Shown here piece after piece: positions 1 to 64,000 of a stretch of 64,000 bases of DNA. Source of the stretch: Promethearchaeota archaeon (GTDB lineage Archaea; Asgardarchaeota; Lokiarchaeia; Sigyniarchaeales; SOKP01); NCBI GenBank assembly GCA_019058425.1, contig JAHPYZ010000003.1:1-64000 (forward strand). The letters run 5' to 3'. The position numbers and the translations under genes are program-made. A model generated the notes under the pieces. That model was given only the letters and a program-made list of their open reading frames with translations, made no database searches and was not told the origin of the DNA. Each line of letters begins with the position of its first letter. Position 1 is the first letter of the stretch.

Positions 1-1
1 A

Positions 2-532
2 TATATAAAAGGTTCGGGAGGTATGTTTTTTGATATGACTATACATGATTGGGACATGGCAAGATTCCAAGTGGGAAGTGAAGTTGAGGAAGTCTATGCA
101 ACGGGAGATGTTCTCATTGATCCTGAAATTGGAAAGGCAGGAGATATAGATACTGCCGTTGCTGTTTTAAAATTTAAGAATGGAGCTATGGGAATAATTG
201 ATAATACTCGTCAAGCAGTTTATGGATATGATCAACGTGTTGAAGTTTTTGGTTCTAAAGGTTGTGTAGTTGCTGATAATGAAGCAACAAATACTGTCCG
301 TATTTATACTGCTGAATGTACCAATATAGATAAAATTCCATATTTTTTTATGGAAAGGTATTTAGATTCATATTCAACTGAATTGAGAAGTTTCTTTGAT
401 TGCTTAATTAAAAATATAGATCCTAAACCAGATGGGAAAGATGGTTTACAAAATGTTTTAGTGGCACTAGCAGCTCAGAAATCCTTTGAAGAGAATCGTC
501 CTGTAAAGATTTCTGAAATAGAAAAATATTAA
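2..532 (+). CDS. iolG: Inositol 2-dehydrogenase-like oxidoreductase (Gfo/Idh/MocA), C-terminal part
   Basis: The reading frame is open to the left edge, so this is the 3' part of a gene whose NAD-binding Rossmann half lies outside the window; the ATG at 23 in the ORF track is internal. The visible part matches the C-terminal substrate domain of Gfo/Idh/MocA dehydrogenases, closest in pattern to inositol 2-dehydrogenase. It shows the catalytic D-x3-H pair in 'DMTIHDWDMAR', then 'GDIDTAVAVLKFKNGAMG' and 'YDQRVEVFGSKG'. The family oxidises myo-inositol or related polyols with NAD. Nothing downstream belongs to an inositol pathway, so the exact substrate is uncertain. Confidence 0.8.
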   Translation, partial: YIKGSGGMFFDMTIHDWDMARFQVGSEVEEVYATGDVLIDPEIGKAGDIDTAVAVLKFKNGAMGIIDNTRQAVYGYDQRVEVFGSKGCVVADNEATNTVRIYTAECTNIDKIPYFFMERYLDSYSTELRSFFDCLIKNIDPKPDGKDGLQNVLVALAAQKSFEENRPVKISEIEKY

Positions 533-610
533 TTAACAAAAAAATTATGAGTCCATAACAAAATAGAAGGTTGAGTTATCATATCATATGATTTATCTGC
601 TTTTAAGGTA

Positions 611-1123
611 TTGATAAGGAAGATTTTTCCACCAAATAAGAGTGTTTTTACCGTAGATAGTAATGGTGACGGGAAAATTGATTCATTACAAATAAAATTC
701 ATTAATCTACTTTTGCCATTTGTAATTCCAAAAGAAATAGAAATTGGAGATTTCAATATTAAAGAGCTTGATCCTACTAGTCTTGATGTATCTAAATATG
801 GTAAATTTTTCTTGGATGATACGGAATTAAATTTTTCTAAAGATAATGTAAATTTAGATACAATTAAGGACCGTTTATTAATCTATCATAAAGGGGAATC
901 ATTTAATTTTGATGATATTATGGAAGGTAAATTAGTTGGTAGAACTATTAACCTGAATGATAGCGTAAGTCTCTTTTTAAAATTAGAGAATGACACATTG
1001 AAGAAATTTTCTAAAGGATCTCACTCTTTCAGAATTGAAAGCGATTTAGTATCAAATTTAGTGATTAATTTTGAATTGGATGAAAGTAATATGAATATAA
1101 AATTCGATCCCAATAATACCTAA
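611..1123 (+). CDS. Hypothetical protein with an EF-hand-like calcium loop, possibly 5'-truncated
   Basis: 170 residues from a TTG codon 79 bp after iolG. I do not recognise a family. Near the N terminus 'DSNGDGKIDSLQI' has the spacing of an EF-hand/dockerin-type calcium loop, and the rest is beta-rich with alternating hydrophobic residues. Such loops usually occur in secreted or surface proteins, yet there is no signal peptide, and in-frame stops lie shortly upstream (for example TGA at 572). The gene may therefore be the 3' remnant of a longer surface protein. It could also be a genuine small cytosolic protein with a weak start. Confidence 0.45.
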   Translation: MIRKIFPPNKSVFTVDSNGDGKIDSLQIKFINLLLPFVIPKEIEIGDFNIKELDPTSLDVSKYGKFFLDDTELNFSKDNVNLDTIKDRLLIYHKGESFNFDDIMEGKLVGRTINLNDSVSLFLKLENDTLKKFSKGSHSFRIESDLVSNLVINFELDESNMNIKFDPNNT

Positions 1124-1250
1124 TATTAGCTTTTTATAAATTACTTAATAGCTAATGTCTCCCAACTTAAATCTCATCATTTTCTTTAAGAAATAAATAA
1201 TAAATGGGGTTTTTATTACTATTTGTAAATAATTTTAAGAAGGTGTTATA

Positions 1251-1778
1251 ATGGCAATTACAGAAGTAAAAAACAAAGTAATCCTCAATACTTCGAAAGT
1301 AGAATTTATTTGTCCAGTGTGCAAAACAAAAAAATTATTAGATGTTCCTAATTCTGTTATTGCTGAAGCAAAACAATTAACTACAATGTCAATAGCGAAA
1401 GGTTTAGTCTGCGATCATCAATTTCAAGCTTTTGTAGATAAAAATTTTCAGGTTCGAGGCTATCAAAGAGTGGATTTCGAATTTGAATCTAAGGAAAAAG
1501 AAGAAAAGATTTTAAATCTTAATCACGATGAACAAGAGGAAAATAAACTTTTTGAGAATTTAATTTTGGAGGGTAATTATCTTGAATACAAGCCCAGGGA
1601 AACTATAAATAAAAACAAAAAGTTTCTTGACAATGAAGTTATAACCTCAAAGAAAAAAGAAATGACTCTCGAAGAAATATATAATGAATTTTGGGAATTT
1701 ATAGATAAAAATAATGAAAGATTTAGAGATTTTATAGAAAAAGATTTAAGACGGAATCAAGTTCATCTAATTTATTAA
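1251..1778 (+). CDS. Hypothetical protein with zinc-ribbon-like N-terminal domain
   Basis: 175 residues. The N-terminal third contains 'CPVCKTKK' and, about 35 residues later, 'GLVCDHQFQAFVDKNFQVRG'; Cys-x2-Cys plus Cys-x-His could bind one zinc ion. The remainder is charged and mostly helical, ending in 'YNEFWEFIDKNNERFRDFI'. From memory, proteins with the same N-terminal module recur in Asgard genomes, but I cannot name a function. It is monocistronic: 127 bp separate it from the previous gene and it converges on the malY-like gene. The start is an ATG preceded by 'AAGAAGGTG', a possible ribosome binding site. Confidence 0.6.
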   Translation: MAITEVKNKVILNTSKVEFICPVCKTKKLLDVPNSVIAEAKQLTTMSIAKGLVCDHQFQAFVDKNFQVRGYQRVDFEFESKEKEEKILNLNHDEQEENKLFENLILEGNYLEYKPRETINKNKKFLDNEVITSKKKEMTLEEIYNEFWEFIDKNNERFRDFIEKDLRRNQVHLIY

Positions 1779-1805
1779 TTTAAATACTAAAAATAAAGAA
1801 AAATA

Positions 1806-2999
1806 TTACGTGGATTTTTCTTTCAAAGCATTTACTATCCTTGTCATACATTCTTCCAATAATGATCTTGGACATGCAACATTTATCCTCATAAACCCTT
1901 CTCCACCAGGACCGTACATTTTTCCTTCATATAATCCAACTTTTGCTTTTTTAAACATAAACTTACGTAGTTCATTATTATCCATTGACAATTTACTAAA
2001 ATTTAACCATGCCAAATAGGTTCCTTCAGGATCAACTAAGTCAACATCGGGAAGTCTTTCATTTACTGACTCTTTCAAAAATTTAAAGTTAGCTTCAATG
2101 TATCGTAATACTTGATCCAACCATTCTTCTCCTTTATCGTAACCAGCAATTAACGCAACTATGCCAAAAACATTAGGTAATTCCAAACCATTTCTACTAG
2201 CTATAGTATTTGTAAAGGCATCTCTTTTCCTTTCATCAGGAATAATAATATTTGAAGTTTGTAAGCCAGCAATATTAAATGTTTTACTTGGAGCGGTACA
2301 TATAAATGAGTTATTCTCAAATTCCTCTGATATCGTTGAAAATAAAGTATGTTTATACCCCGGAAGAATTAAATCGTGATGAATTTCGTCTGAAACAATT
2401 AAGATATCATTCTCTAAACAAATATCTCCTAATTTTTTAAGCTCTTTTTCAGTCCAAACACGGCCTACAGGATTATGTGGACTGCAGAGAATAAATATTT
2501 TAGTCAATGGATCTTTAGCCTTTTCCTCAAAATCTTCAAAATCAATTGTGTACTTCTGATTTTCATATAAAAGTTGATTTGTTAATACTTGCCGTCTATT
2601 ATTTTCTATTCCTTCAGAGAAGGGTTGATATACTGGAGGTTGAATAATTATTTTCTCTCCTCTATTAGAAAATGTTTGAATTAGCATGTAAATTGCTGGA
2701 ACTATACCTGGACTAAATACTATCCAATCAGAATCAATTTTCCAATCGTGTTTTCTTTTCATCCAATTAATAACAGCATCTAAATAAGTCGGTATTTTAT
2801 GCCACGCGTATCCATAAATTTCTTCTGCAGCTCTCTTTTTTACAGCATCAATTATAGGTTGTGGACATTGGAAATCCATATCAGCAACCCAAAACGGTAA
2901 AATGTCATCAGATTCAAACTTCTCTTCAAGAAAATCTTTATTCCACTTAATCGAATTTGTTCTAGTACGATCAATTACTCTATCAAAATCATATTTCAT
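1806..2999 (-). CDS. MalY/PatB-type PLP-dependent C-S lyase / aminotransferase
   Basis: 397 residues, a full-length fold-type I PLP enzyme of the MalY/PatB (cystathionine beta-lyase-like) family. The start 'MKYDFDRVIDR' and 'PFWVADMDF' are typical of the family. 'SPHNPVGR' holds the substrate/PLP-contacting Asn, 'SDEIHHDL' the Asp that pairs with the pyridine nitrogen, and 'APSKTFNIAGL' the Schiff-base Lys at about 239. The family cleaves C-S bonds of cystathionine or cysteine conjugates, or transaminates. It stands alone on the minus strand with no methionine-pathway neighbours except ahcY 20 kb away. Substrate is uncertain; family assignment is firm. Confidence 0.9.
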   Translation of the reverse strand: MKYDFDRVIDRTRTNSIKWNKDFLEEKFESDDILPFWVADMDFQCPQPIIDAVKKRAAEEIYGYAWHKIPTYLDAVINWMKRKHDWKIDSDWIVFSPGIVPAIYMLIQTFSNRGEKIIIQPPVYQPFSEGIENNRRQVLTNQLLYENQKYTIDFEDFEEKAKDPLTKIFILCSPHNPVGRVWTEKELKKLGDICLENDILIVSDEIHHDLILPGYKHTLFSTISEEFENNSFICTAPSKTFNIAGLQTSNIIIPDERKRDAFTNTIASRNGLELPNVFGIVALIAGYDKGEEWLDQVLRYIEANFKFLKESVNERLPDVDLVDPEGTYLAWLNFSKLSMDNNELRKFMFKKAKVGLYEGKMYGPGGEGFMRINVACPRSLLEECMTRIVNALKEKST

Positions 3000-3100
3000 G
3001 ATGAATCTAACGATGTAAATTAAAAGTCTTTTTTAAATATTTATTTGGATATTTGGGATGTCGGGACGAATAGTGAGATTAGATATTTGTATATTTCATG

Positions 3101-3135
3101 AAAGGTAAATTCAGCGTCTGATTTCAATGAAAATT
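3101..3135 (+). repeat. 35 bp dispersed repeat, copy 1
   Basis: The first of three near-identical copies (others near 4393 and 5661) sharing 'GGTAAATTCAGCGTCTGA' followed by the near-palindrome 'TTTCAATGAAA'. It lies between the malY-like and the kinase genes. Confidence 0.8.
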
Positions 3136-3158
3136 AAAGGAAAAAAACTAAAAATATA

Positions 3159-4265
3159 TTAGCTTTCTAAAAGCTCCATACAATTTAGATCCTTTATAGT
3201 ACTAATGGAAGCTTCTAATCTAGGCCACCAAACTATAGAAGGCATACCAACACTCCACCACCAGACAATTCTGTAAATATTTAATATAGCAAATAACTTG
3301 TAATCATACCAACACTCATCCCAACTATAATTTTTCACACCCGACTTTAAAAGCTTATTATGATAACGTTTGATAAGATCTTTTTCCATCAAATGCCGAT
3401 AATCAGGAAAGAAAAAGAGTCCTATCATATACGCTAGATCTTGACTTCCTACACCGATACTCCAAGTTTGCCAATCAGGTAATATTGTTTTATATTTTTG
3501 ATCTATTATGTCTTTTGGATAGAAAAAATTCCAGAAATGAGCATCACAATGGATTACTGTTATATTCTCTTTTGCGATTCGTTCATATGCCACTTGAGGA
3601 TATAATGAGAATATTGTTTTAAATAACTCCTTACTTTTACTCCCTATTCTTTCTCCTAAAAATTCTAAAAATGGCTTGAGTGTCATTTTCTGGTTATTAA
3701 ACCATTTAAAAATTTCTTCTTTATTAAAAGAATTTTCTTTATATGTGTAAAGAACGTAAGAATTTTTCGATAGTTCCTTAAGCATGGGGTGATCCCACCA
3801 AAATGCATGTAATTCTGCTAAACAGTCAATTGCTCTTTCATAATTTCGTTTTGAAGGAGGATAATCGAAATTTTCTACATGTGTTTTTGATAAACTTTCA
3901 AGGATAATATGTGATAAACCAGTTTCTTCAGAAAACGCTGCATCATAGCAGATTGGAATTGGTATTTCGCTCATCATTTCAGCTACGATACGATAAAATT
4001 TTGCTTCATGTTTCCCGACAAACCTGGATACGTCATTGGATTTGGGGATTTTTACAACTATTTCAGAAGAAGATGGTTCCGTTTGGGAGTCATTTGAAAA
4101 GTTAAGCTCTAAGAAATGTACATTAGAACTTACAGTTTCTTGCGATCTTTTCCTAATTATTTTTGTTACTTTTCCTTGTTTAAAGTATCCTTTATTTTTG
4201 AAGATCCTCATCAACCATTCTGGTGTTAACTGCTCTATATCAGTAATTATTTTATTCTCTCTCAT
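3159..4265 (-). CDS. Phosphotransferase of the CHK/ecdysteroid kinase-like (APH fold) family
   Basis: 368 residues with a protein-kinase-like (APH) fold. 'VVKIPK' has the ATP-binding Lys (about 72), 'KHEAKFY' the helix-C Glu (about 87), 'VIHCDAHFWNFFY' the catalytic-loop Asp and Asn (about 241-246), and 'LPDWQTWSIG' the metal-binding Asp that replaces DFG. The pattern H-x-D-x-H-x-x-N and the 'WWS/WW' aromatic C terminus resemble CHK/DUF1679 kinases more than aminoglycoside kinases. The family phosphorylates small hydroxylated molecules; the substrate is unknown here. Copies of a 35 bp repeat flank the gene on both sides. Confidence 0.75.
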   Translation of the reverse strand: MRENKIITDIEQLTPEWLMRIFKNKGYFKQGKVTKIIRKRSQETVSSNVHFLELNFSNDSQTEPSSSEIVVKIPKSNDVSRFVGKHEAKFYRIVAEMMSEIPIPICYDAAFSEETGLSHIILESLSKTHVENFDYPPSKRNYERAIDCLAELHAFWWDHPMLKELSKNSYVLYTYKENSFNKEEIFKWFNNQKMTLKPFLEFLGERIGSKSKELFKTIFSLYPQVAYERIAKENITVIHCDAHFWNFFYPKDIIDQKYKTILPDWQTWSIGVGSQDLAYMIGLFFFPDYRHLMEKDLIKRYHNKLLKSGVKNYSWDECWYDYKLFAILNIYRIVWWWSVGMPSIVWWPRLEASISTIKDLNCMELLES

Positions 4266-4670
4266 TTTTCTACAGCAGATGATTTATATCTTCTAATGCA
4301 TTTTTCTCTTATACATATTTTCCTTCTTTATAAGAGACGCATGGTTCGAGCCTTTTTAAATTTTGTCCCAATTTCCTTTGAAATTCGGATGGAAAGGTAA
4401 ATTCAAAGTCTGATTTCAATGAAAATTTAGTGAAAATTACGATATTAAAATTCTGTCAATATATAAAAAATGAGGAATTTGGACCTGCTTGCAGTCTATT
4501 TTTAATTTTCTGAACTTTTGATAAATTAGAAATTGAAAATTTTTTTATAGAATTGAAGAATTTACAGGAATTTTACTACATTGTTTAAAACGTTCTATTC
4601 AATAAAAAAAGGGAAGAATTTTTCAACAGAAATAATAAAACTTAATATTTTCACTATTTTTTAAAATACT
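4266..4670. other. Divergent intergenic region
   Basis: 405 bp between two divergent genes. It holds repeat copy 2 and otherwise very AT-rich sequence in which the promoters of both genes must lie. A short 'GGTTCGAGCC' near 4342 looks like a tRNA T-loop, but no tRNA can be folded around it. Confidence 0.5.
4393..4427 (+). repeat. 35 bp dispersed repeat, copy 2
   Basis: Same sequence as copies 1 and 3 except AAG in place of GCG in the middle. It lies between the divergent kinase and oxidoreductase genes. Confidence 0.8.
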
Positions 4671-5588
4671 ATGAAGTTTGGTTATTGTGTAAGAAGTCCT
4701 TCTACTCGTATATATTCTGAAATTAGAGACTTAACATTAAGAATTGAAAAGTTAAATTTTGATTCTATTCATGTTACCGACCATTTACTAGGTTTTGATG
4801 AAACTCAAGAAAAAAAAGAAACGTTTTTAGAGTGTATGATGCTATTGGGAGCGTTAGCAGTAGAAACAAATAAAATAAAATTGGGGCAAATTGTACTATG
4901 CAACTCTTTTCGTAATCCTGCTTATTTAGCAAAAACAATATTGACTTTAGATCACATTTCTAATGGTCGAGTTTTAATGTGGTTAGGAGCAGGTTGGTAT
5001 GAGGAAGAATATAAGGCATATGGCTACGCATTTCCTTCTCCTAAAAGAAGAGTCGATGAGTTGGAGGAATCATTGACTATATATAAGAAGATATTTACGG
5101 AAGATGAAACTAACTTTGACGGAAGATTTTGGAAACTTGAAAAACATCGGAACTTTCCTAAGTCAGTACAGAAACCTTACCCACAATTAGTTATAGGGAC
5201 AAATGGTAAGAGGATGATTGACATTGCATGCCGAGAAGCAGATGGAATAAATTTGGCTTCATTGGAACTTTCGCAACAAAAAAAAAGAATGGAAAATATT
5301 TCACTAATTAAAGAAAAACTAAGAAAGTACAACCGTGATCCTTCTAAGTTTGAGATCTCTCTTTTCACAGGTGTTACAATAGTCAGCATTCAAGAAACAG
5401 TTGAAAGGATAAGAAAAGAAAGGAATATTTTAAAATCTGATATGAAATATCAATTCATAGGAATTCCTGAAGAGATTAAAGAAAAAATAAAAGACGCTGA
5501 AAATTTAGGTATCAATAAAATGGTTATAGTAATAGAAAGTCCTGATATTGAGGATCCTATTCACACTTTTTGTAGAGAAATAATGTGA
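4671..5588 (+). CDS. Luciferase-like (LLM) flavin/F420-dependent oxidoreductase
   Basis: 305 residues. The pattern is that of the bacterial-luciferase-like TIM barrel: 'FDSIHVTDHLL' in the first strand-helix unit, 'KIKLGQIVLCNSFRNPA', 'TLDHISNGRVLMWLGAGW', and 'PYPQLVIGTNGKRMIDIA'. In archaea such enzymes commonly use coenzyme F420 as hydride carrier, so an F420-dependent dehydrogenase or reductase is the best guess; the substrate is unknown. Length is normal for the family. It lies between repeat copies 2 and 3 and is transcribed away from the kinase gene. A second LLM enzyme occurs at 19447. Confidence 0.85.
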   Translation: MKFGYCVRSPSTRIYSEIRDLTLRIEKLNFDSIHVTDHLLGFDETQEKKETFLECMMLLGALAVETNKIKLGQIVLCNSFRNPAYLAKTILTLDHISNGRVLMWLGAGWYEEEYKAYGYAFPSPKRRVDELEESLTIYKKIFTEDETNFDGRFWKLEKHRNFPKSVQKPYPQLVIGTNGKRMIDIACREADGINLASLELSQQKKRMENISLIKEKLRKYNRDPSKFEISLFTGVTIVSIQETVERIRKERNILKSDMKYQFIGIPEEIKEKIKDAENLGINKMVIVIESPDIEDPIHTFCREIM

Positions 5589-6018
5589 TAAATTTTAATC
5601 TGATCTAAATCAGACTGATTTTAAATCTTTTAAATCTCGATTTTTACTTATTTTTTATTAAGGGTAAATTCAGCGTCTGATTTCAATGAAAATTCCTTTG
5701 AAAATGTTAAGATATGACACTTTTTAAACCTTGATTCTAATCTCTTTATTATTTTTCAATAAAATTGAGATACTAATTATTCTTACAAATTGTAATTAAT
5801 CCAAGTAAAATATATATAACTCCATATGGATAGGAGAAAAGATCAAACCAATTATACTCTCTTATTAGTTAAAGCAACATAAATTTGAAATCTTAATGAA
5901 GAGATTTTATAAATATTATAATTTATATTTGTACATTTAACTGTTCAATATCTGTTCAAGAAAGAAACAAGAAATATAAATATGATTGTTCCTTTATATT
6001 ATATAAAGGTGTTCAATT
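5589..6018. other. Intergenic region, 430 bp
   Basis: Contains repeat copy 3 near its start. The rest is AT-rich with no ORF of note; the last 100 bp presumably carry the promoter of the longin-like gene. Confidence 0.5.
5661..5695 (+). repeat. 35 bp dispersed repeat, copy 3
   Basis: Near-identical to copy 1. It lies about 75 bp after the stop of the LLM oxidoreductase gene. The three copies are spaced 1.27-1.29 kb apart. Confidence 0.8.
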
Positions 6019-6690
6019 ATGAAGATGATGTCCGAAAAAGATAGAAAGGATATAATTTCAGAAGTGCAAAAATTTGGGGGTATAAGCCTACGTCGTCAAT
6101 CTTTAAGAGTACACAAGAATGGGGCGAAATTTCCAATAAGTAAAACCTATATAGATGATGAGCTTTTGGATCCCGAAATGAGATATACTCTCATTTTAAT
6201 ACCCGAAATTAAAATTGCTTCTAAAACCGTTGTAACCTTAAGTTATTTTGAGAGAAAATTAGGACCTGTAATATTCTATTCATATCCAGAGGATATTCAG
6301 GATGATCGATTACCATTGATAATAAATATAATGGATCAAGCATATAAAGAGGGTTATTATGTCCACATGTCTAGCATTGTACCATCATCCTTGAATTATT
6401 ATTTTGAAATTCCTTCAGAATGGGCTCGAGGCAATAAAGAAATGCTTATGATTAGTGTAATATTAGAAAAACCAATAAGTAAGTTATTAGGTCAGAGTAT
6501 ACAAGAAATTTGTACTGATTTTGCTAGAAAATTAAAAAACATAGAAGGGCTTTTTAAAGCACTATATGTGAAGGAAATTGAGAAATTCCCTGAAAAAGAG
6601 CATTCTGATATTAAAAAAATTAATGAAAGTTTAAGAAGAAAAATAGAAGATTTTTATCAGGAAATAATTATATCCACTAAGCAAGAATGA
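6019..6690 (+). CDS. Longin-like domain protein (paralogue of the gene at 32263)
   Basis: 223 residues. Residues 1-65 are a small basic module. From about 70 follows a segment shared with the protein at 32263-32757: 'LSYFERKLGPVIFYSYP' then 'FEIPSEWARGNKEMLMIS'. A beta-strand starting 'Y-F-x-x-x-x-GP' and the predicted alpha/beta order suit a longin or roadblock-like fold, a type abundant in Asgard archaea and used in eukaryotes by trafficking and GTPase-regulating proteins. The C terminus is a charged helix. Longin-like is an inference; the paralogy is seen directly. The gene is monocistronic. Confidence 0.55.
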   Translation: MKMMSEKDRKDIISEVQKFGGISLRRQSLRVHKNGAKFPISKTYIDDELLDPEMRYTLILIPEIKIASKTVVTLSYFERKLGPVIFYSYPEDIQDDRLPLIINIMDQAYKEGYYVHMSSIVPSSLNYYFEIPSEWARGNKEMLMISVILEKPISKLLGQSIQEICTDFARKLKNIEGLFKALYVKEIEKFPEKEHSDIKKINESLRRKIEDFYQEIIISTKQE

Positions 6691-6799
6691 CAAAGTATTA
6701 AATGATAAATATAGTTTAAGTCATTTTGATACTATAATAGGTCCTAAGGTATTTTTAAGTATACCAAAAGAGATACAGATTTTTTATTAAAAAATAAAT

Positions 6800-6992
6800 G
6801 CCAAGGGAGAGATCGGTTCGGAATCCGTTCAAGGCGAATCTCTTTGAACTTTCTCGAAAATTGACAAGAAGTCGATTTTTTCTCGATACCTAGATCTTCA
6901 GTTTCACCATTATCAGTAATTCTGATGATTCTAGTGCGTTCCTACCCGACATCGGTGAAGTTCCGATATTCACCGGGCTACGCCACCTTGGC
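6800..6992 (-). ncRNA. Candidate structured non-coding RNA, about 193 nt, unassigned
   Basis: This intergenic element is about 45% G+C in a strongly AT-rich setting. Its ends pair: 'GCCAAGG' at the 5' end (minus strand, from 6992) with 'CCTTGGC' at the 3' end (to 6800). Inside are hairpins 'CGGTGAA...TTCACCG' (7 bp), 'ATCAG...CTGAT' within 'CTAGA...TCTAG', a long 'TTGAC...GTCGA' stem, and two helices ('AGAGAT/ATCTCT' and 'GTTCAA/TTGAAC') in pseudoknot order. On the minus strand a TATA-like 'TTTTATAAA' lies about 20-27 nt upstream and a T-rich tract follows the 3' end; the plus strand lacks such a box, so minus is preferred. The 5' hairpins recall the Alu domain of archaeal SRP RNA, but the helix-8 SRP54 site is absent, as are the RNase P conserved regions. 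Confidence 0.6.
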
Positions 6993-7010
6993 TTTGGTAG
7001 AATTTTTATT

Positions 7011-7019
7011 TTTATAAAA
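7011..7019 (-). promoter_or_regulatory. TATA-like box of the candidate ncRNA
   Basis: 'TTTTATAAA' on the minus strand, ending about 19 nt before the first base pair of the ncRNA's closing helix, slightly nearer than the usual archaeal distance. AT-rich surroundings make chance matches common. Confidence 0.3.
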
Positions 7020-7097
7020 CATTGAAGTTTTTAAAATATCAAAATTCGTAATTTAAAAAGGAAAAAATATCATTTAAAGTTTTTTCAAGTGAATTAT

Positions 7098-7802
7098 TTA
7101 CTTTTTTAAAATTTGTTCCCTTATTTCCTTTGATAGTTTTTCACTGGCGTATCTAAGAACCAAACGTGGCAACCTTGATTTGTTTTTCATTAAATAGTTG
7201 AAAATTGCGTCGGGATCATATTTTGAACACGTTTTTAAGAGCCACCCTATTCCTTTCAAAATATAATCATCATTGTAGACAAGCATTTTTTCGGCTAATT
7301 CAAACACATAATCTTTATTAAATTCCTTTTTCATCATTATTGTTTTAAGTAAAATTACCGTTGAACCTCTTTTGACCCAAAGATTATCAGATTTTGACCA
7401 ATTATTGATAGTTTTTTCAGCTAATTGCTGGTTATTTTTTTTTCCTAGAAACGGTCCAATAACCCTTATACAAAGACTATCACAAAAAGCCCAAGTATCA
7501 CAGTTTTCTGATAATAGATGCTCTAATAATTCAATGGTTGTGTGATTAAAATGTTTTTTGAAACGATTGAGAAAAAAAAATCCAGCAAATTTTTCTTCTT
7601 GAATATTAGAGCTCATTAAATTTTGACTAACATTAAGCGCATCTTCAAAACTACATTGATATTTCATATGGACTCCTTTAATGATTCTTTCAATATCCGA
7701 TATTTTATGACCATATCCAAAAAAATCTGGATTACTAGAATTCAATATTTTGTTTCTCCAAACAATTTGATCGGAAGATAATTTAGGTGCGGTATCTTTC
7801 AA
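7098..7802 (-). CDS. AlkD-like DNA alkylation repair protein (HEAT-like repeats)
   Basis: 234 residues, matching the AlkC/AlkD family of base-excision glycosylases that remove cationic alkyl purines without base flipping. The signature triad is present at the expected spacing: Trp104 and Asp108 in 'DTWAFCDSL', Arg145 in 'LWVKRGSTV' (AlkD of Bacillus uses Trp109, Asp113, Arg148). The C-terminal 'GIGWLLKT' and 'LPRLVLRYASEKL' are also typical. The stop is 95 bp from the candidate ncRNA promoter side; upstream, 32 bp separate it from the radical SAM gene on the same strand, so the two are probably co-transcribed. Confidence 0.85.
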   Translation of the reverse strand: MKDTAPKLSSDQIVWRNKILNSSNPDFFGYGHKISDIERIIKGVHMKYQCSFEDALNVSQNLMSSNIQEEKFAGFFFLNRFKKHFNHTTIELLEHLLSENCDTWAFCDSLCIRVIGPFLGKKNNQQLAEKTINNWSKSDNLWVKRGSTVILLKTIMMKKEFNKDYVFELAEKMLVYNDDYILKGIGWLLKTCSKYDPDAIFNYLMKNKSRLPRLVLRYASEKLSKEIREQILKK

Positions 7803-7834
7803 TTCTTTGCTAATAGCTTGAGTAATTTTTTCGA

Positions 7835-8971
7835 TTATAGAAATTTTTCTAACCCCGTTTTTTGTTTTAAATCTTTGCTTTTTTTTAAGATAGGTTCAAC
7901 TATTTCTATTATTTTAGTATTGAAATTAGGTAATGTGTGTAACTCATCTCTCTTATAGACATCTAGTATCGATTCTTCTAGATTATTAAGGTTCAATCCC
8001 GCCCACATTAGAGTTTTATTCGATTTCCCTGTTTTTAATGAATCTATATATTCCTTATTTAAAAGCAATTCAGAGATTTTATAATTCCACTTACGATAAT
8101 CAGACGGAATCCACCTTTTTACTCTTACTGATAATTTATATTTCTCACTTAATTTTAATAGTTTCAAGTGTAATTTTCTGACATATTGGGAAGGCGGATG
8201 CATCTGACCTTTATATAATTCAAGTAGTGGTTTAACAACGTGATTATATTTGCTTTGTTTTAATTTCTTTACAAAATAAACCGCTTGAGAATCACGCATT
8301 GTTAGACCGGGTGAAAATAGAACAAAATCTGCTCCAGCGTCCTTAGATTGCTTAAAAACATTCTCCAAATTTTCGTCATCATCAGCTAGAAAAGGAATAA
8401 TTGGAATAAAGTAAGTACCAACTTGAATTTCAGAGCCTTCTCTTTTTATTGTCTTTAATGCTTCTAATCTCTCTGTAGGTGTTGATGAATAAGGCTCTAA
8501 AAATTTAGCAAGTTCCTCATTAATAGTACTTATTGAAAATCCCACTGTACACCAAGTATCATTAGCAATTTTTTTAAGGATATCTAAGTCTCTTGTAACT
8601 AGTTTTGATTTAGTAGCAATATTAATTGGATATTTATGTTTTGCAATGATTTGGAATACTTTTCTGGTGTGTTCAATTTTCTTTTCAATTGGTTGATAGG
8701 CATCATTTACACCACCTGGAGCAATCACATCTGGTAATAATGAACGAGCTCTTTTAAGTCTCTGATCAAGTTTTTTATCGAAATCAGTTTTAATGATTAC
8801 TTCATTTTCGAAGTTCTCTATATAGTATCGTTCGCTTCGAGCATCACAATATATACATGCATGAGCACAACCAGAATAAGTGTTTAAGGTGTAGCGAGAC
8901 CAAAACCATGAATCTGGAAATTTTAATTTGTTTAAAACTGATTTAAACTCTTTATAAATATACTTGACCAT
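7835..8971 (-). CDS. Radical SAM protein of the SPL-like / Rv2578c type
   Basis: The ORF runs to 9001, but the Met at residue 11 ('MVKYIYKEF') is the better start because the first ten residues are hydrophobic and unlike the family. 'YSGCAHACIYCDAR' contains the Cys-x3-Cys-x2-Cys that binds the 4Fe-4S cluster; 'GGVNDAYQPIE' and 'IATKSKLVTRDLDIL' follow the pattern of spore-photoproduct-lyase-related radical SAM proteins. Members have a TIM barrel and cleave SAM to a 5'-deoxyadenosyl radical; the substrate of this subgroup is not known. It precedes an AlkD-like glycosylase in the same direction, which would fit a DNA-repair role, but that is inference. Confidence 0.8.
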   Translation of the reverse strand: MVKYIYKEFKSVLNKLKFPDSWFWSRYTLNTYSGCAHACIYCDARSERYYIENFENEVIIKTDFDKKLDQRLKRARSLLPDVIAPGGVNDAYQPIEKKIEHTRKVFQIIAKHKYPINIATKSKLVTRDLDILKKIANDTWCTVGFSISTINEELAKFLEPYSSTPTERLEALKTIKREGSEIQVGTYFIPIIPFLADDDENLENVFKQSKDAGADFVLFSPGLTMRDSQAVYFVKKLKQSKYNHVVKPLLELYKGQMHPPSQYVRKLHLKLLKLSEKYKLSVRVKRWIPSDYRKWNYKISELLLNKEYIDSLKTGKSNKTLMWAGLNLNNLEESILDVYKRDELHTLPNFNTKIIEIVEPILKKSKDLKQKTGLEKFL

Positions 8972-9058
8972 TATAATGATTAATAGTTTAGTATTGGTCA
9001 ATAATAAAATTAAAAATTTAAGATTATTGATAAAGACGGATATAAAATTTACAATTAG

Positions 9059-9135
9059 AGAAAAAACGCCTTTTTAATACAAATTCTAAAGTGATCTAAT
9101 ATGGAAATGGAAAGTATTTAGCAGGCGTTTTTTCT
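9059..9135. repeat. 77 bp element with perfect 13 bp inverted repeats
   Basis: 'AGAAAAAACGCCT' at 9059-9071 is exactly reverse-complementary to 9123-9135, and a second short pair ('AATAC'/'GTATT') lies inside. It can form a hairpin in either strand. It lies between the start of the radical SAM gene and the tRNA gene, so it is not an obvious terminator for either. Confidence 0.7.
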
Positions 9136-9296
9136 ATATAAATATACAAATTTGTATATAAAACTTTTTGGTTTTGTGAAATAGTGAAAAAGCTTGTTTT
9201 TCATAACCTAGGTTATGAGAGATAAAAATCATCGTGAAACCATCCTTTTACGAACAATTTCATTAAAATTATAATGTAAAATAAAGATAAAAAACA

Positions 9297-9368
9297 TGCG
9301 CCCGCCGGGAATTGAACCCGGGTCCCAGAATTGGAAGTCCTGGATGATAGCCACTACACAACGAGCGC
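9297..9368 (-). tRNA. tRNA-Gly (UCC)
   Basis: The minus strand folds into a full cloverleaf: acceptor 'GCGCTCG' with 'CGGGCGC' and discriminator A, D arm 'TGTAGTGGCTATCA', anticodon arm 'CAGGACTTCCAATTCTG' with loop CTTCCAA and anticodon UCC, and T arm 'CCGGGTTCAATTCCCGG'. No CCA is encoded and there is no intron. A TATA-like 'TATTTAATA' lies about 26-34 bp upstream. Confidence 0.95.
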
Positions 9369-9442
9369 ATATTGCTCATTTGATTAAAATAAGTATTAAA
9401 TAAAGTGTTTAATTTCTTTTAACTTTTCTGTTTTTAGTAATT

Positions 9443-10117
9443 TTAGATTATGTTATGATAAAGTTCATAGAAATTAATAATCTTACTAATAACAACCCAT
9501 GCATCTAATGAATAATCTGATATAGAAATCATATTATTTGACAACTTCAATATTTCTTCTGAAAAGCTACTCTTCTGAAAACCACCAATTATACCCACAA
9601 TATTTTTTGAGGGATCGTCTTTAAAAAGATCTCTATTATCCTTAATTAGCTCACCTTTACTTGAAAATAGGTAAATTTCTGGATTTTCAATCTTATTAAT
9701 TAATGAATACAATCCTCCTTCAAAATGGGAAATTAATTGGTTTCCATTAACCTTTATATGATTATCAATAAGAAGTTTTGCAATTAAGCCCTTAAATCGA
9801 TTATAATTTCGTGCTATTCTTATTTCCGAATTAATTTTAAAAATTCTATTATTTATAGTATGGATAAATAGTTTTAAATTACCCGATTTATTCAAAGGTG
9901 ATCCTAAAGCATTAAGTAAACATAAATGAGTAATATCTGGCCGACCTCTTTTTTCAGAATTAGCTAAATTTTTCATTGCGGAATGATGTAGTGCTGTATC
10001 TAAGATTTGTGAAGAATAAATACGTGATGAAAAATTTTTCTTAACAGAAGGATGATCTCTTATATTTTTGGGAATTAATTCTAATCCACATTCGACCAAA
10101 ACCAAGATTAATGGCAT
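9443..10117 (-). CDS. nep1: 16S rRNA pseudouridine N1-methyltransferase Nep1
   Basis: 224 residues of the SPOUT-fold Nep1/Emg1 family, which methylates N1 of a pseudouridine in helix 35 of small-subunit rRNA and acts as a ribosome biogenesis factor. Diagnostic stretches are 'DTALHHSAM', 'KRGRPDITHLCLL', 'GNLKLFIHTI' and, near the C terminus, 'IVGIIGGFQKSSF', which is part of the trefoil-knot SAM site. It is the last gene of a minus-strand run with the Rpp21 and CRM genes, the arrangement commonly seen beside S19e in archaea. Confidence 0.93.
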   Translation of the reverse strand: MPLILVLVECGLELIPKNIRDHPSVKKNFSSRIYSSQILDTALHHSAMKNLANSEKRGRPDITHLCLLNALGSPLNKSGNLKLFIHTINNRIFKINSEIRIARNYNRFKGLIAKLLIDNHIKVNGNQLISHFEGGLYSLINKIENPEIYLFSSKGELIKDNRDLFKDDPSKNIVGIIGGFQKSSFSEEILKLSNNMISISDYSLDAWVVISKIINFYELYHNII

Positions 10118-10150
10118 TTTCAGTTTCCTAAAACTGGTTAATCAGGAGTA

Positions 10151-10495
10151 TTAATTCTTTGAATTTTTTAATTTAATAAAATATCTTGTAGTTTTATTAC
10201 ACTCAAAACATGTTAAAGATATATGAGACCCTTTTCCGTTTTGAGAGTGCATTCTAATTCTATAATTCATACCAGGGTATAAAAATTTTTTACATTTTTT
10301 ACATATACGCTTTTTCCACTCAAATGGGATTTCTATCTTCGCTCTTTGAGCATAGCGTCTTGCTAAATAAACATATCGATTTGATAACGTTTGATCTTTA
10401 GGAAAAACTTCATGAGCTTTTTCAAATAGAAAGAGCATTCGTTGATTTGCAATCTTTTTTACAATATTTCTAGGATTTTTATAACCTTTTGTCAT
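10151..10495 (-). CDS. rnp4: Ribonuclease P protein component 4 (Rpp21/Rpr2)
   Basis: 114 residues. Archaeal Rpp21 binds the specificity domain of RNase P RNA together with Rpp29 in tRNA 5'-end maturation. The zinc site is complete: Cys65 and Cys68 in 'ICKKCKKFLYPG', Cys96 and Cys99 in 'LTCFECNKTTRYF'. The N-terminal helix 'IANQRMLFLFEKAHEVF' and 'NRYVYLARRYAQRAKI' are the family's helical part. Only 22 bp separate it from the upstream CRM gene and 33 bp from nep1, so all three are likely one transcript. Confidence 0.92.
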   Translation of the reverse strand: MTKGYKNPRNIVKKIANQRMLFLFEKAHEVFPKDQTLSNRYVYLARRYAQRAKIEIPFEWKKRICKKCKKFLYPGMNYRIRMHSQNGKGSHISLTCFECNKTTRYFIKLKNSKN

Positions 10496-10517
10496 TTAAA
10501 TTTTCTTGAAAGCTATT

Positions 10518-10805
10518 TTAATTAAACTTTTCAAAATCATATTTAGAAAGTATAATAATTTTACCCCTCACATCAAGTAGATGCGAGTTTGTTAAATTCG
10601 AGATTTTATTAGCTAATTCATTTATATTGGCTCTAGTTGCTATAGACCGTAATGCTTTTATTTTTATGATTTTATATCTTTTTAATAATTGAAGGACGTG
10701 AGTGATAAATTCATGAGATATTCCATTCTTACCTAAAATGCAATGTGGTTGTGATAATAAAGCATTTTTAAATTCTTGTTGATAATCCATCGTCCCAGAA
10801 CTCAA
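10518..10805 (-). CDS. CRM (YhbY-like) domain RNA-binding protein
   Basis: 95 residues, a stand-alone CRM domain. The loop 'ILGKNGISHEFI' gives the GxxG-type element (variant) used for RNA contact, followed by 'LLKRYKIIKIKALRS' and a closing strand 'LLDVRGKIIILSK'. YhbY-type proteins associate with pre-ribosomal particles; in archaea the gene often precedes rnp4, as here. It is divergent from S19e with a 70 bp shared promoter region. Confidence 0.88.
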   Translation of the reverse strand: MSSGTMDYQQEFKNALLSQPHCILGKNGISHEFITHVLQLLKRYKIIKIKALRSIATRANINELANKISNLTNSHLLDVRGKIIILSKYDFEKFN

Positions 10806-10875
10806 AAAATACGAAAAATTTTTAATTTATTCTACTCTTTTAAACGTATTATATTTAATAAAGTTGATATTTGTT

Positions 10876-11295
10876 ATGTCGATATTTGTCGTTCAACCGG
10901 AAAAACTCATCGGAGCAATTGCAGACAAGCTAAAAGAATATCCTGAAATTTCACCACCTGAAGGGTCAGAATTTTGGAAGACTGCATTTTTTAAAGAATT
11001 AGCACCACAAGACTTTGAAAATTTCTGGTACATCAGATGCGCTTCACTACTTAGAAAAGTAAAAAAATTTGGACCTATTGGTGTGAATAAGCTCAGAAAA
11101 TATTATGGTGGGAAAAATAGAAAAGGTTCAGGGCTACCCCATTCTGCAAAAGGAAGTGGGAAAATTATAAGAGTAGCTTTGCAACAATTAGAGAATGCAA
11201 AGCTAATTGATAATGTAGAAAAGGAAGGAAGAGTTGTCTCTTCTGAAGGTACGAGCTTTTTAGAACGAACGGCTCATGATATTTTAAGACATTAG
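10876..11295 (+). CDS. rps19e: 30S ribosomal protein S19e
   Basis: I place the start at the ATG at 10876 ('MSIFVVQPEKL') rather than the TTG at 10864. The product is a complete S19e, a helical small-subunit protein shared by archaea and eukaryotes. Recognisable parts are 'WYIRCASLLRKV', 'GPIGVNKLRKYYGG' and 'GKIIRVALQQLENAKLI'. It opens the plus-strand translation cluster and is divergent from the CRM-Rpp21-Nep1 operon. Confidence 0.95.
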   Translation: MSIFVVQPEKLIGAIADKLKEYPEISPPEGSEFWKTAFFKELAPQDFENFWYIRCASLLRKVKKFGPIGVNKLRKYYGGKNRKGSGLPHSAKGSGKIIRVALQQLENAKLIDNVEKEGRVVSSEGTSFLERTAHDILRH

Positions 11296-11326
11296 ACCGA
11301 TAATTTGTAAGATTTTGTGAATTATT

Positions 11327-11668
11327 GTGAGTAATGACGAAGAATTAGATAATATTAGAAGAAGAAAATTAGAGCAATTAAGAGAACAAGCAGCACAGCA
11401 ACAAATCGCAAAAGCTCAACAAAAAGAATATGAAAATAAAAAATATCTTATAATGAGGAAGATATTAAGTCAAGAAGGAAGACAAAGGTTAGAAAATATT
11501 AGGATGGTTAAACCTGAATTTGCAGAACAAATAGAACTACAACTAATTCAATTATTTCAATCAGGACAATTACGAGGAGCAATACCATTACCAGATGATT
11601 CATTTAAGAAATTATTAGAACAAATTTCTTCAATTGGCAAAAAGAAAGAGTTTAATATCAAAAAATAA
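11327..11668 (+). CDS. PDCD5/TFAR19 family DNA-binding protein
   Basis: 113 residues from a GTG start, 31 bp after S19e. The archaeal PDCD5 family is a small helical bundle with nucleic-acid affinity and is related to human programmed cell death 5. The pattern is clear: 'LDNIRRRKLEQLREQAA', 'ILSQEGRQRLENIRMVKPEFA', 'IQLFQSGQLRGAIPL'. The order S19e, PDCD5, L39e, L31e is a long-known archaeal arrangement and suggests a function tied to translation. Confidence 0.92.
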   Translation: MSNDEELDNIRRRKLEQLREQAAQQQIAKAQQKEYENKKYLIMRKILSQEGRQRLENIRMVKPEFAEQIELQLIQLFQSGQLRGAIPLPDDSFKKLLEQISSIGKKKEFNIKK

Positions 11669-11694
11669 TAATAAAATAAAAGGGATTGGATAAT

Positions 11695-11856
11695 ATGGCA
11701 AGAAATAAGGATTTACCTTCAAAAATACGACGAGGAAAAAAGGCAAAGCAAAGTCAATCACTTCCAAATTGGATTGCGATAAAAACAAATCGTAGAGTGT
11801 CTTCTAGCCCTTATTCGAGAAGATCATGGAGGAATACACGACTCAAACGAGATTAA
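11695..11856 (+). CDS. rpl39e: 50S ribosomal protein L39e
   Basis: 53 residues, too short for the ORF track. Translation from the ATG at 11695 gives 'MARNKDLPSKIRRGKKAKQS', then 'LPNWIAIKTNRRV' and the end 'WRNTRLKRD', which is the whole of L39e, a basic extended protein lining the exit tunnel. It sits between PDCD5 (26 bp) and L31e (27 bp) in the expected order. Confidence 0.96.
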   Translation: MARNKDLPSKIRRGKKAKQSQSLPNWIAIKTNRRVSSSPYSRRSWRNTRLKRD

Positions 11857-11883
11857 CTTAAAAAAATGGAGTATTGATATAAA

Positions 11884-12324
11884 ATGGCTAAAAAAGAAAA
11901 AGAAATTAGTTTAGATGATTTAGAAGAAGAATTAGGAGATTCTGATGAGGAAATTGAAGAGATAGAGGAATTTAGCTTAGATGAAATTTCTGAAGAGGAA
12001 GAAATAAGTGAGATCTTTGAAGAAGAAATCGAAGAGAGAGAAGAAATAGAAGAAATAGAAGAACCAAAAGAAGAAATAATTGATGAGAGGATGTATATAA
12101 TACCTCTCGCAAAAGCTAGAAAAGGACCAAGAAATAAACGAGCTAATAAAGCAATAAGATATCTAAGAGAATATATGACACGTCACTTTAAACCAGAATC
12201 TTTAGTAATTACTCAGGAAGTTAATGAGCGCATCTGGCAACATGGAATACAGAAACCACCACGAAAATTAAAAGTAAGGGCGACGAAAAATATAGATGGG
12301 TTAGTAGTCGTTTATTTAGGATAA
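11884..12324 (+). CDS. rpl31e: 50S ribosomal protein L31e with long acidic N-terminal extension
   Basis: 146 residues. The C-terminal ~80 residues are L31e: 'YIIPLAKARKGPRNKRANKA', 'YMTRHFKPESLVITQEVNE', 'KPPRKLKVRATKN'. L31e sits by the tunnel exit of the large subunit. The first ~67 residues are an unusual, almost purely acidic extension of E, D and I with a few S, with no counterpart in typical L31e (about 80-100 residues). The extension starts at an ATG with good operon spacing from L39e, and no internal Met other than Met70 would give a normal-length protein; Met70 ('RMYIIPL') is a possible alternative start. Confidence 0.92.
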   Translation: MAKKEKEISLDDLEEELGDSDEEIEEIEEFSLDEISEEEEISEIFEEEIEEREEIEEIEEPKEEIIDERMYIIPLAKARKGPRNKRANKAIRYLREYMTRHFKPESLVITQEVNERIWQHGIQKPPRKLKVRATKNIDGLVVVYLG

Positions 12325-12416
12325 AAGTTAATAAATCTTAAAGAGACTCATAAATAATACACTCCTTTTAAATATATAAAAATCTAAAGAAATAAAATCA
12401 TATTAGTTTATCATAA

Positions 12417-13088
12417 ATGGCAATTATTCGGGCTCAAGTATATGGACGAAGTCTAGTTGGAGTATATCTAGCTGCTAATAATTCCTATATTCTTTATCCT
12501 CCAACATTACTGAACCCAATACTAAAGAAATTCAAGACTATTTTTGAAGAACCTTTTTTTTCTCTTACTATTAATAATTCAAATTTGTTAGGTGTCTACA
12601 CAGCATCAAATAAATATGGAATAGTCGTACCACATATAATAAGAGAAGATGAACTCAATAATTTAAAATCACACGTGAAGGAAACAAGTCAAATTGGAGT
12701 TTTAAAAACAATTGACAATGCTTTTGGTAATTTAATCTTATGCAACGACAAAGGAGCTATCATCAGCTCTTTCTTAAAGACGCAGAGAACAGAGATAGAG
12801 GATATTTTAAATGTTGAGGTAGTTATATACGAATTTGCGGATTATTATCTTCCTGGATCAATATCATTAGCAAATAATCATGGCTGTCTTGTTCATCCTC
12901 TATCCACGGATGATGAAATTGAATATGTGTCTTCCATTTTAAAGGTTGATGAAATCGATGTCTCAACAGTAAATCGTGGTATACCATATCTAAGTTCAGG
13001 AGCAATTGTTAATGATAGGAGTGGGATTTTTGGAGTTGATTGTACTGGTCCTGAAATGATGCGAATTACGAGTATATTACATTTATAG
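12417..13088 (+). CDS. eif6: Translation initiation factor 6 (aIF6)
   Basis: 223 residues forming the five-fold pseudosymmetric eIF6. Seen are 'GVYLAANNSYILYPP', 'NLLGVYTASNKYGIVVP', 'DNAFGNLILCNDKGAI', 'GSISLANNHGCLVHP' and 'GIPYLSSGAIVNDRSG', which mark the repeated units. It binds the 50S subunit and blocks premature joining. It lies in the usual place between L31e and L18Ae, with a 92 bp gap that may hold its own promoter. Confidence 0.95.
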   Translation: MAIIRAQVYGRSLVGVYLAANNSYILYPPTLLNPILKKFKTIFEEPFFSLTINNSNLLGVYTASNKYGIVVPHIIREDELNNLKSHVKETSQIGVLKTIDNAFGNLILCNDKGAIISSFLKTQRTEIEDILNVEVVIYEFADYYLPGSISLANNHGCLVHPLSTDDEIEYVSSILKVDEIDVSTVNRGIPYLSSGAIVNDRSGIFGVDCTGPEMMRITSILHL

Positions 13089-13228
13089 AGATTACTAATC
13101 AAATTTAATTAGTTCTCAATTTCAATCTAATCTGAACTAAAACCCTACATAATTTAAAATCCAAAATTTAATATTTTTGTAATAATTATCCTATTTTAAA
13201 AGCTTTGAGATAGTGGTTTAATTTAATC

Positions 13229-13456
13229 ATGTCAGAGATAAAGATATTCAGAGTTATTGGGAACTATACAAAAAACCATAAAAAATATTTGTTTCGAAAA
13301 GAGGTACGTGCCTTGAAAGAAGAAGACGCTCTTGAAAAAGTGTTAAGTCAAATTACGTCAATTGGGATTTATAGGCGTCAAATCATTATTCAAGAAATTA
13401 AGGAAATATCTCTTGAAGAAGCTCAAGATTATCTCATTCGAGAGTTATCAGAATAA
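13229..13456 (+). CDS. rplX: 50S ribosomal protein L18Ae (LX)
   Basis: 75 residues. 'IKIFRVIGNYTKNHKKYLFR' followed by 'KEVRALKEEDALEKVLSQI' and 'IKEISLEEAQDYLI' is the compact archaeal LX/L18Ae. It is followed after 26 bp by prefoldin alpha, the standard order. Confidence 0.93.
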   Translation: MSEIKIFRVIGNYTKNHKKYLFRKEVRALKEEDALEKVLSQITSIGIYRRQIIIQEIKEISLEEAQDYLIRELSE

Positions 13457-13482
13457 AATAATTATTATAAGAAGTGATATAA

Positions 13483-13893
13483 ATGGAATCATCTCAGGAG
13501 TACCAAGAGCAATTATTAAAATTTCGATATTTTAAAGAACAACGTGATATGTTTCAGGATCAGCTAGAAATTATAAATGCTTCTTTAGGAAATATTATGA
13601 ATACAAAGAGAACTATAGAAAATTTAAAAGAAGGAGTAGAAGAAGGTGATGAGATTCTTATTCCAATTGGGGGATTAGTTAACATTAAAGCATCAATAAA
13701 GGAACCAGAGAAAGTTTTATTGGCTGTTACACAAGATGTTATTATCGAAAAGGATTTAGACGGTTCCCTTGAATTTCTTGATAATTTAATCGAACAACAT
13801 AATAAGCAATTACAATTTTTGCAAACTCAAATACAGAATATTGATGTAAATCTTCAACAAATTTCTCAAACTGTTCAAAGAAGCTATTCATAA
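13483..13893 (+). CDS. pfdA: Prefoldin subunit alpha
   Basis: 136 residues. Two long coiled-coil helices flank a central beta hairpin region 'GDEILIPIGGLVNIKASI', the hallmark of the alpha-class prefoldin subunit. Two alpha and four beta subunits make the jellyfish-shaped holdase that hands unfolded proteins to the thermosome. No beta subunit is in this window. Co-transcribed with L18Ae. Confidence 0.94.
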   Translation: MESSQEYQEQLLKFRYFKEQRDMFQDQLEIINASLGNIMNTKRTIENLKEGVEEGDEILIPIGGLVNIKASIKEPEKVLLAVTQDVIIEKDLDGSLEFLDNLIEQHNKQLQFLQTQIQNIDVNLQQISQTVQRSYS

Positions 13894-13955
13894 TAATTTT
13901 TTTGATTAATCATACTATATTTTTGATAGTTTTTTAAATACTTATGGAGATATAA

Positions 13956-14849
13956 ATGCTTGAGAAATTAAAGAACGTTTTTTCATCATTTGTTAAAAAA
14001 ACTTTAACAGAAAAAAAGTTAGATGATACCATTAACGATCTAAGACTATTACTTTTAAGCAACGATGTAGCAATGGATACTGCTGATGAGATTTGCAAAA
14101 ATATTATTGAGTCTTTTAAAGGAGAACAAATTGGTCGATTAACTTCAACTAAAAATACACTATTTGAAACACTTAAAGAAATCATAACTCAAATCTTAAC
14201 ACCTGAACAAGAAATAAATATTGTTGAAGAGATAAATAAAAAAAAAGATGGTCCTTATGTGATTGTCTTTCTTGGAGTTAATGGTACTGGAAAAACAACC
14301 ACTATAGCTAAAATAGCTCATTTTTTAAAAAGAAAGGGATTTACTATTGTAGCAGCTGCAGCAGACACATTTCGAGCAGCCGCTATCGAACAATTATCTT
14401 ATCATATGGATAATGTAGGAATCAGGGTTATAAAGCATGAATATAAATCTGATCCTGCCTCAGTTGCATATGATGCTATTAACCATGCTAAAGCTAAGAA
14501 TATAAATGTTGTACTTGTTGATACTGCAGGAAGACAGGTTACAGACAAGAATCTGATGATTGAGATGCAAAAAATATGTAGAATAGCTCAACCGGACCTA
14601 ATTGTATTTGTAGGTGATTCTTTAGCTGGTAATGATGCTCTTTATCAAGCAAAAGAATTTAAAACGAAAGTAGGAATAGATGCAAATGTCTTAACGAAAT
14701 TAGATGCTGATGCTAAAGGTGGGGCTGCCTTATCTATTGCTTTTGAAACAAAAAAACCTATAATTTTTATTGGAGTTGGGCAAGGATATGATGATCTGAA
14801 GTATTTCAATAGGGATCAATTTATTTCAAATATACTTGAGATTACTTAA
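13956..14849 (+). CDS. ftsY: Signal recognition particle receptor FtsY
   Basis: 297 residues with an N domain (about 1-90) and a GTPase G domain. P-loop 'GVNGTGKTTTIAKIA', then 'DTFRAAAIEQL' (insertion-box region), 'DTAGRQ' (G3), 'TKLDADAKGGAA' (G4) and 'FIGVGQGYDDL' (closing loop). It docks the SRP-ribosome complex at the membrane. There is no long acidic A domain, which is common in archaea. It is followed closely by secE. Confidence 0.96.
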   Translation: MLEKLKNVFSSFVKKTLTEKKLDDTINDLRLLLLSNDVAMDTADEICKNIIESFKGEQIGRLTSTKNTLFETLKEIITQILTPEQEINIVEEINKKKDGPYVIVFLGVNGTGKTTTIAKIAHFLKRKGFTIVAAAADTFRAAAIEQLSYHMDNVGIRVIKHEYKSDPASVAYDAINHAKAKNINVVLVDTAGRQVTDKNLMIEMQKICRIAQPDLIVFVGDSLAGNDALYQAKEFKTKVGIDANVLTKLDADAKGGAALSIAFETKKPIIFIGVGQGYDDLKYFNRDQFISNILEIT

Positions 14850-14910
14850 TACTATTATTTATATGATTTTTAACAGTTAACTTTTTATCTGAAATTGCTT
14901 TTTTTTAATT

Positions 14911-15156
14911 GTGTCAAGCTATCCGAAATATGAGAGTTATTCTAAAGCTGATAAACATAAAAAACCAGGAGTATATGATAGACTGGTAAAGTTCTTCCAA
15001 AACTCAAAAAGAATAATTAAAATTGCAAATAAACCTAAAAGAAAAGATTATTTATTGGTATTTAAAATTTGCACCATTGGTATTTTGATTTTAGGCGCTC
15101 TTTCATATATATTACAGTTAATATTTTCTGTTGTTTTGGATGGGATATGGTCATAA
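14911..15156 (+). CDS. secE: Preprotein translocase subunit SecE/Sec61-gamma
   Basis: 81 residues from a GTG start. The amphipathic 'FFQNSKRIIKIANKPKRKDY' followed by one membrane segment 'ICTIGILILGALSYILQLIF' is the Sec61-gamma pattern. It clamps the SecY channel. Placement right after ftsY, 61 bp apart, supports the call and suggests joint expression of targeting and translocation parts. Confidence 0.88.
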   Translation: MSSYPKYESYSKADKHKKPGVYDRLVKFFQNSKRIIKIANKPKRKDYLLVFKICTIGILILGALSYILQLIFSVVLDGIWS

Positions 15157-15181
15157 TAAATAAATATGTATTAATTTGTTA

Positions 15182-16366
15182 TCAGTAAAACCACACTGAG
15201 ATATGTTCTGGGATTTTCAGTTCTTCTTCTTTGTTTTTAGAAGCTATAAATTTAATTTTCATATTTATTGAGATTGAAAGAAGCCGTTTTGATAAAATAC
15301 CATCAATAATTAAATATTGAGTGTCTTTAAAGTCTCGGATTTTTTCGAAAATCTCTCCAACGGGCATATCGAATAATTTTTCAAGACTTTTATTAAATCC
15401 AATAGCAAAACCTGCCTGAATATCCTTCAATGCATTAATAATTACGGTTTCATCTTTTATTTTAAATTTCTTTAAAATTTTCTGAAGACTTTCATCAGTT
15501 CCAACATATGCTTTACCAACTTTATCTTTCTCCTTAATATCTTTAAATGATTTTGCTGGTTTTTTATTTTGTAAGGCTTTGATCATCTGTTTTCTTGTTA
15601 ATTCTTCCACTTCTGATCCATCGGGAGCCCGAGCTACAAAGTCAATTCGAGCTACTTGTAATAATTCGTTAATAATAATAGTTCCGCCACGGTCTCCATC
15701 AACGAATGCAGTCACAGATTTTTTTTGCTTAGCTAATTTGATTACTGATTTAGGGACTTGAGTTCCTTGAACCGCAATTGTGTTTTTAACACCAATTCTT
15801 AATAAATTTAGAACGTCAGCTCGACCTTCTACAATAATTAAATCTGGATTACTTTCCACTTCTGGTCCTGCTGGAAGACTTTCTGACCCCCATGAAATTA
15901 TTTCCCCAAGCTTGATGTCTGTATCAATTTGTTCTTCAATTTCACTTTGCTCTAATGATTTTTGATCCCATTCCTTTAAAAGTTCTGCTGCTCGTTCTAT
16001 TATTTGTTGTCGTTTTGTTTCACGTACGTCGCGAATTTCAACAAGCAAAATTTCTGCTTCGCATGGTCCTACTCGAGATACAGTTTCAACGGTTGCCGCT
16101 AATAATGCAGTCTCCTTTCTAGTTAATGAGGATGGAATCATGATAATACCTTTAGAAATTCCTTCTTTTGATTCATTTTCAACCTCTATTCTCCCAATTC
16201 TTCCAGATTTTTGTAAATCTCGTAAATCAAGATCTAATAGGAGTCCTTCAGTTTGCCCAAAAATAGCTCCCACGATATCTGATTTCTCAACTACTCCCAT
16301 AATTTTAAATTTAACTTCAATAATGTATTTTGTTGTAAATTCTGATTGATTTGTTATATTTATCAC
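15182..16366 (-). CDS. dnaG: Archaeal DnaG primase-like protein (TOPRIM)
   Basis: 394 residues, full-length archaeal DnaG. The N-terminal motif 'GVVEKSDIVGAIFGQTEGLL' is diagnostic. The TOPRIM domain shows the Glu in 'LIIVEGRADVLNLL' and the Asp pair in 'AFVDGDRGG'. Archaeal DnaG has primer-synthesis activity in vitro and also associates with the exosome, binding poly(A) RNA. It converges on secE with 25 bp between stops. The start 'MINITNQSEFTTKYIIEVKF' is the only good one. Confidence 0.94.
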   Translation of the reverse strand: MINITNQSEFTTKYIIEVKFKIMGVVEKSDIVGAIFGQTEGLLLDLDLRDLQKSGRIGRIEVENESKEGISKGIIMIPSSLTRKETALLAATVETVSRVGPCEAEILLVEIRDVRETKRQQIIERAAELLKEWDQKSLEQSEIEEQIDTDIKLGEIISWGSESLPAGPEVESNPDLIIVEGRADVLNLLRIGVKNTIAVQGTQVPKSVIKLAKQKKSVTAFVDGDRGGTIIINELLQVARIDFVARAPDGSEVEELTRKQMIKALQNKKPAKSFKDIKEKDKVGKAYVGTDESLQKILKKFKIKDETVIINALKDIQAGFAIGFNKSLEKLFDMPVGEIFEKIRDFKDTQYLIIDGILSKRLLSISINMKIKFIASKNKEEELKIPEHISVWFY

Positions 16367-16921
16367 TTCGATTGTTTTGATTTATATATATCTTTGATAA
16401 ATCAAAATTTATTGACATACTTATAAAATAGAAGCAGGATCTAGTCTTTTGATCAAATAGTAACACGAATTAAACTATTTCTAACTAAAATCTTAAACTT
16501 TTTGTCCATTGATAAGACATTTTGAATTTAAATTAAGCTTGAAATATGAAACTACTTCTTATTGGTTTATTCTAAGTAATAACAATAATTTTGATTTACT
16601 AAAATGATAATTTTTTTATTTATTTGATTTTTGATTTATTATATTTATTAATTGATTCAATAAATGATGCTTCTTGATGTTTTTATTTATCTGATTAAGA
16701 ATTATAATATGTTGATAAGATAGATAAATTATTTTAAAAATTTATTCAATAATATTGATATTTTTAATTATTATATACTGATAAAATCGTTCAAGATATT
16801 TATTTTTTGTCAATTTCTATGAAGATTATATTTTTGCATTTATCTAAGATATTTGGTTAGTTTTTTATGGTATTTTTGTTTCTGATATAATAAAATAGAT
16901 CTTTTAGGTAGATACCTTATT
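16367..16921. other. Long, extremely AT-rich intergenic region
   Basis: 555 bp between divergent dnaG and the Get3-like gene. It is made almost only of A and T with many overlapping ATTTATT/TTGATT-like words. I see no gene, no long inverted repeat and no origin-recognition box that I could defend. Confidence 0.5.
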
Positions 16922-17947
16922 ATGGAAAAAATTATTGTTCTTGGAGGAAAGGGGGGAGTTGGGAAGAGTTCTATTAGTGCTGCTACCGCAGTTCTTCTTT
17001 CAGATTTGCTTCCAAATAAGAAAATTTTAATAATTTCTTTTGATATGGCTCATAACCTTAGTGATTTATTTAAATTGGAGATTGGTAACAGAGTAACACA
17101 ATTAACAACAAATTTATGGGGAATTGAACCTGATGCTGATGAATATGCAGAAAGATATACGAAAGATTTAATAGAAAAAATGAAAAACCTTTCAAAGCAA
17201 ATGCCTCTTGTAGGGAAGATTCCTCAAATCGAAAAATTTATAGATACTACATTTACTTCTGACTCTATACCATTAGCATTAAAAAATGCAATGTTTTTTC
17301 AAAAAATATTGGATGCTGAAGATATTAATACTCAAGAAATTCAGTTTGACATAATTGTAGCAGATTTCCCCCCAACAGCAAATATGATCACTCTTTTTGA
17401 GATCCCTGAAGATCAAGTCAAGGTGATGCTTAAATACTCTTTAAATTTCTATAATTCAGTTAAGGGGGCAATTCGAAATATTTCCAAAGTTTGGAGAAAT
17501 ATAATGAAACCATTTGATAATTATGAAGAAAGACGAGAATTAGGAAAAGAGATCTTCAATATGATTGTTGAACTCGAAAAACGAGGTGAAAGAATTTCAA
17601 ATCTGATTCATGATATCGGTTCACTTAGACTTGTTACTATAGCAGAAAAACCAAGTTTTGAAGAAATTAAAAGAGCTAGAGACTTGACAACGCGGTATAT
17701 TCAATTAGAAGGCGTTCACATTAATATGATTATCCCAGAACCTAAAAAATGTGATTTTTGTTCAAAGATTAGATCACAGCAATTAAAATATACTTCAGAG
17801 ATTATAAAAGAATTTAAAAAACTGAAAATTTGGGAATCAGAAAAGCTTAGAGAAGAACCTATTGGATTAGATGGCTTGAGAGTTCTTGCTTATGAAGTTT
17901 ACGGTAGCAATGTCAACGTTGATGATATAATAAATCCAAAACCATAA
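16922..17947 (+). CDS. ArsA/Get3-family ATPase
   Basis: 341 residues of the deviant-Walker (SIMIBI) class. The P-loop 'GGKGGVGKSS' (residues 8-17) holds the signature Lys, 'SFDMAHNLSDLF' is switch I (usually DPAH), 'VADFPPTAN' is switch II (usually DTAPTGH), and 'KKCDFCSKIRSQQLKY' has the Cys277-x2-Cys280 pair that in Get3 holds the dimer zinc. No arsenite-binding Cys triad is seen, so a Get3/TRC40-like tail-anchored protein targeting role is more likely than arsenite pumping. The altered switch residues are unusual. It is a single-domain protein, as in archaeal Get3. Confidence 0.85.
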   Translation: MEKIIVLGGKGGVGKSSISAATAVLLSDLLPNKKILIISFDMAHNLSDLFKLEIGNRVTQLTTNLWGIEPDADEYAERYTKDLIEKMKNLSKQMPLVGKIPQIEKFIDTTFTSDSIPLALKNAMFFQKILDAEDINTQEIQFDIIVADFPPTANMITLFEIPEDQVKVMLKYSLNFYNSVKGAIRNISKVWRNIMKPFDNYEERRELGKEIFNMIVELEKRGERISNLIHDIGSLRLVTIAEKPSFEEIKRARDLTTRYIQLEGVHINMIIPEPKKCDFCSKIRSQQLKYTSEIIKEFKKLKIWESEKLREEPIGLDGLRVLAYEVYGSNVNVDDIINPKP

Positions 17948-17969
17948 TTAGGTAAATAAAATAGAATAA

Positions 17970-19124
17970 TTAAGAGTTTATATTTTCATTTCTCCTCATT
18001 TCCATAACTTTACTTACAATAGTATTAAGGTCAACAATATTTTTGAAAACATCGATTTTCTCCCCACAACTCATTCTTAGTAGTTCCAATACGGATAGAA
18101 CTTTATATTTTCTCCTCTGAATCCGAGAATCTAAACCAAAACTAGAGATGCATCCAGGACAAGTATTAATAATATATTTACTCCCTGTTTCCTTAATTTC
18201 ATCAAATCTTTTCTTTCGTACTTTTTCCATTTGGTCACGCCCCGAAAGCCCTACAGCAGCACCACAACATAAAGCATTTATGCGATTATGTTCTAATTCG
18301 ATTATTTCACAACCTGTTGCTTCTAAAATTTCTCTAGGATAATTCAATAATTCCGGATATTTCTTTACAACACATGAATCGTGATAAGCGACTTTAAAAT
18401 CTAACTTATTAGTAATTTTCAAATCGCCATTTTTAATTGCTTTAGCAATGAATTCCCAAATTGAAATTATTTCAAAATCATTAGAAATTTTTTTATATTC
18501 GTGTTTATAGGCTTCATAACATTCACTACAGAAAAGGATTAATTTTTTAACACCTAATTCAGAAAATCTTGTATATAAGCGATCTTCAATCTCTGATTTC
18601 GAAATTGGGTATCCTATTCTATGATATACTTCGCCACAACAAAAATCAATACCTCCAGCAAAGGTTTTTCTTTCTAATAATCTTTTAAGAGTAGGATTTG
18701 TATATAAATGTTGCATAGTATACGAGATCGCACATCCTAATAACACTAACTCTTCAGATTTCGAAGGTGATTTCCATTTTGTTAAATTTTTCTTTTCCTG
18801 GGGACTCATCATTTCTTTTTCGTAAAATTCAAAAACATTTGGCTTATTGAATGGGAATAGGAATTTAACTCTATTGGAAATTTTTCCTTTCTCTTCTAAT
18901 TCTTTAATATGTACGGATTTCAATTCTTTAATTAAATCCATGGGAGTTAAATTATTAGGACAATTCAAATCACAAGTTCCACAAGTTGCACATTCATTAA
19001 CAATGAAACTCGAACCAGCAATTAAATTTTCAATTTCTTCTTTAGCTTGATCAATACTTAAATCAATCACGGGACAACTTTCTAAACATATTCCACATCT
19101 AACACATTCTTCTACATCAAACAT
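17970..19124 (-). CDS. HdrD-like (Fe-S)-binding protein with two CCG domains
   Basis: 384 residues. Two 4Fe-4S ferredoxin motifs come first ('CVRCGICLESCPV' near residue 7, 'CATCGTCDLNCPN' near 45), then two CCG domains: 'FCCGEVYHRIGY...LFCSECYEAY' and 'LCCGAAVGLSG...NTCPGCISSF'. This is the heterodisulfide-reductase subunit D / glycolate oxidase GlcF architecture, which builds the non-cubane cluster that cleaves disulfides or passes electrons between a soluble dehydrogenase and the membrane. No HdrE or flavin dehydrogenase is next to it; partner and substrate are unknown. Its stop is 22 bp from the Get3-like gene's stop. Confidence 0.85.
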   Translation of the reverse strand: MFDVEECVRCGICLESCPVIDLSIDQAKEEIENLIAGSSFIVNECATCGTCDLNCPNNLTPMDLIKELKSVHIKELEEKGKISNRVKFLFPFNKPNVFEFYEKEMMSPQEKKNLTKWKSPSKSEELVLLGCAISYTMQHLYTNPTLKRLLERKTFAGGIDFCCGEVYHRIGYPISKSEIEDRLYTRFSELGVKKLILFCSECYEAYKHEYKKISNDFEIISIWEFIAKAIKNGDLKITNKLDFKVAYHDSCVVKKYPELLNYPREILEATGCEIIELEHNRINALCCGAAVGLSGRDQMEKVRKKRFDEIKETGSKYIINTCPGCISSFGLDSRIQRRKYKVLSVLELLRMSCGEKIDVFKNIVDLNTIVSKVMEMRRNENINS

Positions 19125-19195
19125 AATTTAGCAAATAAACAATCTGTTATTATAAAGATATTAGATAATAAATTAAGATTAAATTTAAAAAATTT

Positions 19196-19282
19196 GAAAT
19201 TTGGTAATCAGAAAAATTAAAAGACGAGCCTATTGGATTAGTTGGGTTGATATCTCTATCCTATGAAGCGGTCAAATCATTT
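19196..19282 (+). pseudogene. Remnant of the 3' end of an arsA/get3-like gene
   Basis: The plus strand reads 'EIW*SEKLKDEPIGLVGL', matching 'KIWESEKLREEPIGLDGL' at the C terminus of the intact protein encoded at 16922-17947. One in-frame TAA replaces the Glu codon, and no upstream part of the gene remains. The match is clear for about 25 codons, to 'YEAVKS'. Confidence 0.75.
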
Positions 19283-19323
19283 AATTCATCAATTTCAATT
19301 CCCATGGATTTAAGTTTTAGCGT
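19263..19323 (-). pseudogene. Remnant resembling the 3' end of ahcY
   Basis: The minus strand reads 'LKLKSMGIEIDEL' before a stop at 19263, matching 'LKLQSMGVEIDKL' near the C terminus of the intact AhcY encoded at 22476-23744. It faces the arsA-like remnant tail to tail. The frame stays open about 25 codons further upstream but no longer resembles AhcY, so a deletion junction is probable. Confidence 0.6.
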
Positions 19324-19446
19324 ATTATAAGATAATAAGTACCGAAGATGTGTCAGACAACATTCATAAACGAAATTAGAAATTTTTAACCCACTTTGTT
19401 ATATTAATCTTTCACTATAAGTTATTATAAAAAAACGTTTTTAATA

Positions 19447-20292
19447 ATGCCAAAAAATAAATTTGGAATTTATATCGCTAATTATGGTATATCCAATGAT
19501 CCTCAAGATTATATTGATTTAGCAATTTTAGGTGAAAATAATGGCTGGGATGGGTTCTTCTTATGGGATCATGTCTTTTTATCCTCAAATAAAACGCAAC
19601 CGTTTTTAGATCCATGGATAATTTTATCAGCAGTTGCAGTAAAAACAAAAAGAATTAAATTAGGAACAACTGTCACACCTTTGGCAAGAAGAAGACCATG
19701 GATAATTGCAAAACAAGTATCTACTCTTGATCACTTATCAAAAGGAAGAATGATTTTAGGGGTTGGTTTAGGAATTGATTTAGATTTTAGTAATTTTGGA
19801 GAAAATACTGATCTATTAATCAGGAGTGAAAAATTGGATGAATCTTTGCATATTTTAAAAGGGTTATGGGCTAATAAGCCCTTTACATTTAAAGGAAAGC
19901 ATTTTAATATTAAAGAAGTAGAATTCTTTCCAAAACCTTTTCAAGATAAAATTCCGATTTGGGTTGGTGGAACTTGGCCCATTAAGAAACCATTTCAGAG
20001 GGCAGCCCAATATGATGGTGTATTTCCACTTAAAGCAGGTGAAGAAGAATCATTATCCCCAAATGATTATAGAGAAATTATAAAATACATAAAGCAATAT
20101 AGAAGTTCCGTTGATTCTTATGATATTATTAAATCTATTTATACAACAGGTATAAAAAAAGAAGATGAATGGATTAATGATTATCTCAATATTGGGATAA
20201 CTTGGTTTGTTGAAGCAATATGGCCTGGACGTGATTCATCATTAGATAATATTAAAAAAATTATCTCTCGAGGACCCCCTCCAATTAAATGA
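19447..20292 (+). CDS. Luciferase-like (LLM) F420-dependent oxidoreductase
   Basis: 281 residues. 'NNGWDGFFLWDHVFL', 'KTKRIKLGTTVTPLARRRPW', 'TLDHLSKGRMILGVGLG' and 'KIPIWVGGTW' define an LLM TIM-barrel enzyme, likely using F420 or FMN. It is distinct from the protein at 4671 (only family motifs are shared). The Trp-rich C terminus 'ITWFVEAIWPG' is shared by a subset with a short family-specific end. The substrate cannot be read from sequence, and the neighbours give no hint. Confidence 0.87.
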   Translation: MPKNKFGIYIANYGISNDPQDYIDLAILGENNGWDGFFLWDHVFLSSNKTQPFLDPWIILSAVAVKTKRIKLGTTVTPLARRRPWIIAKQVSTLDHLSKGRMILGVGLGIDLDFSNFGENTDLLIRSEKLDESLHILKGLWANKPFTFKGKHFNIKEVEFFPKPFQDKIPIWVGGTWPIKKPFQRAAQYDGVFPLKAGEEESLSPNDYREIIKYIKQYRSSVDSYDIIKSIYTTGIKKEDEWINDYLNIGITWFVEAIWPGRDSSLDNIKKIISRGPPPIK

Positions 20293-20705
20293 TAAAATAG
20301 TGTTTTTCATTTTTATATTCAGGAATCACTCAAAAATTACACTAAAAAAGAAGAAAAATTAAAAAATACCTAACTAAATTTTTAAATTTATGTTTCCTCT
20401 GTTGAAGAGATATAAAGTTCTAAAGTTTCTGAGAAATATTATAGGAATTCAAAAGGAATGCATGTATTAAACAAAGAAAATAATTATGAAATAGGTATGA
20501 TCTTTCGACAAGAAAGGATGGTCGAGTAAAAATCAAAATAAATTTCTCCTTTTTTTTTTAACTTTTTTACTTATAATTTAAAGAAAAAGCATTTTTGATA
20601 TGAATAAAATAAAAGCATAACTCAAATGGAAAAACATTTAAAAAATTTACAACTATTGTGAACATTCAGCGTATTTATTAAGAAATCTAATTTTATCTTT
20701 ATAAT
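20293..20705. other. Intergenic region, 413 bp, nothing recognised
   Basis: AT-rich, with a poly-T run near 20550. One 23-codon ORF starts near 20459 but has no supporting feature. The last 60 bp should carry the promoter of the kinase gene. Confidence 0.4.
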
Positions 20706-21656
20706 ATGATCAGTTATGAAGAATCGAATCCGAGTGATGTTGATATAAATCATGTAATTAAAGAATTTTCAAAATTCATTCCGAAAATATCAAAAAATGA
20801 AATTAAATTCCTGTATCATGGAACTTATAATGTATTCGAAGTTAAAACGAAATACATATTTAGAATTCCGGATCGATTCTTCAGAAATGAGAAAGGTGTT
20901 AAATTAATCCAAAAGGAAACAAGTGTATTGAAGTTTCTCAAAAATCATATCTCAATACCCATTCCTCAACCTTCCATCATTTCTCTAACTGAAGATTTTC
21001 CACTCATGGGATACGAAAAGATTCCCGGTGTATCCCTTTCGCGCATTTTTTCTAAAGTTGATATCTCTTATAGACGGAAAATAGCTGAACAAGTGGCATC
21101 TTTTCTGAATGTTTTACATTCAAAATCAATCTGTAAAAAATTTGCTGAATTATTTCAAATACGGGAAACGCTGAAAGGAGAATCGTATAAACAATACTGG
21201 GTAAAAAGGCTAGAAAGATTGAGGAACATAGTTTTCCCAGTAATTAAATCTTTCGAACAAAAATGGTTAGAAAGCATTTTTGATGATTTCCTCTCGAATG
21301 AAAAGAATTTCAATTTCTCACCAAATCTCGTCCATGGAGATTTCGATACATCTAACATTCTGGTGAATCCTGATACCAATGTACCAGAAATCACAGGGAT
21401 CATTGATTTTGAAGAATGCTCCATTTATGATCCCGCATATGACCTCCAATTCTTCGATGAAGGTCCTGAATTTCTAAACATACTTCTTTTCAAATATAAG
21501 TATTCTAACGATCCATCTTTATTATCACGGATGAAGTTTCTCTATTGCAGGACATGTATTGAATACCTAGAATTTGGTATTGATAACAATCGTGTGGACA
21601 TGATTAAGGCGGGAAAACGGATGTTAAAGAAAAATATGGAAAAATTTCCGATCTAA
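20706..21656 (+). CDS. Aminoglycoside phosphotransferase (APH)-family kinase
   Basis: 316 residues with the APH/choline-kinase fold. 'LVHGDFDTSNILV' is the catalytic loop (Asp and Asn), 'GIIDFEECSIYDPAYDLQFF' holds the metal-binding Asp, and 'MGYEKIPGVSLSRIF' the hinge. These enzymes phosphorylate sugars, amino alcohols, homoserine or drugs; here the native substrate is probably a metabolite. The gene is alone and slightly richer in G+C than its neighbours, which might reflect later acquisition. Confidence 0.85.
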   Translation: MISYEESNPSDVDINHVIKEFSKFIPKISKNEIKFLYHGTYNVFEVKTKYIFRIPDRFFRNEKGVKLIQKETSVLKFLKNHISIPIPQPSIISLTEDFPLMGYEKIPGVSLSRIFSKVDISYRRKIAEQVASFLNVLHSKSICKKFAELFQIRETLKGESYKQYWVKRLERLRNIVFPVIKSFEQKWLESIFDDFLSNEKNFNFSPNLVHGDFDTSNILVNPDTNVPEITGIIDFEECSIYDPAYDLQFFDEGPEFLNILLFKYKYSNDPSLLSRMKFLYCRTCIEYLEFGIDNNRVDMIKAGKRMLKKNMEKFPI

Positions 21657-21792
21657 TTTGCCATTGAAAAAATAGGGATTAATAATAAGTTCCTGTCGTT
21701 CCTTTTTTTTCGAGTTCTACTTACAGATGAACAATACAAATATATCCTCGACTTTTTATTTTTGAAGAAAAGTAAAAAAGATAGAAAAACAA

Positions 21793-22305
21793 TCATGAAG
21801 TTTTAATTGAAATTTCAATCTCACAGTAAGGATCTCCCAAAGGGATTTTCTTTTTATGTTCTAAAATGAACTCGGTTTCGGGAAAAGCCCCCTTTAACAA
21901 ACCCCTAATACTTGCAAGTGTGACCTTGTGACAAGGAATTGCATCCTGAGGCCATACTTTCTGAACCATACTCCAAATTTCACATTCTAAAACTCTGTGA
22001 ACCATTTTGCTTTCATTAATAACCTCTATTTCTGAATTCATATTCATAAGTGTATGCTGGATCTTCATTAGTTTTGGCAGTGTTTGAGATAAAAGACCTT
22101 TTAAATTTGTTATTGAAGCAATTTTCTTTCCCAACCTTTCAGAAAATAACTCCCATGCTTTTACATCTAATTCTGTCGCAGTCTCTAAACCGAGTTTTTC
22201 TACCGAAGCCATAAACCACGCACCATCCAATCTGAGAAAAGCATATCTCATTAATTCTAGTAATTCTTCTAAACCTAATTCTATATTTTCTTCTATATTT
22301 AACAC
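21793..22305 (-). CDS. Conserved hypothetical protein, DUF6125-like
   Basis: 170 residues, mostly helical, with no membrane segment. 'AFLRLDGAWFMASVEKLGLE' and 'DVKAWELFSERLGKKIA' followed by a C-terminal part 'DAIPCHKVTLASIRGLLKG' and 'YCEIEISI' resemble a family found with anaerobic metabolism genes (recalled as DUF6125). Cys and His in 'PCHK' and the final 'DPYCEIE' could bind a metal. No function is known to me. The gene stands alone between a kinase and ahcY. Confidence 0.5.
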   Translation of the reverse strand: MLNIEENIELGLEELLELMRYAFLRLDGAWFMASVEKLGLETATELDVKAWELFSERLGKKIASITNLKGLLSQTLPKLMKIQHTLMNMNSEIEVINESKMVHRVLECEIWSMVQKVWPQDAIPCHKVTLASIRGLLKGAFPETEFILEHKKKIPLGDPYCEIEISIKTS

Positions 22306-22475
22306 CTAATTATTATTTTTACAGGGTTTGATTATTTGTAATTATGATAATTGAATAAAAGTTAAATTAAATTTATGTATTTAGACTAGTTAAGGGAATG
22401 ATATAAGGAACTTGAAAAAAAGTAATTTAGTATAAAAAAAATAAATAAAAATAGATTAAAATCCTTCTTAATTAT

Positions 22476-23744
22476 TTATGTGCCCTCAAGAAAGCCGTGG
22501 ATGTAGTTATATTGTTCTTCGGTTAATTTATCGATCTCCACGCCCATGGATTGAAGCTTTAGGAATCCTACTCTGTCATCAATCTCTACAGGTACTTCAA
22601 TCATACCAGGTTTCAATGAATTTTTATTTTTGACAATATATTCTGACATTAAGGATTGAAGACCGAATGACATATCCATAACTTCAGCGGGGTGTCCTTC
22701 TGACAAGACTAAATTTGCTAATCGTCCCTTAGCAAGCAGATAAATTCTTTTTCCATCTGGAAAAATTAATTCTTCAACATCTTGTCTGATCGGTTTTATT
22801 TCTTTAGCGTACTCGTAAAGTTCTTTGGTTGGAACCTCAATATCGAAATGTCCAAGATTACCCAGAATAACACCATTCTTGAATTTATCGAACATTTCTT
22901 TTTTCGGAGCAATGACGTGCTTACATCCTGTTGCAGTTAGAATTATATCTGCGTTAGCTAAAGTATCCTCAATGGGCATGACCTGATAACCCGAAAATTT
23001 AGCTTGAAGTGCTTTAATCGGATCAACTTCTGTAACAATTACATTTGCTCCAAGACCTCTTGCTCTCAAAGCCATTCCACTACTGCAATGACCATATCCA
23101 GCGATAACTACATTCTTACCTGCAAAAAGAACATGCATCCCATAAATTGCTGAAACTATACCTTGCCCCGTACCTAGTTCATTATCAAACTGATTCTTAC
23201 ATCGAGCATCATTTACAGGGAATAATGGTACCTTCAATACTCCTTGTTTATCCATTGCTTTGAATCTTTTAACACCAGTGGTTGTTTCTTCCTGACACGC
23301 AATAATGGTACCTGATGTTATAAGATCTTTATATTCTTGATGAGCAGTAACTATCATATCAGCACCATCATCAATCAATATGTTTGGTTTGGCATCCAAA
23401 CACTGCCTAATACACCAGTAGAATTCTTCATCTGTATTACCGTGCCATGCAAAAACATTAATTCCTTCTTGTACTAATGCTGCTGCTACATTATCTTGAG
23501 TTGATAATGGATTACTACCACAGAGGTAGACTTCGGCTCCACCAGCTTTAAGAGTTCGTGCTAAATTACCAGTCTCCTTTGTTATATGCAGACAACCTGC
23601 TATAATTATCCCTTTTAATGGTTTTTCCCTTTGAAATCTTTCACGAATAACTTTTGCAGTGACTGGCATCTTACTTTCAGCAATATAAAGTGCTTCTTTT
23701 CCTTGATCAGCTAGACTTTCATTTGCTACTTTATAATTTACCAT
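22476..23744 (-). CDS. ahcY: Adenosylhomocysteinase (S-adenosyl/inosylhomocysteine hydrolase)
   Basis: 422 residues, complete. It removes S-adenosylhomocysteine (or, in some archaea, S-inosylhomocysteine) formed by methyltransferases. Seen are 'AGCLHITKETGNLARTLKAG', 'QEETTTGVKRF', 'PLFPVNDARCKNQFDNELGT' with the catalytic Lys/Asp region, and the NAD site 'VVIAGYGHCSSGMALRARGLG'. The C terminus ends 'IHGFLEGT' without the KPDHYRY tail of bacterial and eukaryotic enzymes, the archaeal form. It is divergent, over 118 bp, from the Lrp-TBP-Lrp regulator gene. Confidence 0.95.
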   Translation of the reverse strand: MVNYKVANESLADQGKEALYIAESKMPVTAKVIRERFQREKPLKGIIIAGCLHITKETGNLARTLKAGGAEVYLCGSNPLSTQDNVAAALVQEGINVFAWHGNTDEEFYWCIRQCLDAKPNILIDDGADMIVTAHQEYKDLITSGTIIACQEETTTGVKRFKAMDKQGVLKVPLFPVNDARCKNQFDNELGTGQGIVSAIYGMHVLFAGKNVVIAGYGHCSSGMALRARGLGANVIVTEVDPIKALQAKFSGYQVMPIEDTLANADIILTATGCKHVIAPKKEMFDKFKNGVILGNLGHFDIEVPTKELYEYAKEIKPIRQDVEELIFPDGKRIYLLAKGRLANLVLSEGHPAEVMDMSFGLQSLMSEYIVKNKNSLKPGMIEVPVEIDDRVGFLKLQSMGVEIDKLTEEQYNYIHGFLEGT

Positions 23745-23818
23745 TTAAATCACTTTCTTTTTTGTAAGAATATTAATTTTAATTAATTAATAAACCTTTT
23801 TTTGGTTAAAAGCAAATA

Positions 23819-23826
23819 TTTATATA
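23819..23826 (+). promoter_or_regulatory. TATA-like box upstream of the Lrp-TBP-Lrp gene
   Basis: 'TTTATATA' about 37 bp before the TTG and 55 bp before the ATG of the regulator gene. Initiation about 25 bp downstream would give a short leader. It lies in the region shared with divergent ahcY. Confidence 0.4.
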
Positions 23827-23862
23827 GGAATTTTAACATTTAATTAATAGAAAATCAAAAAT

Positions 23863-25167
23863 TTGGAAAAGCGTAATATAATGAGTACTCTTAATGATCA
23901 GATAGAAGTCCAACGGTTTATTAAAAATTTGAGTGGAAAAACCAAATTTATCATATCAAAAAAATCCCGTTCGATTGGACTTTCAAGACAAACATATCAA
24001 AACAAACTGGATGGTTTGAGAGAGCAAAAAATAATTAATAATTTCACTATTAACATTAATCCTAATATCCAACCCAACAACTTGAAATATGTGATGCTTG
24101 AAATAAAAACTAACCCAAAGGAGCCTGAATTAGTCAAAAGGTTGTTAGATATTCCCCAATTAAGAATGTTAGATGGAATAATTGGTGATTTCTCTCTATT
24201 CGCCTTATTCATCTTTAAATCTTCAAAAGAGTATTATAAGATATTAAATACCATAGACAATATAATGGCTAAATCATACTTCAAAAAATATCAAATTATT
24301 GAAACTATAAAAGTATTTAAAACCAATGGAATAAGCTTGAGAAAATCAAAGATGACTCTTGAGGAACAACTACAGGACCATCTAAGTGAAGTATTAGTAG
24401 AAAATAATGATATTAACGATGATAAGATAGAAATTGAGATACCTGAAAAACTCGATTTAAATCAAATTGCTCAGAACAATTCAGATATAGAATATAATCC
24501 TAAAAAATTTCCAGGACTAGTTTTTAAGATTAAAAACTCTCCTGTGACAATTTTAATCCTTTCAAATGGAAAACTAGTCATAAATGGCTTTAAGGGTGTA
24601 GCTTATAATGATCGAATAAGAAATTTAATTGTTACCAGCATCAGAAAAATTGGAATAAAACTAGATAAGGAAATCATGGATTCTAATTATGAGATAGACA
24701 AAATTGATTACTTTATTTTAAGTATACTTAAGGATAATCAAGGAAATAAGCCAATATCCACTTATGAAATAAGTAATATTTTTAAAGAACTACATCAAAT
24801 GGAGATTTCTCAATCAACTATTCATAATAGAATAAAAAGACTCGAATCTCAAGGTGTAATTTTGAACTATACTATAAATTTTAATCCAAAAAGACTAGGT
24901 TTTAAAGGAAAATATCTACTTCGAATAAAACCAAAAGATCCTTCAAAATACAATGAACTTGCCCTCAGACTAGATAAGAATAAGAATATAACCGATCTAT
25001 TTCGAATAGGTGAACAATATGGACTATTTGCTATTGTTCGGGTAAAGAATATCGATGATTATGCAACTTTTATTAGAGATCTTTATACTTCGGAAGAAAT
25101 TGAAGATACCTTTACAAATTTTGTATTAGATGAGCTTAAACTTTATACTAATTTTGAAATATTTTAA
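23863..25167 (+). CDS. Transcription regulator: Lrp/AsnC module - single TBP repeat - Lrp/AsnC module
   Basis: 434 residues (TTG start; ATG at residue 7 is an alternative). Residues ~15-60 are an HTH and ~60-155 an AsnC-like ligand domain; ~188-268 match one TATA-binding-protein repeat; ~275-345 are a second HTH and ~345-430 a second AsnC domain. The TBP part reads 'LDLNQIAQ', 'IEYNPKKFPGLVFKIK', 'ILILSNGKLVINGFK', as in archaeal TBP. The DNA-kinking Phe in 'FPG' is kept, the second (LIF-SG) is Leu. A normal TBP has two repeats, so this would need to dimerise or serve another purpose. Lrp/AsnC proteins sense amino acids or effectors and control transcription. Divergent ahcY is the obvious candidate target. 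I know of no described protein with this order. Confidence 0.85.
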   Translation: MEKRNIMSTLNDQIEVQRFIKNLSGKTKFIISKKSRSIGLSRQTYQNKLDGLREQKIINNFTININPNIQPNNLKYVMLEIKTNPKEPELVKRLLDIPQLRMLDGIIGDFSLFALFIFKSSKEYYKILNTIDNIMAKSYFKKYQIIETIKVFKTNGISLRKSKMTLEEQLQDHLSEVLVENNDINDDKIEIEIPEKLDLNQIAQNNSDIEYNPKKFPGLVFKIKNSPVTILILSNGKLVINGFKGVAYNDRIRNLIVTSIRKIGIKLDKEIMDSNYEIDKIDYFILSILKDNQGNKPISTYEISNIFKELHQMEISQSTIHNRIKRLESQGVILNYTINFNPKRLGFKGKYLLRIKPKDPSKYNELALRLDKNKNITDLFRIGEQYGLFAIVRVKNIDDYATFIRDLYTSEEIEDTFTNFVLDELKLYTNFEIF

Positions 25168-25321
25168 TCTAACAAATTTATCGAAGGGATAATTATTTTT
25201 TAGTTGGTTTAATTCTAATCATAAAAATAACTTAAAATGACTAAATTCTTAATAACTTTAAGAGATTTCAGTATTTAAAGTTAAAAATTAATATTAAAAA
25301 ATAATTAATTTAAATGAAAAT

Positions 25322-27403
25322 ATGAAATATTTCTTTGAAGTCTTAGCCAGCAAGATAGGTTATTCAAGAATTGGTAGAATTATTTTTTCAAAAGAACGTA
25401 AACTATTCGTTAACACTCCAAATATTATTATCCCTATAAAGAGTTCTTTAATGAAACAATTCAATTTCATTCAAGAATTTGAAGATCATAATTTATTTAC
25501 AATTTCTAAAGATTTTTTCTTAAAAATTGGTTTCATAAGGGAGAAATTCAGAAATACTGGATTTATATTTACCTATCCTGGTACTTTAAAAAATTTCCGA
25601 GAAATATTAGGAAAAAATACTAAAGTTTTTTCCAAGGATAATATAATATCACTTATCCCATACAACATTCCAACTACCAGTATAAATAAGGAATTTGCTG
25701 CGAGTGAAGTAAAAAATTATCTTCTCAGTATAGAAGAAATTTTGTATAATCATCCAAGTCTAAATTTTGGTTTAACTATTAGAATATTTGAATATGATGA
25801 TTTATTAGATCTCTATATTCCTATTATTAAGAAATATGAAAACATTAAGATTATTAATTTTGCTGATCTTTTTGATAATATCAGCAATTATCGAAGCATT
25901 TTAAAGAACATCATTAAAATAAAACAAGAATTGGATAATAACATAGTTGTTATGGCTTCTGGAAGAATAATTCCGAAGTTTTATCCGTTATTGATTTACC
26001 TAGGAATAGATCTAATTGATTCTTCATATCAATTGTTCTTATCTGCTGAGAATTTCTATGATACAATAGAATATTTACTACCAATATATAAAATAAAATA
26101 TTTTCCCTGTTCGTGCATAGCTTGTAAAGGCAATTTAACCAGCTTATATAATAATAAATATTCTTCTGAAAAGATTGAATTATTAAGCTTACATAATCTA
26201 ATAACAGCAAAAAATTATATGAATAAAGCCAAACAATACTTAAACAATGAAGATTTTCGAGCATTTGTAGAAAAGTCCTCTTTAGATGATACAACTTTAA
26301 TTTCAATGTTAAAAATCTTAGATAAAGAATATTTTAATGTTATTAAGTATGAAACTCCGATAAATCAAAAGAGTAAAAAAGTAAAGTCTTTTGGACCATC
26401 TTCATATAATAGACCAGATTTCAAGCAGTTTAGGGAAAGATTAATCAAAAATTTTGAACCTGAACCTTGGACAACTTTACTTATTTTGCTCCCATGTTCA
26501 GCAAAAAAACCTTATTCAGAATCTAAATCTCATAAAAAATTCTATAGCGTTCTAAGAAAATTTCCAGAATTTCCTACATTTCAAGAACTAATTCTAACAT
26601 CTCCTTTAGGATGTATTCCTAGACAATTAGAAAATATCTATCCTGTTAATTCTTATGATATTTCTGTAACTGGGGAATGGGATAATGAAGAAATAAATAT
26701 TACATCGGAAATGCTTATAAAATTAGTAGAACGATATGATCCAAACATACCTATTATTTGTCATTTAAAAAATGAATATCTCGAAATCGTGAAAAGAGCT
26801 TCCTCAAAACTATCTCATAAATTTCTTTTTTCTGAAATCTTGGATAAACCAACTTCTATAAAATCACTCCAATCCTTAGAGCGATCAATTTTGGACTTTA
26901 AAGATAAATTTAAACCAAATAAAAGTCATTTAGAATATAAAAATTACTCAAAAACATGGATTAGGAAATTTGTAAAAATCTTAGATTATCAATTTGGCAA
27001 AAATGCTGGCATTAATATTATCTCTAATGGTTTAAAGCCGATTCGGATAAGATTTAATGATCAAATTGATTTATATGATCTAAAAACTCAAGAAAAATTA
27101 GGGGTGTTTAAATCCTCAATAGGTCAAATTGAACTAACAATTATTGGCCTTAAGCGGTTATTTAAATCTAATCTTTCAATAAATTCAAATTTTATTATCT
27201 TTGATGGAGAAAAACTTCAAGGAAATACATTATTTCGAGCAGGTGTGTTAGATTATAGCCCAGATCTCATTCCCAATCATCAAGTTATTATATTAGATAA
27301 AGGAAAGGATAAAATCTTAGGAAGTGGAGTGTTAATTGTCGGTTCTAATTTTATAAAAAACTCTAAAAGTGGGAGAATAGTAAAAATAAATGAATGGAAA
27401 TAA
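25322..27403 (+). CDS. arcS: Archaeosine synthase ArcS (TgtA2) with PUA domain
   Basis: 693 residues. ArcS adds lysine to preQ0 at position 15 of archaeal tRNA, forming the intermediate that RaSEA turns into archaeosine. The N-terminal half is a degenerate TGT-like barrel with a Cys cluster 'FPCSCIACKG'. The core motif 'LLPCSAKKPYSESKSH' at about residue 386 and 'LGCIPRQLE' belong to the ArcS-specific DUF5591 domain. The last ~75 residues are a PUA domain for tRNA binding. The stop overlaps the start of the RaSEA gene by 14 bp, so both are translated together. Confidence 0.92.
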   Translation: MKYFFEVLASKIGYSRIGRIIFSKERKLFVNTPNIIIPIKSSLMKQFNFIQEFEDHNLFTISKDFFLKIGFIREKFRNTGFIFTYPGTLKNFREILGKNTKVFSKDNIISLIPYNIPTTSINKEFAASEVKNYLLSIEEILYNHPSLNFGLTIRIFEYDDLLDLYIPIIKKYENIKIINFADLFDNISNYRSILKNIIKIKQELDNNIVVMASGRIIPKFYPLLIYLGIDLIDSSYQLFLSAENFYDTIEYLLPIYKIKYFPCSCIACKGNLTSLYNNKYSSEKIELLSLHNLITAKNYMNKAKQYLNNEDFRAFVEKSSLDDTTLISMLKILDKEYFNVIKYETPINQKSKKVKSFGPSSYNRPDFKQFRERLIKNFEPEPWTTLLILLPCSAKKPYSESKSHKKFYSVLRKFPEFPTFQELILTSPLGCIPRQLENIYPVNSYDISVTGEWDNEEINITSEMLIKLVERYDPNIPIICHLKNEYLEIVKRASSKLSHKFLFSEILDKPTSIKSLQSLERSILDFKDKFKPNKSHLEYKNYSKTWIRKFVKILDYQFGKNAGINIISNGLKPIRIRFNDQIDLYDLKTQEKLGVFKSSIGQIELTIIGLKRLFKSNLSINSNFIIFDGEKLQGNTLFRAGVLDYSPDLIPNHQVIILDKGKDKILGSGVLIVGSNFIKNSKSGRIVKINEWK

Positions 27404-28490
27404 TAGTTTATATGAAGATAATAAAGTAATTCTTGAGAAGATTAATACTATAAGACTCAAAGCTTTAAAACATAGGAAAAAATATAGGTTAGAGGAAGCT
27501 AACCGTCCAGTTAGTCATTGGATAAAAGAAGATAGACTAAGAGATGAGATTGGAAAAGAATTTACGATAATCTTAAGATCAAAAGGATGCAGTTGGGGTT
27601 TAAGTGAAAAAGGAGGATGTTCCATGTGTGGATATTATTTAGATGCGATGAATGAAGATGTTTCAACTACTCAACTCAAAAATCAATTTGATTTTGCTTA
27701 TAATAAGAAGATAAATGAAATTATTAATGATCCTCATAACTTTATTTTTAAGATTTACAACTCTGGAAGCTTTTTAGATGATAATGAAATACCTCAAGAA
27801 GTTAGAACCTACATTTATGATAAAATCTCAAAATTAGAAAAAATTAAGGAGTTTGTAATAGAATCACGTTTAGAGTATATAAAAACTGAAAAATTAGAAG
27901 AAATTAGAGAATTTTTTGATAAAAAATACTTAGAGATTGCTATTGGGCTTGAAACAACAGATGATTATATTAGAAATAATTATATAAATAAGGGAGTTTT
28001 ATTTGAAAGTTTTATAGGGGCTTTAAACTTATTAAAAGAATATAAAATTGGTGTAAGAGTTTATTTATTACTGAAACCTCCATTCCTGAATGAACAAGGA
28101 GCAATTGACGATTGTTCAAATTCCATAAAAAAATTAATAGAACTAAACGTTAATTCAATATCAATTAATCCATTGAATATTCAAAAAGGAACTCTCGCTG
28201 AACATTTATGGTTTCAAAATAGATATAGACCTCCTTGGTTTTATTCATTATTTAAGTGTTTAAAAAAGTCTATAAGACAAGAAAATTTGAAAAGTATTCG
28301 TATATTATCTGATCCTTCTGGAGCTGGAACAAAAAGAGGGATTCATAACTGTCTAAAGAAAGAATGTGAAAGTTCGGCAAGGAAGAGACTCCAAAAATTT
28401 GTATTTACTCAGGATTTAAGAGAGTTAGAGCAGCTTGGATATGAATGTGAGTGTAAAAAAAAATATCAGTTTACAAAAGACTACTTCTAA
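27390..28490 (+). CDS. raSEA: Archaeosine biosynthesis radical SAM protein RaSEA
   Basis: 366 residues. 'GCSWGLSEKGGCSMCGYY' holds the three cluster Cys in the family's uncommon spacing; 'FKIYNSGSFLD' and 'IGLETTDD' are further radical SAM motifs. RaSEA cleaves the lysine adduct made by ArcS, giving the formamidine group of archaeosine at tRNA position 15. Overlap with arcS and the known ArcS-RaSEA complex make the role secure. A C-terminal 'CLKKECESSARKRLQ' may bind a second metal centre. Confidence 0.93.
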   Translation: MNGNNSLYEDNKVILEKINTIRLKALKHRKKYRLEEANRPVSHWIKEDRLRDEIGKEFTIILRSKGCSWGLSEKGGCSMCGYYLDAMNEDVSTTQLKNQFDFAYNKKINEIINDPHNFIFKIYNSGSFLDDNEIPQEVRTYIYDKISKLEKIKEFVIESRLEYIKTEKLEEIREFFDKKYLEIAIGLETTDDYIRNNYINKGVLFESFIGALNLLKEYKIGVRVYLLLKPPFLNEQGAIDDCSNSIKKLIELNVNSISINPLNIQKGTLAEHLWFQNRYRPPWFYSLFKCLKKSIRQENLKSIRILSDPSGAGTKRGIHNCLKKECESSARKRLQKFVFTQDLRELEQLGYECECKKKYQFTKDYF

Positions 28491-28649
28491 CAATGCTTTT
28501 CTCTATATTTTCTATTACAATTCTTTTTCGATTATGAATCCCTTAATATACCTTTTTGTAAAGATGGGAAAAAAAAACCATTATATTTAAATATTAACAA
28601 CCATCATTTATTTTAATTTTAAATTTCATCCGCTCAGCTAGGGGATCTC

Positions 28650-28904
28650 TTGAAAAAGAACTGGGTTAAATTAAATCTATTCTATATTGGTCAATCAACT
28701 AAAAGGCATCAAATATTTAGAGCGAAAAACTGGAATAATAAGTTAGAAAAAGTATTCAAGCAACCCATTTTCAATCAGAAATATGAAAAAATTGGATTTA
28801 TTAAGGATATTTTTGGACCAATTGATTTTCCATTTATCTCAATTAAACCATTATCTAATCAAACTTTTACCCCTAACGATATGTATTTCACAAAAATAGC
28901 TTAA
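28650..28904 (+). CDS. gar1: H/ACA ribonucleoprotein subunit Gar1
   Basis: 84 residues from a TTG start. '[20 protein letters not shown]' is the Gar1 core, a small beta barrel that binds Cbf5 and promotes product release in RNA-guided pseudouridylation. It directly precedes tfb, an arrangement common in archaea. No Cbf5 or Nop10 is in the window. Confidence 0.9.
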
Positions 28905-28951
28905 TCTTTTTAAAGATCTTTTTTACAAAGAAAAGAAAATATTACAAAAAG

Positions 28952-29929
28952 GTGGGATTAATTTCAAGTTGGAATGAATTGAGAGTTGATTCAGAAGATT
29001 ACTCTAGTATAGATAATACCGTATGCATTGAATGCGGGAAAAACATTTTTTTTGATGAAAATCGAGGACTAGTAGTTTGTGAAGAATGTGGACTAGTTCA
29101 TTCAGAAAAACATATTGATCGTGGACCAGAATGGAGAGCTTTTGATGCTGATCAGAAGAAGAAGAGAACTAGAACAGGAGCACCTATGACTTATATGATA
29201 CATGACAAAGGTCTTAGCACAATGATTGACTGGAAAAATCGGGATATTTATGGAAAAGAGATACCTGCTAAATTGAGGGGGCAAATTTTCAGACTTCGCA
29301 AATGGCAAAGCCGTATACGAGTCTCTGATGCTACAGAAAGAAATCTTACTTTTGCATTGAGTGAACTTGATCGGATGGCATCAAATTTAGATCTTCAAAA
29401 AAATTTACGAGAATGTTCAGCAAAAATATATCGCGACGCAGTTGAAGCTCATTTAATTCGTGGAAGAAGTATCGAAGGTGTAGCTGCTGCAAGCTTATAT
29501 GCTGCATGTAGAATGTATAAAATTCCACGTACTTTAAATGAAATTGCAGAAGTTGCTCGCGTAGATAAAAAAGAAATCGGTCGCTCTTTTAGATTCATTT
29601 CAAAAGAATTAGAATTAAATTTGAATCCAACTAAACCAATGGATTTTCTTACGAGGTTTATATCTGAATTGCAGTTACCTACTGAATGTCAAAAAATAGC
29701 TAAATCAATAATTAGAATTGCGGAAGAGCGTGGATTGACTTCTGGAAGAGGCCCAACAGGAGTATGTGCAGCTGCAATATATGCATCATGTATTTTATCA
29801 AATGAACGAAGAACTCAAAGAAAAATTGCTCGAATTAGCTGTGTAACTGAAGTTACAGTTCGAAATCGCTTCAGTGAACTCGTAGAAAATCTTAACCTTG
29901 GAATATCATTAAAAAAAAACAATAAATAG
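28952..29929 (+). CDS. tfb: Transcription initiation factor TFB (TFIIB homologue)
   Basis: 325 residues from a GTG start. Zinc ribbon '[20 protein letters not shown]' to 'CG' (about 25-47), B-reader/linker '[19 protein letters not shown]', then two cyclin folds ending with '[20 protein letters not shown]' and '[16 protein letters not shown]'. It bridges TBP on the TATA box and RNA polymerase. The cognate two-repeat TBP is not in this window. Linked to gar1. Confidence 0.96.
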
Positions 29930-30096
29930 ATGTTTCTTACTTTTTCTTGGGTTAGAGAAATTATATAATTCTGAAATATTTGTGTTTTTTTTTATATTGC
30001 TTAATTTGATAGAAGAATGGTATTATCTTCATAATATAGCATTTAATGATTCGAGTCTTTCAATAAGATCATATTGATAGAATAGGTGTTCTAATA

Positions 30097-30432
30097 TTGG
30101 ATAATCTTATTAATGAAAGTGAGGTTAAGTATTTCTTATACAGAATAGAAAAAAACTTCCCAAATTTTGTTGCTGGAATCATTACAGATAAGCATGGATT
30201 TCCCGTAGCATCAAAAATTTCAAAGAAATTATGGATACTTGAGAATACATTAGCCTTATCTGCAATTACTAAAAATAGAGAATTCATAGAAGATTCTAAA
30301 TTAGTACAAATAAAAAAAGATTTAGATAAGTCAAAAAATTACAAATTGTTAGTATTATTGGAAAAGTCAAAAGATTATAAAAGTCGAATGAAGCCATTAA
30401 AGAGTTTAATTAAAGACCAGAATCTTTTCTAA
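30097..30432 (+). CDS. Small roadblock/LC7-like protein
   Basis: 111 residues from a TTG start. 'FPNFVAGIITDKHGFPVASK' fits the central strand pair of a roadblock/LC7 domain (the usual 'A.ivd.dG.pias'), with helices before and after and a basic C terminus. Roadblock proteins in Asgard archaea are numerous and related to regulators of small GTPases. The match is short and the second half is atypical, so the family call is tentative. It is followed in the same direction by a second roadblock-type gene. Confidence 0.55.
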   Translation: MDNLINESEVKYFLYRIEKNFPNFVAGIITDKHGFPVASKISKKLWILENTLALSAITKNREFIEDSKLVQIKKDLDKSKNYKLLVLLEKSKDYKSRMKPLKSLIKDQNLF

Positions 30433-30641
30433 GAACTAAATTTACTGAAAAGAACGTAGAATTATTGTTTATTGCGAACCGTAGAAAAAACACTGAATCT
30501 ACTTAAATTTTTATATTTAAAATTTCTTCATTTACTAAAGTAGGTGTAAGGTAAAAATATAAAGATTAGTTTAAATAAATATTTTTTAACCTTAAAGATA
30601 CTTAATTGAAATGATATAATGATAGATAGGTTGACTAATAT

Positions 30642-31112
30642 TTGAGTTATACCGAGGATGAGCTTAGATTAAAAAAGATTTTAACTACAATCATCAACAG
30701 TGCAGCTGGATTAAAATATGCTCTATTAACCGATGATACAGGAATAACTATTTTAAGTCAAGCTAAATTTAAATTTTCTAATCATCAAGGTATATCTGTA
30801 GAGAAAATTGGCGCTATTGGAGGTGCTGTTTTTGTAGCTGGTGAGGAACAAGGACATATTTTAGGATATGGATCCATTAACCTTCAAATAACTGAATACC
30901 TTGAGGGTATGATCTTTTCAATGAAAGTGGGTAAAGGAGTATTGTGTATAGTTTCTGATAACAATGCTCAAATTGGATTTATTAGAGCAACTATGAAAAA
31001 ATGGGGTCCTATGCTGACCAGCATTTTGGACAGATATCTAAAAGCCGATCAAGCAGAAATGAGTAAGGAAGTAAAGGAATTATTTAAATCCGACACTTTT
31101 GGTATGCTATAA
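30642..31112 (+). CDS. Roadblock/LC7 domain protein
   Basis: 156 residues from a TTG start. 'YALLTDDTGITILSQAK', 'KIGAIGGAVFVAGEEQGHIL', 'EYLEGMIFSMKVGKGVLCIV' and 'IGFIRATMKKW' follow the helix-strand order of a roadblock/LC7 domain. A C-terminal helix of ~35 residues follows. Such domains dimerise and in eukaryotes scaffold or regulate small GTPases (Ragulator, dynein, MglB in bacteria). No GTPase gene is next to it, so the partner must be encoded elsewhere. Confidence 0.75.
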   Translation: MSYTEDELRLKKILTTIINSAAGLKYALLTDDTGITILSQAKFKFSNHQGISVEKIGAIGGAVFVAGEEQGHILGYGSINLQITEYLEGMIFSMKVGKGVLCIVSDNNAQIGFIRATMKKWGPMLTSILDRYLKADQAEMSKEVKELFKSDTFGML

Positions 31113-31114
31113 AT
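31107..31114 (+). promoter_or_regulatory. TATA-like box overlapping the roadblock gene stop
   Basis: 'CTATAAAT' ends about 20 nt before the paired 'GCCTAA' at 31134. It could drive the structured element downstream. In AT-rich sequence this alone is weak evidence. Confidence 0.25.
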
Positions 31115-31133
31115 TGAATCAGCATGTATTGTT

Positions 31134-31424
31134 GCCTAAAACACTAACTCTTTTTTCTCATATCATGGTATTACCATAAAATTGAAAAAGCTCTCTCGTG
31201 TTAGGCGATAATTTTTATGCCTTTTTGGGACATAATCATGTTTCCTGCCTGGGTACTGACTCAAATTTCATTGCTATTGGCATTCGCCATTGCTCATTAG
31301 GAGCCCATTTTCTCAGGATAAATACTGATTAATCAACTCAAGTGTAAGCGTACTCATGCGCTACATAATCATATTTTAGATCATATGTGCCCTCGATGAC
31401 GCAATTAATCCATCATCGTTGTCC
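31134..31424. ncRNA. Candidate structured RNA or element, unassigned
   Basis: The 240 bp from 31201 contain about 37% G+C against far lower values around it, with no ORF. 'GCCTAA..CAC' at 31134 pairs with 'GTGTTAGGC' at 31198-31206, enclosing 'CTTTTTTC/GAAAAAG' and 'ATGGT/ACCAT' hairpins. A second domain is closed by 'TTGGGACA' (near 31216) with 'TGTCCCAA' (near 31417) and contains hairpins 'CGATGA...TCATCG' and 'GTA.GCG...CGCTAC'. 'ACATAATCAT' occurs twice. Neither strand shows SRP helix 8 or RNase P conserved regions. The strand is undecided: both sides have TATA-like boxes. One or two RNAs, or a mobile-element remnant, are possible. Confidence 0.45.
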
Positions 31425-31538
31425 CAATATAGTTATAGAATATTATAATTATAAAAATTTTCATTTTTAAGAAAAATCAAAGGTATATTTTTCATTAACA
31501 ATCTTAATATTATCTTCGATTGTTATCAATTCCATTCC

Positions 31539-32066
31539 TTATTTTTGCTTTTCTTTTATTTCCATTTTTTCTAGGGCATTATTAATTCTTTTCAATTCAT
31601 TCTCTAATTCTTCCTTCCGCTTTTTTTTTTCTTCCTTGTTAGTTAATTTAACTTCTTCAAGGATTGGATTTATAAAGGATGTTTTCAATTCTCCTAAAAT
31701 TTTACGTCTTGTTTTTGGATCTCCTCCACAACGAATTTTTGGGCTTTCTTCTATTTGTATACGATAAAAAGTGCGTATGATATCAATAATAGCATCAGAG
31801 TAATCATTCCAAATTCCTGACATTATATCTTCATTTAAACATTCAAGCCAAAAGTTTGGTATTGAAAGCACTATTTTAGTTCTATTTGTTGATGTGTTTC
31901 TTGTAGTGGTAATAATACTAGGTCTTCCATTCTTATCCCACTGTTTTGCTGCTGAAATCGTACCATAGGAACATTTTTCTGCTATTACAATCGAAGATTG
32001 TTTTTCACCATTAGCAAGACGTTCAATGATACGTTCATATTTATTTATATTAGATTTTCTTGTCAT
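31539..32066 (-). CDS. Putative DNA-binding regulator with HTH and ribbon-helix-helix-like parts
   Basis: About 175 residues from the ATG at 32066 (a GTG nine bases upstream is also open). The N-terminal 'ERLANGEKQSSIVIAEKCSY' to 'GTISAAKQWDKNGRPS' looks like an HTH. 'TKIVLSIPNFWLECLNEDI' followed by 'WNDYSDAIIDIIRTFYR' has the strand-helix-helix pattern of a ribbon-helix-helix protein. The C-terminal 40 residues are a highly charged coiled coil. Upstream lie several copies of an ATAGTAGTA-like word that could be its operators, suggesting autoregulation. Target genes are unknown. Confidence 0.5.
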   Translation of the reverse strand: MTRKSNINKYERIIERLANGEKQSSIVIAEKCSYGTISAAKQWDKNGRPSIITTTRNTSTNRTKIVLSIPNFWLECLNEDIMSGIWNDYSDAIIDIIRTFYRIQIEESPKIRCGGDPKTRRKILGELKTSFINPILEEVKLTNKEEKKKRKEELENELKRINNALEKMEIKEKQK

Positions 32067-32075
32067 GTTAATCAC

Positions 32076-32210
32076 TGTTACTACTATAAACTGATCATGT
32101 ATTTAAATCTTTGTAGTAGGGTTTTTAATTGAAGTAGAATAATAGTAGTAAGATCAGAAAATATTAACTTTTTAGAATTATTAATAATAGTAGTATAATA
32201 GTAGAATTAT
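32076..32210. promoter_or_regulatory. Cluster of ATAGTAGTA-like operator motifs
   Basis: 'TTACTACTATAA' (inverted) occurs at about 32079, 'GTAGTAGG' near 32113, 'ATAGTAGTAAG' near 32142 and 'ATAGTAGTATAATAGTAG' near 32187. They lie in the promoter region of the HTH/RHH gene, as expected for cooperative binding of a small regulator. Confidence 0.45.
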
Positions 32211-32262
32211 TTAATTTTGTCCTTTAGCACCAATTCAAAAAAAATTAAACTGATGTATTTAT

Positions 32263-32757
32263 TCAAGAAAAAGGAAAAGGATCTTTTTTATTAACTCCTT
32301 TAATCTTATCCTCAATTCGAGCTATTAGATTAGTTAAGCAGTTAAAAAGGATAATTTTTATCTGTTCATAGGTAAGATCAATTTCTATATCTGTTTCGTC
32401 ACGGAAATCATCATTTTTATAAAAAGCTTTATAGACATTTTCTGTTTTTAGGATCTTGTATGAACTATCTACTATAAAGGCGTAGACACTTTCACTTTCA
32501 TATTCTCTTTTCATAATTAAGGAGAGCATAGCAAATTCTTTTTTCCCTCGTGCCCATTCAGAGGGGATCTCGAAATTAAAATTTATAATCTTCTTTTTTT
32601 TTGTGATGAGAACTATTTCAAAGAAGGTTTCATCGATTTCTAAGTCGAAAAATTTCAAAAGTCTATTGATAATATCTTCCTCAAGCTTTTCATTAGGATA
32701 TGACATCAGCACAGATGGACCTTTAATTTGATGGAAGTAAGTAAGTACGAGGTGCAT
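32263..32757 (-). CDS. Longin-like domain protein (paralogue of the gene at 6019)
   Basis: 164 residues, essentially the domain alone. 'LTYFHQIKGPSVLMSYP', 'FNFEIPSEWARGKKEFAMLS' and 'VYKAFYKNDD' align with the protein encoded at 6019-6690, which has an extra N-terminal module. The start at the first strand ('MHLVLTYF') is what longin domains look like. This makes it a likely trafficking- or GTPase-related protein of the Asgard type, but function is inference. It precedes nothing obvious; 81 bp separate it from the ECF transporter operon on the same strand. Confidence 0.6.
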   Translation of the reverse strand: MHLVLTYFHQIKGPSVLMSYPNEKLEEDIINRLLKFFDLEIDETFFEIVLITKKKKIINFNFEIPSEWARGKKEFAMLSLIMKREYESESVYAFIVDSSYKILKTENVYKAFYKNDDFRDETDIEIDLTYEQIKIILFNCLTNLIARIEDKIKGVNKKDPFPFS

Positions 32758-32837
32758 AAGACTATTAGAATAAGTTTTATTATAGTATAAATTATGGAAA
32801 TTTAAAATTATTTTATTAGTAAACGATGAAATTACAA

Positions 32838-33563
32838 CTAACTCTTCTTTATTAATGAAAGTATATTTTCATATGATCCAAGCAAGTTTTTAATTTTTGA
32901 ATTTCCTAGCCCTATTAAGGGATTACCTGCAAAAATCATTTTACCTTCATCCAAAAAAAGCATATACTTTGCCCAATGCTCGATAAAAAACAAATTATGA
33001 GATGTAAATAATATAGTTATTTCATTCTCTATTCTTAGTCTTTCTAATATTTTAAGATGATTGTATATTGACTTAAAATCTAAATTTGCAAAAGGTTCGT
33101 CTAAAATCAACAATTTTGGTTTCAAAACAAGTAAACCAGCTAAAGCTGCTCTTTTTCGTTGGCCCCAGGAAAGATTAAATGGTGAGTATTCCTTATATTC
33201 TAATAAGTCCACTGCTTCTAAAGCCCAATTGACTCTTTCTTTTACTTCTTCCTCTTCAAGTTTTAAGTTCCTAGCTCCAAAACTAATATCTTCTTCAATT
33301 GTAGGTGCAAATAGTTGGTCATCAGGATTTTGAAATAAAAATCCAATTGATTTCCTAATCTCCCATAATTCTTGTTTATTTCTTGTGAGAGTCTTATTAA
33401 AAATCTTGATATTTCCTGATTCAGGTTTTAATAATCCAACTAATAATCTTAATAAAGTTGTTTTGCCTGAACCGTTATTTCCTGTAAGCCCACATATGAT
33501 TTTTTCTTCTAAATTGAAAGAAATGTTTTGAATTTTAAATCCAGAATTGTAGCTGAAATTCAA
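32838..33563 (-). CDS. cbiO: ECF transporter ATPase CbiO-like
   Basis: 241 residues from a TTG. Walker A 'GNNGSGKTTLLRLL', Q-loop 'LFQNPDDQLF' (typical of ECF ATPases), signature 'NLSWGQRKRAALAG', Walker B 'LLILDEPFANLD'. The frame is open four or five codons further upstream through 'IEIEGL', the usual beginning of such ATPases, where only ATA codons could serve as starts. It powers uptake with the CbiQ and CbiM proteins encoded beside it, presumably cobalt or nickel. It follows cbiQ with only about 11 bp between the two as annotated. Confidence 0.9.
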   Translation of the reverse strand: MNFSYNSGFKIQNISFNLEEKIICGLTGNNGSGKTTLLRLLVGLLKPESGNIKIFNKTLTRNKQELWEIRKSIGFLFQNPDDQLFAPTIEEDISFGARNLKLEEEEVKERVNWALEAVDLLEYKEYSPFNLSWGQRKRAALAGLLVLKPKLLILDEPFANLDFKSIYNHLKILERLRIENEITILFTSHNLFFIEHWAKYMLFLDEGKMIFAGNPLIGLGNSKIKNLLGSYENILSLIKKS

Positions 33564-33574
33564 ACCTTCTATTT

Positions 33575-34378
33575 CTATGGCATAATTAATTTAAAAACAC
33601 CTTGATAAATTGATTTTAAGTCTATTATAAAAATGATACTAAGGATTAGTAGTAAAAAAAAAAACAATAAACCCACGTCGATAACTTTTATTTTTTTTGA
33701 AGTAAAGGTAATTTTACCAGAAAAACCACGCATTTTTAGACTATCATATAATTTTTCACTCCTTTCCATATTCATTACAATACTCTTACCCATCACGAAT
33801 GCGTGTGTTTTTAATTTTTGCCAATATGTGGTAATTTTTTTACCTCTCATTTCTTGTGCTTCTAATATTTTTTTGTTGGAACTTGCTAGGATAGGAATAT
33901 AATGCAACATTATTATTAGAGATCCCACTAAGAACGAAGGTATTCGTAATTTTGTTAAACTATCTACGAATTCTGAGTAAGTTAAGGTGGAAAAAAATGA
34001 CATAAAAATAAAGAGTGCTCCAAAAACTCTTAAAAAAATAAGAGAAGCAAGATATAAACCTTCTCTATAAATGATTAATGAAATACCAAGATTCAGGGTA
34101 TATAATTTTGTATCCCCTACATAAAAGGGAATAAAAATTGTGATCAAAAGGATAAAAGGAATGATTACTTTTAATCTTGCTAAAATTTTTATGATATTTA
34201 ACCTAAACATTAAATCACTAATTATAGCGACTAATATAATAGTAAGTATCAAATAAATGTCTTCTATAATTAGAAAAGGTAAGACTAAGAAAAAGGGTAT
34301 AATCAGACGAAAAAAGGGATTAATCTTATTTAAGTAGATTTTCTCATTCTCAAGTCTAAAAGGTAAGGTTGTTTTCAT
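33575..34378 (-). CDS. cbiQ: ECF transporter T component CbiQ-like
   Basis: 267 residues with about five to six hydrophobic segments. The coupling motifs are present: 'EAQEMRGKKITTYWQ' (first Ala/Arg-Gly box variant) and 'YDSLKMRGFSGKIT' (second). The T component connects the membrane substrate-binding CbiM to the ATPases. It is divergent from cbiM with 142 bp in between, a split of the usual cbiMNQO order. Confidence 0.88.
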   Translation of the reverse strand: MKTTLPFRLENEKIYLNKINPFFRLIIPFFLVLPFLIIEDIYLILTIILVAIISDLMFRLNIIKILARLKVIIPFILLITIFIPFYVGDTKLYTLNLGISLIIYREGLYLASLIFLRVFGALFIFMSFFSTLTYSEFVDSLTKLRIPSFLVGSLIIMLHYIPILASSNKKILEAQEMRGKKITTYWQKLKTHAFVMGKSIVMNMERSEKLYDSLKMRGFSGKITFTSKKIKVIDVGLLFFFLLLILSIIFIIDLKSIYQGVFKLIMP

Positions 34379-34520
34379 AGAATTATCTTTTATATAATTA
34401 ATTAATTAGAGTTCATACTTATTTTTAAAAAAGTAATACTTTTTATTTTTCATACTATTTTATAATATAGTAACATTTTAAATCTTCATTATAAAAAAAA
34501 TTAACGTTAATAATTTAAAA

Positions 34521-35531
34521 ATGCATATACCTGATGGATTACTTAATCCTGCAACTCTTGTTACCCTTTGGATTGTTGTAATTTTAGTGATGATTTTAGG
34601 ATATTTTAAAATGGGAAAATTATTTGAAAAGGAAGATTCTGAGAAGTTAATTCCTTACATTGGTGTTTTGGCTGCTACTATTTTTGCATTTCAATTTGTT
34701 AATTATCCAGTTCCAGGGGGTACTTCGGGGCATTTGGTTGGCGGAACTCTCGTCGCAGTTATATTGGGTCCATGGGCTTCAGTAATTATACTCTTCTTAG
34801 TGTTGATTGTTCAAAGTTTATTCGGAGATGGAGGTATTCTAGCTTTGGGAGCAAATACCTTCAATATGGGGATAATTGGTGGAATATTTGGATTTTATTT
34901 AGTTATATTTATAGTTAGAATTTTAAACAAAACATCTATTAAAAAGGAAATCAGTGTTACAATTGCTACTGCCATTGGCTCCTATATAGCAATCGTATTA
35001 GCATCTTTTATATGTGCTGTTGAAATTGGGATTTCTGGAGCTATTCCAATAGGGATAGCTATCCCTGCCATGGTTTATTGGCATATTTTAATAGGTATTG
35101 GTGAAGCTATTATCTCCGCTTTGATTGTGTTTTATATATATAAAGTAAAACCAGATTTAATCACAACAAAATCATATATGGAGGATAAAGCAATATTTCT
35201 TAACGTAAGCAAATATAAGAAGCCTATAATTTCAATAGTCATAGTAGTTGGAGGTCTACTATTAATGATTGCAGTTGGATTTACGATAGGAATTTTGTCT
35301 GATGCCCCGGATGGATTAGAACGTGTATTAATTGACCAAAATGGTGAGACATGGTTAGAAAATTTAGTATCCCCTTGGATTCCCCTTCTAAGTTGGATTA
35401 CTAGTGATTATGGTGCAGCAATTGTAGGCATTATCTTATCTGTTGTACTTATGTCTTCAGCGTTCTACTTAATTATTCACTATAAGAAAAAGATTTCGAT
35501 AAACATTGATAAACATAAAATTAATAATTAA
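34521..35531 (+). CDS. cbiM: CbiM-type cobalt/nickel ECF transporter component fused to PDGLE domain
   Basis: 336 residues. The conserved N terminus 'MHIPDGLLNPATLVTLWIV' starts exactly at the metal-binding Met-His of CbiM, where His2 ligates Co or Ni, so the start is certain. About seven membrane segments follow. From about residue 240 a CbiN-like tail with 'SDAPDGLERVL' (PDGLE domain) and two more segments is fused. Substrate is cobalt or nickel; the corrinoid protein and the CO dehydrogenase/acetyl-CoA synthase subunit in the window both need these metals. The 142 bp upstream contains several imperfect CATAC/GTA dyads that could bind a metal regulator. Confidence 0.92.
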   Translation: MHIPDGLLNPATLVTLWIVVILVMILGYFKMGKLFEKEDSEKLIPYIGVLAATIFAFQFVNYPVPGGTSGHLVGGTLVAVILGPWASVIILFLVLIVQSLFGDGGILALGANTFNMGIIGGIFGFYLVIFIVRILNKTSIKKEISVTIATAIGSYIAIVLASFICAVEIGISGAIPIGIAIPAMVYWHILIGIGEAIISALIVFYIYKVKPDLITTKSYMEDKAIFLNVSKYKKPIISIVIVVGGLLLMIAVGFTIGILSDAPDGLERVLIDQNGETWLENLVSPWIPLLSWITSDYGAAIVGIILSVVLMSSAFYLIIHYKKKISINIDKHKINN

Positions 35532-35553
35532 AAAAAAAAATTTTTTTATTTCT

Positions 35554-36294
35554 TTATTTATTTCCAAACTTTTTGAATAATTGTACGCCTAAAATTACAA
35601 TTATAATGCTCACTATTGAAACAACTGCAAAATCGATTAATAAATTCCTACTTAACAATGAAGCGCCACTATATATTGACTTTATTGCATCAGTTACATA
35701 ATAACTTGGAAGTGCCATAGCAATGGGTCTTGTATTTTTAGTAAGTGGTATAAAAGTACCAAAAAACATTTGTGGCAGTATAAAGATAAACGACAAGCCA
35801 GTTGCAGTTCCAGAGCTTTTCGAAATTGTTGCTGTAATAAGGCCTAATCCTACAGAACTAAGAGAGAATATAGCCATCAATAGAAAAGCGAAGAGAAACC
35901 CTCCTATATTAGTGTTGGGACTGAATCCAAAAGGTAATGCTAAAATGAACACTATAACTACTTGTAACATGGTTATAATCATATTTGAAATGACTTGGCT
36001 TCCCATGAAATCTCCAGAAGTCATAGGAGTTGTATTCAATCTTCTCAATAAGCCTTGTTCTCTTAGATCACTAAAAGATTGAGCAACAATCATGATTATG
36101 AATATACATGCATATGCAAATAATCCTGGAGCCATTGCATTAAAACTCATTCCAAGTTCAGGATCACTAAAAGCAAAACCAAATACTATTGTAAGTACTG
36201 CTGGAAATAAAAGCATTAGAAATAAATATGCCGGTTCGAAAATAACTCTTTTTAAATCCATTTTTAATAATGCTATAATTCTTTGAAATTTCAT
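35554..36294 (-). CDS. ABC-2 type transporter permease
   Basis: 246 residues with six predicted membrane segments. 'FSDLREQGLLRRLNTTPM' is the characteristic cytosolic motif of ABC-2 permeases, and 'FFGTFIPL' with 'ALPSYYVTDAIKSIYSGAS' is the usual C-terminal part. It pairs with the ATPase encoded immediately upstream (no spacing), giving a drug/lipid-type exporter. Substrate unknown. Confidence 0.88.
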   Translation of the reverse strand: MKFQRIIALLKMDLKRVIFEPAYLFLMLLFPAVLTIVFGFAFSDPELGMSFNAMAPGLFAYACIFIIMIVAQSFSDLREQGLLRRLNTTPMTSGDFMGSQVISNMIITMLQVVIVFILALPFGFSPNTNIGGFLFAFLLMAIFSLSSVGLGLITATISKSSGTATGLSFIFILPQMFFGTFIPLTKNTRPIAMALPSYYVTDAIKSIYSGASLLSRNLLIDFAVVSIVSIIIVILGVQLFKKFGNK

Positions 36295-37119
36295 TTAAAT
36301 CCCCTCCATAATTCTTCTTCCTGTAATTTTCATAAAAACACCTTCTAGATCATTTGTTTGATATTTCTCCATCAAATCTTTAGGTGAACCAATATCCAGT
36401 AATTCCCCATAATCTATAATAGCAACTCGATCACATAAGGCTTCCGCTTCTTCAATATAATGTGTAGTCAAGAAAATTGTTTTATTTACTTGCTTTAAGC
36501 TCCCGATAAATTCCCATGTTTTTCTTCGAACTCGCGGATCCATTCCAACTGTAGGCTCATCTAAAAATAATATCATTGGATCATGAATTAATGCCGTAAT
36601 CAAATTTAATTGACGAAGCATACCACCACTATAACCTTTTGCCTTTCTTTTACTAGCTCTTGCGAGATCTAAAGTTTTTAATAGTGTTTCTGTTCTTCTA
36701 AGTATCTCATCTTTGGGCATCAAGTGAAGATTCCCGAATAGACTAATATTTTCTTTACCAGTAAGATGCTTAAAAACTGCAGCTTCTTGAGGACAAACTC
36801 CAATTAGTTCTTTAATATTCGGTAGATCTTCATGAATATCATAGCCATTTATCAAAGCGGTTCCATCATTAGGTTTAAGTAATCCAATCAACATTTGAAT
36901 AGTGGTAGTTTTTCCTGCACCATTTGGCCCTAAAAATCCAAAAAGCTCTCCAGATTTTACTTGAAAAGAAATTCCATCAACAGCTTTCACATCATCATAA
37001 CCTCTTTTCCCTCTATAATATTTCTTAAGATCTATAACATCAATAGATATCTCACTATTAGGATAACGTATATTTTCAGGTTTTTCATATGGTTTTGTTC
37101 TTGTTTTTATTTCATTCAT
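36295..37119 (-). CDS. ABC transporter ATP-binding protein (DrrA/CcmA type)
   Basis: 274 residues. Walker A 'GPNGAGKTTTIQMLIG', signature 'YSGGMLRQLNL', Walker B 'MILFLDEPTVGMDP', H-loop 'LTTHYIEEAEALCD'. The N-terminal ~25 residues ('RTKPYEKPENIRYPNSEI') are an extra leader. Its gene abuts the ABC-2 permease gene; together they form a two-gene exporter operon with its promoter in the 345 bp upstream. Confidence 0.92.
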   Translation of the reverse strand: MNEIKTRTKPYEKPENIRYPNSEISIDVIDLKKYYRGKRGYDDVKAVDGISFQVKSGELFGFLGPNGAGKTTTIQMLIGLLKPNDGTALINGYDIHEDLPNIKELIGVCPQEAAVFKHLTGKENISLFGNLHLMPKDEILRRTETLLKTLDLARASKRKAKGYSGGMLRQLNLITALIHDPMILFLDEPTVGMDPRVRRKTWEFIGSLKQVNKTIFLTTHYIEEAEALCDRVAIIDYGELLDIGSPKDLMEKYQTNDLEGVFMKITGRRIMEGI

Positions 37120-37464
37120 TTTTTTTTCACATTTATTTTATTGTTATTTAATTTAACTTTTAGAATATTATAAAATATTCTTAGTCCAATATTTGATATT
37201 GAATTATGAAAAATCGTATATATTATTGATGCAAACTAATGTTATCTAAAAAGGAAAAAAAGTGTAAGAAAATTGGGACTTTTTTAACCCACTTGGGTGA
37301 TAAATTATACCATGAAAATTTTTTTCCTTTTTAAAGAACTTTTAAAATAGGTTCTTTTCTTTAAATATTCAGCATTTTAGAAATTTATTTATAAATCTAT
37401 TTTTCAAGTATAGTTCCCATCACTAAATCAGTAACTGGGAAAAGGGGAAATATGCGAAATTTTA
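37120..37464. other. Intergenic region with a hairpin
   Basis: 345 bp between the exporter operon and the end of the Lrp-type gene. 'TTCCCA' at 37414-37419 pairs with 'TGGGAA' at 37436-37441, with an inner ACT/AGT pair; lying 24 bp past the Lrp stop, it may end that transcript. The rest is AT-rich promoter sequence. Confidence 0.4.
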
Positions 37465-38400
37465 TTATTTTGATTTAAATTTAATTTCATTTACCTTATT
37501 CTCTAAAATAGTATCAATCCATGTCGGAAACATTTTTCCCTCAATTAATATTGTTAGATCCGCCTTCTCATAGTTCTCAGATAAGAGTGAATTTTGAATT
37601 TCTTGAAGTTCCTTCATTGATTGAGCCCATATAAAAATAAATTTAAGATTTGGGAGGTTACTGAACGACCAGATAATTAGAATTTTTGATCCAAATTTTC
37701 TTTTTAGCTTATCCTTCAAATCTTTATCATCGATAATTTTAGAAGAATCTAATTTTAGGTTTATCATTAAGGGTATTATTCCTGTTTTATCAGGATACCA
37801 ATCTATTTGAAATTGGACAAGAAAACTTTCAGTTAAGCGATCTAATCTTCTTCTTATTGTTTTAGTTGATGCACCAACTTCAAGGGCAATATCAGAGATA
37901 GACTTCCTAGAATTATCTTTTAATGAATTAATAATAAGATAATCTAAATCAGTAGGTGGTTTTATATTTAATTTTTCTAAAGCAATGGGCGGCATTTCTT
38001 TATCAATTCCAACGATCAAATCAGATAAATTTCCAGTTTTACGAATAAATGATACTAAGGAGTCTAATTCACTAATATTCCTGAGGTATGCTTGTATATA
38101 ATAAGAATTACCACTTCCTTGTATAACATTATATATATATTCATTTTCTCCTAATTTATTTATCAATTGCTTTTTTTGTCTTATATTTGAATGGCCAAAT
38201 ATAATTATATTCGTTAATCCTGGAAAATTTGTGAATCCTAATTTTGCTTTAAATCCTTGTATTACTTCGAGATCTACTAATGCTTTTACTCTTTTATGAA
38301 TAGAATTCACACTCATGTTGAACTTCTCAGCTAATTCTTTGTAAGGTATCCTTGAATTACCCATTAAAATCATAGAGAGTGAAATATCTATTTCATCCAT
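37465..38400 (-). CDS. Double-module Lrp/AsnC-type transcription regulator
   Basis: 311 residues with two HTH-AsnC modules in tandem. The first HTH is 'PYKELAEKFNMSVNSIHKRV', the second 'SISDIALEVGASTKTIRRRL'; each is followed by a ligand-type alpha/beta segment. It is similar in plan to the flanking parts of the regulator at 23863 but without a TBP repeat. It is divergent from trmY over 116 bp. Effector and targets unknown. Confidence 0.8.
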   Translation of the reverse strand: MDEIDISLSMILMGNSRIPYKELAEKFNMSVNSIHKRVKALVDLEVIQGFKAKLGFTNFPGLTNIIIFGHSNIRQKKQLINKLGENEYIYNVIQGSGNSYYIQAYLRNISELDSLVSFIRKTGNLSDLIVGIDKEMPPIALEKLNIKPPTDLDYLIINSLKDNSRKSISDIALEVGASTKTIRRRLDRLTESFLVQFQIDWYPDKTGIIPLMINLKLDSSKIIDDKDLKDKLKRKFGSKILIIWSFSNLPNLKFIFIWAQSMKELQEIQNSLLSENYEKADLTILIEGKMFPTWIDTILENKVNEIKFKSK

Positions 38401-38516
38401 TTTATTGTCTAACTAATTACTTTTTTAATGATTGGATTATATTATTAACAATTCTTAATATAATTCTTTTAATTAAAGAATTAGTTCTTATTTATATTAA
38501 ATAAATTGTTGATCTT

Positions 38517-39113
38517 ATGACTATTATCTTCTTTATCAAATCTAAAACTGTAAACATTGATAAATATAATATTAAAGACGTTCCGGGATCTTCAGGAAGA
38601 TTAGACGTAATTTCACGATGTATTCTTTCAGCAATACTAAGTAATAATGATTTTGAAAGAAATATTCAGATATGGGTATTTTTGGATAATTATGGTACCT
38701 TTATTTTTAACCCTGAAATTTTTGACTATGATACTTTTCCAAAAAATGAACTCTTCTTTACAGATTATTTTGTTAAATTCCTTCAAAAAAACAATAATTC
38801 AGAAGATTCTTTATTCAATCGATTGAGTTCGATCAAAGTTTCCAAAATGAACATAATTGATGCTATTAATCATTTTAAACAATTAAATTATAGTCTTTAT
38901 ATTTTATATGAACAAGGTCAAGATTTTTTTAAAGTTTCAAGTAGGATTCAAGAAGAAAAAAACACGGTTTTTATAATTGGAAGTCAAGAAGACGAATTTA
39001 TATATTCAAAGGAATTATCAGCATTAAAGATTCCAATGATAAGTATTGGAACTCAATCGTATTTAGCCTCTTCAGTTATTCGTTTATTGAAATTGCACTT
39101 GTTAGTATTATAA
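38517..39113 (+). CDS. trmY: tRNA (pseudouridine54-N1)-methyltransferase TrmY
   Basis: 198 residues of the DUF358/TrmY SPOUT family. 'DVPGSSGRLDVISRCILSAI' is the family hallmark; 'VFIIGSQEDEF' and 'ISIGTQSYLASSVIRLL' form the knot that binds SAM. It makes m1-pseudouridine at position 54 in archaeal tRNA. With ArcS/RaSEA, Rpp21, Nep1 and Gar1, this is one of several RNA-modification genes in the window. Confidence 0.9.
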   Translation: MTIIFFIKSKTVNIDKYNIKDVPGSSGRLDVISRCILSAILSNNDFERNIQIWVFLDNYGTFIFNPEIFDYDTFPKNELFFTDYFVKFLQKNNNSEDSLFNRLSSIKVSKMNIIDAINHFKQLNYSLYILYEQGQDFFKVSSRIQEEKNTVFIIGSQEDEFIYSKELSALKIPMISIGTQSYLASSVIRLLKLHLLVL

Positions 39114-39184
39114 TAAATTTTTTATGATAATAAAATTTTAAAAATAATAATCTGAATTATTAGATATCAGGAATTTTAAAGCAA

Positions 39185-39892
39185 TTGAATGAGATAGAAG
39201 ATACTAAAAAAAGAGCTCGACAGAAGGAAGTCTCAACTAGGTATATAAATCGACCAGTAGAATTTTTAATTAAACACAATATTACTCCTAATAAGATTTC
39301 ATATATCGGTTTTTTCTGCACCTTGGTTGGTTCATTAATAGTTGCGATATATGGCTTATATTTTTCTCTATACCTTTCGTGGATAATCCCTGCTATTTTG
39401 GGCATAGCTGGAGCTTTTGATCTATTTGATGGAGAAGTAGCCAGAAGAACTGGTAGTGAAACTCAAGCGGGTGCATTTCTTGATTCCAATTTAGATAGAC
39501 TTTCTGATGCTATACTAATCTTAGGTTTAATATATGGAGGTTTAGTAAATTATTTATTAGGGTATATAATTTTGTTTTTAATCATAATGATTTCTTATAT
39601 CCGTTCACGAGCAGAAAATGAAGGTGTTAATATGAAAGGGGTTGGTTTTATGGAACGAGCTGAACGAATTTTATTTATACTTTTTGCTATTATTATCGAA
39701 CTCATATTCTATTTCATATCACTACTCATGTTCGGTGAACCTATAACTATTTTAATACCTTTTATTACTAGAGTACCAGTCACTCCAATTTTTCTCATTA
39801 GTATTATAATTTTTACTTTTACATTATTTTATACAGTTCTACAAAGACTTATTTTTTCTTTTAAAAAATTAAAGACCATGAATACAATTTAG
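39185..39892 (+). CDS. CDP-alcohol phosphatidyltransferase, archaetidylinositol phosphate synthase-like
   Basis: 235 residues with about six membrane segments. The signature D-G-x2-A-R-x8-G-x3-D-x3-D is complete in 'DLFDGEVARRTGSETQ' and 'AGAFLDSNLDRLSDA'. The family joins CDP-activated lipids with an alcohol such as inositol 3-phosphate, serine or glycerol phosphate. 'HNITPNKISYIGF' precedes it as usual. Archaetidylinositol phosphate synthase is the most likely role in archaea, but the head group cannot be read with certainty. Confidence 0.85.
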   Translation: MNEIEDTKKRARQKEVSTRYINRPVEFLIKHNITPNKISYIGFFCTLVGSLIVAIYGLYFSLYLSWIIPAILGIAGAFDLFDGEVARRTGSETQAGAFLDSNLDRLSDAILILGLIYGGLVNYLLGYIILFLIIMISYIRSRAENEGVNMKGVGFMERAERILFILFAIIIELIFYFISLLMFGEPITILIPFITRVPVTPIFLISIIIFTFTLFYTVLQRLIFSFKKLKTMNTI

Positions 39893-40038
39893 AAATACAC
39901 ACTTAATCAACAAATTATGGTTTTTTAGTAATTTTTGTTGTTTATTATGCTTAAAGATAAATTTTTTAAGTTTTAAACTATTCAAATAATGTATTAATGT
40001 GCAGATTACCAAGAAAAAATAATAAATAGCTGATTTAT

Positions 40039-40311
40039 ATTCCAAAAAAAAGAAAAAGTGGCGGTAGAAGCGGTTCTAGCAAAGGACAATATGCCAAAGT
40101 TCAGTGTGCTAAGTGTGGTCGAACTGTTGCTCGTAGTAAAGCTAAGGCGGTAACAAGAAGAGTCTCTCTGGTTGATAGCAGAATGTATACTGAATTGAAA
40201 AAGTCAGGAACGATAATTCAAACTCCAAGTAAGACAAGGTACTATTGTATTTCGTGTGCCATACACAGTCATCAAATTTCACAACGAGATAAAAGTTTAA
40301 GGAAAGGATAA
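40039..40311 (+). CDS. rps26e: 30S ribosomal protein S26e, apparent ATT start
   Basis: 90 residues, absent from the ORF track because no ATG, GTG or TTG starts it. 'PKKRKSGGRSGSSKGQYAKV' is the S26e N terminus (eukaryotic form starts M-T-K-K-R). The zinc site is complete: 'QCAKCGRTVARSKA' and 'YYCISCAIHSHQI'. The codon just before Pro2 is ATT (40039), and 9 bp earlier the frame is closed by TAG, leaving only CTG or ATT codons as starts. An ATG 48 bp upstream is in the same frame but separated by that TAG. The protein is therefore real, and a non-canonical start is the simplest reading. Confidence 0.88.
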   Translation: MPKKRKSGGRSGSSKGQYAKVQCAKCGRTVARSKAKAVTRRVSLVDSRMYTELKKSGTIIQTPSKTRYYCISCAIHSHQISQRDKSLRKG

Positions 40312-40331
40312 TCATTTTTTTATGTTATTGT

Positions 40332-40391
40332 GCTACAGATTCAACTGTTTAAAGAAAGACGGAAGAGAATAGTTTATTTGAACTTGATCAA
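40332..40391 (-). pseudogene. Decayed duplicate of the 3' end of the PIN-TPR gene
   Basis: The minus strand reads 'DQVQINYSLPSFFKQLNL' and a stop, against 'DQVQIIYTLPSFFKQLNL' at the end of the intact gene starting 90 bp further on. Upstream of this the similarity fades and a stop appears. Confidence 0.75.
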
Positions 40392-40478
40392 AGAACTAAA
40401 TCAGAAATAAGAACGTAGTAGTTAATATCAATTTTTTGTTTCTTTCATTAATTTTCTAACAGTTTCAATGTTTATTAT

Positions 40479-42470
40479 TCATAAATTCAATTGTTTGAAG
40501 AATGATGGAAGAGTATAAATTATTTGAACTTGATCTTTTGTTGTTACTTCTATTATTGCACGGATTAAAAAGGCGTTTTTCAAGTCTTCGTTGGGTTCAT
40601 AAATTTTTACTTTAGCAGTTGGTTTTATCTTAAGATTATAGTTTTCTGCAATTCCAGTTACATTCTCACTCGTTTTCAATTTAATTCCAAGCAAACCTAG
40701 TTCATAATGAGAAACAATAAAAAGTATTTGATTTTGTGTATCTTTTAATTTTTCGAAATACACTACTTCTAAATAATCATCTTTAAGTTCTTTCGGCAGT
40801 TGTGAGAAAGAGACAATTTTCTTTTTTCCTGCAATATAAGGGAATGGAGTATAAAATAAGAGATTAAAGCTAGAGATTTTTTTAATTTGTTCATTGTATT
40901 TTTCAACATCTTTGATTGAGTAAGCTTTATCTAATAGGAGATCTAACTTGTCAATAGCATCTTCAGCTGAATATCCCGCTAACACAGTCGCTATATAAGA
41001 TCTTTTTAATTTTTCTATTAAAATCTCACTCTTAAATGATAATTTATAATCAATTGAAATTTCTAAAGCTTGATTATAAAGATTTGTAGCAATTTGAGAG
41101 TGCCCAAGGGCTAAAAAATAATCCCCTAACTCGCTAAATACTATTATAGCATCAAGAAAATTCTTATCTAAGTCCATACTTGAGATTTCTTCCATGATAA
41201 TCAATGCTGTATTCCTATCTTCTCCTTGAATATAAATTGCTATGGCTTTTCCTATCAAACATTTTAATCTTAGCTTATCATCTCCATAAATATCAGCTAA
41301 TTCTTCAGTAAAATTGTATTGCTTAATTGCTTCTCCATATAATCCATGGAATAAGTATATTAAAGCCTTCACATAATTCAACGTTAGACAAGTTTTGTAA
41401 TTTTGTATTATAATTGAGAATAATGCAGCTCTTTCAAGTGAATCTATTGCAGCATTAATACGTCCGAGAGAAACTAATAAAAATGCTCTTAAAAATTCCA
41501 TCTTACTAATTTCAGAACATATTAATTGCTCTACAACTTCATAATCCTTTATATTTGTCAATTGCCCAGAGGCTACTTGAAGTAAAGATACTAAAAATCC
41601 ATTCCCTGTTTTTAAAAATTTAACAGCATCTTTAGAATTACTTTTGACAATAGCTTCACGAGCTCGAATTACATACTCCCTCGATATTTTTAAATTCTCA
41701 AGAAATTTTATAACTCCTAATATCTTTTCTTCCTCAGTTTGTGAAAGGTTTTGATTTTCTATATATTTCTCAGCAATATTTATTTCATCAGAGTATTTGG
41801 AAGCTCCAATTTCAAATTTCACACCACCATCAGGATTTTCTAACTCAATATCTTGTGATAGAATAGATGTTTCTGTGACTGCTATTGCTTTTTCGATCAA
41901 CCAGGTAATTTTTTGTTCAGCAGGATAGATTTTAGAACGCTCAATCATATAAGATAATGTATAATTCAGGCTTCTCCTCCAAAGTTCTTTAAAATAACTT
42001 CTCATCTGAGTTTTAGCAATTGTCCTCTGGATTTTCAGAAGAAAGCTTGAGAGTGATAATATATTTATTTTACCCTTATAAAGTAAATTAGTATTCTTTG
42101 CCAATTTAAAATCATCAGTTACTAGATGGACAGGAATAGTGTTATTTTCATTCAATAGTTTATTCCCAATGCAGACAAGTGTGAGGTCTGGATCTTGAGC
42201 GGGAAACCTTACATTGAATTTACCTAAATTATCTTTGATTTCATTAATTTCAGCAGGGATTACCTTTTCTACATTTACAAAACTTTTTAATTTATCTTTA
42301 TAGGTATGAGGTGCTTTTATTTCGTCAAATACAACTTGGGATATATAATAATCAAATCCTAAATCCTCTGCAGCTTTATCTAAATTTGGTAAAATATTAC
42401 GTGCTTTAATTTGTAGCATACAAATGAAAAAATTAGCATCGAATATTATCCTTTCTTGATTAACAGACAT
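40479..42470 (-). CDS. PIN-domain protein with C-terminal TPR-like region
   Basis: 663 residues. Residues 1-150 are a PIN nuclease domain with the acidic residues in 'IIFDANFFI', 'VVFDEIK', 'PAQDPDLTLVCI' and 'LVTDDFKLA', similar to Nob1/VapC-type single-stranded RNA nucleases. From about 170 the protein is helical with tandem helix pairs such as 'LGHSQIATNLYNQALEISI', i.e. TPR-like; the last ~100 residues seem to be a beta-rich cap. PIN fused to a long TPR solenoid is uncommon. No antitoxin gene is adjacent, so a regulatory or RNA-processing role is more likely than a toxin. Function unknown. Confidence 0.7.
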   Translation of the reverse strand: MSVNQERIIFDANFFICMLQIKARNILPNLDKAAEDLGFDYYISQVVFDEIKAPHTYKDKLKSFVNVEKVIPAEINEIKDNLGKFNVRFPAQDPDLTLVCIGNKLLNENNTIPVHLVTDDFKLAKNTNLLYKGKINILSLSSFLLKIQRTIAKTQMRSYFKELWRRSLNYTLSYMIERSKIYPAEQKITWLIEKAIAVTETSILSQDIELENPDGGVKFEIGASKYSDEINIAEKYIENQNLSQTEEEKILGVIKFLENLKISREYVIRAREAIVKSNSKDAVKFLKTGNGFLVSLLQVASGQLTNIKDYEVVEQLICSEISKMEFLRAFLLVSLGRINAAIDSLERAALFSIIIQNYKTCLTLNYVKALIYLFHGLYGEAIKQYNFTEELADIYGDDKLRLKCLIGKAIAIYIQGEDRNTALIIMEEISSMDLDKNFLDAIIVFSELGDYFLALGHSQIATNLYNQALEISIDYKLSFKSEILIEKLKRSYIATVLAGYSAEDAIDKLDLLLDKAYSIKDVEKYNEQIKKISSFNLLFYTPFPYIAGKKKIVSFSQLPKELKDDYLEVVYFEKLKDTQNQILFIVSHYELGLLGIKLKTSENVTGIAENYNLKIKPTAKVKIYEPNEDLKNAFLIRAIIEVTTKDQVQIIYTLPSFFKQLNL

Positions 42471-42598
42471 TAGTTTTCAAAGATATTTTGATTTCTATAG
42501 AAAAAACTTATTTAAATAAATAATAATTGGTAAAATAATATATTTTTTTTTCATTAGTATAGATGAAAATAGAAAAAGAATACTTAATAAATTACATT

Positions 42599-43111
42599 AT
42601 GATTTCTAAAATTATATCTGTTATTGGATATTCTGGCTCTGGAAAGACTAATTTTATTACAACTGCCATCAAATTCTTGAAAGAAAACTTAAATTTTAAT
42701 ATAGCCGTAATAAAGAATGTAAAACACCATCAAATCGATGAAAAAGGTAAAGATTCTTATAAATTTACTGAAGCAGGAGCTACTTACTCTTTGATACAAA
42801 ATGATAAAAGTGAGATTGCGGTCTTTTTTAAAAAGGAAGAAATTAGATTGGAAGAACTCTTAAAATGGGTAGAGAATGGACCTTTAAAATTAAATATTGT
42901 GATTACAGAAGGTTTTAGGAATTTAAGTAATCCTACAGTATTATGTATATCTAATCTAAACGAAGTTGAAGAACAATTAACAAAAAACGTTAAAATGGTT
43001 TCTGGAGTAATATGTTCCAAAGACTTGAAAGATAAAAAAATCTTAGATTTACCAATAGTAGATATTAAAAGTCAATTTTCCATTTTTCAAGAAATATTTG
43101 GAATTGGGTAA
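42599..43111 (+). CDS. mobB: Molybdopterin-guanine dinucleotide biosynthesis protein B (MobB)
   Basis: About 170 residues from the ATG at 42599 ('MISKIISVIGYSGSGKTNF'); the ORF track start at 42563 adds 12 non-conserved residues. P-loop 'GYSGSGKTNF', then 'VIKNVKHHQIDEKGKDSYKF' and 'AGATYSLIQND' and 'IVITEGFRN' follow the MobB pattern. MobB is a GTP-binding accessory protein in formation of Mo/W-bis-MGD cofactor, fitting tungsten or molybdenum enzymes in an anaerobe. Confidence 0.88.
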   Translation: MISKIISVIGYSGSGKTNFITTAIKFLKENLNFNIAVIKNVKHHQIDEKGKDSYKFTEAGATYSLIQNDKSEIAVFFKKEEIRLEELLKWVENGPLKLNIVITEGFRNLSNPTVLCISNLNEVEEQLTKNVKMVSGVICSKDLKDKKILDLPIVDIKSQFSIFQEIFGIG

Positions 43112-43132
43112 AAGGATTTTATAATAATTCAA

Positions 43133-45055
43133 TTATTCAACGTTTTTCCAAAATGGGGCAAATTGTTGGCATAAGAATTTAAAATCCTTAATTACTTGCT
43201 CATCTTCTATATTCAAAAGGAAATATTCGCTTAATTTTTCATATACTTCAATTTTATTTGTGGGATCTCCAACTGAATTTCGAATTTTTTGAAATAAATC
43301 ATTAAATGGTATAATAATCTCATGGATTAACCATTCTTCGAAATAAGGTTGATCAGCAAAAGACTGAATATTATAAGTTATCATAATTTGCATTAATTCT
43401 TCAACTGAATAGAAATACTTGTCTGGAATTTCTATCTTATAATTTTTTATCTCATTTCTAATGTGATCTTTATTTAGACTAATTATGTAATCAGGCCAGA
43501 CATCATCAGAGTAGTTGATATCTTGAAAAACAAAAAGTTCTAATACTCTTAAAGCAATATTTTTTCCAATATATCGACTCCTTGGATCAATGAAATTTTT
43601 TGACGCAATATCTGGTGAGGATCTCATAAAAATTTTATCAATTAAGACATAGAGAATTCTGCATATATGATCAACAATAACATTAAATGTAAAGGGTGTA
43701 TTCTCTGGATCTTCACATAATATTTCATTTTCTCGAGTTAAATTCTGAGAAAAATTTGAATTTAAACTTTTTAGAAAAGTCTTAAAAAAACCATAATTTA
43801 ACTGAGAAATTTTCTTTTTAAAGATCTTTTGAAAGAACAGGTTAATATTTTTGATATTTGACAAAGCTGAGAGGAAATTTATAAATTCTTTAATATTGTT
43901 TATAGAATTTGCTCCAATTACATCTTCTACATTTTTATTATATTGATTTAATGATTTTTTAAAAATCTCAGGCAGAAATAATAAATCTCCTACTTCTAAA
44001 GCCTCGAGTCCACTCCCAAAATAATATTTCATATATAATAAAAAAAGATTTAGTTGCGATTTTGGAGATGGTAGATTATTTGCTTGAAAAGTCGAATATA
44101 GGGTTGATTTCTTATCAAGATAATCGAAAAATTTGATAATGGAATTTTTTTTCTCTGTGGAATAATCTAGATTAATTAAAAATTCTTTCTTAATAATATC
44201 CACTTTAGAAAATACTGAATCTTCTACTCTAGCTCCTACAAAATTAAAAAAGTCTAATAATGGTGAGAAACTTTGTAACAAATTACATTTTTTATAAAAA
44301 TAATACAATAAATCAACTAATTTTTCTTTTGACAGAGAATATTCGTCTAAAGCAACGTTGTATAATTTCTCTCTTCCTTCTAATAATTTATTATAAAAAT
44401 CTTCAGGAATTCCTTTTAATTGCCTTAAGAAATAATATAAGACCATATTGTAATAATAATTAAAAATCTCATCTTTACTATCTTTAATTATAACCATAAA
44501 ATTCAAATTTTTTTTTGCGTCTCCATCTTTAACAATAACAGCATCAAGTAGAATAAAGATTCTTTTCTGAATGATTTTTCTAATGACAATTCCTAACAAA
44601 CGAATAAGAAAATAAAGATATCCCGTAGTAAGAGAAAATCCATATAATACATCTTCTTTAAGTTCCACTGAATTTTTGGTAAAAATATCCTCTTCATTTT
44701 GATTTAAAGTATAGTTATAATCAAAAAAGATAATTTCTTCAGATATCTTTTCTTTATTTAGAAGTATTAGTGAGTTTTTGTCAAAACCAAAAAACACATT
44801 CAAAAAGTATCTAAACATCTCTTGAAAGTTTTCATAGAAGAATGATGTAAAGGTTTTCTTAATTACTCGATTTCTATTTTTTTCAGCAAATTCTTCCCAT
44901 TTTAATTGGATATTATTTTTAAATTCTTCAAATTTAGCTTGATTCTTCTCTAAAATTTCAAATAACAAGTTGTTCACAGAATTTATGCTAAAATCTTGCT
45001 TATTGACTCTTTCTTGAAGATTTTTAAAAATGTTTTCTAATTCTTTATAAACCAC
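43133..45055 (-). CDS. Large hypothetical protein, unrecognised
   Basis: 640 residues, rich in Phe, Asn, Ile and Lys. No family is recognised. The N-terminal 65 residues look like a coiled coil ('NIFKNLQERVNKQDF', 'EEFKNNIQLKWEEFAEKN'). One hydrophobic segment 'GFSLTTGYLYFLIRLLGIVI' near residue 170 may be buried rather than membrane-spanning. The remainder is predicted helical. The start overlaps nothing and there are no frame problems. It converges on mobB with 21 bp between stops. Confidence 0.55.
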   Translation of the reverse strand: MVYKELENIFKNLQERVNKQDFSINSVNNLLFEILEKNQAKFEEFKNNIQLKWEEFAEKNRNRVIKKTFTSFFYENFQEMFRYFLNVFFGFDKNSLILLNKEKISEEIIFFDYNYTLNQNEEDIFTKNSVELKEDVLYGFSLTTGYLYFLIRLLGIVIRKIIQKRIFILLDAVIVKDGDAKKNLNFMVIIKDSKDEIFNYYYNMVLYYFLRQLKGIPEDFYNKLLEGREKLYNVALDEYSLSKEKLVDLLYYFYKKCNLLQSFSPLLDFFNFVGARVEDSVFSKVDIIKKEFLINLDYSTEKKNSIIKFFDYLDKKSTLYSTFQANNLPSPKSQLNLFLLYMKYYFGSGLEALEVGDLLFLPEIFKKSLNQYNKNVEDVIGANSINNIKEFINFLSALSNIKNINLFFQKIFKKKISQLNYGFFKTFLKSLNSNFSQNLTRENEILCEDPENTPFTFNVIVDHICRILYVLIDKIFMRSSPDIASKNFIDPRSRYIGKNIALRVLELFVFQDINYSDDVWPDYIISLNKDHIRNEIKNYKIEIPDKYFYSVEELMQIMITYNIQSFADQPYFEEWLIHEIIIPFNDLFQKIRNSVGDPTNKIEVYEKLSEYFLLNIEDEQVIKDFKFLCQQFAPFWKNVE

Positions 45056-45261
45056 GATTGATCAGATATTTAATAGGTCTATCGGTAATTCGGTATTAAA
45101 CAACTCTAAGAAATTGATTCTATATATATATTAAAATGAAATTTTGAAAATATAAATCTTAGTTAAATAGCTAATAAAATTATATATATTCTTAATGAAC
45201 AATATGAAATCATTAATTTTGATATATGTCTTAGAGAGGTTAGATTGAACTATGAGAAAAA

Positions 45262-46290
45262 CTAAAATAATTTTGTAATTTCATCAGTTTCTGAGTATAT
45301 AAGCTGATCTGTTTTGCCATCTTCTTTTTTAACCACTAACCCTTTTGCTTTAGACATGAAAATACCTATTTGTTCAGCATCTATTTTATTATTTCTTAGG
45401 AGATCGATTAGACCAGGAGAGTCTTCTTGATTAACAGCAATTAATAAGGATCCCGATGATATGGTATTGTAGGGATTAATGTTAAAAATTTCACTTAATA
45501 CTTTTGGTTCTCGTAAAATATTTATTTTATTTTCTTCAATAATTACTCCTGTATTAGAAGCTATGGTCATTTCGGCAACACCTGTATAAATTCCACCTTC
45601 GGTAGGATCATGACAAGATTTAATTTTGAAATTGTTATTTGCTAAAAGGGCTTCTTTTAGAACACATATTCCAGGATCGAAAAGATAATCCTGACATCTT
45701 TTTATAAAATCATAACCTAATTCATGGGTTATAAGCTCCTTTTCTTTCTCTCGACCTATGATAGATGTACCTTCTATAAAAATTCCTTTGGTTAATATTA
45801 GCGCATCCCCTTTTTCTGCTCCAGAAGTGAGTACGAGTTTATCCTTGGGAACTTCTCCTATCAAAGATCCTATTATAATAGGTCTATCAAGTCGAGGAGT
45901 TATTTCTGTATGCCCTCCTACAACAGTTATATCCATCGATTTGCAGGTATCATGAATATTTTTAAATATCTTATCAATCATCTCATTTGTAGTGAGTTTC
46001 TCAGGTAATAATATTGTCGATTGAAACCATTTTGGCTTAGCTCCAGTGCATACAAGATCGTTAACATTTACAATTACAGAATAATATCCTATCTCATCAG
46101 TTGCGAAAGTAATAGGATCTGTTTTAATTACTAAGTAATTCTCTCCAGGAATATCTATAATTGCCGCATCCTCACCAATTTTAGAACCCATTATTACCCT
46201 ACTATCATGTACTTCTATATTTGAGAGTAATTGAGCTAAATAATCATGTTTAAGCTTTCCGAGAGCAAATTTCTCATGTACTCTTTTCAT
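45262..46290 (-). CDS. AIR synthase-related protein (HypE-like)
   Basis: 342 residues of the PurM/HypE/ThiL superfamily. 'GSKIGEDAAIIDIPG' and 'VIKTDPITFATDEIGYYSVI' contain the ATP/Mg-binding Asp residues; 'DLVCTGAKPKWFQSTILLP' and 'VVGGHTEITP' are typical; 'HDPTEGGIYTGVAEM' is the glycine-rich loop. The C terminus lacks the Pro-Arg-Ile-Cys tail used by true HypE for carbamoyl transfer, so this is a HypE-like paralogue of unknown substrate, widespread in archaea. Confidence 0.83.
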   Translation of the reverse strand: MKRVHEKFALGKLKHDYLAQLLSNIEVHDSRVIMGSKIGEDAAIIDIPGENYLVIKTDPITFATDEIGYYSVIVNVNDLVCTGAKPKWFQSTILLPEKLTTNEMIDKIFKNIHDTCKSMDITVVGGHTEITPRLDRPIIIGSLIGEVPKDKLVLTSGAEKGDALILTKGIFIEGTSIIGREKEKELITHELGYDFIKRCQDYLFDPGICVLKEALLANNNFKIKSCHDPTEGGIYTGVAEMTIASNTGVIIEENKINILREPKVLSEIFNINPYNTISSGSLLIAVNQEDSPGLIDLLRNNKIDAEQIGIFMSKAKGLVVKKEDGKTDQLIYSETDEITKLF

Positions 46291-46510
46291 TGTTATAGTC
46301 TTTTTAGGTTTTCATAATTTATTAAAATTTTTAGCAAATCTATGGCTAAATCCATCTTTACTATATTTTAATTGAATGAAGGAAAACAATTCTAATAATT
46401 TTGTAGAATATAAGAAAATCTTAAAATCGATCTATTATTTTCTGAGAGGAAAGTAAAAGAATCTGAATTTCAATAGAATTTGACCCTAAAATTTAAAATC
46501 TATTTCTTCC

Positions 46511-47089
46511 TTGAAGATAGTAAGATTTAAAACTCTAAGTATAAAAAAGAGTCGGATAGAAATGGCATTTGGGAAAGCATTTTTGTTGAGTATAGCTGCT
46601 TTTGTAGGATTAAACTTCATTTTCACAATAATTTATTATGCTCTCGGACCAAGTTTTGATACATTATTTACTAACATCCAATTGCGTCCATTAATAATAT
46701 TATATTATTTATTTGGTTCAATTATTAGTACTCCTTCTTTAATTCTTAGTTATACAATATTTCAACCAATTTTAGGAAGTTTTGTTTTAGATATTTTCCT
46801 ACTTTGGTTAGGATTCTTAATTCCTCCAATTATCGCAGCAGTACTTGCCGGAAGATTTGGTGAAAGTAAAGCTGAATCCTTTGGAGCATGGGCCTTGACA
46901 GCAGGTATAAGTACAGTAGCAGTAATTATTGCAGCTTTGTTAAGTCCTTTCACTCTAACTGAAATAACAACTTTATACATATTGGCTTCTTTTGATCAAC
47001 TTCTAATTTTTGCTATTATCAGTCTTGTTATAAATATACTATTTTACGGGTTCTTCGCTTTATTGCTTTCAAAAATAGAATATTATTAA
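46511..47089 (+). CDS. Hypothetical membrane protein
   Basis: 192 residues from a TTG; the ATG at 46562 ('MAFGKAFLLSIAAFVGL') is an attractive alternative start. Five hydrophobic segments: 'LLSIAAFVGLNFIFTIIYYA', 'LRPLIILYYLFGSIISTPS', 'LDIFLLWLGFLIPPIIAAVL', 'TAGISTVAVIIAALL', 'LLIFAIISLVINILFYGFFA'. A glycine/arginine loop 'AGRFGESKAESFG' separates two of them. No family recognised and the neighbours are unrelated. Confidence 0.6.
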   Translation: MKIVRFKTLSIKKSRIEMAFGKAFLLSIAAFVGLNFIFTIIYYALGPSFDTLFTNIQLRPLIILYYLFGSIISTPSLILSYTIFQPILGSFVLDIFLLWLGFLIPPIIAAVLAGRFGESKAESFGAWALTAGISTVAVIIAALLSPFTLTEITTLYILASFDQLLIFAIISLVINILFYGFFALLLSKIEYY

Positions 47090-47376
47090 GTTTTTTTTTC
47101 TATATTTATCAAAATTTTGTTCTATTTTTATAGTTTAAATTAAACGATTAATTAGGAAGGGAAACAAAATTTTCAATCTTACATTGGATTTCGCCTTTAA
47201 TAATCTCCTTTTATAATAAATTTGAATTTTGTTATCCTTATCCTCTCCTTTTCATTAATCATTCAGAATTTTACCATTTAATTAAACATTCTAATGTATT
47301 AATGGGTTAATAGGGTTCCTACTCTGAAATTAATATAAGTAAAATAATAGTATATGTAAAATTTGTGGTTAATTGA

Positions 47377-47706
47377 ATGAGTTCAGGAAAATTAGAGGGA
47401 AATTATCTTAAAAATGTAGAACGTGGTTTTAGGTTCGATGAATCTGCTATTACTACTAATTATAATTTACAAAATAGTAATTATTCTGGACAAAAATTGT
47501 ATAATGACAACTTAGTAAAAGATAATGAGAGCAACCTTCAACAGATAAATAAAAGTGTAAAAGAAAATCATTTTAATATGATAAGAGAAATTCATCATAT
47601 TTTAAAGAGTTCTGAAAATCTTTCTCAAAACCAGAAATTTGCTTTCTGTAGTAGTCAAAGATTTTTTATGAAATTATATTTAAAAAGGATTTGTAGAGAA
47701 ATATAA
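47377..47706 (+). CDS. Hypothetical small protein
   Basis: 109 residues, Asn-, Ser- and Lys-rich, probably disordered in its first 60 residues and helical after. 'FAFCSSQRFFMKLYLKRICR' near the end is basic and could form an amphipathic helix. Nothing is recognised. Codon use looks coding-like but weak, so this could be a spurious ORF. Confidence 0.35.
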   Translation: MSSGKLEGNYLKNVERGFRFDESAITTNYNLQNSNYSGQKLYNDNLVKDNESNLQQINKSVKENHFNMIREIHHILKSSENLSQNQKFAFCSSQRFFMKLYLKRICREI

Positions 47707-47737
47707 TTTTAAGATCATATTATCAAACTTCTCGATT

Positions 47738-49177
47738 TTATTGATTATTTTTAAGAGATCTTAGAAATTCCATATAGTCACATAAGTAAGAGATACTTTT
47801 AGCTGCATCTCTCAAGGATAAGAAATATAAAATCCTTTTCTTGTGTAATAACTTCTTGCCTGACTCAAATCTTTTTGTGAGTATACTATCATCGGCAATA
47901 GTAGGTAAACAGAACGCAAAAGGTTTTGAGATAGATTCAAAACATTTAATCATTCTATTAAAAACATGCCGATAAATATGGTCAGGCCAAAGTGGAATTA
48001 TGACTATATCAATGTTTGGATCATTAACAACGATATCTATACAATCAGTAAAAGTGTTTAAGATAAATCCTGATGCCCCTAAATCAACAGGATTTTTTAT
48101 ATTTACGTTAACATATGGTAATACTTTAGCAATTTGAGATTGAGAATCAGGGGTTAATTCTGGTATATTAAGATTTTGAGATGCGAAAATGTCTGTCAAA
48201 TTTACCGAGGAACCTCCTCCCGGGGTAATTATCCCTACATTTCTTCCTTTAGGAAGATATTTTGGATATAATAATTCGAAGGTTTTTATTGTACTCCAAA
48301 ATTCTTCATTATCCTTCACTAAAATTGTCCCAGTTTGCTTAGCCATTGATTGCCATAATGTTTGATTTGAAGCTATTGCTCCAGTATGGGAAAAAGCAGC
48401 TCGGGATCCATAATTAGTATAACCTCCCTTCCATAAAATAACGGGTTTAAATTGGGATGCCCTTTTAAGTTCTAAAAATAAATCATGCCCCGATGCTGAA
48501 CCTGTTGATTCTAAATAAGCAGCTATGACATCGGTTTTTAAATTTTGATGATAATACCTAAAAAAGTCTACACAGTTTAAATCAATTTGATTTCCGAAAC
48601 TAATACCATAACGAAACCTAATATCTCGTTTATACCCCACATTAATTAATTGAGTTAAATGGCCTCCGGATTGGGACATAAAAGATACACCCCCATATTT
48701 TCCTCTTTGAGACGTAAATGAGAAAGCCATTCCATTTTCTGCATTAATGGGGCCTAAACAATTTGGTCCTATTATCCTTGTAGTGGAACCTTCAATAATT
48801 TCTATAAGCTCTTCTTCTAATTTTTTTCCTTCAGAATCTCCAGTTTCAGAAAATCCTGAAGCAAAAATAATTACCCATTTAATTCCTTTTAAAACACATT
48901 CTTTCAGAGTATCTGAGATAAAGTTTGTCTTCAATGAAATGTATGCTGTATCAATGGGATAAGGAACATCTAAAACAGAAGGATAACATTTCCAACCCAA
49001 TATTTCCTCATATTTTGGATTTATTGGATAAAAAGTCTCAGACCATATAGAATCCTTGAATGCTGGTAAATACATCATTGAGCCTAATCTCGAGTTTTCT
49101 GAAGCTCCAATAAATGCAATATGCTTAGGATAAAACAAAGAATTAAGTTCTTCAAAGTTTTTTTGATCTTTTACCAT
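47738..49177 (-). CDS. NDP-forming acyl-CoA synthetase, alpha-type subunit
   Basis: 479 residues. CoA-binding Rossmann domain ('FYPKHIAFIGASENSRLGS'), succinyl-CoA-ligase-like domains with 'RIIGPNCLGPINAENGMAFS' and 'GVSFMSQSGGHLTQLI', and the phosphorylated His264 in 'RAAFSHTGAIAS'. This is the alpha part of acetate/acyl-CoA ligase (ADP-forming), which makes ATP from acyl-CoA in archaea. The ATP-grasp beta subunit is not adjacent and would have to be encoded elsewhere. No loss of key residues is seen. Confidence 0.87.
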   Translation of the reverse strand: MVKDQKNFEELNSLFYPKHIAFIGASENSRLGSMMYLPAFKDSIWSETFYPINPKYEEILGWKCYPSVLDVPYPIDTAYISLKTNFISDTLKECVLKGIKWVIIFASGFSETGDSEGKKLEEELIEIIEGSTTRIIGPNCLGPINAENGMAFSFTSQRGKYGGVSFMSQSGGHLTQLINVGYKRDIRFRYGISFGNQIDLNCVDFFRYYHQNLKTDVIAAYLESTGSASGHDLFLELKRASQFKPVILWKGGYTNYGSRAAFSHTGAIASNQTLWQSMAKQTGTILVKDNEEFWSTIKTFELLYPKYLPKGRNVGIITPGGGSSVNLTDIFASQNLNIPELTPDSQSQIAKVLPYVNVNIKNPVDLGASGFILNTFTDCIDIVVNDPNIDIVIIPLWPDHIYRHVFNRMIKCFESISKPFAFCLPTIADDSILTKRFESGKKLLHKKRILYFLSLRDAAKSISYLCDYMEFLRSLKNNQ

Positions 49178-49361
49178 TAACTAATAAAATTTAAAGATTT
49201 TTTAATAATTTTCTAATCCTTTAATTCAGATATTAAATCTAAAAGAGAGTTGGAGTCATAATTATTTTAAAAAAACCAAATTTTTAATTAAATTTACAAT
49301 TAGAGTACCCATACTTAGTGAATATTTTCTATAGAATAAATAAGAATTTGGAGAAAATGAA

Positions 49362-50819
49362 ATGGCTAGACCAAGTCCGTTAGAAGTTTATGCTCTCTTA
49401 GATAAATCAAATTGTAAGGATTGCGGATATGATACATGCATGGCTTTCGCAACAGACACATTAGAAAGGAAAGTAAAACCTAAAGATTGTACTCATTTAA
49501 TGCAGGATCCTAAACAAGCAAAAAATAGAGAGAAGCTTATTAACCTTTTGACTCCTCCTCAAAAACCTGTCACAATAGGTATTGGAGATAAGGCAGTTAC
49601 TATAGGTGGAGAAGAAATTTTGATGAGACATCAATTAACGTTTTATAACCAGACAGCTCTCTTTATTGAAATTGCAGATGATGACACAGATTTAGAAGAT
49701 TTTATTAAATACCTTTCAGAACTTAAAATTGAAAGGATTGGAGATGTTCTTACTCTTGATGGTATTGCTTTAAGAAATGTTTCCGGAGATAAAGATCAAT
49801 TTAAATTAGCAGCTAAAAAGATTACCGAGATCTCAAAACTTCCTGTTATGCTTTGTAGTTTTAATGCAGAAAATTTAATTACTGCTGCTGAAGAAATCAA
49901 AGAAAATAAGCCTTTACTTTATGCAGTAACAAAAGATACATGGGAGGAGATCGGAAAATTCGCAATACAAAATAATTTACCTGTTGTAATTACTTCCAGT
50001 AATTTAGATGAATTAATGTCTTTAAGTGCAACTCTTCAGAAATTTGGAGTGAAGGAGATTGTACTAGATCCAGGGACTTATTTTGGACCAGGTAATCTTT
50101 CAATTACATATGATAGAATTATGCAACTCAGAACAGGAGCAATAGATAAAGAAGATAAAAATGCTTGTTGGCCAGTTATGGGTGTACCTGCAGCTTACTG
50201 GAGTCAAGTAAAGATTGGAGATGATAAAGAACTATGGGAGCATCAATATCAAGAAGTGATAATGGGCGCTATAATGGAATCTGTTGATACAAATTTATTA
50301 GTATTGCACACAGGTAAGAAAAAGGAAGAGATCTGGGCACTTTTAGTTTTAATGACTTTACGACAAAGTGTATTTTCTGATCCTAGAATATACCCTGCAG
50401 TAGATCCAGGAATTTATAGAGTCGGAGAACCCGGAGATATGGCTCCAATATTTGTTACCAGTAATTATAGGATGACTAAAATCCCAGTTGAACAAGATCT
50501 ACAAGGAGCTAACTTAAACTGTTGGCTTTTAGTAGTCGATAGTGAGGGGATAGGTATTGAAAGCGCTGTTGCAGGGGGACAATTTAATGCAGGTTCAATA
50601 GCTGAAGCGGCGAAAGAATTTGGAGTTTTTGATAAAGTAAAACATAGAATTCTAGTTATTCCAGGTATGGCAGCTCGTTTGAGTGGAGCCTTAGAAGATG
50701 AAGCAGATGCCTTTGTAGTGGTAGGTCCTCGAGACAGTTCTGGAATCCCCAAGTTTATGGATATTCAGTGGAAACCAGAGGAATTTATGAAAGAATATGA
50801 ATCATGGTCAAAAGATTAA
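49362..50819 (+). CDS. cdhE: Acetyl-CoA decarbonylase/synthase gamma subunit (corrinoid Fe-S protein, large subunit)
   Basis: 485 residues. The N-terminal 4Fe-4S module 'NCKDCGYDTCMAFATDTLER' with a further Cys in 'KPKDC' gives the low-potential cluster that keeps cobalt reduced; a TIM barrel and a C-terminal cobamide-binding region ('IPGMAARLSGALEDEADAF') follow. In the Wood-Ljungdahl pathway it carries the methyl group from tetrahydropterin to the acetyl-CoA synthase. Subunits alpha, beta, delta and epsilon are not in the window, so the cluster is split. The start at ATG is preceded by 'GGAG'. Confidence 0.93.
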   Translation: MARPSPLEVYALLDKSNCKDCGYDTCMAFATDTLERKVKPKDCTHLMQDPKQAKNREKLINLLTPPQKPVTIGIGDKAVTIGGEEILMRHQLTFYNQTALFIEIADDDTDLEDFIKYLSELKIERIGDVLTLDGIALRNVSGDKDQFKLAAKKITEISKLPVMLCSFNAENLITAAEEIKENKPLLYAVTKDTWEEIGKFAIQNNLPVVITSSNLDELMSLSATLQKFGVKEIVLDPGTYFGPGNLSITYDRIMQLRTGAIDKEDKNACWPVMGVPAAYWSQVKIGDDKELWEHQYQEVIMGAIMESVDTNLLVLHTGKKKEEIWALLVLMTLRQSVFSDPRIYPAVDPGIYRVGEPGDMAPIFVTSNYRMTKIPVEQDLQGANLNCWLLVVDSEGIGIESAVAGGQFNAGSIAEAAKEFGVFDKVKHRILVIPGMAARLSGALEDEADAFVVVGPRDSSGIPKFMDIQWKPEEFMKEYESWSKD

Positions 50820-50886
50820 AAAACTGTTAATGTTTATTACTTTTTTTCTCTTTTTTATATAAATTAATACAAATTAGAAATTGACT

Positions 50887-51558
50887 TTAAATTAAAGATA
50901 AAATTAATTCATTAGTTAAATCGCTAACAGATTTAATTATTATTGCTTTTCCCTTCTTAATTTCTTCTAACTGTTTAGATGAGTGCTGCCCAGTCAATAC
51001 TCCAATGAAAGGACAATTTAGGTTATTTGAGAGCAGAACGTCTTTAGGATGATCTCCAATGATTATAATTTTATACCCAGGGTAGTTTTCTTCAAAATCT
51101 ACTTTAAGTTTTGGATGTAGTTTTCCCAATTCTTTTGTTTCTTCTGTTTCTCCCATTACGTAATCAAAATATTTCTGAAGTTCTAAAATTTCGAGGATTT
51201 TCATTGCCATTTCTTGCTTTTTTGATGTTATTACTCCTAAAGTATAGGATAATTCCCTTAATTCTATTAATTTTGCTTTTATCCCAGGTAAGATAATTGC
51301 TTGATAAATTCCTTTCCTCCCATAATATTCTCTAAACGCAAAAACTAATTTCGAAGAGTCATAGTTGGTAATACTTTCAAACATCTCATTTAATGGTGTT
51401 CCAATCATATATTCTATTTTGGACTTCTCTAATAAGGGTAAGTTATATTTGTTTAACGCATAATTAAAAGAAGCTACAATTCCTTCTCTGTTATTGATTA
51501 GAGTATTATCTAAATCAAAACTCAAAACAATATTTTTGGTTATATTTTTATCATTCAT
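50887..51558 (-). CDS. HAD-superfamily phosphatase (phosphoglycolate phosphatase-like)
   Basis: 223 residues. Motif I 'VLSFDLDNTLINN' has the nucleophile and acid/base Asp, motif II 'LGVITSKKQEMAM' the Ser/Thr, and motif III/IV 'KIIIIGDHPKDVLLS' the metal Asp. A helical cap domain lies between motifs I and II, as in PGP/PhnX-type enzymes. Substrate is a small phosphate ester. Monocistronic. Confidence 0.87.
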   Translation of the reverse strand: MNDKNITKNIVLSFDLDNTLINNREGIVASFNYALNKYNLPLLEKSKIEYMIGTPLNEMFESITNYDSSKLVFAFREYYGRKGIYQAIILPGIKAKLIELRELSYTLGVITSKKQEMAMKILEILELQKYFDYVMGETEETKELGKLHPKLKVDFEENYPGYKIIIIGDHPKDVLLSNNLNCPFIGVLTGQHSSKQLEEIKKGKAIIIKSVSDLTNELILSLI

Positions 51559-51653
51559 TTCTGTTAAAGAATTTAAAAATAAATAAAATGTAAAAAAGAA
51601 AGAAAAGAAAGTTTATTAAAATTTCTTGTTCTGATATATATATTTTAAATTTG

Positions 51654-53150
51654 CTAAGTCATATGAATTGTTAATAATGGATCCCCAAAAAATTTCATGC
51701 CATATACTTCTTCCCAATGATTAAGAGGGATGATTTCAGGACCATGAAACCAGTCTTTAAATGCTTCTCCAAAAATCTTTCCATCTCGTAGTGAATCATA
51801 GAATGGCTGATAAAGGCTCATTCCTCCTGATCTCGAACACCCTATTACCCCTAATGATTGACCATCAAATAAGTAATGAGTAGCAATATTATTTCGTATC
51901 ATCAGATTTGCTGAAAAACAAGAATACAAATTAAAGAATAATGGTTGAGGTCCATTGTTATAAATATCGTTGTAAGTCAGAATTCCATCATCAGCATTAT
52001 AAAAAGGATGTTGAAGGGCATTGATGCCAAATTGTTGTTCAGTACCATTACAATGAGCCATTACATGCACTAATTCATAGTTTGTAAAAGCAGGATGAGT
52101 GATATCCGATATATTAGAAAGAAAATAAGTTGCATTTGTAAAATCATTAGCAAAGTAGTTATAATCTGCCTCACATGTAAGATTTGCTCCTGTATAAGTA
52201 GTAAAATTACTTACCCATTCAGATTTATAAGCTGCCCATTCATCATCAATATACAATAAACCTTGATGAGGTCGATATGTAAGCCCAATTCTTAATTGGT
52301 GATCTCGATAAAAAAAGTTACTTAAGGAAGTTAATGGGTTGAAACCCACCTTACTTATAGTATATGGACTTATTCGTGCAACCCAAATCTCTGGAAGCGC
52401 GTCAGCTGTACCATTATTATGTTCTAAATGATTATCTAAAGCACCGACATCAAAAAAGCCATTTGAATTGGCATCTGTCCAATTTCCATCCAAATCCATA
52501 AGATAATAATCACAGGAAAACTGTCGAAATATCATCCATGAAGAGTCCCAATATTGCGCTTTTGCATAAGGAAGTTTGCCAATTAAAACTGCCCCAATTG
52601 TGCCGTTTGAATAGTATGGTGTTATATGATTCTTAAGTTGGGTTACATTATTATTAGACCAATTAAATATATTTACAGTGTATCCTTGAGTAATGATATC
52701 TTGTTTATATTGTGTAATATCGGAAGATAAACTATTATAGAGTGATGAGTTGATATAAATCAAAACATTTCCAAGGAATATTGGTGTAATTCCAACAATA
52801 ATTGTAATAGGATTAGAGTGTGATGACTCTCCAAAATCATTTAGGGCAGTAACTGTGATTTGATACGTACCATTCACTCCAAATATTATTTCTTCCTGAT
52901 TATTGTAAGAACTTGCATTAAACACACTGTTTACATAAATGCTATAGTTATCTGCTTCAGTAACACTAGTCCATTGAATGGTTAATCTATCTGTTGTTAT
53001 AGTTTGATTTAGAGTTGTTATAGTTGGAGGGTTTGGGGGTTGATTACCTGTACCTCTTCCTCCAAAATTTATTAATGTAAAAGGGATAGTCACTCCAATG
53101 AATATAACAGAAAGTACAATGACTATTAGAATTTTATTAATTTTCTTCAT
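51654..53150 (-). CDS. Secreted C25 (gingipain)-like cysteine protease with FN3 domain
   Basis: 498 residues. A signal or anchor segment 'ILIVIVLSVIFIGVTIPFTL' comes first, then a fibronectin-type III domain (about 40-118, 'PPTITTLNQTITTDRLTIQW'), and a caspase-like clan CD domain. The catalytic dyad is visible: His366 in 'VHVMAHCNGT' and Cys411 in 'FFNLYSCFSANL', and the C terminus 'NHWEEVYGMKFFGDPLL' is typical of C25 peptidases. Many N-x-S/T sequons suggest N-glycosylation on the cell surface. Such a protein could digest extracellular peptides. Monocistronic; no secretion-sorting partner seen. Confidence 0.82.
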   Translation of the reverse strand: MKKINKILIVIVLSVIFIGVTIPFTLINFGGRGTGNQPPNPPTITTLNQTITTDRLTIQWTSVTEADNYSIYVNSVFNASSYNNQEEIIFGVNGTYQITVTALNDFGESSHSNPITIIVGITPIFLGNVLIYINSSLYNSLSSDITQYKQDIITQGYTVNIFNWSNNNVTQLKNHITPYYSNGTIGAVLIGKLPYAKAQYWDSSWMIFRQFSCDYYLMDLDGNWTDANSNGFFDVGALDNHLEHNNGTADALPEIWVARISPYTISKVGFNPLTSLSNFFYRDHQLRIGLTYRPHQGLLYIDDEWAAYKSEWVSNFTTYTGANLTCEADYNYFANDFTNATYFLSNISDITHPAFTNYELVHVMAHCNGTEQQFGINALQHPFYNADDGILTYNDIYNNGPQPLFFNLYSCFSANLMIRNNIATHYLFDGQSLGVIGCSRSGGMSLYQPFYDSLRDGKIFGEAFKDWFHGPEIIPLNHWEEVYGMKFFGDPLLTIHMT

Positions 53151-53304
53151 AATTAACCGCTTTTTAAATTTTTCGATTAATTTTTTTCTAGGTTTTTATA
53201 TTCTAAAGGATTTTAAAAATTATTTATTAATTCTCACATAAAGAACCAGTTTTAAATATTTAAGCTTTTAGAGCGACAGAAAAAGCCTTTACAAAATTGT
53301 CTAT

Positions 53305-54957
53305 TTAATTTATTCTAAATCCTTTAAAGAATTTTAAAAGGAATGTTATTTCTTCAGAGCTTTCTATTAATCTTCTTAAATCATAAGGAAAAATTTCTAA
53401 ATCTACTTCTCTTCCTTCTGAAACTTGGTCAATGATTATTTTTATCATTTCTTTGAATTTTCTTACAGTGTTTCCTTCAGTTTCGATTTCAGAAATTACT
53501 TCCCATGCTTTTTTCAATTTTCCATTCAGTATACATGAGATAGATGCAAGTACATAGCTTTGAACTATGTGTGAATAACCAATTTTTTTTAGGTTTGCAG
53601 CTCTATAATAGTACCGATAAAGATTGTTAACCATTTCTCTTAAGAGAAAATCTTTCGCTGTATCTAGTTGCTCATAGAATTTTATACTTTCCAAAATAAG
53701 AGTGGCTGCGGTAAAAAATTGTTTGTTTTTTAAACCCTCTTCAGCAATTTTATTTAATCCTCTTATAATTTGATTAAAAATCCCAAATCTATTAAACTCT
53801 AATTCTCCTTCAACTGCAATGTCGTATGCATTTAAATAACTTTCTGTGGACTCATTAATACTACCTACCTTCCAATAATTATCTCCTGCTTTAACAAAAT
53901 GCTTGTATGCCATTTCTAAATTTTTCATATCTTTAAATGTATTAGCACTATCAGCAAAATTTACTGCAGCTTGGTTAAAATCCTTCATTTTTTCTGAAAA
54001 ATTTCCTGCCAGTAAAAAGCAAGAAGCACATTCAATTAAATTATTTTGTATATCTTGATAACATAATGCAGCCCCCCGATAATATCGCCCAATTTTATGG
54101 AAATTTTCTGGTTTTTTTTCTAAATTTTCTGCTAGATCGATATACGCTCCTGCTTCTTTTTTAGAAAAAATAGCATATTGATCTTCGTTATCTAAAATTC
54201 TATTAAGATTTTTCAATATCTGATATATTTGAGCTAAGTTTAACTTATCACTTTTTCCTTCATATTTTGCAACTAAATTTGAGAAATGCTCAACTCCATC
54301 CAAAATAACGTCTTGCGATTTGTTATAATCATCAATTTCTTCATAACAAGATCCTATTTGTCGATACGAGTAAGATAGCATATCAAAATAGTTATTTGGT
54401 TTTGAGATATATATAACTTTTTCGTAATATTTTATCGCATTCTTATAATCAGAAAATTTTAAAAATAGTTCTGCGATGTTCTGATAATTTTGGGCAAGCT
54501 TTCTAGTTTCATTGAACTCTTTTAAAAGTCTACTTTCTTGTTTTAAAAATTTTATACTATTTTGGATATTTTTTTTCTCAGATTCGATATCTTCAATTTT
54601 CTCCCGGTAAATATCCGATATTCGTAAGTATAACTCCGCTATCTCATGTAATTTTGCTTGAAGTTTAAAATCAATAATAATTTTTTTATAAAGCTCAATA
54701 ATTTGCCTGTACAAATTGATTGCTTCTGAAAAATCAAGGTTTTCCAGTATTTCAGCTACAGAAAAAAGAAATTCACCTGCTTCAAAATATTCACCAGATT
54801 CAGCAATTTCTCTAGAGAAGTTAATTGCTCCTGAAACCATTTCTTCTATCGTCTTTTTTCTCTCTAATGGATCAGTTAGCTGCTTAATTTTGGATTCATA
54901 TTTTCTTATTTTATTTAAATACTCTGTATAATCGATGAATTCTTCTTCTTCAATAAT
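53305..54957 (-). CDS. TPR/SNAP-like repeat protein, probable ATT start
   Basis: The ORF track starts at ATG 54840 (511 residues), but the frame stays open upstream, reads plausibly ('EEEEFIDYTEYLNKIRKYES'), and is preceded by a GGAG ribosome-binding site at 54966-54969, eight bases from an ATT at 54957. The upstream frame closes with TGA right before. The protein is made of helix pairs, for example 'YRGAALCYQDIQNNLIECAS' and 'NFADSANTFKDMKNLEMAYK', with spacing like TPR and like alpha-SNAP. Alpha-SNAP homology would be notable in an Asgard archaeon, but TPR similarity alone can explain it. Monocistronic. Confidence 0.65.
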   Translation of the reverse strand: MIEEEEFIDYTEYLNKIRKYESKIKQLTDPLERKKTIEEMVSGAINFSREIAESGEYFEAGEFLFSVAEILENLDFSEAINLYRQIIELYKKIIIDFKLQAKLHEIAELYLRISDIYREKIEDIESEKKNIQNSIKFLKQESRLLKEFNETRKLAQNYQNIAELFLKFSDYKNAIKYYEKVIYISKPNNYFDMLSYSYRQIGSCYEEIDDYNKSQDVILDGVEHFSNLVAKYEGKSDKLNLAQIYQILKNLNRILDNEDQYAIFSKKEAGAYIDLAENLEKKPENFHKIGRYYRGAALCYQDIQNNLIECASCFLLAGNFSEKMKDFNQAAVNFADSANTFKDMKNLEMAYKHFVKAGDNYWKVGSINESTESYLNAYDIAVEGELEFNRFGIFNQIIRGLNKIAEEGLKNKQFFTAATLILESIKFYEQLDTAKDFLLREMVNNLYRYYYRAANLKKIGYSHIVQSYVLASISCILNGKLKKAWEVISEIETEGNTVRKFKEMIKIIIDQVSEGREVDLEIFPYDLRRLIESSEEITFLLKFFKGFRIN

Positions 54958-55384
54958 TTTAAAATCTCCTCAATACAAGTAAAACCTATTTATTGAAATT
55001 ATTGTAAAAATAAAAAAAATTGGTTTTTAAAAAAATCCAATAATATATCGGTTCATTTTTGATCTATTTAAAAATAATCTTAGATTATCTAAAAATTCAA
55101 TTAATAATTCCTTTCCTTTTTTAAATCGGAAGCTGTGAATTCATATTTTTTAAGTTTTTTGACAAAAGTATGATTTATTTTAGATCGAAATCAGTATCAG
55201 AAGTATTGATATTAATGCTCTGATATTTTATATCTATTTTTCAAAAGTTCCACTTATTTTTGGAATTTTCAAAGAATTGTCGAAAGTAGAACTATAAATA
55301 ACCTCTCTTAGAAATTTATAATATCATGACTATCCTATTATGTTATAGTAGTATTTAAAATTAAAAAAATAAAGTCCAAATACT
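54958..55384. other. Intergenic region with two dyads
   Basis: 427 bp between divergent genes. 'TATCAGA' (55195) pairs with 'TCTGATA' (55219), and 'TTCCA' (55248) with 'TGGAA' (55261). These are candidate operators or hairpins upstream of the permease gene. Otherwise AT-rich. Confidence 0.4.
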
Positions 55385-56413
55385 ATGAGTCTGGTGAAAT
55401 ATATCTTAAGAAGACTCCTCGCTCTTATTCCAGTGCTTTTTGGAACTATGACTTTAACTTTTATTTTATCTAGATTGATGCCTGGTGATCCTGCTTTTTT
55501 ATTATTACGAGCACAAAGTGTACCTCACATTAATCCAACTTTAATTGCACAAAAGAGACATGAATTAGGCCTAGATCAGCCAATAATTAATCAATACTTT
55601 AAATATTTTTCAGATTTATTTAAAGGGAATTGGGGCCTCTCCGTGTCTGTTTCTAAAGGAACTCCAGTCTGGGATCTTATAATGAGACGCCTTCCTCGAA
55701 CCATAGATCTCACTATTTTTTCAATACTAATTGCATCATATTTGGGAATTAAGATTGGGATAATTTCAGCTACTCACAGAAATAAAGCGCGAGATACCAT
55801 CTTTCGTGGAATCGCTTTAATAGGCGTTTCGATTCCTGTTTTCTTTTTAGGATTGTTATTGCAATTTTTCCTAGGCTATAAAGTAAAGATCTTTCCTACT
55901 GTCGGCTATAAGCAAATACAATATCCAGATCCTCCCTTTATAACAGGTTTCTTCTTAATCGACTCGTTATTCGGAGGATATTTCTATTTGGTTATTGATT
56001 ATCTATGGCACATTACAATGCCCGTGTTTTGTTTAGCATTTGTGACTATTGCAGGAATTGTCAGACAAACGCGTTCAAGTATGCTAGAAGTATTGCAACA
56101 AGATTATGTAAGAACAGCAAGGGCAAAAGGGTGCAAAGAGAAAGATGTAATCCATACTCACGCATTAAAAAATGCGCTTATTCCTACGGCAACTGTAATT
56201 TGTTTGAATTTTGCTAGCTTACTATCTGGAGCGGTTCTAACAGAAACTACTTTTGATATAGATGGTATAGGTTTAACTTTAGTGAGCTCAATTAGATACC
56301 AAGATTACTGGGTTATAAATGGTGTTGTATTTGTGATTACAATAATATTTGTTCTAACTACATTAATAACTGATGTTCTTTATGGATTTCTGGATCCTAG
56401 GATAAGATTTTGA
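55385..56413 (+). CDS. DppB-type ABC transporter permease, orphan
   Basis: 342 residues with about six membrane segments. 'YILRRLLALIPVLFGTMTLT' at the N terminus, 'RRLPRTIDLTIFSILIASYL', and the EAA loop 'QDYVRTARAKGCKEKDVI' to 'HALKNALIP' mark an oligopeptide/nickel permease of the DppB/NikB kind. Normally dppC, two ATPase genes and a binding protein follow; none does here, as the next gene is a MoaD-like protein. It may combine with subunits elsewhere or be what remains of a lost operon. Confidence 0.88.
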   Translation: MSLVKYILRRLLALIPVLFGTMTLTFILSRLMPGDPAFLLLRAQSVPHINPTLIAQKRHELGLDQPIINQYFKYFSDLFKGNWGLSVSVSKGTPVWDLIMRRLPRTIDLTIFSILIASYLGIKIGIISATHRNKARDTIFRGIALIGVSIPVFFLGLLLQFFLGYKVKIFPTVGYKQIQYPDPPFITGFFLIDSLFGGYFYLVIDYLWHITMPVFCLAFVTIAGIVRQTRSSMLEVLQQDYVRTARAKGCKEKDVIHTHALKNALIPTATVICLNFASLLSGAVLTETTFDIDGIGLTLVSSIRYQDYWVINGVVFVITIIFVLTTLITDVLYGFLDPRIRF

Positions 56414-56551
56414 AGTAAATATTTATTTCAACTAAAAGTTATACAAAAAGTTCATCAAAAACTAATATTCACAGCAGTTTGAAACGAATAAATCTGAAGA
56501 AATAATATTAAATAGTATAGCGAGTATATTATTAATAATAAAAAAATGTAG

Positions 56552-56770
56552 GTGATTGTAATAAAACAAGTTTCTGAATTATTAGATACTGGTCTGTATG
56601 AGACTTTCAAACCTGAAAAAACAATGACCGTAGCTGACCTGTTGCATGAATTAAACTTGGAAAACAAGTATTTTGGAATCTTGGTGGATGGAAAGAAAGC
56701 TACTCCCGATACAGTTATCAATGAGCAATCAGAAGTGGTTATCCTTCCCCATATCGCCGGTGGGGTTTAG
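56552..56770 (+). CDS. MoaD/ThiS-like beta-grasp protein ending in GGV
   Basis: 72 residues from a GTG. 'MTVADLLHELNLENKYFGIL' and 'EQSEVVILPHIAGG' fit the ubiquitin-like beta-grasp sulfur carriers (MoaD, ThiS, archaeal SAMP/Urm1). The C terminus is Gly-Gly-Val rather than Gly-Gly, so either the last residue is trimmed before activation or the protein works without it. Candidates are Mo/W-cofactor sulfur transfer (mobB is in the window) or protein modification. No E1-like gene is adjacent. The terminal residue was read directly from GGTGGGGTTTAG. Confidence 0.75.
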   Translation: MIVIKQVSELLDTGLYETFKPEKTMTVADLLHELNLENKYFGILVDGKKATPDTVINEQSEVVILPHIAGGV

Positions 56771-57002
56771 AGCAATAGATAAATTGGATTTTTTTATATC
56801 CTCTTTTTTATATTAGATGTTTATAGTCAATTATTTTAATTCAATTCTTAGTAGATCTTCCGCTAATATGGTATTTGGTTTTGTCTACAAGTTATAAAAA
56901 AAAGATAAGATTCGATAACAATCGCAGAACAAGGTCTTACTAATTACTACCTACTACTTATTAAATACTATTATTTTTTATTGATTTTTAACAAAAAGAA
57001 GC

Positions 57003-57257
57003 CTAATATCGAAAATCTCGAACTTGGGGAGGAGCGGCTTCAGTTACTACAACTTTACTCGCAGCAGGACCCTTATCACCTTGGGTGATTTCAAATTCTA
57101 CTTTATCGTTTTCATTTAGTGTAGCAAATTCATCACCCTTTTTAACAATGGCACTGTGATGAACGAATATATCTCCTTCTTCTTCAGTTGCTATAAATCC
57201 ATAACCTTTACGGTTATTAAACCATTTAACTGTTCCTTCGGTCAATTTTAAAACCAA
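57003..57257 (-). CDS. Cold-shock domain protein
   Basis: 84 residues, a complete CspA-like OB fold. '[19 protein letters not shown]' contains RNP1 (KGYGFI), '[11 protein letters not shown]' RNP2. It binds single-stranded nucleic acid and acts as RNA chaperone. A C-terminal 'PPQVRDFRY' tail is added. Cold-shock proteins are common in bacteria and patchy in archaea, suggesting horizontal origin at some point. Confidence 0.93.
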
Positions 57258-57414
57258 TTTTTACATAAATTAAATTTTTTATCAGTTCTTTGTGAACTAG
57301 TTAAGAAAATGAATGATGCTGTAAATATGTTATGTTTTTCTAATGATACATTAAAAAAATCATGGTGTTTATTTGATTATTTTTTAAATGTTTCTTTTGT
57401 ATACTGAAAAACGG

Positions 57415-58395
57415 TTACTTCAATATAACTCGCAATAGATCTTCCGCTAATATTGTATTTGGAAAAATTTCTTTAGCTTCTTCTAGTAAACTTACAGCAT
57501 CTTCTTGATATCTCGAAGATATATGAGTAAGAATCAATTGTTTTGCATTCATTTTTATCGCATCATTTGCAGCATCAATTGAAGTTGAGTGCTTTTTTTC
57601 TTCAGCTGTTTTTGATAAGGCTTTTGCAAACGTAGCTTCATGAATTAAAATATCAGAATCCTTTCCTAAATCTATTAAGGAATCGCTTGGTTTCATATCT
57701 CCAGAGTAAGTAATTTTTCTTCCTGGACTTTTTGGACCGATAATTCCTTCTTTAACAGGATCAATAATTTTACCATTAATTTCAATTATTTCTCCTTCTT
57801 GGAGTGTTTTCCAAAGATTACCCTCGGGAATATTAAGCTGTTTTGCTCTATCTGGATTAAATTTTCCAAAACGGGGTTTTTCTACAAAAGCATATGCATA
57901 TGTAATAACAGAGTGCTCCACTAAGGCATACTTTACAGAAAAATGTTTAGAATCGAAAATGATATTATTGGTAATTTTCATTGATCTTTTTGGTACTTCT
58001 GAATCTAATCCTTCAAATTCAGTAATTTCTTTATGTTCATGGTCAATTTCACAAATGGTGATAGGATATTTAGCTTTTAGCCCTAGAATTTTTTGATGGA
58101 GAAGTAAATAAAGAAAAAGATTTCTAGGTCCAAAGATCATTAATGGTGCAGTCCTATCATTTAAGCTTAATCGAAATAAAAATCCAGGGAGTCCAATTAT
58201 ATGATCTCCATGAAAATGTGTAATAAAGATCTTAAGTGGTTTATTAAATTTAAGAGAAGCCTCCGCATATTTACGTTGGAAATCTTCCCCACAGTCAAAA
58301 ATGACAGTTTGGTTTTTATATTTAATAGCAATAGAGGATAAATTTCGATTTTTTATAGGAATTGCAGCAGCGCTTCCTAAGATAATTAATTCCAT
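57415..58395 (-). CDS. rnz: Ribonuclease Z (tRNA 3' endonuclease)
   Basis: 326 residues of metallo-beta-lactamase fold. Motif II 'FITHFHGDHIIGLPGFLFRL' carries the zinc-binding H-x-H-x-D-H, 'ITYSGDMKPSD' the motif IV Asp, 'LIHEATFA' and 'LILTHISSRY' the later ones. It cuts the 3' trailer from tRNA precursors; tRNA-Gly here encodes no CCA, so RNase Z processing before CCA addition fits. The start is 7 bp from the stop of the coiled-coil gene, so the two are co-transcribed. Confidence 0.94.
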   Translation of the reverse strand: MELIILGSAAAIPIKNRNLSSIAIKYKNQTVIFDCGEDFQRKYAEASLKFNKPLKIFITHFHGDHIIGLPGFLFRLSLNDRTAPLMIFGPRNLFLYLLLHQKILGLKAKYPITICEIDHEHKEITEFEGLDSEVPKRSMKITNNIIFDSKHFSVKYALVEHSVITYAYAFVEKPRFGKFNPDRAKQLNIPEGNLWKTLQEGEIIEINGKIIDPVKEGIIGPKSPGRKITYSGDMKPSDSLIDLGKDSDILIHEATFAKALSKTAEEKKHSTSIDAANDAIKMNAKQLILTHISSRYQEDAVSLLEEAKEIFPNTILAEDLLRVILK

Positions 58396-58402
58396 AATGA
58401 AT

Positions 58403-59719
58403 TTAGATTTTTTTTCTTAACTGAGAAATCTCTATTCGTTGTTCGTTATTAAGTTTACTAAGATTATCTACTTTGTTCTTTAGTTCTCGTAACCTCAACG
58501 ATAAATCAGGATCTTCCTTCTTTGGTGATACGTGGGTTTGAATATTAAGACTATCTAACTGGCGTTGTAGATCACTAAGTTTTTGATCTTTTAATCTAGT
58601 TTGATTTTCTAATTGTCTATATTTTGTTTTTATTTGTACAGCTTCATTTTTTATTGTTTCAATTTCTCCATCTTTTGTTTCTAATTGTTTTTGAAGAAAG
58701 ATTGCCATCTCCCTTTGCATTTTTAATTTGCCTTCCAGTTCTTTTTGAGATTCGTTCGATTCAATTGGTTTTCCTTTCCTATAATTACTAAGTTGCTCTT
58801 GAAGTGCTTGAATTTGCATTTTCGACCTGTTAAGTTTAGTTTGGAGATCTTCTCTTAACGTTTTGATCATGTCTTCAGAAGAACCTCCATTCTGTTCAAA
58901 CTTGGAAGCAATTTCAGTTTTTTTTAAAGTGATAATCTCGTTTTTTAAATCATTAATTTCATTATTTTTTGCATTAATTTCTGCCTTTAATCCTTTGATG
59001 TTATTTTCAAAACTTTTGATTTTAGAAGGTTCTTTTTCTTTTTTTTTTTGTTTTTTTTGAAATTTCTCAAGTTCTTGTTTTAATTCACCAATTTTCCTCT
59101 TAGATTTGGTTAATTGATTTTGAAGATCCTCAATTAACTTTTTTGCGATTGAATCGCCACTTTTATCAGAGGGAGAACTAAGATCTTTTAGTTTTTGATT
59201 TAAAGTTGAGATTTCATCTCTTAATATTTCAATTTCTTCGTCTCTTTGAGCTAAATCTTCAATGAAATCATCATTATTAGCACTACTGGATCTTAATTTA
59301 TAAATTATTGAACGTTGTTTATTTACTTTTTCTTGTAAATCTTTGACTAAAGCATTAAGTGGTTGTTTACTTCTTAAATCTTCAACCCTAATAACAGATG
59401 AATCCTTAATCTCTGATTTTATTCTTTCTAATTCTTGTTGGATTTGTACCTTCTCTTTTCTCAAGAAACCCATATTATTTTTTAAATCTCTAATTTGTTT
59501 ATCTTTTTCTTCGAGTTCATATGCAAATCTTGATTCTGCAGCTTGTATTTTTTTACTTTTTTTTATTGCTCCTTCTTCTAATTTTTTGAGATCTTCTAGT
59601 TCCATGATTTTATCTTGAAGCTCTTCAATAATATCATCAAGATGTTCGATTTCTTGATCTCTTTTCTCTAATTCTAACTCTAATTCTCTGATTTTATTTT
59701 TTAAAGCATCTTCAGTCAT
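58403..59719 (-). CDS. Long coiled-coil protein
   Basis: 438 residues almost wholly in heptads from start to end, for example 'LDDIIEELQDKIMELEDLKK' and 'LRELKNKVDNLSKLNNEQRI', with short breaks near Pro/Ser (~200 and ~315). No globular domain, signal or membrane segment. It resembles cytoskeleton- or tether-like coiled coils, but composition makes homology searches unreliable. Being the first gene of an operon with RNase Z is its only contextual hint. Confidence 0.7.
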   Translation of the reverse strand: MTEDALKNKIRELELELEKRDQEIEHLDDIIEELQDKIMELEDLKKLEEGAIKKSKKIQAAESRFAYELEEKDKQIRDLKNNMGFLRKEKVQIQQELERIKSEIKDSSVIRVEDLRSKQPLNALVKDLQEKVNKQRSIIYKLRSSSANNDDFIEDLAQRDEEIEILRDEISTLNQKLKDLSSPSDKSGDSIAKKLIEDLQNQLTKSKRKIGELKQELEKFQKKQKKKEKEPSKIKSFENNIKGLKAEINAKNNEINDLKNEIITLKKTEIASKFEQNGGSSEDMIKTLREDLQTKLNRSKMQIQALQEQLSNYRKGKPIESNESQKELEGKLKMQREMAIFLQKQLETKDGEIETIKNEAVQIKTKYRQLENQTRLKDQKLSDLQRQLDSLNIQTHVSPKKEDPDLSLRLRELKNKVDNLSKLNNEQRIEISQLRKKI

Positions 59720-59837
59720 AGAGAAGAATCACCATTTTATTAGAAATTAATATATTAATACAATTTTAGAAATTAAAATTTAACTTATTAATATCTTATC
59801 TACTTCATCATTTTCAAATTTTTTTTAAAAAAAATCA

Positions 59838-61745
59838 TTAATACATAGTAAAGTCTTTTATAGAAAAGTTGTTGATTTTTTTAATAATCGGAAAAAGGCT
59901 TAAAAAATTGAATATAATAAAAATTGTGAATAAAACTAGGAAAAAAATAAATGGGATATACAAGGGTGGCAAAAAGACTCGACTAAACAAAAATAATGAA
60001 TTTATTATCATCCCTATTCCTAAACTTACAATTAAAGAGGGTAATAGAATAAAACTTGATTCTAAAAAGAGAATTTTTTTCAATGATCTAGTTTTTGAGC
60101 CAATAGCACGCATAATAAGAAAATCTTTTGCCTTTTCCATTATTCCTGCTTTCTGATAGTTATATAATGACAATATACTTAATATTGAAATCACTAGAAT
60201 TAAAATCATAGGGTAGAGCGATAAATTGTTTAAGAAATCTAAATTGATATGAAAAACATCATCTAATTTTAAGTAAGTGAAATTTTCCCCGATGTTACTG
60301 GAGATATTTTCAAGTGAATCTCTTATCGTGTCATATGTACCATCTTGTATTTTTAATGATACAAGATTAATTTCTGATGACAAATTCAGTGCTTGCTGAA
60401 TAATATTCAATCCTACATAACCAGCCCATCCTGCATAAAAGCTATCAATAACAATTCCACTAATGTGGAAAGTTGATCCAATAGAAGTTAGTCTTAGACT
60501 CTGATATAGTGGTAAATCAAATAGATTTCTGGCTAAACTATCTCCTATTGTCATATTATCATAAGCATCGTCTTCAGTAAAAAATTTCCCTTCAATCTCA
60601 AAATTTTGAATTAAGTTATCAGGATTAACACCAATAATTGGGATATTATCTGTTCTTTGTTGACCAACAACTTCATAAGAATCATCTTCATGTATAATAA
60701 TTCCTTTAAGTTCTTCTACATCATAAAAATTAATTAACCGTTCATCAATTTTTTCAATTTCACCAATTGAATATAACTCACTTATATCACTTATATTAAA
60801 CAAATACTGGGATTCTATGAAATTTATATCAGTTTCATTAATAAGTAGATTAGGATCAGAAAACATTCTATACATTAAAGAATAATTATAAAGAACCTCC
60901 TCATGTCCGATTATTATTAAATTTTCACTTTGAGATTTACGAATCCACTCTTGAGATGATGTTCTTAAAACAATTGTCCCCAAGCTTAAAGTAAAAATCA
61001 TAAGACCAATTATTGAAAATATTAATAAATATCTCTTAAATTCTCCTTTTTTCCTTAATGTATTAACTACAGCCATTTTTATATTAAATCCTATTGAGAT
61101 CAACCATTTTGGGATAAATTTAAGTTGTTTAGAAGCATCATAATCATACGGTACGTCCTTCGAGAAAGTATTGATTACTTTTTGCCTTCCAATTTTCCTA
61201 AGAGTAGATCCCGTTACAAAAAAAATACCTAAAATACAACAAATAAACAATATTGGAGTATATACTAAATCTATTCGCATCACTATAGGATAATTAAAAA
61301 AAGTCATAATTAAAGCAAATACTCCAAAAGCTACTAAACCCAAGATTAATCCAAATAGAAATCCAATAAAATATAAAATATAAGATTCGAGTAAATAAAA
61401 ACTGTATAATTTCCTGGGGAGTGTACCTAAAGCTTTCATAATAGCAATATCCCTTTTTTTAGATATAACTAGTGTCGTCGTAACTGTAATTACAATTGCA
61501 ACTGTTAAAATTATCAACAATATTTGGATTAAGGAATTGAATTGTTTATAAATAGAATAAATTCCTCCAGTGAAATAAAATCTATTAACAAAAGCAGTTT
61601 GAATAAATATGTTTAAACCCAAAGATGACGTAAAATATATCAAAAACTCTGTGAGGGCAATAATAATAATAATAATTAGGAGAAACGGATAATTTGATTG
61701 TCTTTTCCGGTAGAGATCTTTCAGTGCAAAATCGAAGGCTGACAT
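59838..61745 (-). CDS. MacB/FtsX-type ABC transporter permease
   Basis: 635 residues. The start gives a first membrane segment 'FLLIIIIIIALTEFLIYFTS', then two groups of three segments each (near 75-200 and the last 130 residues) with FtsX features such as 'VISKKRDIAIMKALGTLPR' and 'DFLIMRAIGSKTRSLKKILF', and an extracellular part of about 200 residues between a fifth segment (~235) and the C-terminal group. This is the FtsX/MacB plan used for mechanotransmission rather than classical transport. It is 15 bp from the ATPase gene upstream. Confidence 0.87.
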   Translation of the reverse strand: MSAFDFALKDLYRKRQSNYPFLLIIIIIIALTEFLIYFTSSLGLNIFIQTAFVNRFYFTGGIYSIYKQFNSLIQILLIILTVAIVITVTTTLVISKKRDIAIMKALGTLPRKLYSFYLLESYILYFIGFLFGLILGLVAFGVFALIMTFFNYPIVMRIDLVYTPILFICCILGIFFVTGSTLRKIGRQKVINTFSKDVPYDYDASKQLKFIPKWLISIGFNIKMAVVNTLRKKGEFKRYLLIFSIIGLMIFTLSLGTIVLRTSSQEWIRKSQSENLIIIGHEEVLYNYSLMYRMFSDPNLLINETDINFIESQYLFNISDISELYSIGEIEKIDERLINFYDVEELKGIIIHEDDSYEVVGQQRTDNIPIIGVNPDNLIQNFEIEGKFFTEDDAYDNMTIGDSLARNLFDLPLYQSLRLTSIGSTFHISGIVIDSFYAGWAGYVGLNIIQQALNLSSEINLVSLKIQDGTYDTIRDSLENISSNIGENFTYLKLDDVFHINLDFLNNLSLYPMILILVISILSILSLYNYQKAGIMEKAKDFLIMRAIGSKTRSLKKILFLESSFILLPSLIVSLGIGMIINSLFLFSRVFLPPLYIPFIFFLVLFTIFIIFNFLSLFPIIKKINNFSIKDFTMY

Positions 61746-61760
61746 TTTTTATTGAAATTC

Positions 61761-62558
61761 CTAATCCTCCAATTCATTCACTATTTCTTCTTTTAATATC
61801 TTCCCATCATCAAAAGTAATAACTCTATCAGCCAAGTTTATTAAAAAATCATCATGAGTTGCTACAATAATCGTCCTAATTTTATCTTTTAACTCTCTAA
61901 AAAGATCTTGAATAAACTTGCTAGTATTTTTATCTAAATTTGCTGTTGGTTCATCGGCAATAATCATAGGTGGATTATTTGCTAATGCTCGTGCAATTGC
62001 TACTCTTTGTTGTTCTCCTGCAGATAGTTGAAATGGTAAATGCTCCCTTCTATCATTAAGACCCATCTTATTCAATAGTTCTATTGCACGTTCCCTTTGT
62101 CTTTTAAAGTTAACACCTGAAAGACTCATTGGAAACATAACGTTTTCCTCAGCAGTAAGTGTGCTTATCAGATTATAATTCTGAAAGATAAAACCTGAAT
62201 TTACTAAACGCCATGTTGTTAATGATTCTTCCTCCATATCAGAAATTTTAACACCAAAGTTGTAAATTACTCCATCATTGGGGGAATCTAATCCACCTAA
62301 TAGATTTAGAAGCGATGTTTTACCCGCACCGCTTGGACCTTTGATAACCAAGAATTCTCCATTTACGATTGAGAGGGATATATTATCAACAGCTCGAACA
62401 ATAAAGTCCCCAATCTCATAATCCTTAACTAATCCTTCACTATAAATTGCATACTTCAAATTATTGTTTTTCAAAGATTCATATTTTGAAATATTTTCAT
62501 ACACTTTTTTTGAACCTTCTTGATTTATTTCCTCTAATAATTTTTCTTTTTCTGGCAC
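61761..62558 (-). CDS. ABC transporter ATP-binding protein (MacB/LolD type)
   Basis: 265 residues. Walker A 'GPSGAGKTSLLNLLGGLD', signature 'QLSAGEQQRVAIARALANNP', Walker B 'MIIADEPTANLD' and H-loop 'IIVATHDDFLINLA' are those of the LolD/MacB subclass. An N-terminal ~35-residue charged leader precedes the domain. It pairs with the FtsX-like permease in a two-gene operon. Confidence 0.92.
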   Translation of the reverse strand: MPEKEKLLEEINQEGSKKVYENISKYESLKNNNLKYAIYSEGLVKDYEIGDFIVRAVDNISLSIVNGEFLVIKGPSGAGKTSLLNLLGGLDSPNDGVIYNFGVKISDMEEESLTTWRLVNSGFIFQNYNLISTLTAEENVMFPMSLSGVNFKRQRERAIELLNKMGLNDRREHLPFQLSAGEQQRVAIARALANNPPMIIADEPTANLDKNTSKFIQDLFRELKDKIRTIIVATHDDFLINLADRVITFDDGKILKEEIVNELED

Positions 62559-63089
62559 GATTTTTTATAATAATTTCTTATTTAAATTTTTAGTGCCAAA
62601 ATTAGTAAACTACATCAATATTATAAAAGTAATTTACGCTAAAATTTAGAATAAAAAGTAATTACAATTAGGATTGGATTCTTAAAATTGCTTACTGATA
62701 TGTCTTGTACCTTTTCAGCTCTGATATATCATTACAGTACATAATTTATTGAATTTTTGGTATTTCATTTGAGAATTAAGTTTAAATACAAAAGTATCAT
62801 ACTTATACACTAGAGGGAAGATTGAGAAAATACAAATAATATCCCCTAAAGTTGATGTGACATACACTTTAATGAGGAATTTCCTAATTAAAATGGTAAC
62901 TATCTAAATTTTGTAAAATCTTAGACTTTTAAGATTTTAATTTTTCTCATCTCCCTCGATCTCTTTTTCTAAATCAAAATTAGATTTATTATGATTGATA
63001 CAAAATTACATTAAAATAAGATTTAAAGGATAATTTTAATTTATTTTAATAATAATTACTGTAAATATTCTTAAAGGAAAGAGATTTTT
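62559..63089. other. Intergenic region, 531 bp, with short palindromes
   Basis: No ORF or RNA could be supported. 'AAGTATCATACTT' at 62792-62804 is a perfect 6-1-6 palindrome four bases after a TATA-like TTTAAATA, and 'AGGAATTTCCT' near 62875 is a second one. They may be regulator sites for the corrinoid-protein gene or for the exporter operon. Confidence 0.4.
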
Positions 63090-63722
63090 ATGGATTTTGA
63101 AAAACTTACAGAACTAGTAATTGAATTGGAAGTTGATGATATTGCAGACGCAGTAAAAGAAGCTTTAAATGAAGGTAAAGATGCTTTTGATGTTTTAAAT
63201 TCTTTAACAAAGGGGATGGATGAAGTAGGACGCCGTTATGAAGAAAAAGAATACTATCTCACAGAACTCGTTCTTGCAGGAGAGACTATGAAAGAAGCTT
63301 TTGCTGTTTTGAAGCCAGCATTGGCTGCAACCGAAAGAGCAGAGGATAAAGTGAAAATCATATTGGCTACTGTGAAAGGAGATAATCATGATATAGGAAA
63401 AAATATACTTGGTTCACTTCTCTTAAGTTCTGGTTTTGAACTACATGATTTGGGGATGGACGTCGATGAGAATACAATAATTGAAAAGATTAAAGAAACT
63501 GGAGCTACAATTGTTGCCTTAAGTACTTTATTGACTATGACCGTTGAAAACATAAAAGTTGTTCATGAAGCTTTACAAGCCGCTGGTTTACGAGATAATG
63601 TTAAATTAATTGTTGGTGGTGCTCCTTTAAATATGGAACTTGCAAAAAGACTTGGAGCTGATGATTTTGCAGACGACGCGGTCGATGGTGTAAAACATAT
63701 TAAACAACTAGCTGGAATGTAG
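63090..63722 (+). CDS. Corrinoid protein (methyltransferase-associated, MtbC/MttC type)
   Basis: 210 residues. A helical cap domain ('LNEGKDAFDVLNSLTKGMDE', 'YLTELVLAGETMKEAFAVL') precedes a B12-binding Rossmann domain with the base-off/His-on motif 'GDNHDIGKN', then 'GFELHDLGMDVDEN' and 'LIVGGAPLN'. It carries a methyl group on cobalt between a substrate-specific methyltransferase and a second one, as for methylamines or methoxy compounds. Its methyltransferase partner is probably encoded beyond the right edge; a TusA-like gene starts next. Confidence 0.92.
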   Translation: MDFEKLTELVIELEVDDIADAVKEALNEGKDAFDVLNSLTKGMDEVGRRYEEKEYYLTELVLAGETMKEAFAVLKPALAATERAEDKVKIILATVKGDNHDIGKNILGSLLLSSGFELHDLGMDVDENTIIEKIKETGATIVALSTLLTMTVENIKVVHEALQAAGLRDNVKLIVGGAPLNMELAKRLGADDFADDAVDGVKHIKQLAGM

Positions 63723-63929
63723 TAGACTTTCTATCTAATTTCTTCTTTTTTATGCACTTAATTTTAATGATTTATAAAATATAATCATCCTTTTTTATGG
63801 ATTTTATATAATTTTTCTTAATTAGAATAAAATTTACTAAATTATAATAAGAAGATTTATACTCTTTTTGAATCGTTTATATCTCAAGGAATAAAATAAA
63901 AATAGAATCGTTTTAAAGAGGTTTTTAAA

Positions 63930-64000
63930 GTGAGTCATGAGGAAAATGAGGGAATAACAATTGATGAAGAATTAGATACTCGTGGTTTATTCTGTCCAGA
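63930..64000 (+). CDS. TusA-like sulfurtransferase, N-terminal part
   Basis: The frame runs off the right edge. From a GTG at 63930 it reads 'MSHEENEGITIDEELDTRGL' and then 'FCP', where 'LDTRGLFCP' is the start motif of TusA/SirA/YeeD proteins with the active Cys. These carry sulfur in tRNA thiolation or Mo-cofactor routes. A 14-residue acidic leader precedes the domain. Confidence 0.75.
   Translation, partial: MSHEENEGITIDEELDTRGLFCP

Follow-up and report, generated by a model that had tools for sequence, protein, structure and literature searches.

TATA-binding protein (TBP) is normally a complete factor made of two repeats, which acts at promoters in general. Archaeal regulators of the Lrp/AsnC family, such as PH1519 (PDB 2cyy), LysM and the TBP-recruiting activator Ptr2, are built of HTH and RAM modules, and activators of this family sit directly upstream of the BRE, where they make contact with TBP (PMC2995911). 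A monopartite TBP-like domain is found at the N terminus of the nuclease RNase H3, where it binds nucleic acid (PMC4132731); it is like the segment described here in being a single TBP-like unit carried on another protein, but it is distant (Foldseek E 0.13, compared to 2e-5 for TBP) and does not derive from present-day TBP.

The regulator described here combines parts of TBP and of Lrp/AsnC proteins in one chain. It is encoded in a 64,000-nucleotide stretch of DNA (the window) from a Lokiarchaeia genome, which belongs to the archaeal group closest to eukaryotes. The fused TBP part resembles canonical archaeal TBP (PF00352; its nearest relatives in the tree are the TBPs of the same genomes, such as the 235-aa C82) in the sequence and fold of repeat 1, including the FPG and S.GK motifs. 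In contrast to canonical TBP, which has two repeats, the fusion has one, without the first half of strand S1 and its dyad contacts, without the TFB-binding repeat 2, and placed inside an Lrp protein. The likeness to archaeal Lrp/AsnC regulators lies in the HTH and RAM modules and, for activators of the Ptr2 and LysM type, in a box that adjoins the BRE/TATA region, whereas here one chain carries two modules, which in 13 genomes enclose a TBP repeat.

Searches of open-access papers turned up no Lrp regulator described as carrying a lone TBP repeat; the regulator is of the Lrp kind, with an added part for which we found no precedent there. A single repeat in a sequence-specific regulator amounts to a natural half-TBP, with which the action of an isolated half-saddle can be studied, and this bears on how TBP arose from one repeat. 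Since close relatives at this gene position have the repeat, never had it or have lost it, its effect is testable with matched natural proteins.

Domain architecture and fold

The regulator reading frame is open at 23863-25167 (+) and gives 434 aa when counted from the TTG at 23863. The probable start is the ATG at 23881 (428 aa), from which the ortholog alignment is best; the TTG lies inside a conserved box upstream of this ATG, and residue numbers given here count from 23881. The order of parts is HTH-RAM, a polar linker, one TBP repeat and HTH-RAM, all on the forward strand. The N-terminal module comprises HTH1 (23881-24075) and RAM1 (24076-24339), the latter a ligand/oligomerisation domain, and is followed by the linker (24340-24426), which contains a predicted helix at residues 160-173. 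The linker was delimited from the ortholog alignment and the AlphaFold2 (AF2) model, and in the alignment its length varies, being much shorter in the genomes G105, G097, G136 and G138. The TBP repeat (24427-24666) precedes HTH2 (24688-24888) and RAM2 (24889-25164); the boundaries of the HTH and RAM parts are approximate.

The C-terminal module is clear. With the whole protein as query, AsnC_trans_reg was matched with E 3.9e-12 (best stretch 350-417) and HTH_24 with 1.4e-4, and the module as a whole matched PDB 2cyy with 2.2e-12, so that both the HTH and the RAM of an Lrp/AsnC protein are present. As a single sequence, the N-terminal module matched AsnC_trans_reg with E 0.016, which is under the Pfam cut-off. 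A profile of this module made from 26 orthologs matched Lrp structures over HTH and RAM (2cyy, 1.2e-12 over 117 positions) and also the C-terminal module (hhalign, 5e-12); RAM1 has motifs that are invariant across orthologs, and the AF2 model has helices in HTH1. On this profile evidence, the N-terminal module is likewise an Lrp/AsnC module with HTH and RAM. A Pfam search of the regulator gave no match to an RNase H nuclease domain.

The segments LDLNQIAQ, EYNPKKFPGLVFKIK and SNGKLVINGFK, by which the first-pass annotation had recognised an archaeal TBP repeat, are all present in the TBP part. This part matches PF00352 in one stretch with E 4e-14 and 52.6 bits (cut-off 22.9), a phmmer search of the regulator against the PDB found archaeal TBP (1pcz, 1.8e-17), and the TBP hit in its own genome lies at 24436-24612. 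The proposed arrangement, with Lrp/AsnC modules on both sides of a lone TBP repeat, is upheld. Tandem TBP repeats were not found, the repeat being single in 13/13 fused copies.

An AF2 prediction of the repeat alone, made with 10 sequences, gave a strand, a helix, four strands and a helix (S1-H1-S2-S3-S4-S5-H2, with the first half of S1 missing), with a mean pLDDT of 73 and a pTM of 0.61; pLDDT was about 70-83 over the TBP domain. In a Foldseek search with this model, the 44 best PDB matches were all TBP (E 2e-5 to 8e-3). Other alpha/beta folds, namely an RNase H3-like domain and a DNA glycosylase, came behind these 44 TBP chains, with E values no better than about 0.13. In the predicted model, therefore, the fold of the repeat is a TBP half-saddle, and the structure prediction, which had been named beforehand as the place where the TBP assignment could fail, supports it. 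Structural matches to both Lrp and TBP were obtained with a model of the full-length protein; because this model was of modest confidence (pTM 0.37), we have left the arrangement of its domains uninterpreted.

Distribution and origin of the fused repeat

The first-pass annotation had proposed that the same domain order be sought in other Asgard genomes. Among 228 genomes of the phylum, it was found in 13, all of them Lokiarchaeia of one family, in which they are spread over five genus groups. The 47 further orthologs examined, which lie at the same place divergent from ahcY in other Lokiarchaeia, have the same two modules and are plain tandem Lrp proteins without the repeat. The genes are thus orthologs of a single regulator at a fixed locus, some with the TBP insert and some lacking it.

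When a tree was built from the Lrp parts, leaving the insert out, all 13 fused proteins fell within one clade of 18 rows (100/99). Nested among them are five rows that lack the repeat, four as one clade and the fifth as a single row beside a fused sister. The tree requires three changes of state, and forcing the 13 fused proteins into one clade was rejected (p-AU 0.013). Judged from this tree, the distribution of the repeat is best read as one gain, which occurred once in this Lokiarchaeia family, and two losses; transfer or recombination of the repeat between orthologs may also have taken place. Separate gains in every lineage were discarded, as only three changes are needed.

Trees of TBP repeats placed the fused repeats with canonical repeat 1, away from repeat 2 (100/95 and 100/100), and the window repeat is on average 41% identical to repeat 1, compared with 24% for repeat 2. 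By these phylogenies, the fused repeat descends from the first repeat of the canonical TBP of its own lineage, and an origin from repeat 2 is ruled out. The genome from which the window comes also has three ordinary two-repeat TBPs, C82, C101 and C50, and C50 (199 aa) is strongly diverged among these paralogs.

The ahcY intergenic region

The divergent neighbour of the regulator gene is ahcY (22476-23744, -), named by eye from its sequence as S-adenosylhomocysteine hydrolase, and it is the probable target of the regulator. It was found divergently upstream in 58/58 orthologs whose contig reaches it, the other 2 of 60 loci stopping at a contig edge, and this constant pairing strengthens the ahcY intergenic region as the suggested binding site. 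In two relatives (L116 of G116 and L047 of G118), two ORFs that match ahcY lie upstream of the regulator, the result either of a duplication or of a split in the gene. A TFB-like gene (zinc-ribbon and cyclin-like parts, by eye) is located at 28952-29929 (+), downstream of the fusion by three genes, and this order is kept in several relatives.

Between the two genes lies a putative operator, the imperfect inverted repeat TTGGTTAAAAGCAA (23802-23815), flanked by two divergent TATA-like elements: a putative TATA box of the regulator gene, ATTTATATA (23818-23826, +), which most of the clade's orthologs retain, and a putative TATA box of ahcY, TTTATTAA (23787-23794, -). The TTGGTTAAAAGCAA block is conserved in nearly all 18 clade orthologs, with and without the TBP repeat. 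A second operator-like box at 23863-23876 is a degenerate copy of a 14-mer that in relatives reads TTGCAAAATTGTAA, forms a near-palindrome and stands directly before the start codon. An exact copy of the 14-mer is present in G111, G112, G115 and G128, only one in each genome and always at the regulator promoter. Allowing one mismatch gave only about twice as many matches as a reversed-pattern control, so that this search revealed no regulon beyond the regulator gene itself. The layout of box and TATA element is the arrangement of Lrp activators next to the BRE (PMC2995911). Because the operator-like boxes are also found in orthologs without the repeat, their presence does not argue that the TBP part has a function.

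Residues of the fused repeat and its possible roles

Each alignment column of the 13 fused copies was set against 31 canonical repeat-1 sequences, with yeast numbering for the positions named here (N69, V71, T73, 98 and 120). The first half of strand S1 is absent or replaced in 13/13 copies, including the positions of N69, V71 and T73, which make the dyad contacts with the minor groove of DNA. On the outer DNA face, the Phe of FPG, a Pro, an Arg/Lys at 98 and a Lys/Arg at 120 are each kept in 13/13. The second intercalating Phe is kept in 10/13, with Leu in the window copy, Ser in G116 and Glu in G105; the Leu that had been pointed out earlier is real but atypical. In strand S1, Glu is found at positions that face DNA in TBP.

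Our preferred reading, which we hold tentatively, is that the fused repeat serves as a tethered half-saddle beside the Lrp site, contacting A+T-rich DNA and competing with or tuning TBP at the ahcY promoter and at the regulator's own. In this reading, a regulator of the Lrp type, acting locally on ahcY and on its own gene, gained repeat 1 of the cell's TBP in the linker between its modules. Its HTHs would occupy the box that separates the divergent promoters, adjoining both TATA-like elements, and from there the tethered TBP half could reach the adjacent A+T-rich minor groove and make a half-site contact or a kink. The Phe/Lys outer DNA face would serve this contact, the dyad contacts and the TFB-binding half being absent, and TBP would be competed with or tuned at both promoters as set by the ligand state of the RAM domains. 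The inserted half may in this manner let the regulator act directly on neighbouring start sites. Precedents are the Lrp activators that touch TBP (PMC2995911) and the nucleic-acid-binding TBP-like unit of RNase H3 (PMC4132731). The Leu in place of the second Phe in the window copy, the degenerate second box and the Glu residues in S1 count against this DNA-contacting role, and so do the faster evolution and the two apparent losses of the repeat described below.

It is rather less probable that the TBP half is a protein-interaction module for TBP or for a repeat-1 partner, which would recruit or sequester a basal factor at the ahcY and regulator promoters as Ptr2 does, via another surface. Lrp activators contact TBP and bind beside the BRE (PMC2995911), which matches the position of the box here; in addition, helix H2 (IRK.GIK) is well preserved among the fused copies, and the loss of DNA contacts in S1 would suit a role other than DNA binding. 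However, the best-conserved surface residues (FPG, S.GK and Lys/Arg) are on the side that faces DNA.

The other main rival, slightly less probable again, is that the repeat is a nearly neutral insertion, a folded spacer that does nothing in itself and is kept only because it is harmless to the tandem Lrp protein. Between orthologs, dN/dS was 0.15-0.71 in the TBP part, with values of 0.3-0.7 in many pairs, and 0.07-0.20 in the Lrp parts, the TBP part evolving several times faster; only about 9 of its roughly 80 positions are invariant, and the linkers are variable. This fast evolution, together with the two apparent losses, indicates that the repeat is dispensable. Yet dN/dS is below 1 throughout and the reading frame is open in 13/13 fused copies, and the invariant positions are TBP signature residues, those on the surface (FPG Phe, S.GK) included, despite the divergence of the fused repeats to 36-66% identity with the window copy. 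The same repeat, moreover, has been fused to another protein as well (see below). As judged from these ratios, the TBP repeat is under relaxed purifying selection, constrained but less so than the rest of the protein.

A promoter-specific TBP, in which the fused halves of two chains form a full saddle and recruit TFB, is very improbable. The predicted half-saddle fold and the oligomerisation of Lrp modules in known relatives (PMC2995911) are in its favour, but the repeats are of the repeat-1 type only, and strand S1, which lies at the junction of the halves, lacks its first half in 13/13 copies, which weakens the earlier proposal of a saddle completed by homodimerisation. In canonical repeat 2, a Glu stands before Pro in the stirrup in 32/32 sequences examined. 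This Glu contacts TFB, and in the fused copies its position is occupied by Asn (10/13) or by Asp or Ser. The earlier suggestion that the fusion could recruit TFB as an alternative TBP is thus not supported, the segment being repeat 1 with repeat 2 absent and the Glu replaced in 13/13. Because the dyad half of S1 and the TFB-binding repeat 2 are missing, TFB recruitment of the usual kind is unlikely; a stand-alone TFB-recruiting TBP is, on these residues, unlikely as well, and the fusion cannot be expected to start transcription alone. An artefact of assembly, or similarity by chance, could be suspected from the draft state of the source genome (143 contigs, 7.4% contamination), but the same join in 13 assemblies, at 64-79% identity and in the same gene neighbourhood, refutes it and leaves it next to no probability.

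A profile search with the fused repeat found seven further proteins of about 320 aa, from seven related genomes of one genus group (g8), each with one C-terminal TBP repeat behind an unrelated region of about 220 aa (L124:1976-2938, L125:1702-2658, L126:1312-2277, L127:3969-4934, L128:2754-3716, L129:2543-3514 and L130:2462-3427). Their repeats, too, belong to the repeat-1 type, and they group in a single clade (100/99); a shared origin with the tandem-Lrp fusion was neither shown nor rejected (p-AU 0.39). With both fusions taken together, it is a fairly balanced possibility, put slightly on the doubtful side, that gene-specific and probably ligand-sensing regulators have adopted half of TBP as a tethered module, which acts on TATA elements or on TBP at chosen promoters and has been built into more than one Lokiarchaeia protein (the tandem Lrp and the second of about 320 aa). 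The region of about 220 aa gave no convincing Pfam or PDB match, and an AbrB-like motif that had been seen by eye in this N-terminal part was not confirmed by profile searches of Pfam or the PDB. TBP-free homologs of this region exist, and one of them, which is 58% identical and has no Pfam family, is encoded in the window at 6007-6675 (+).
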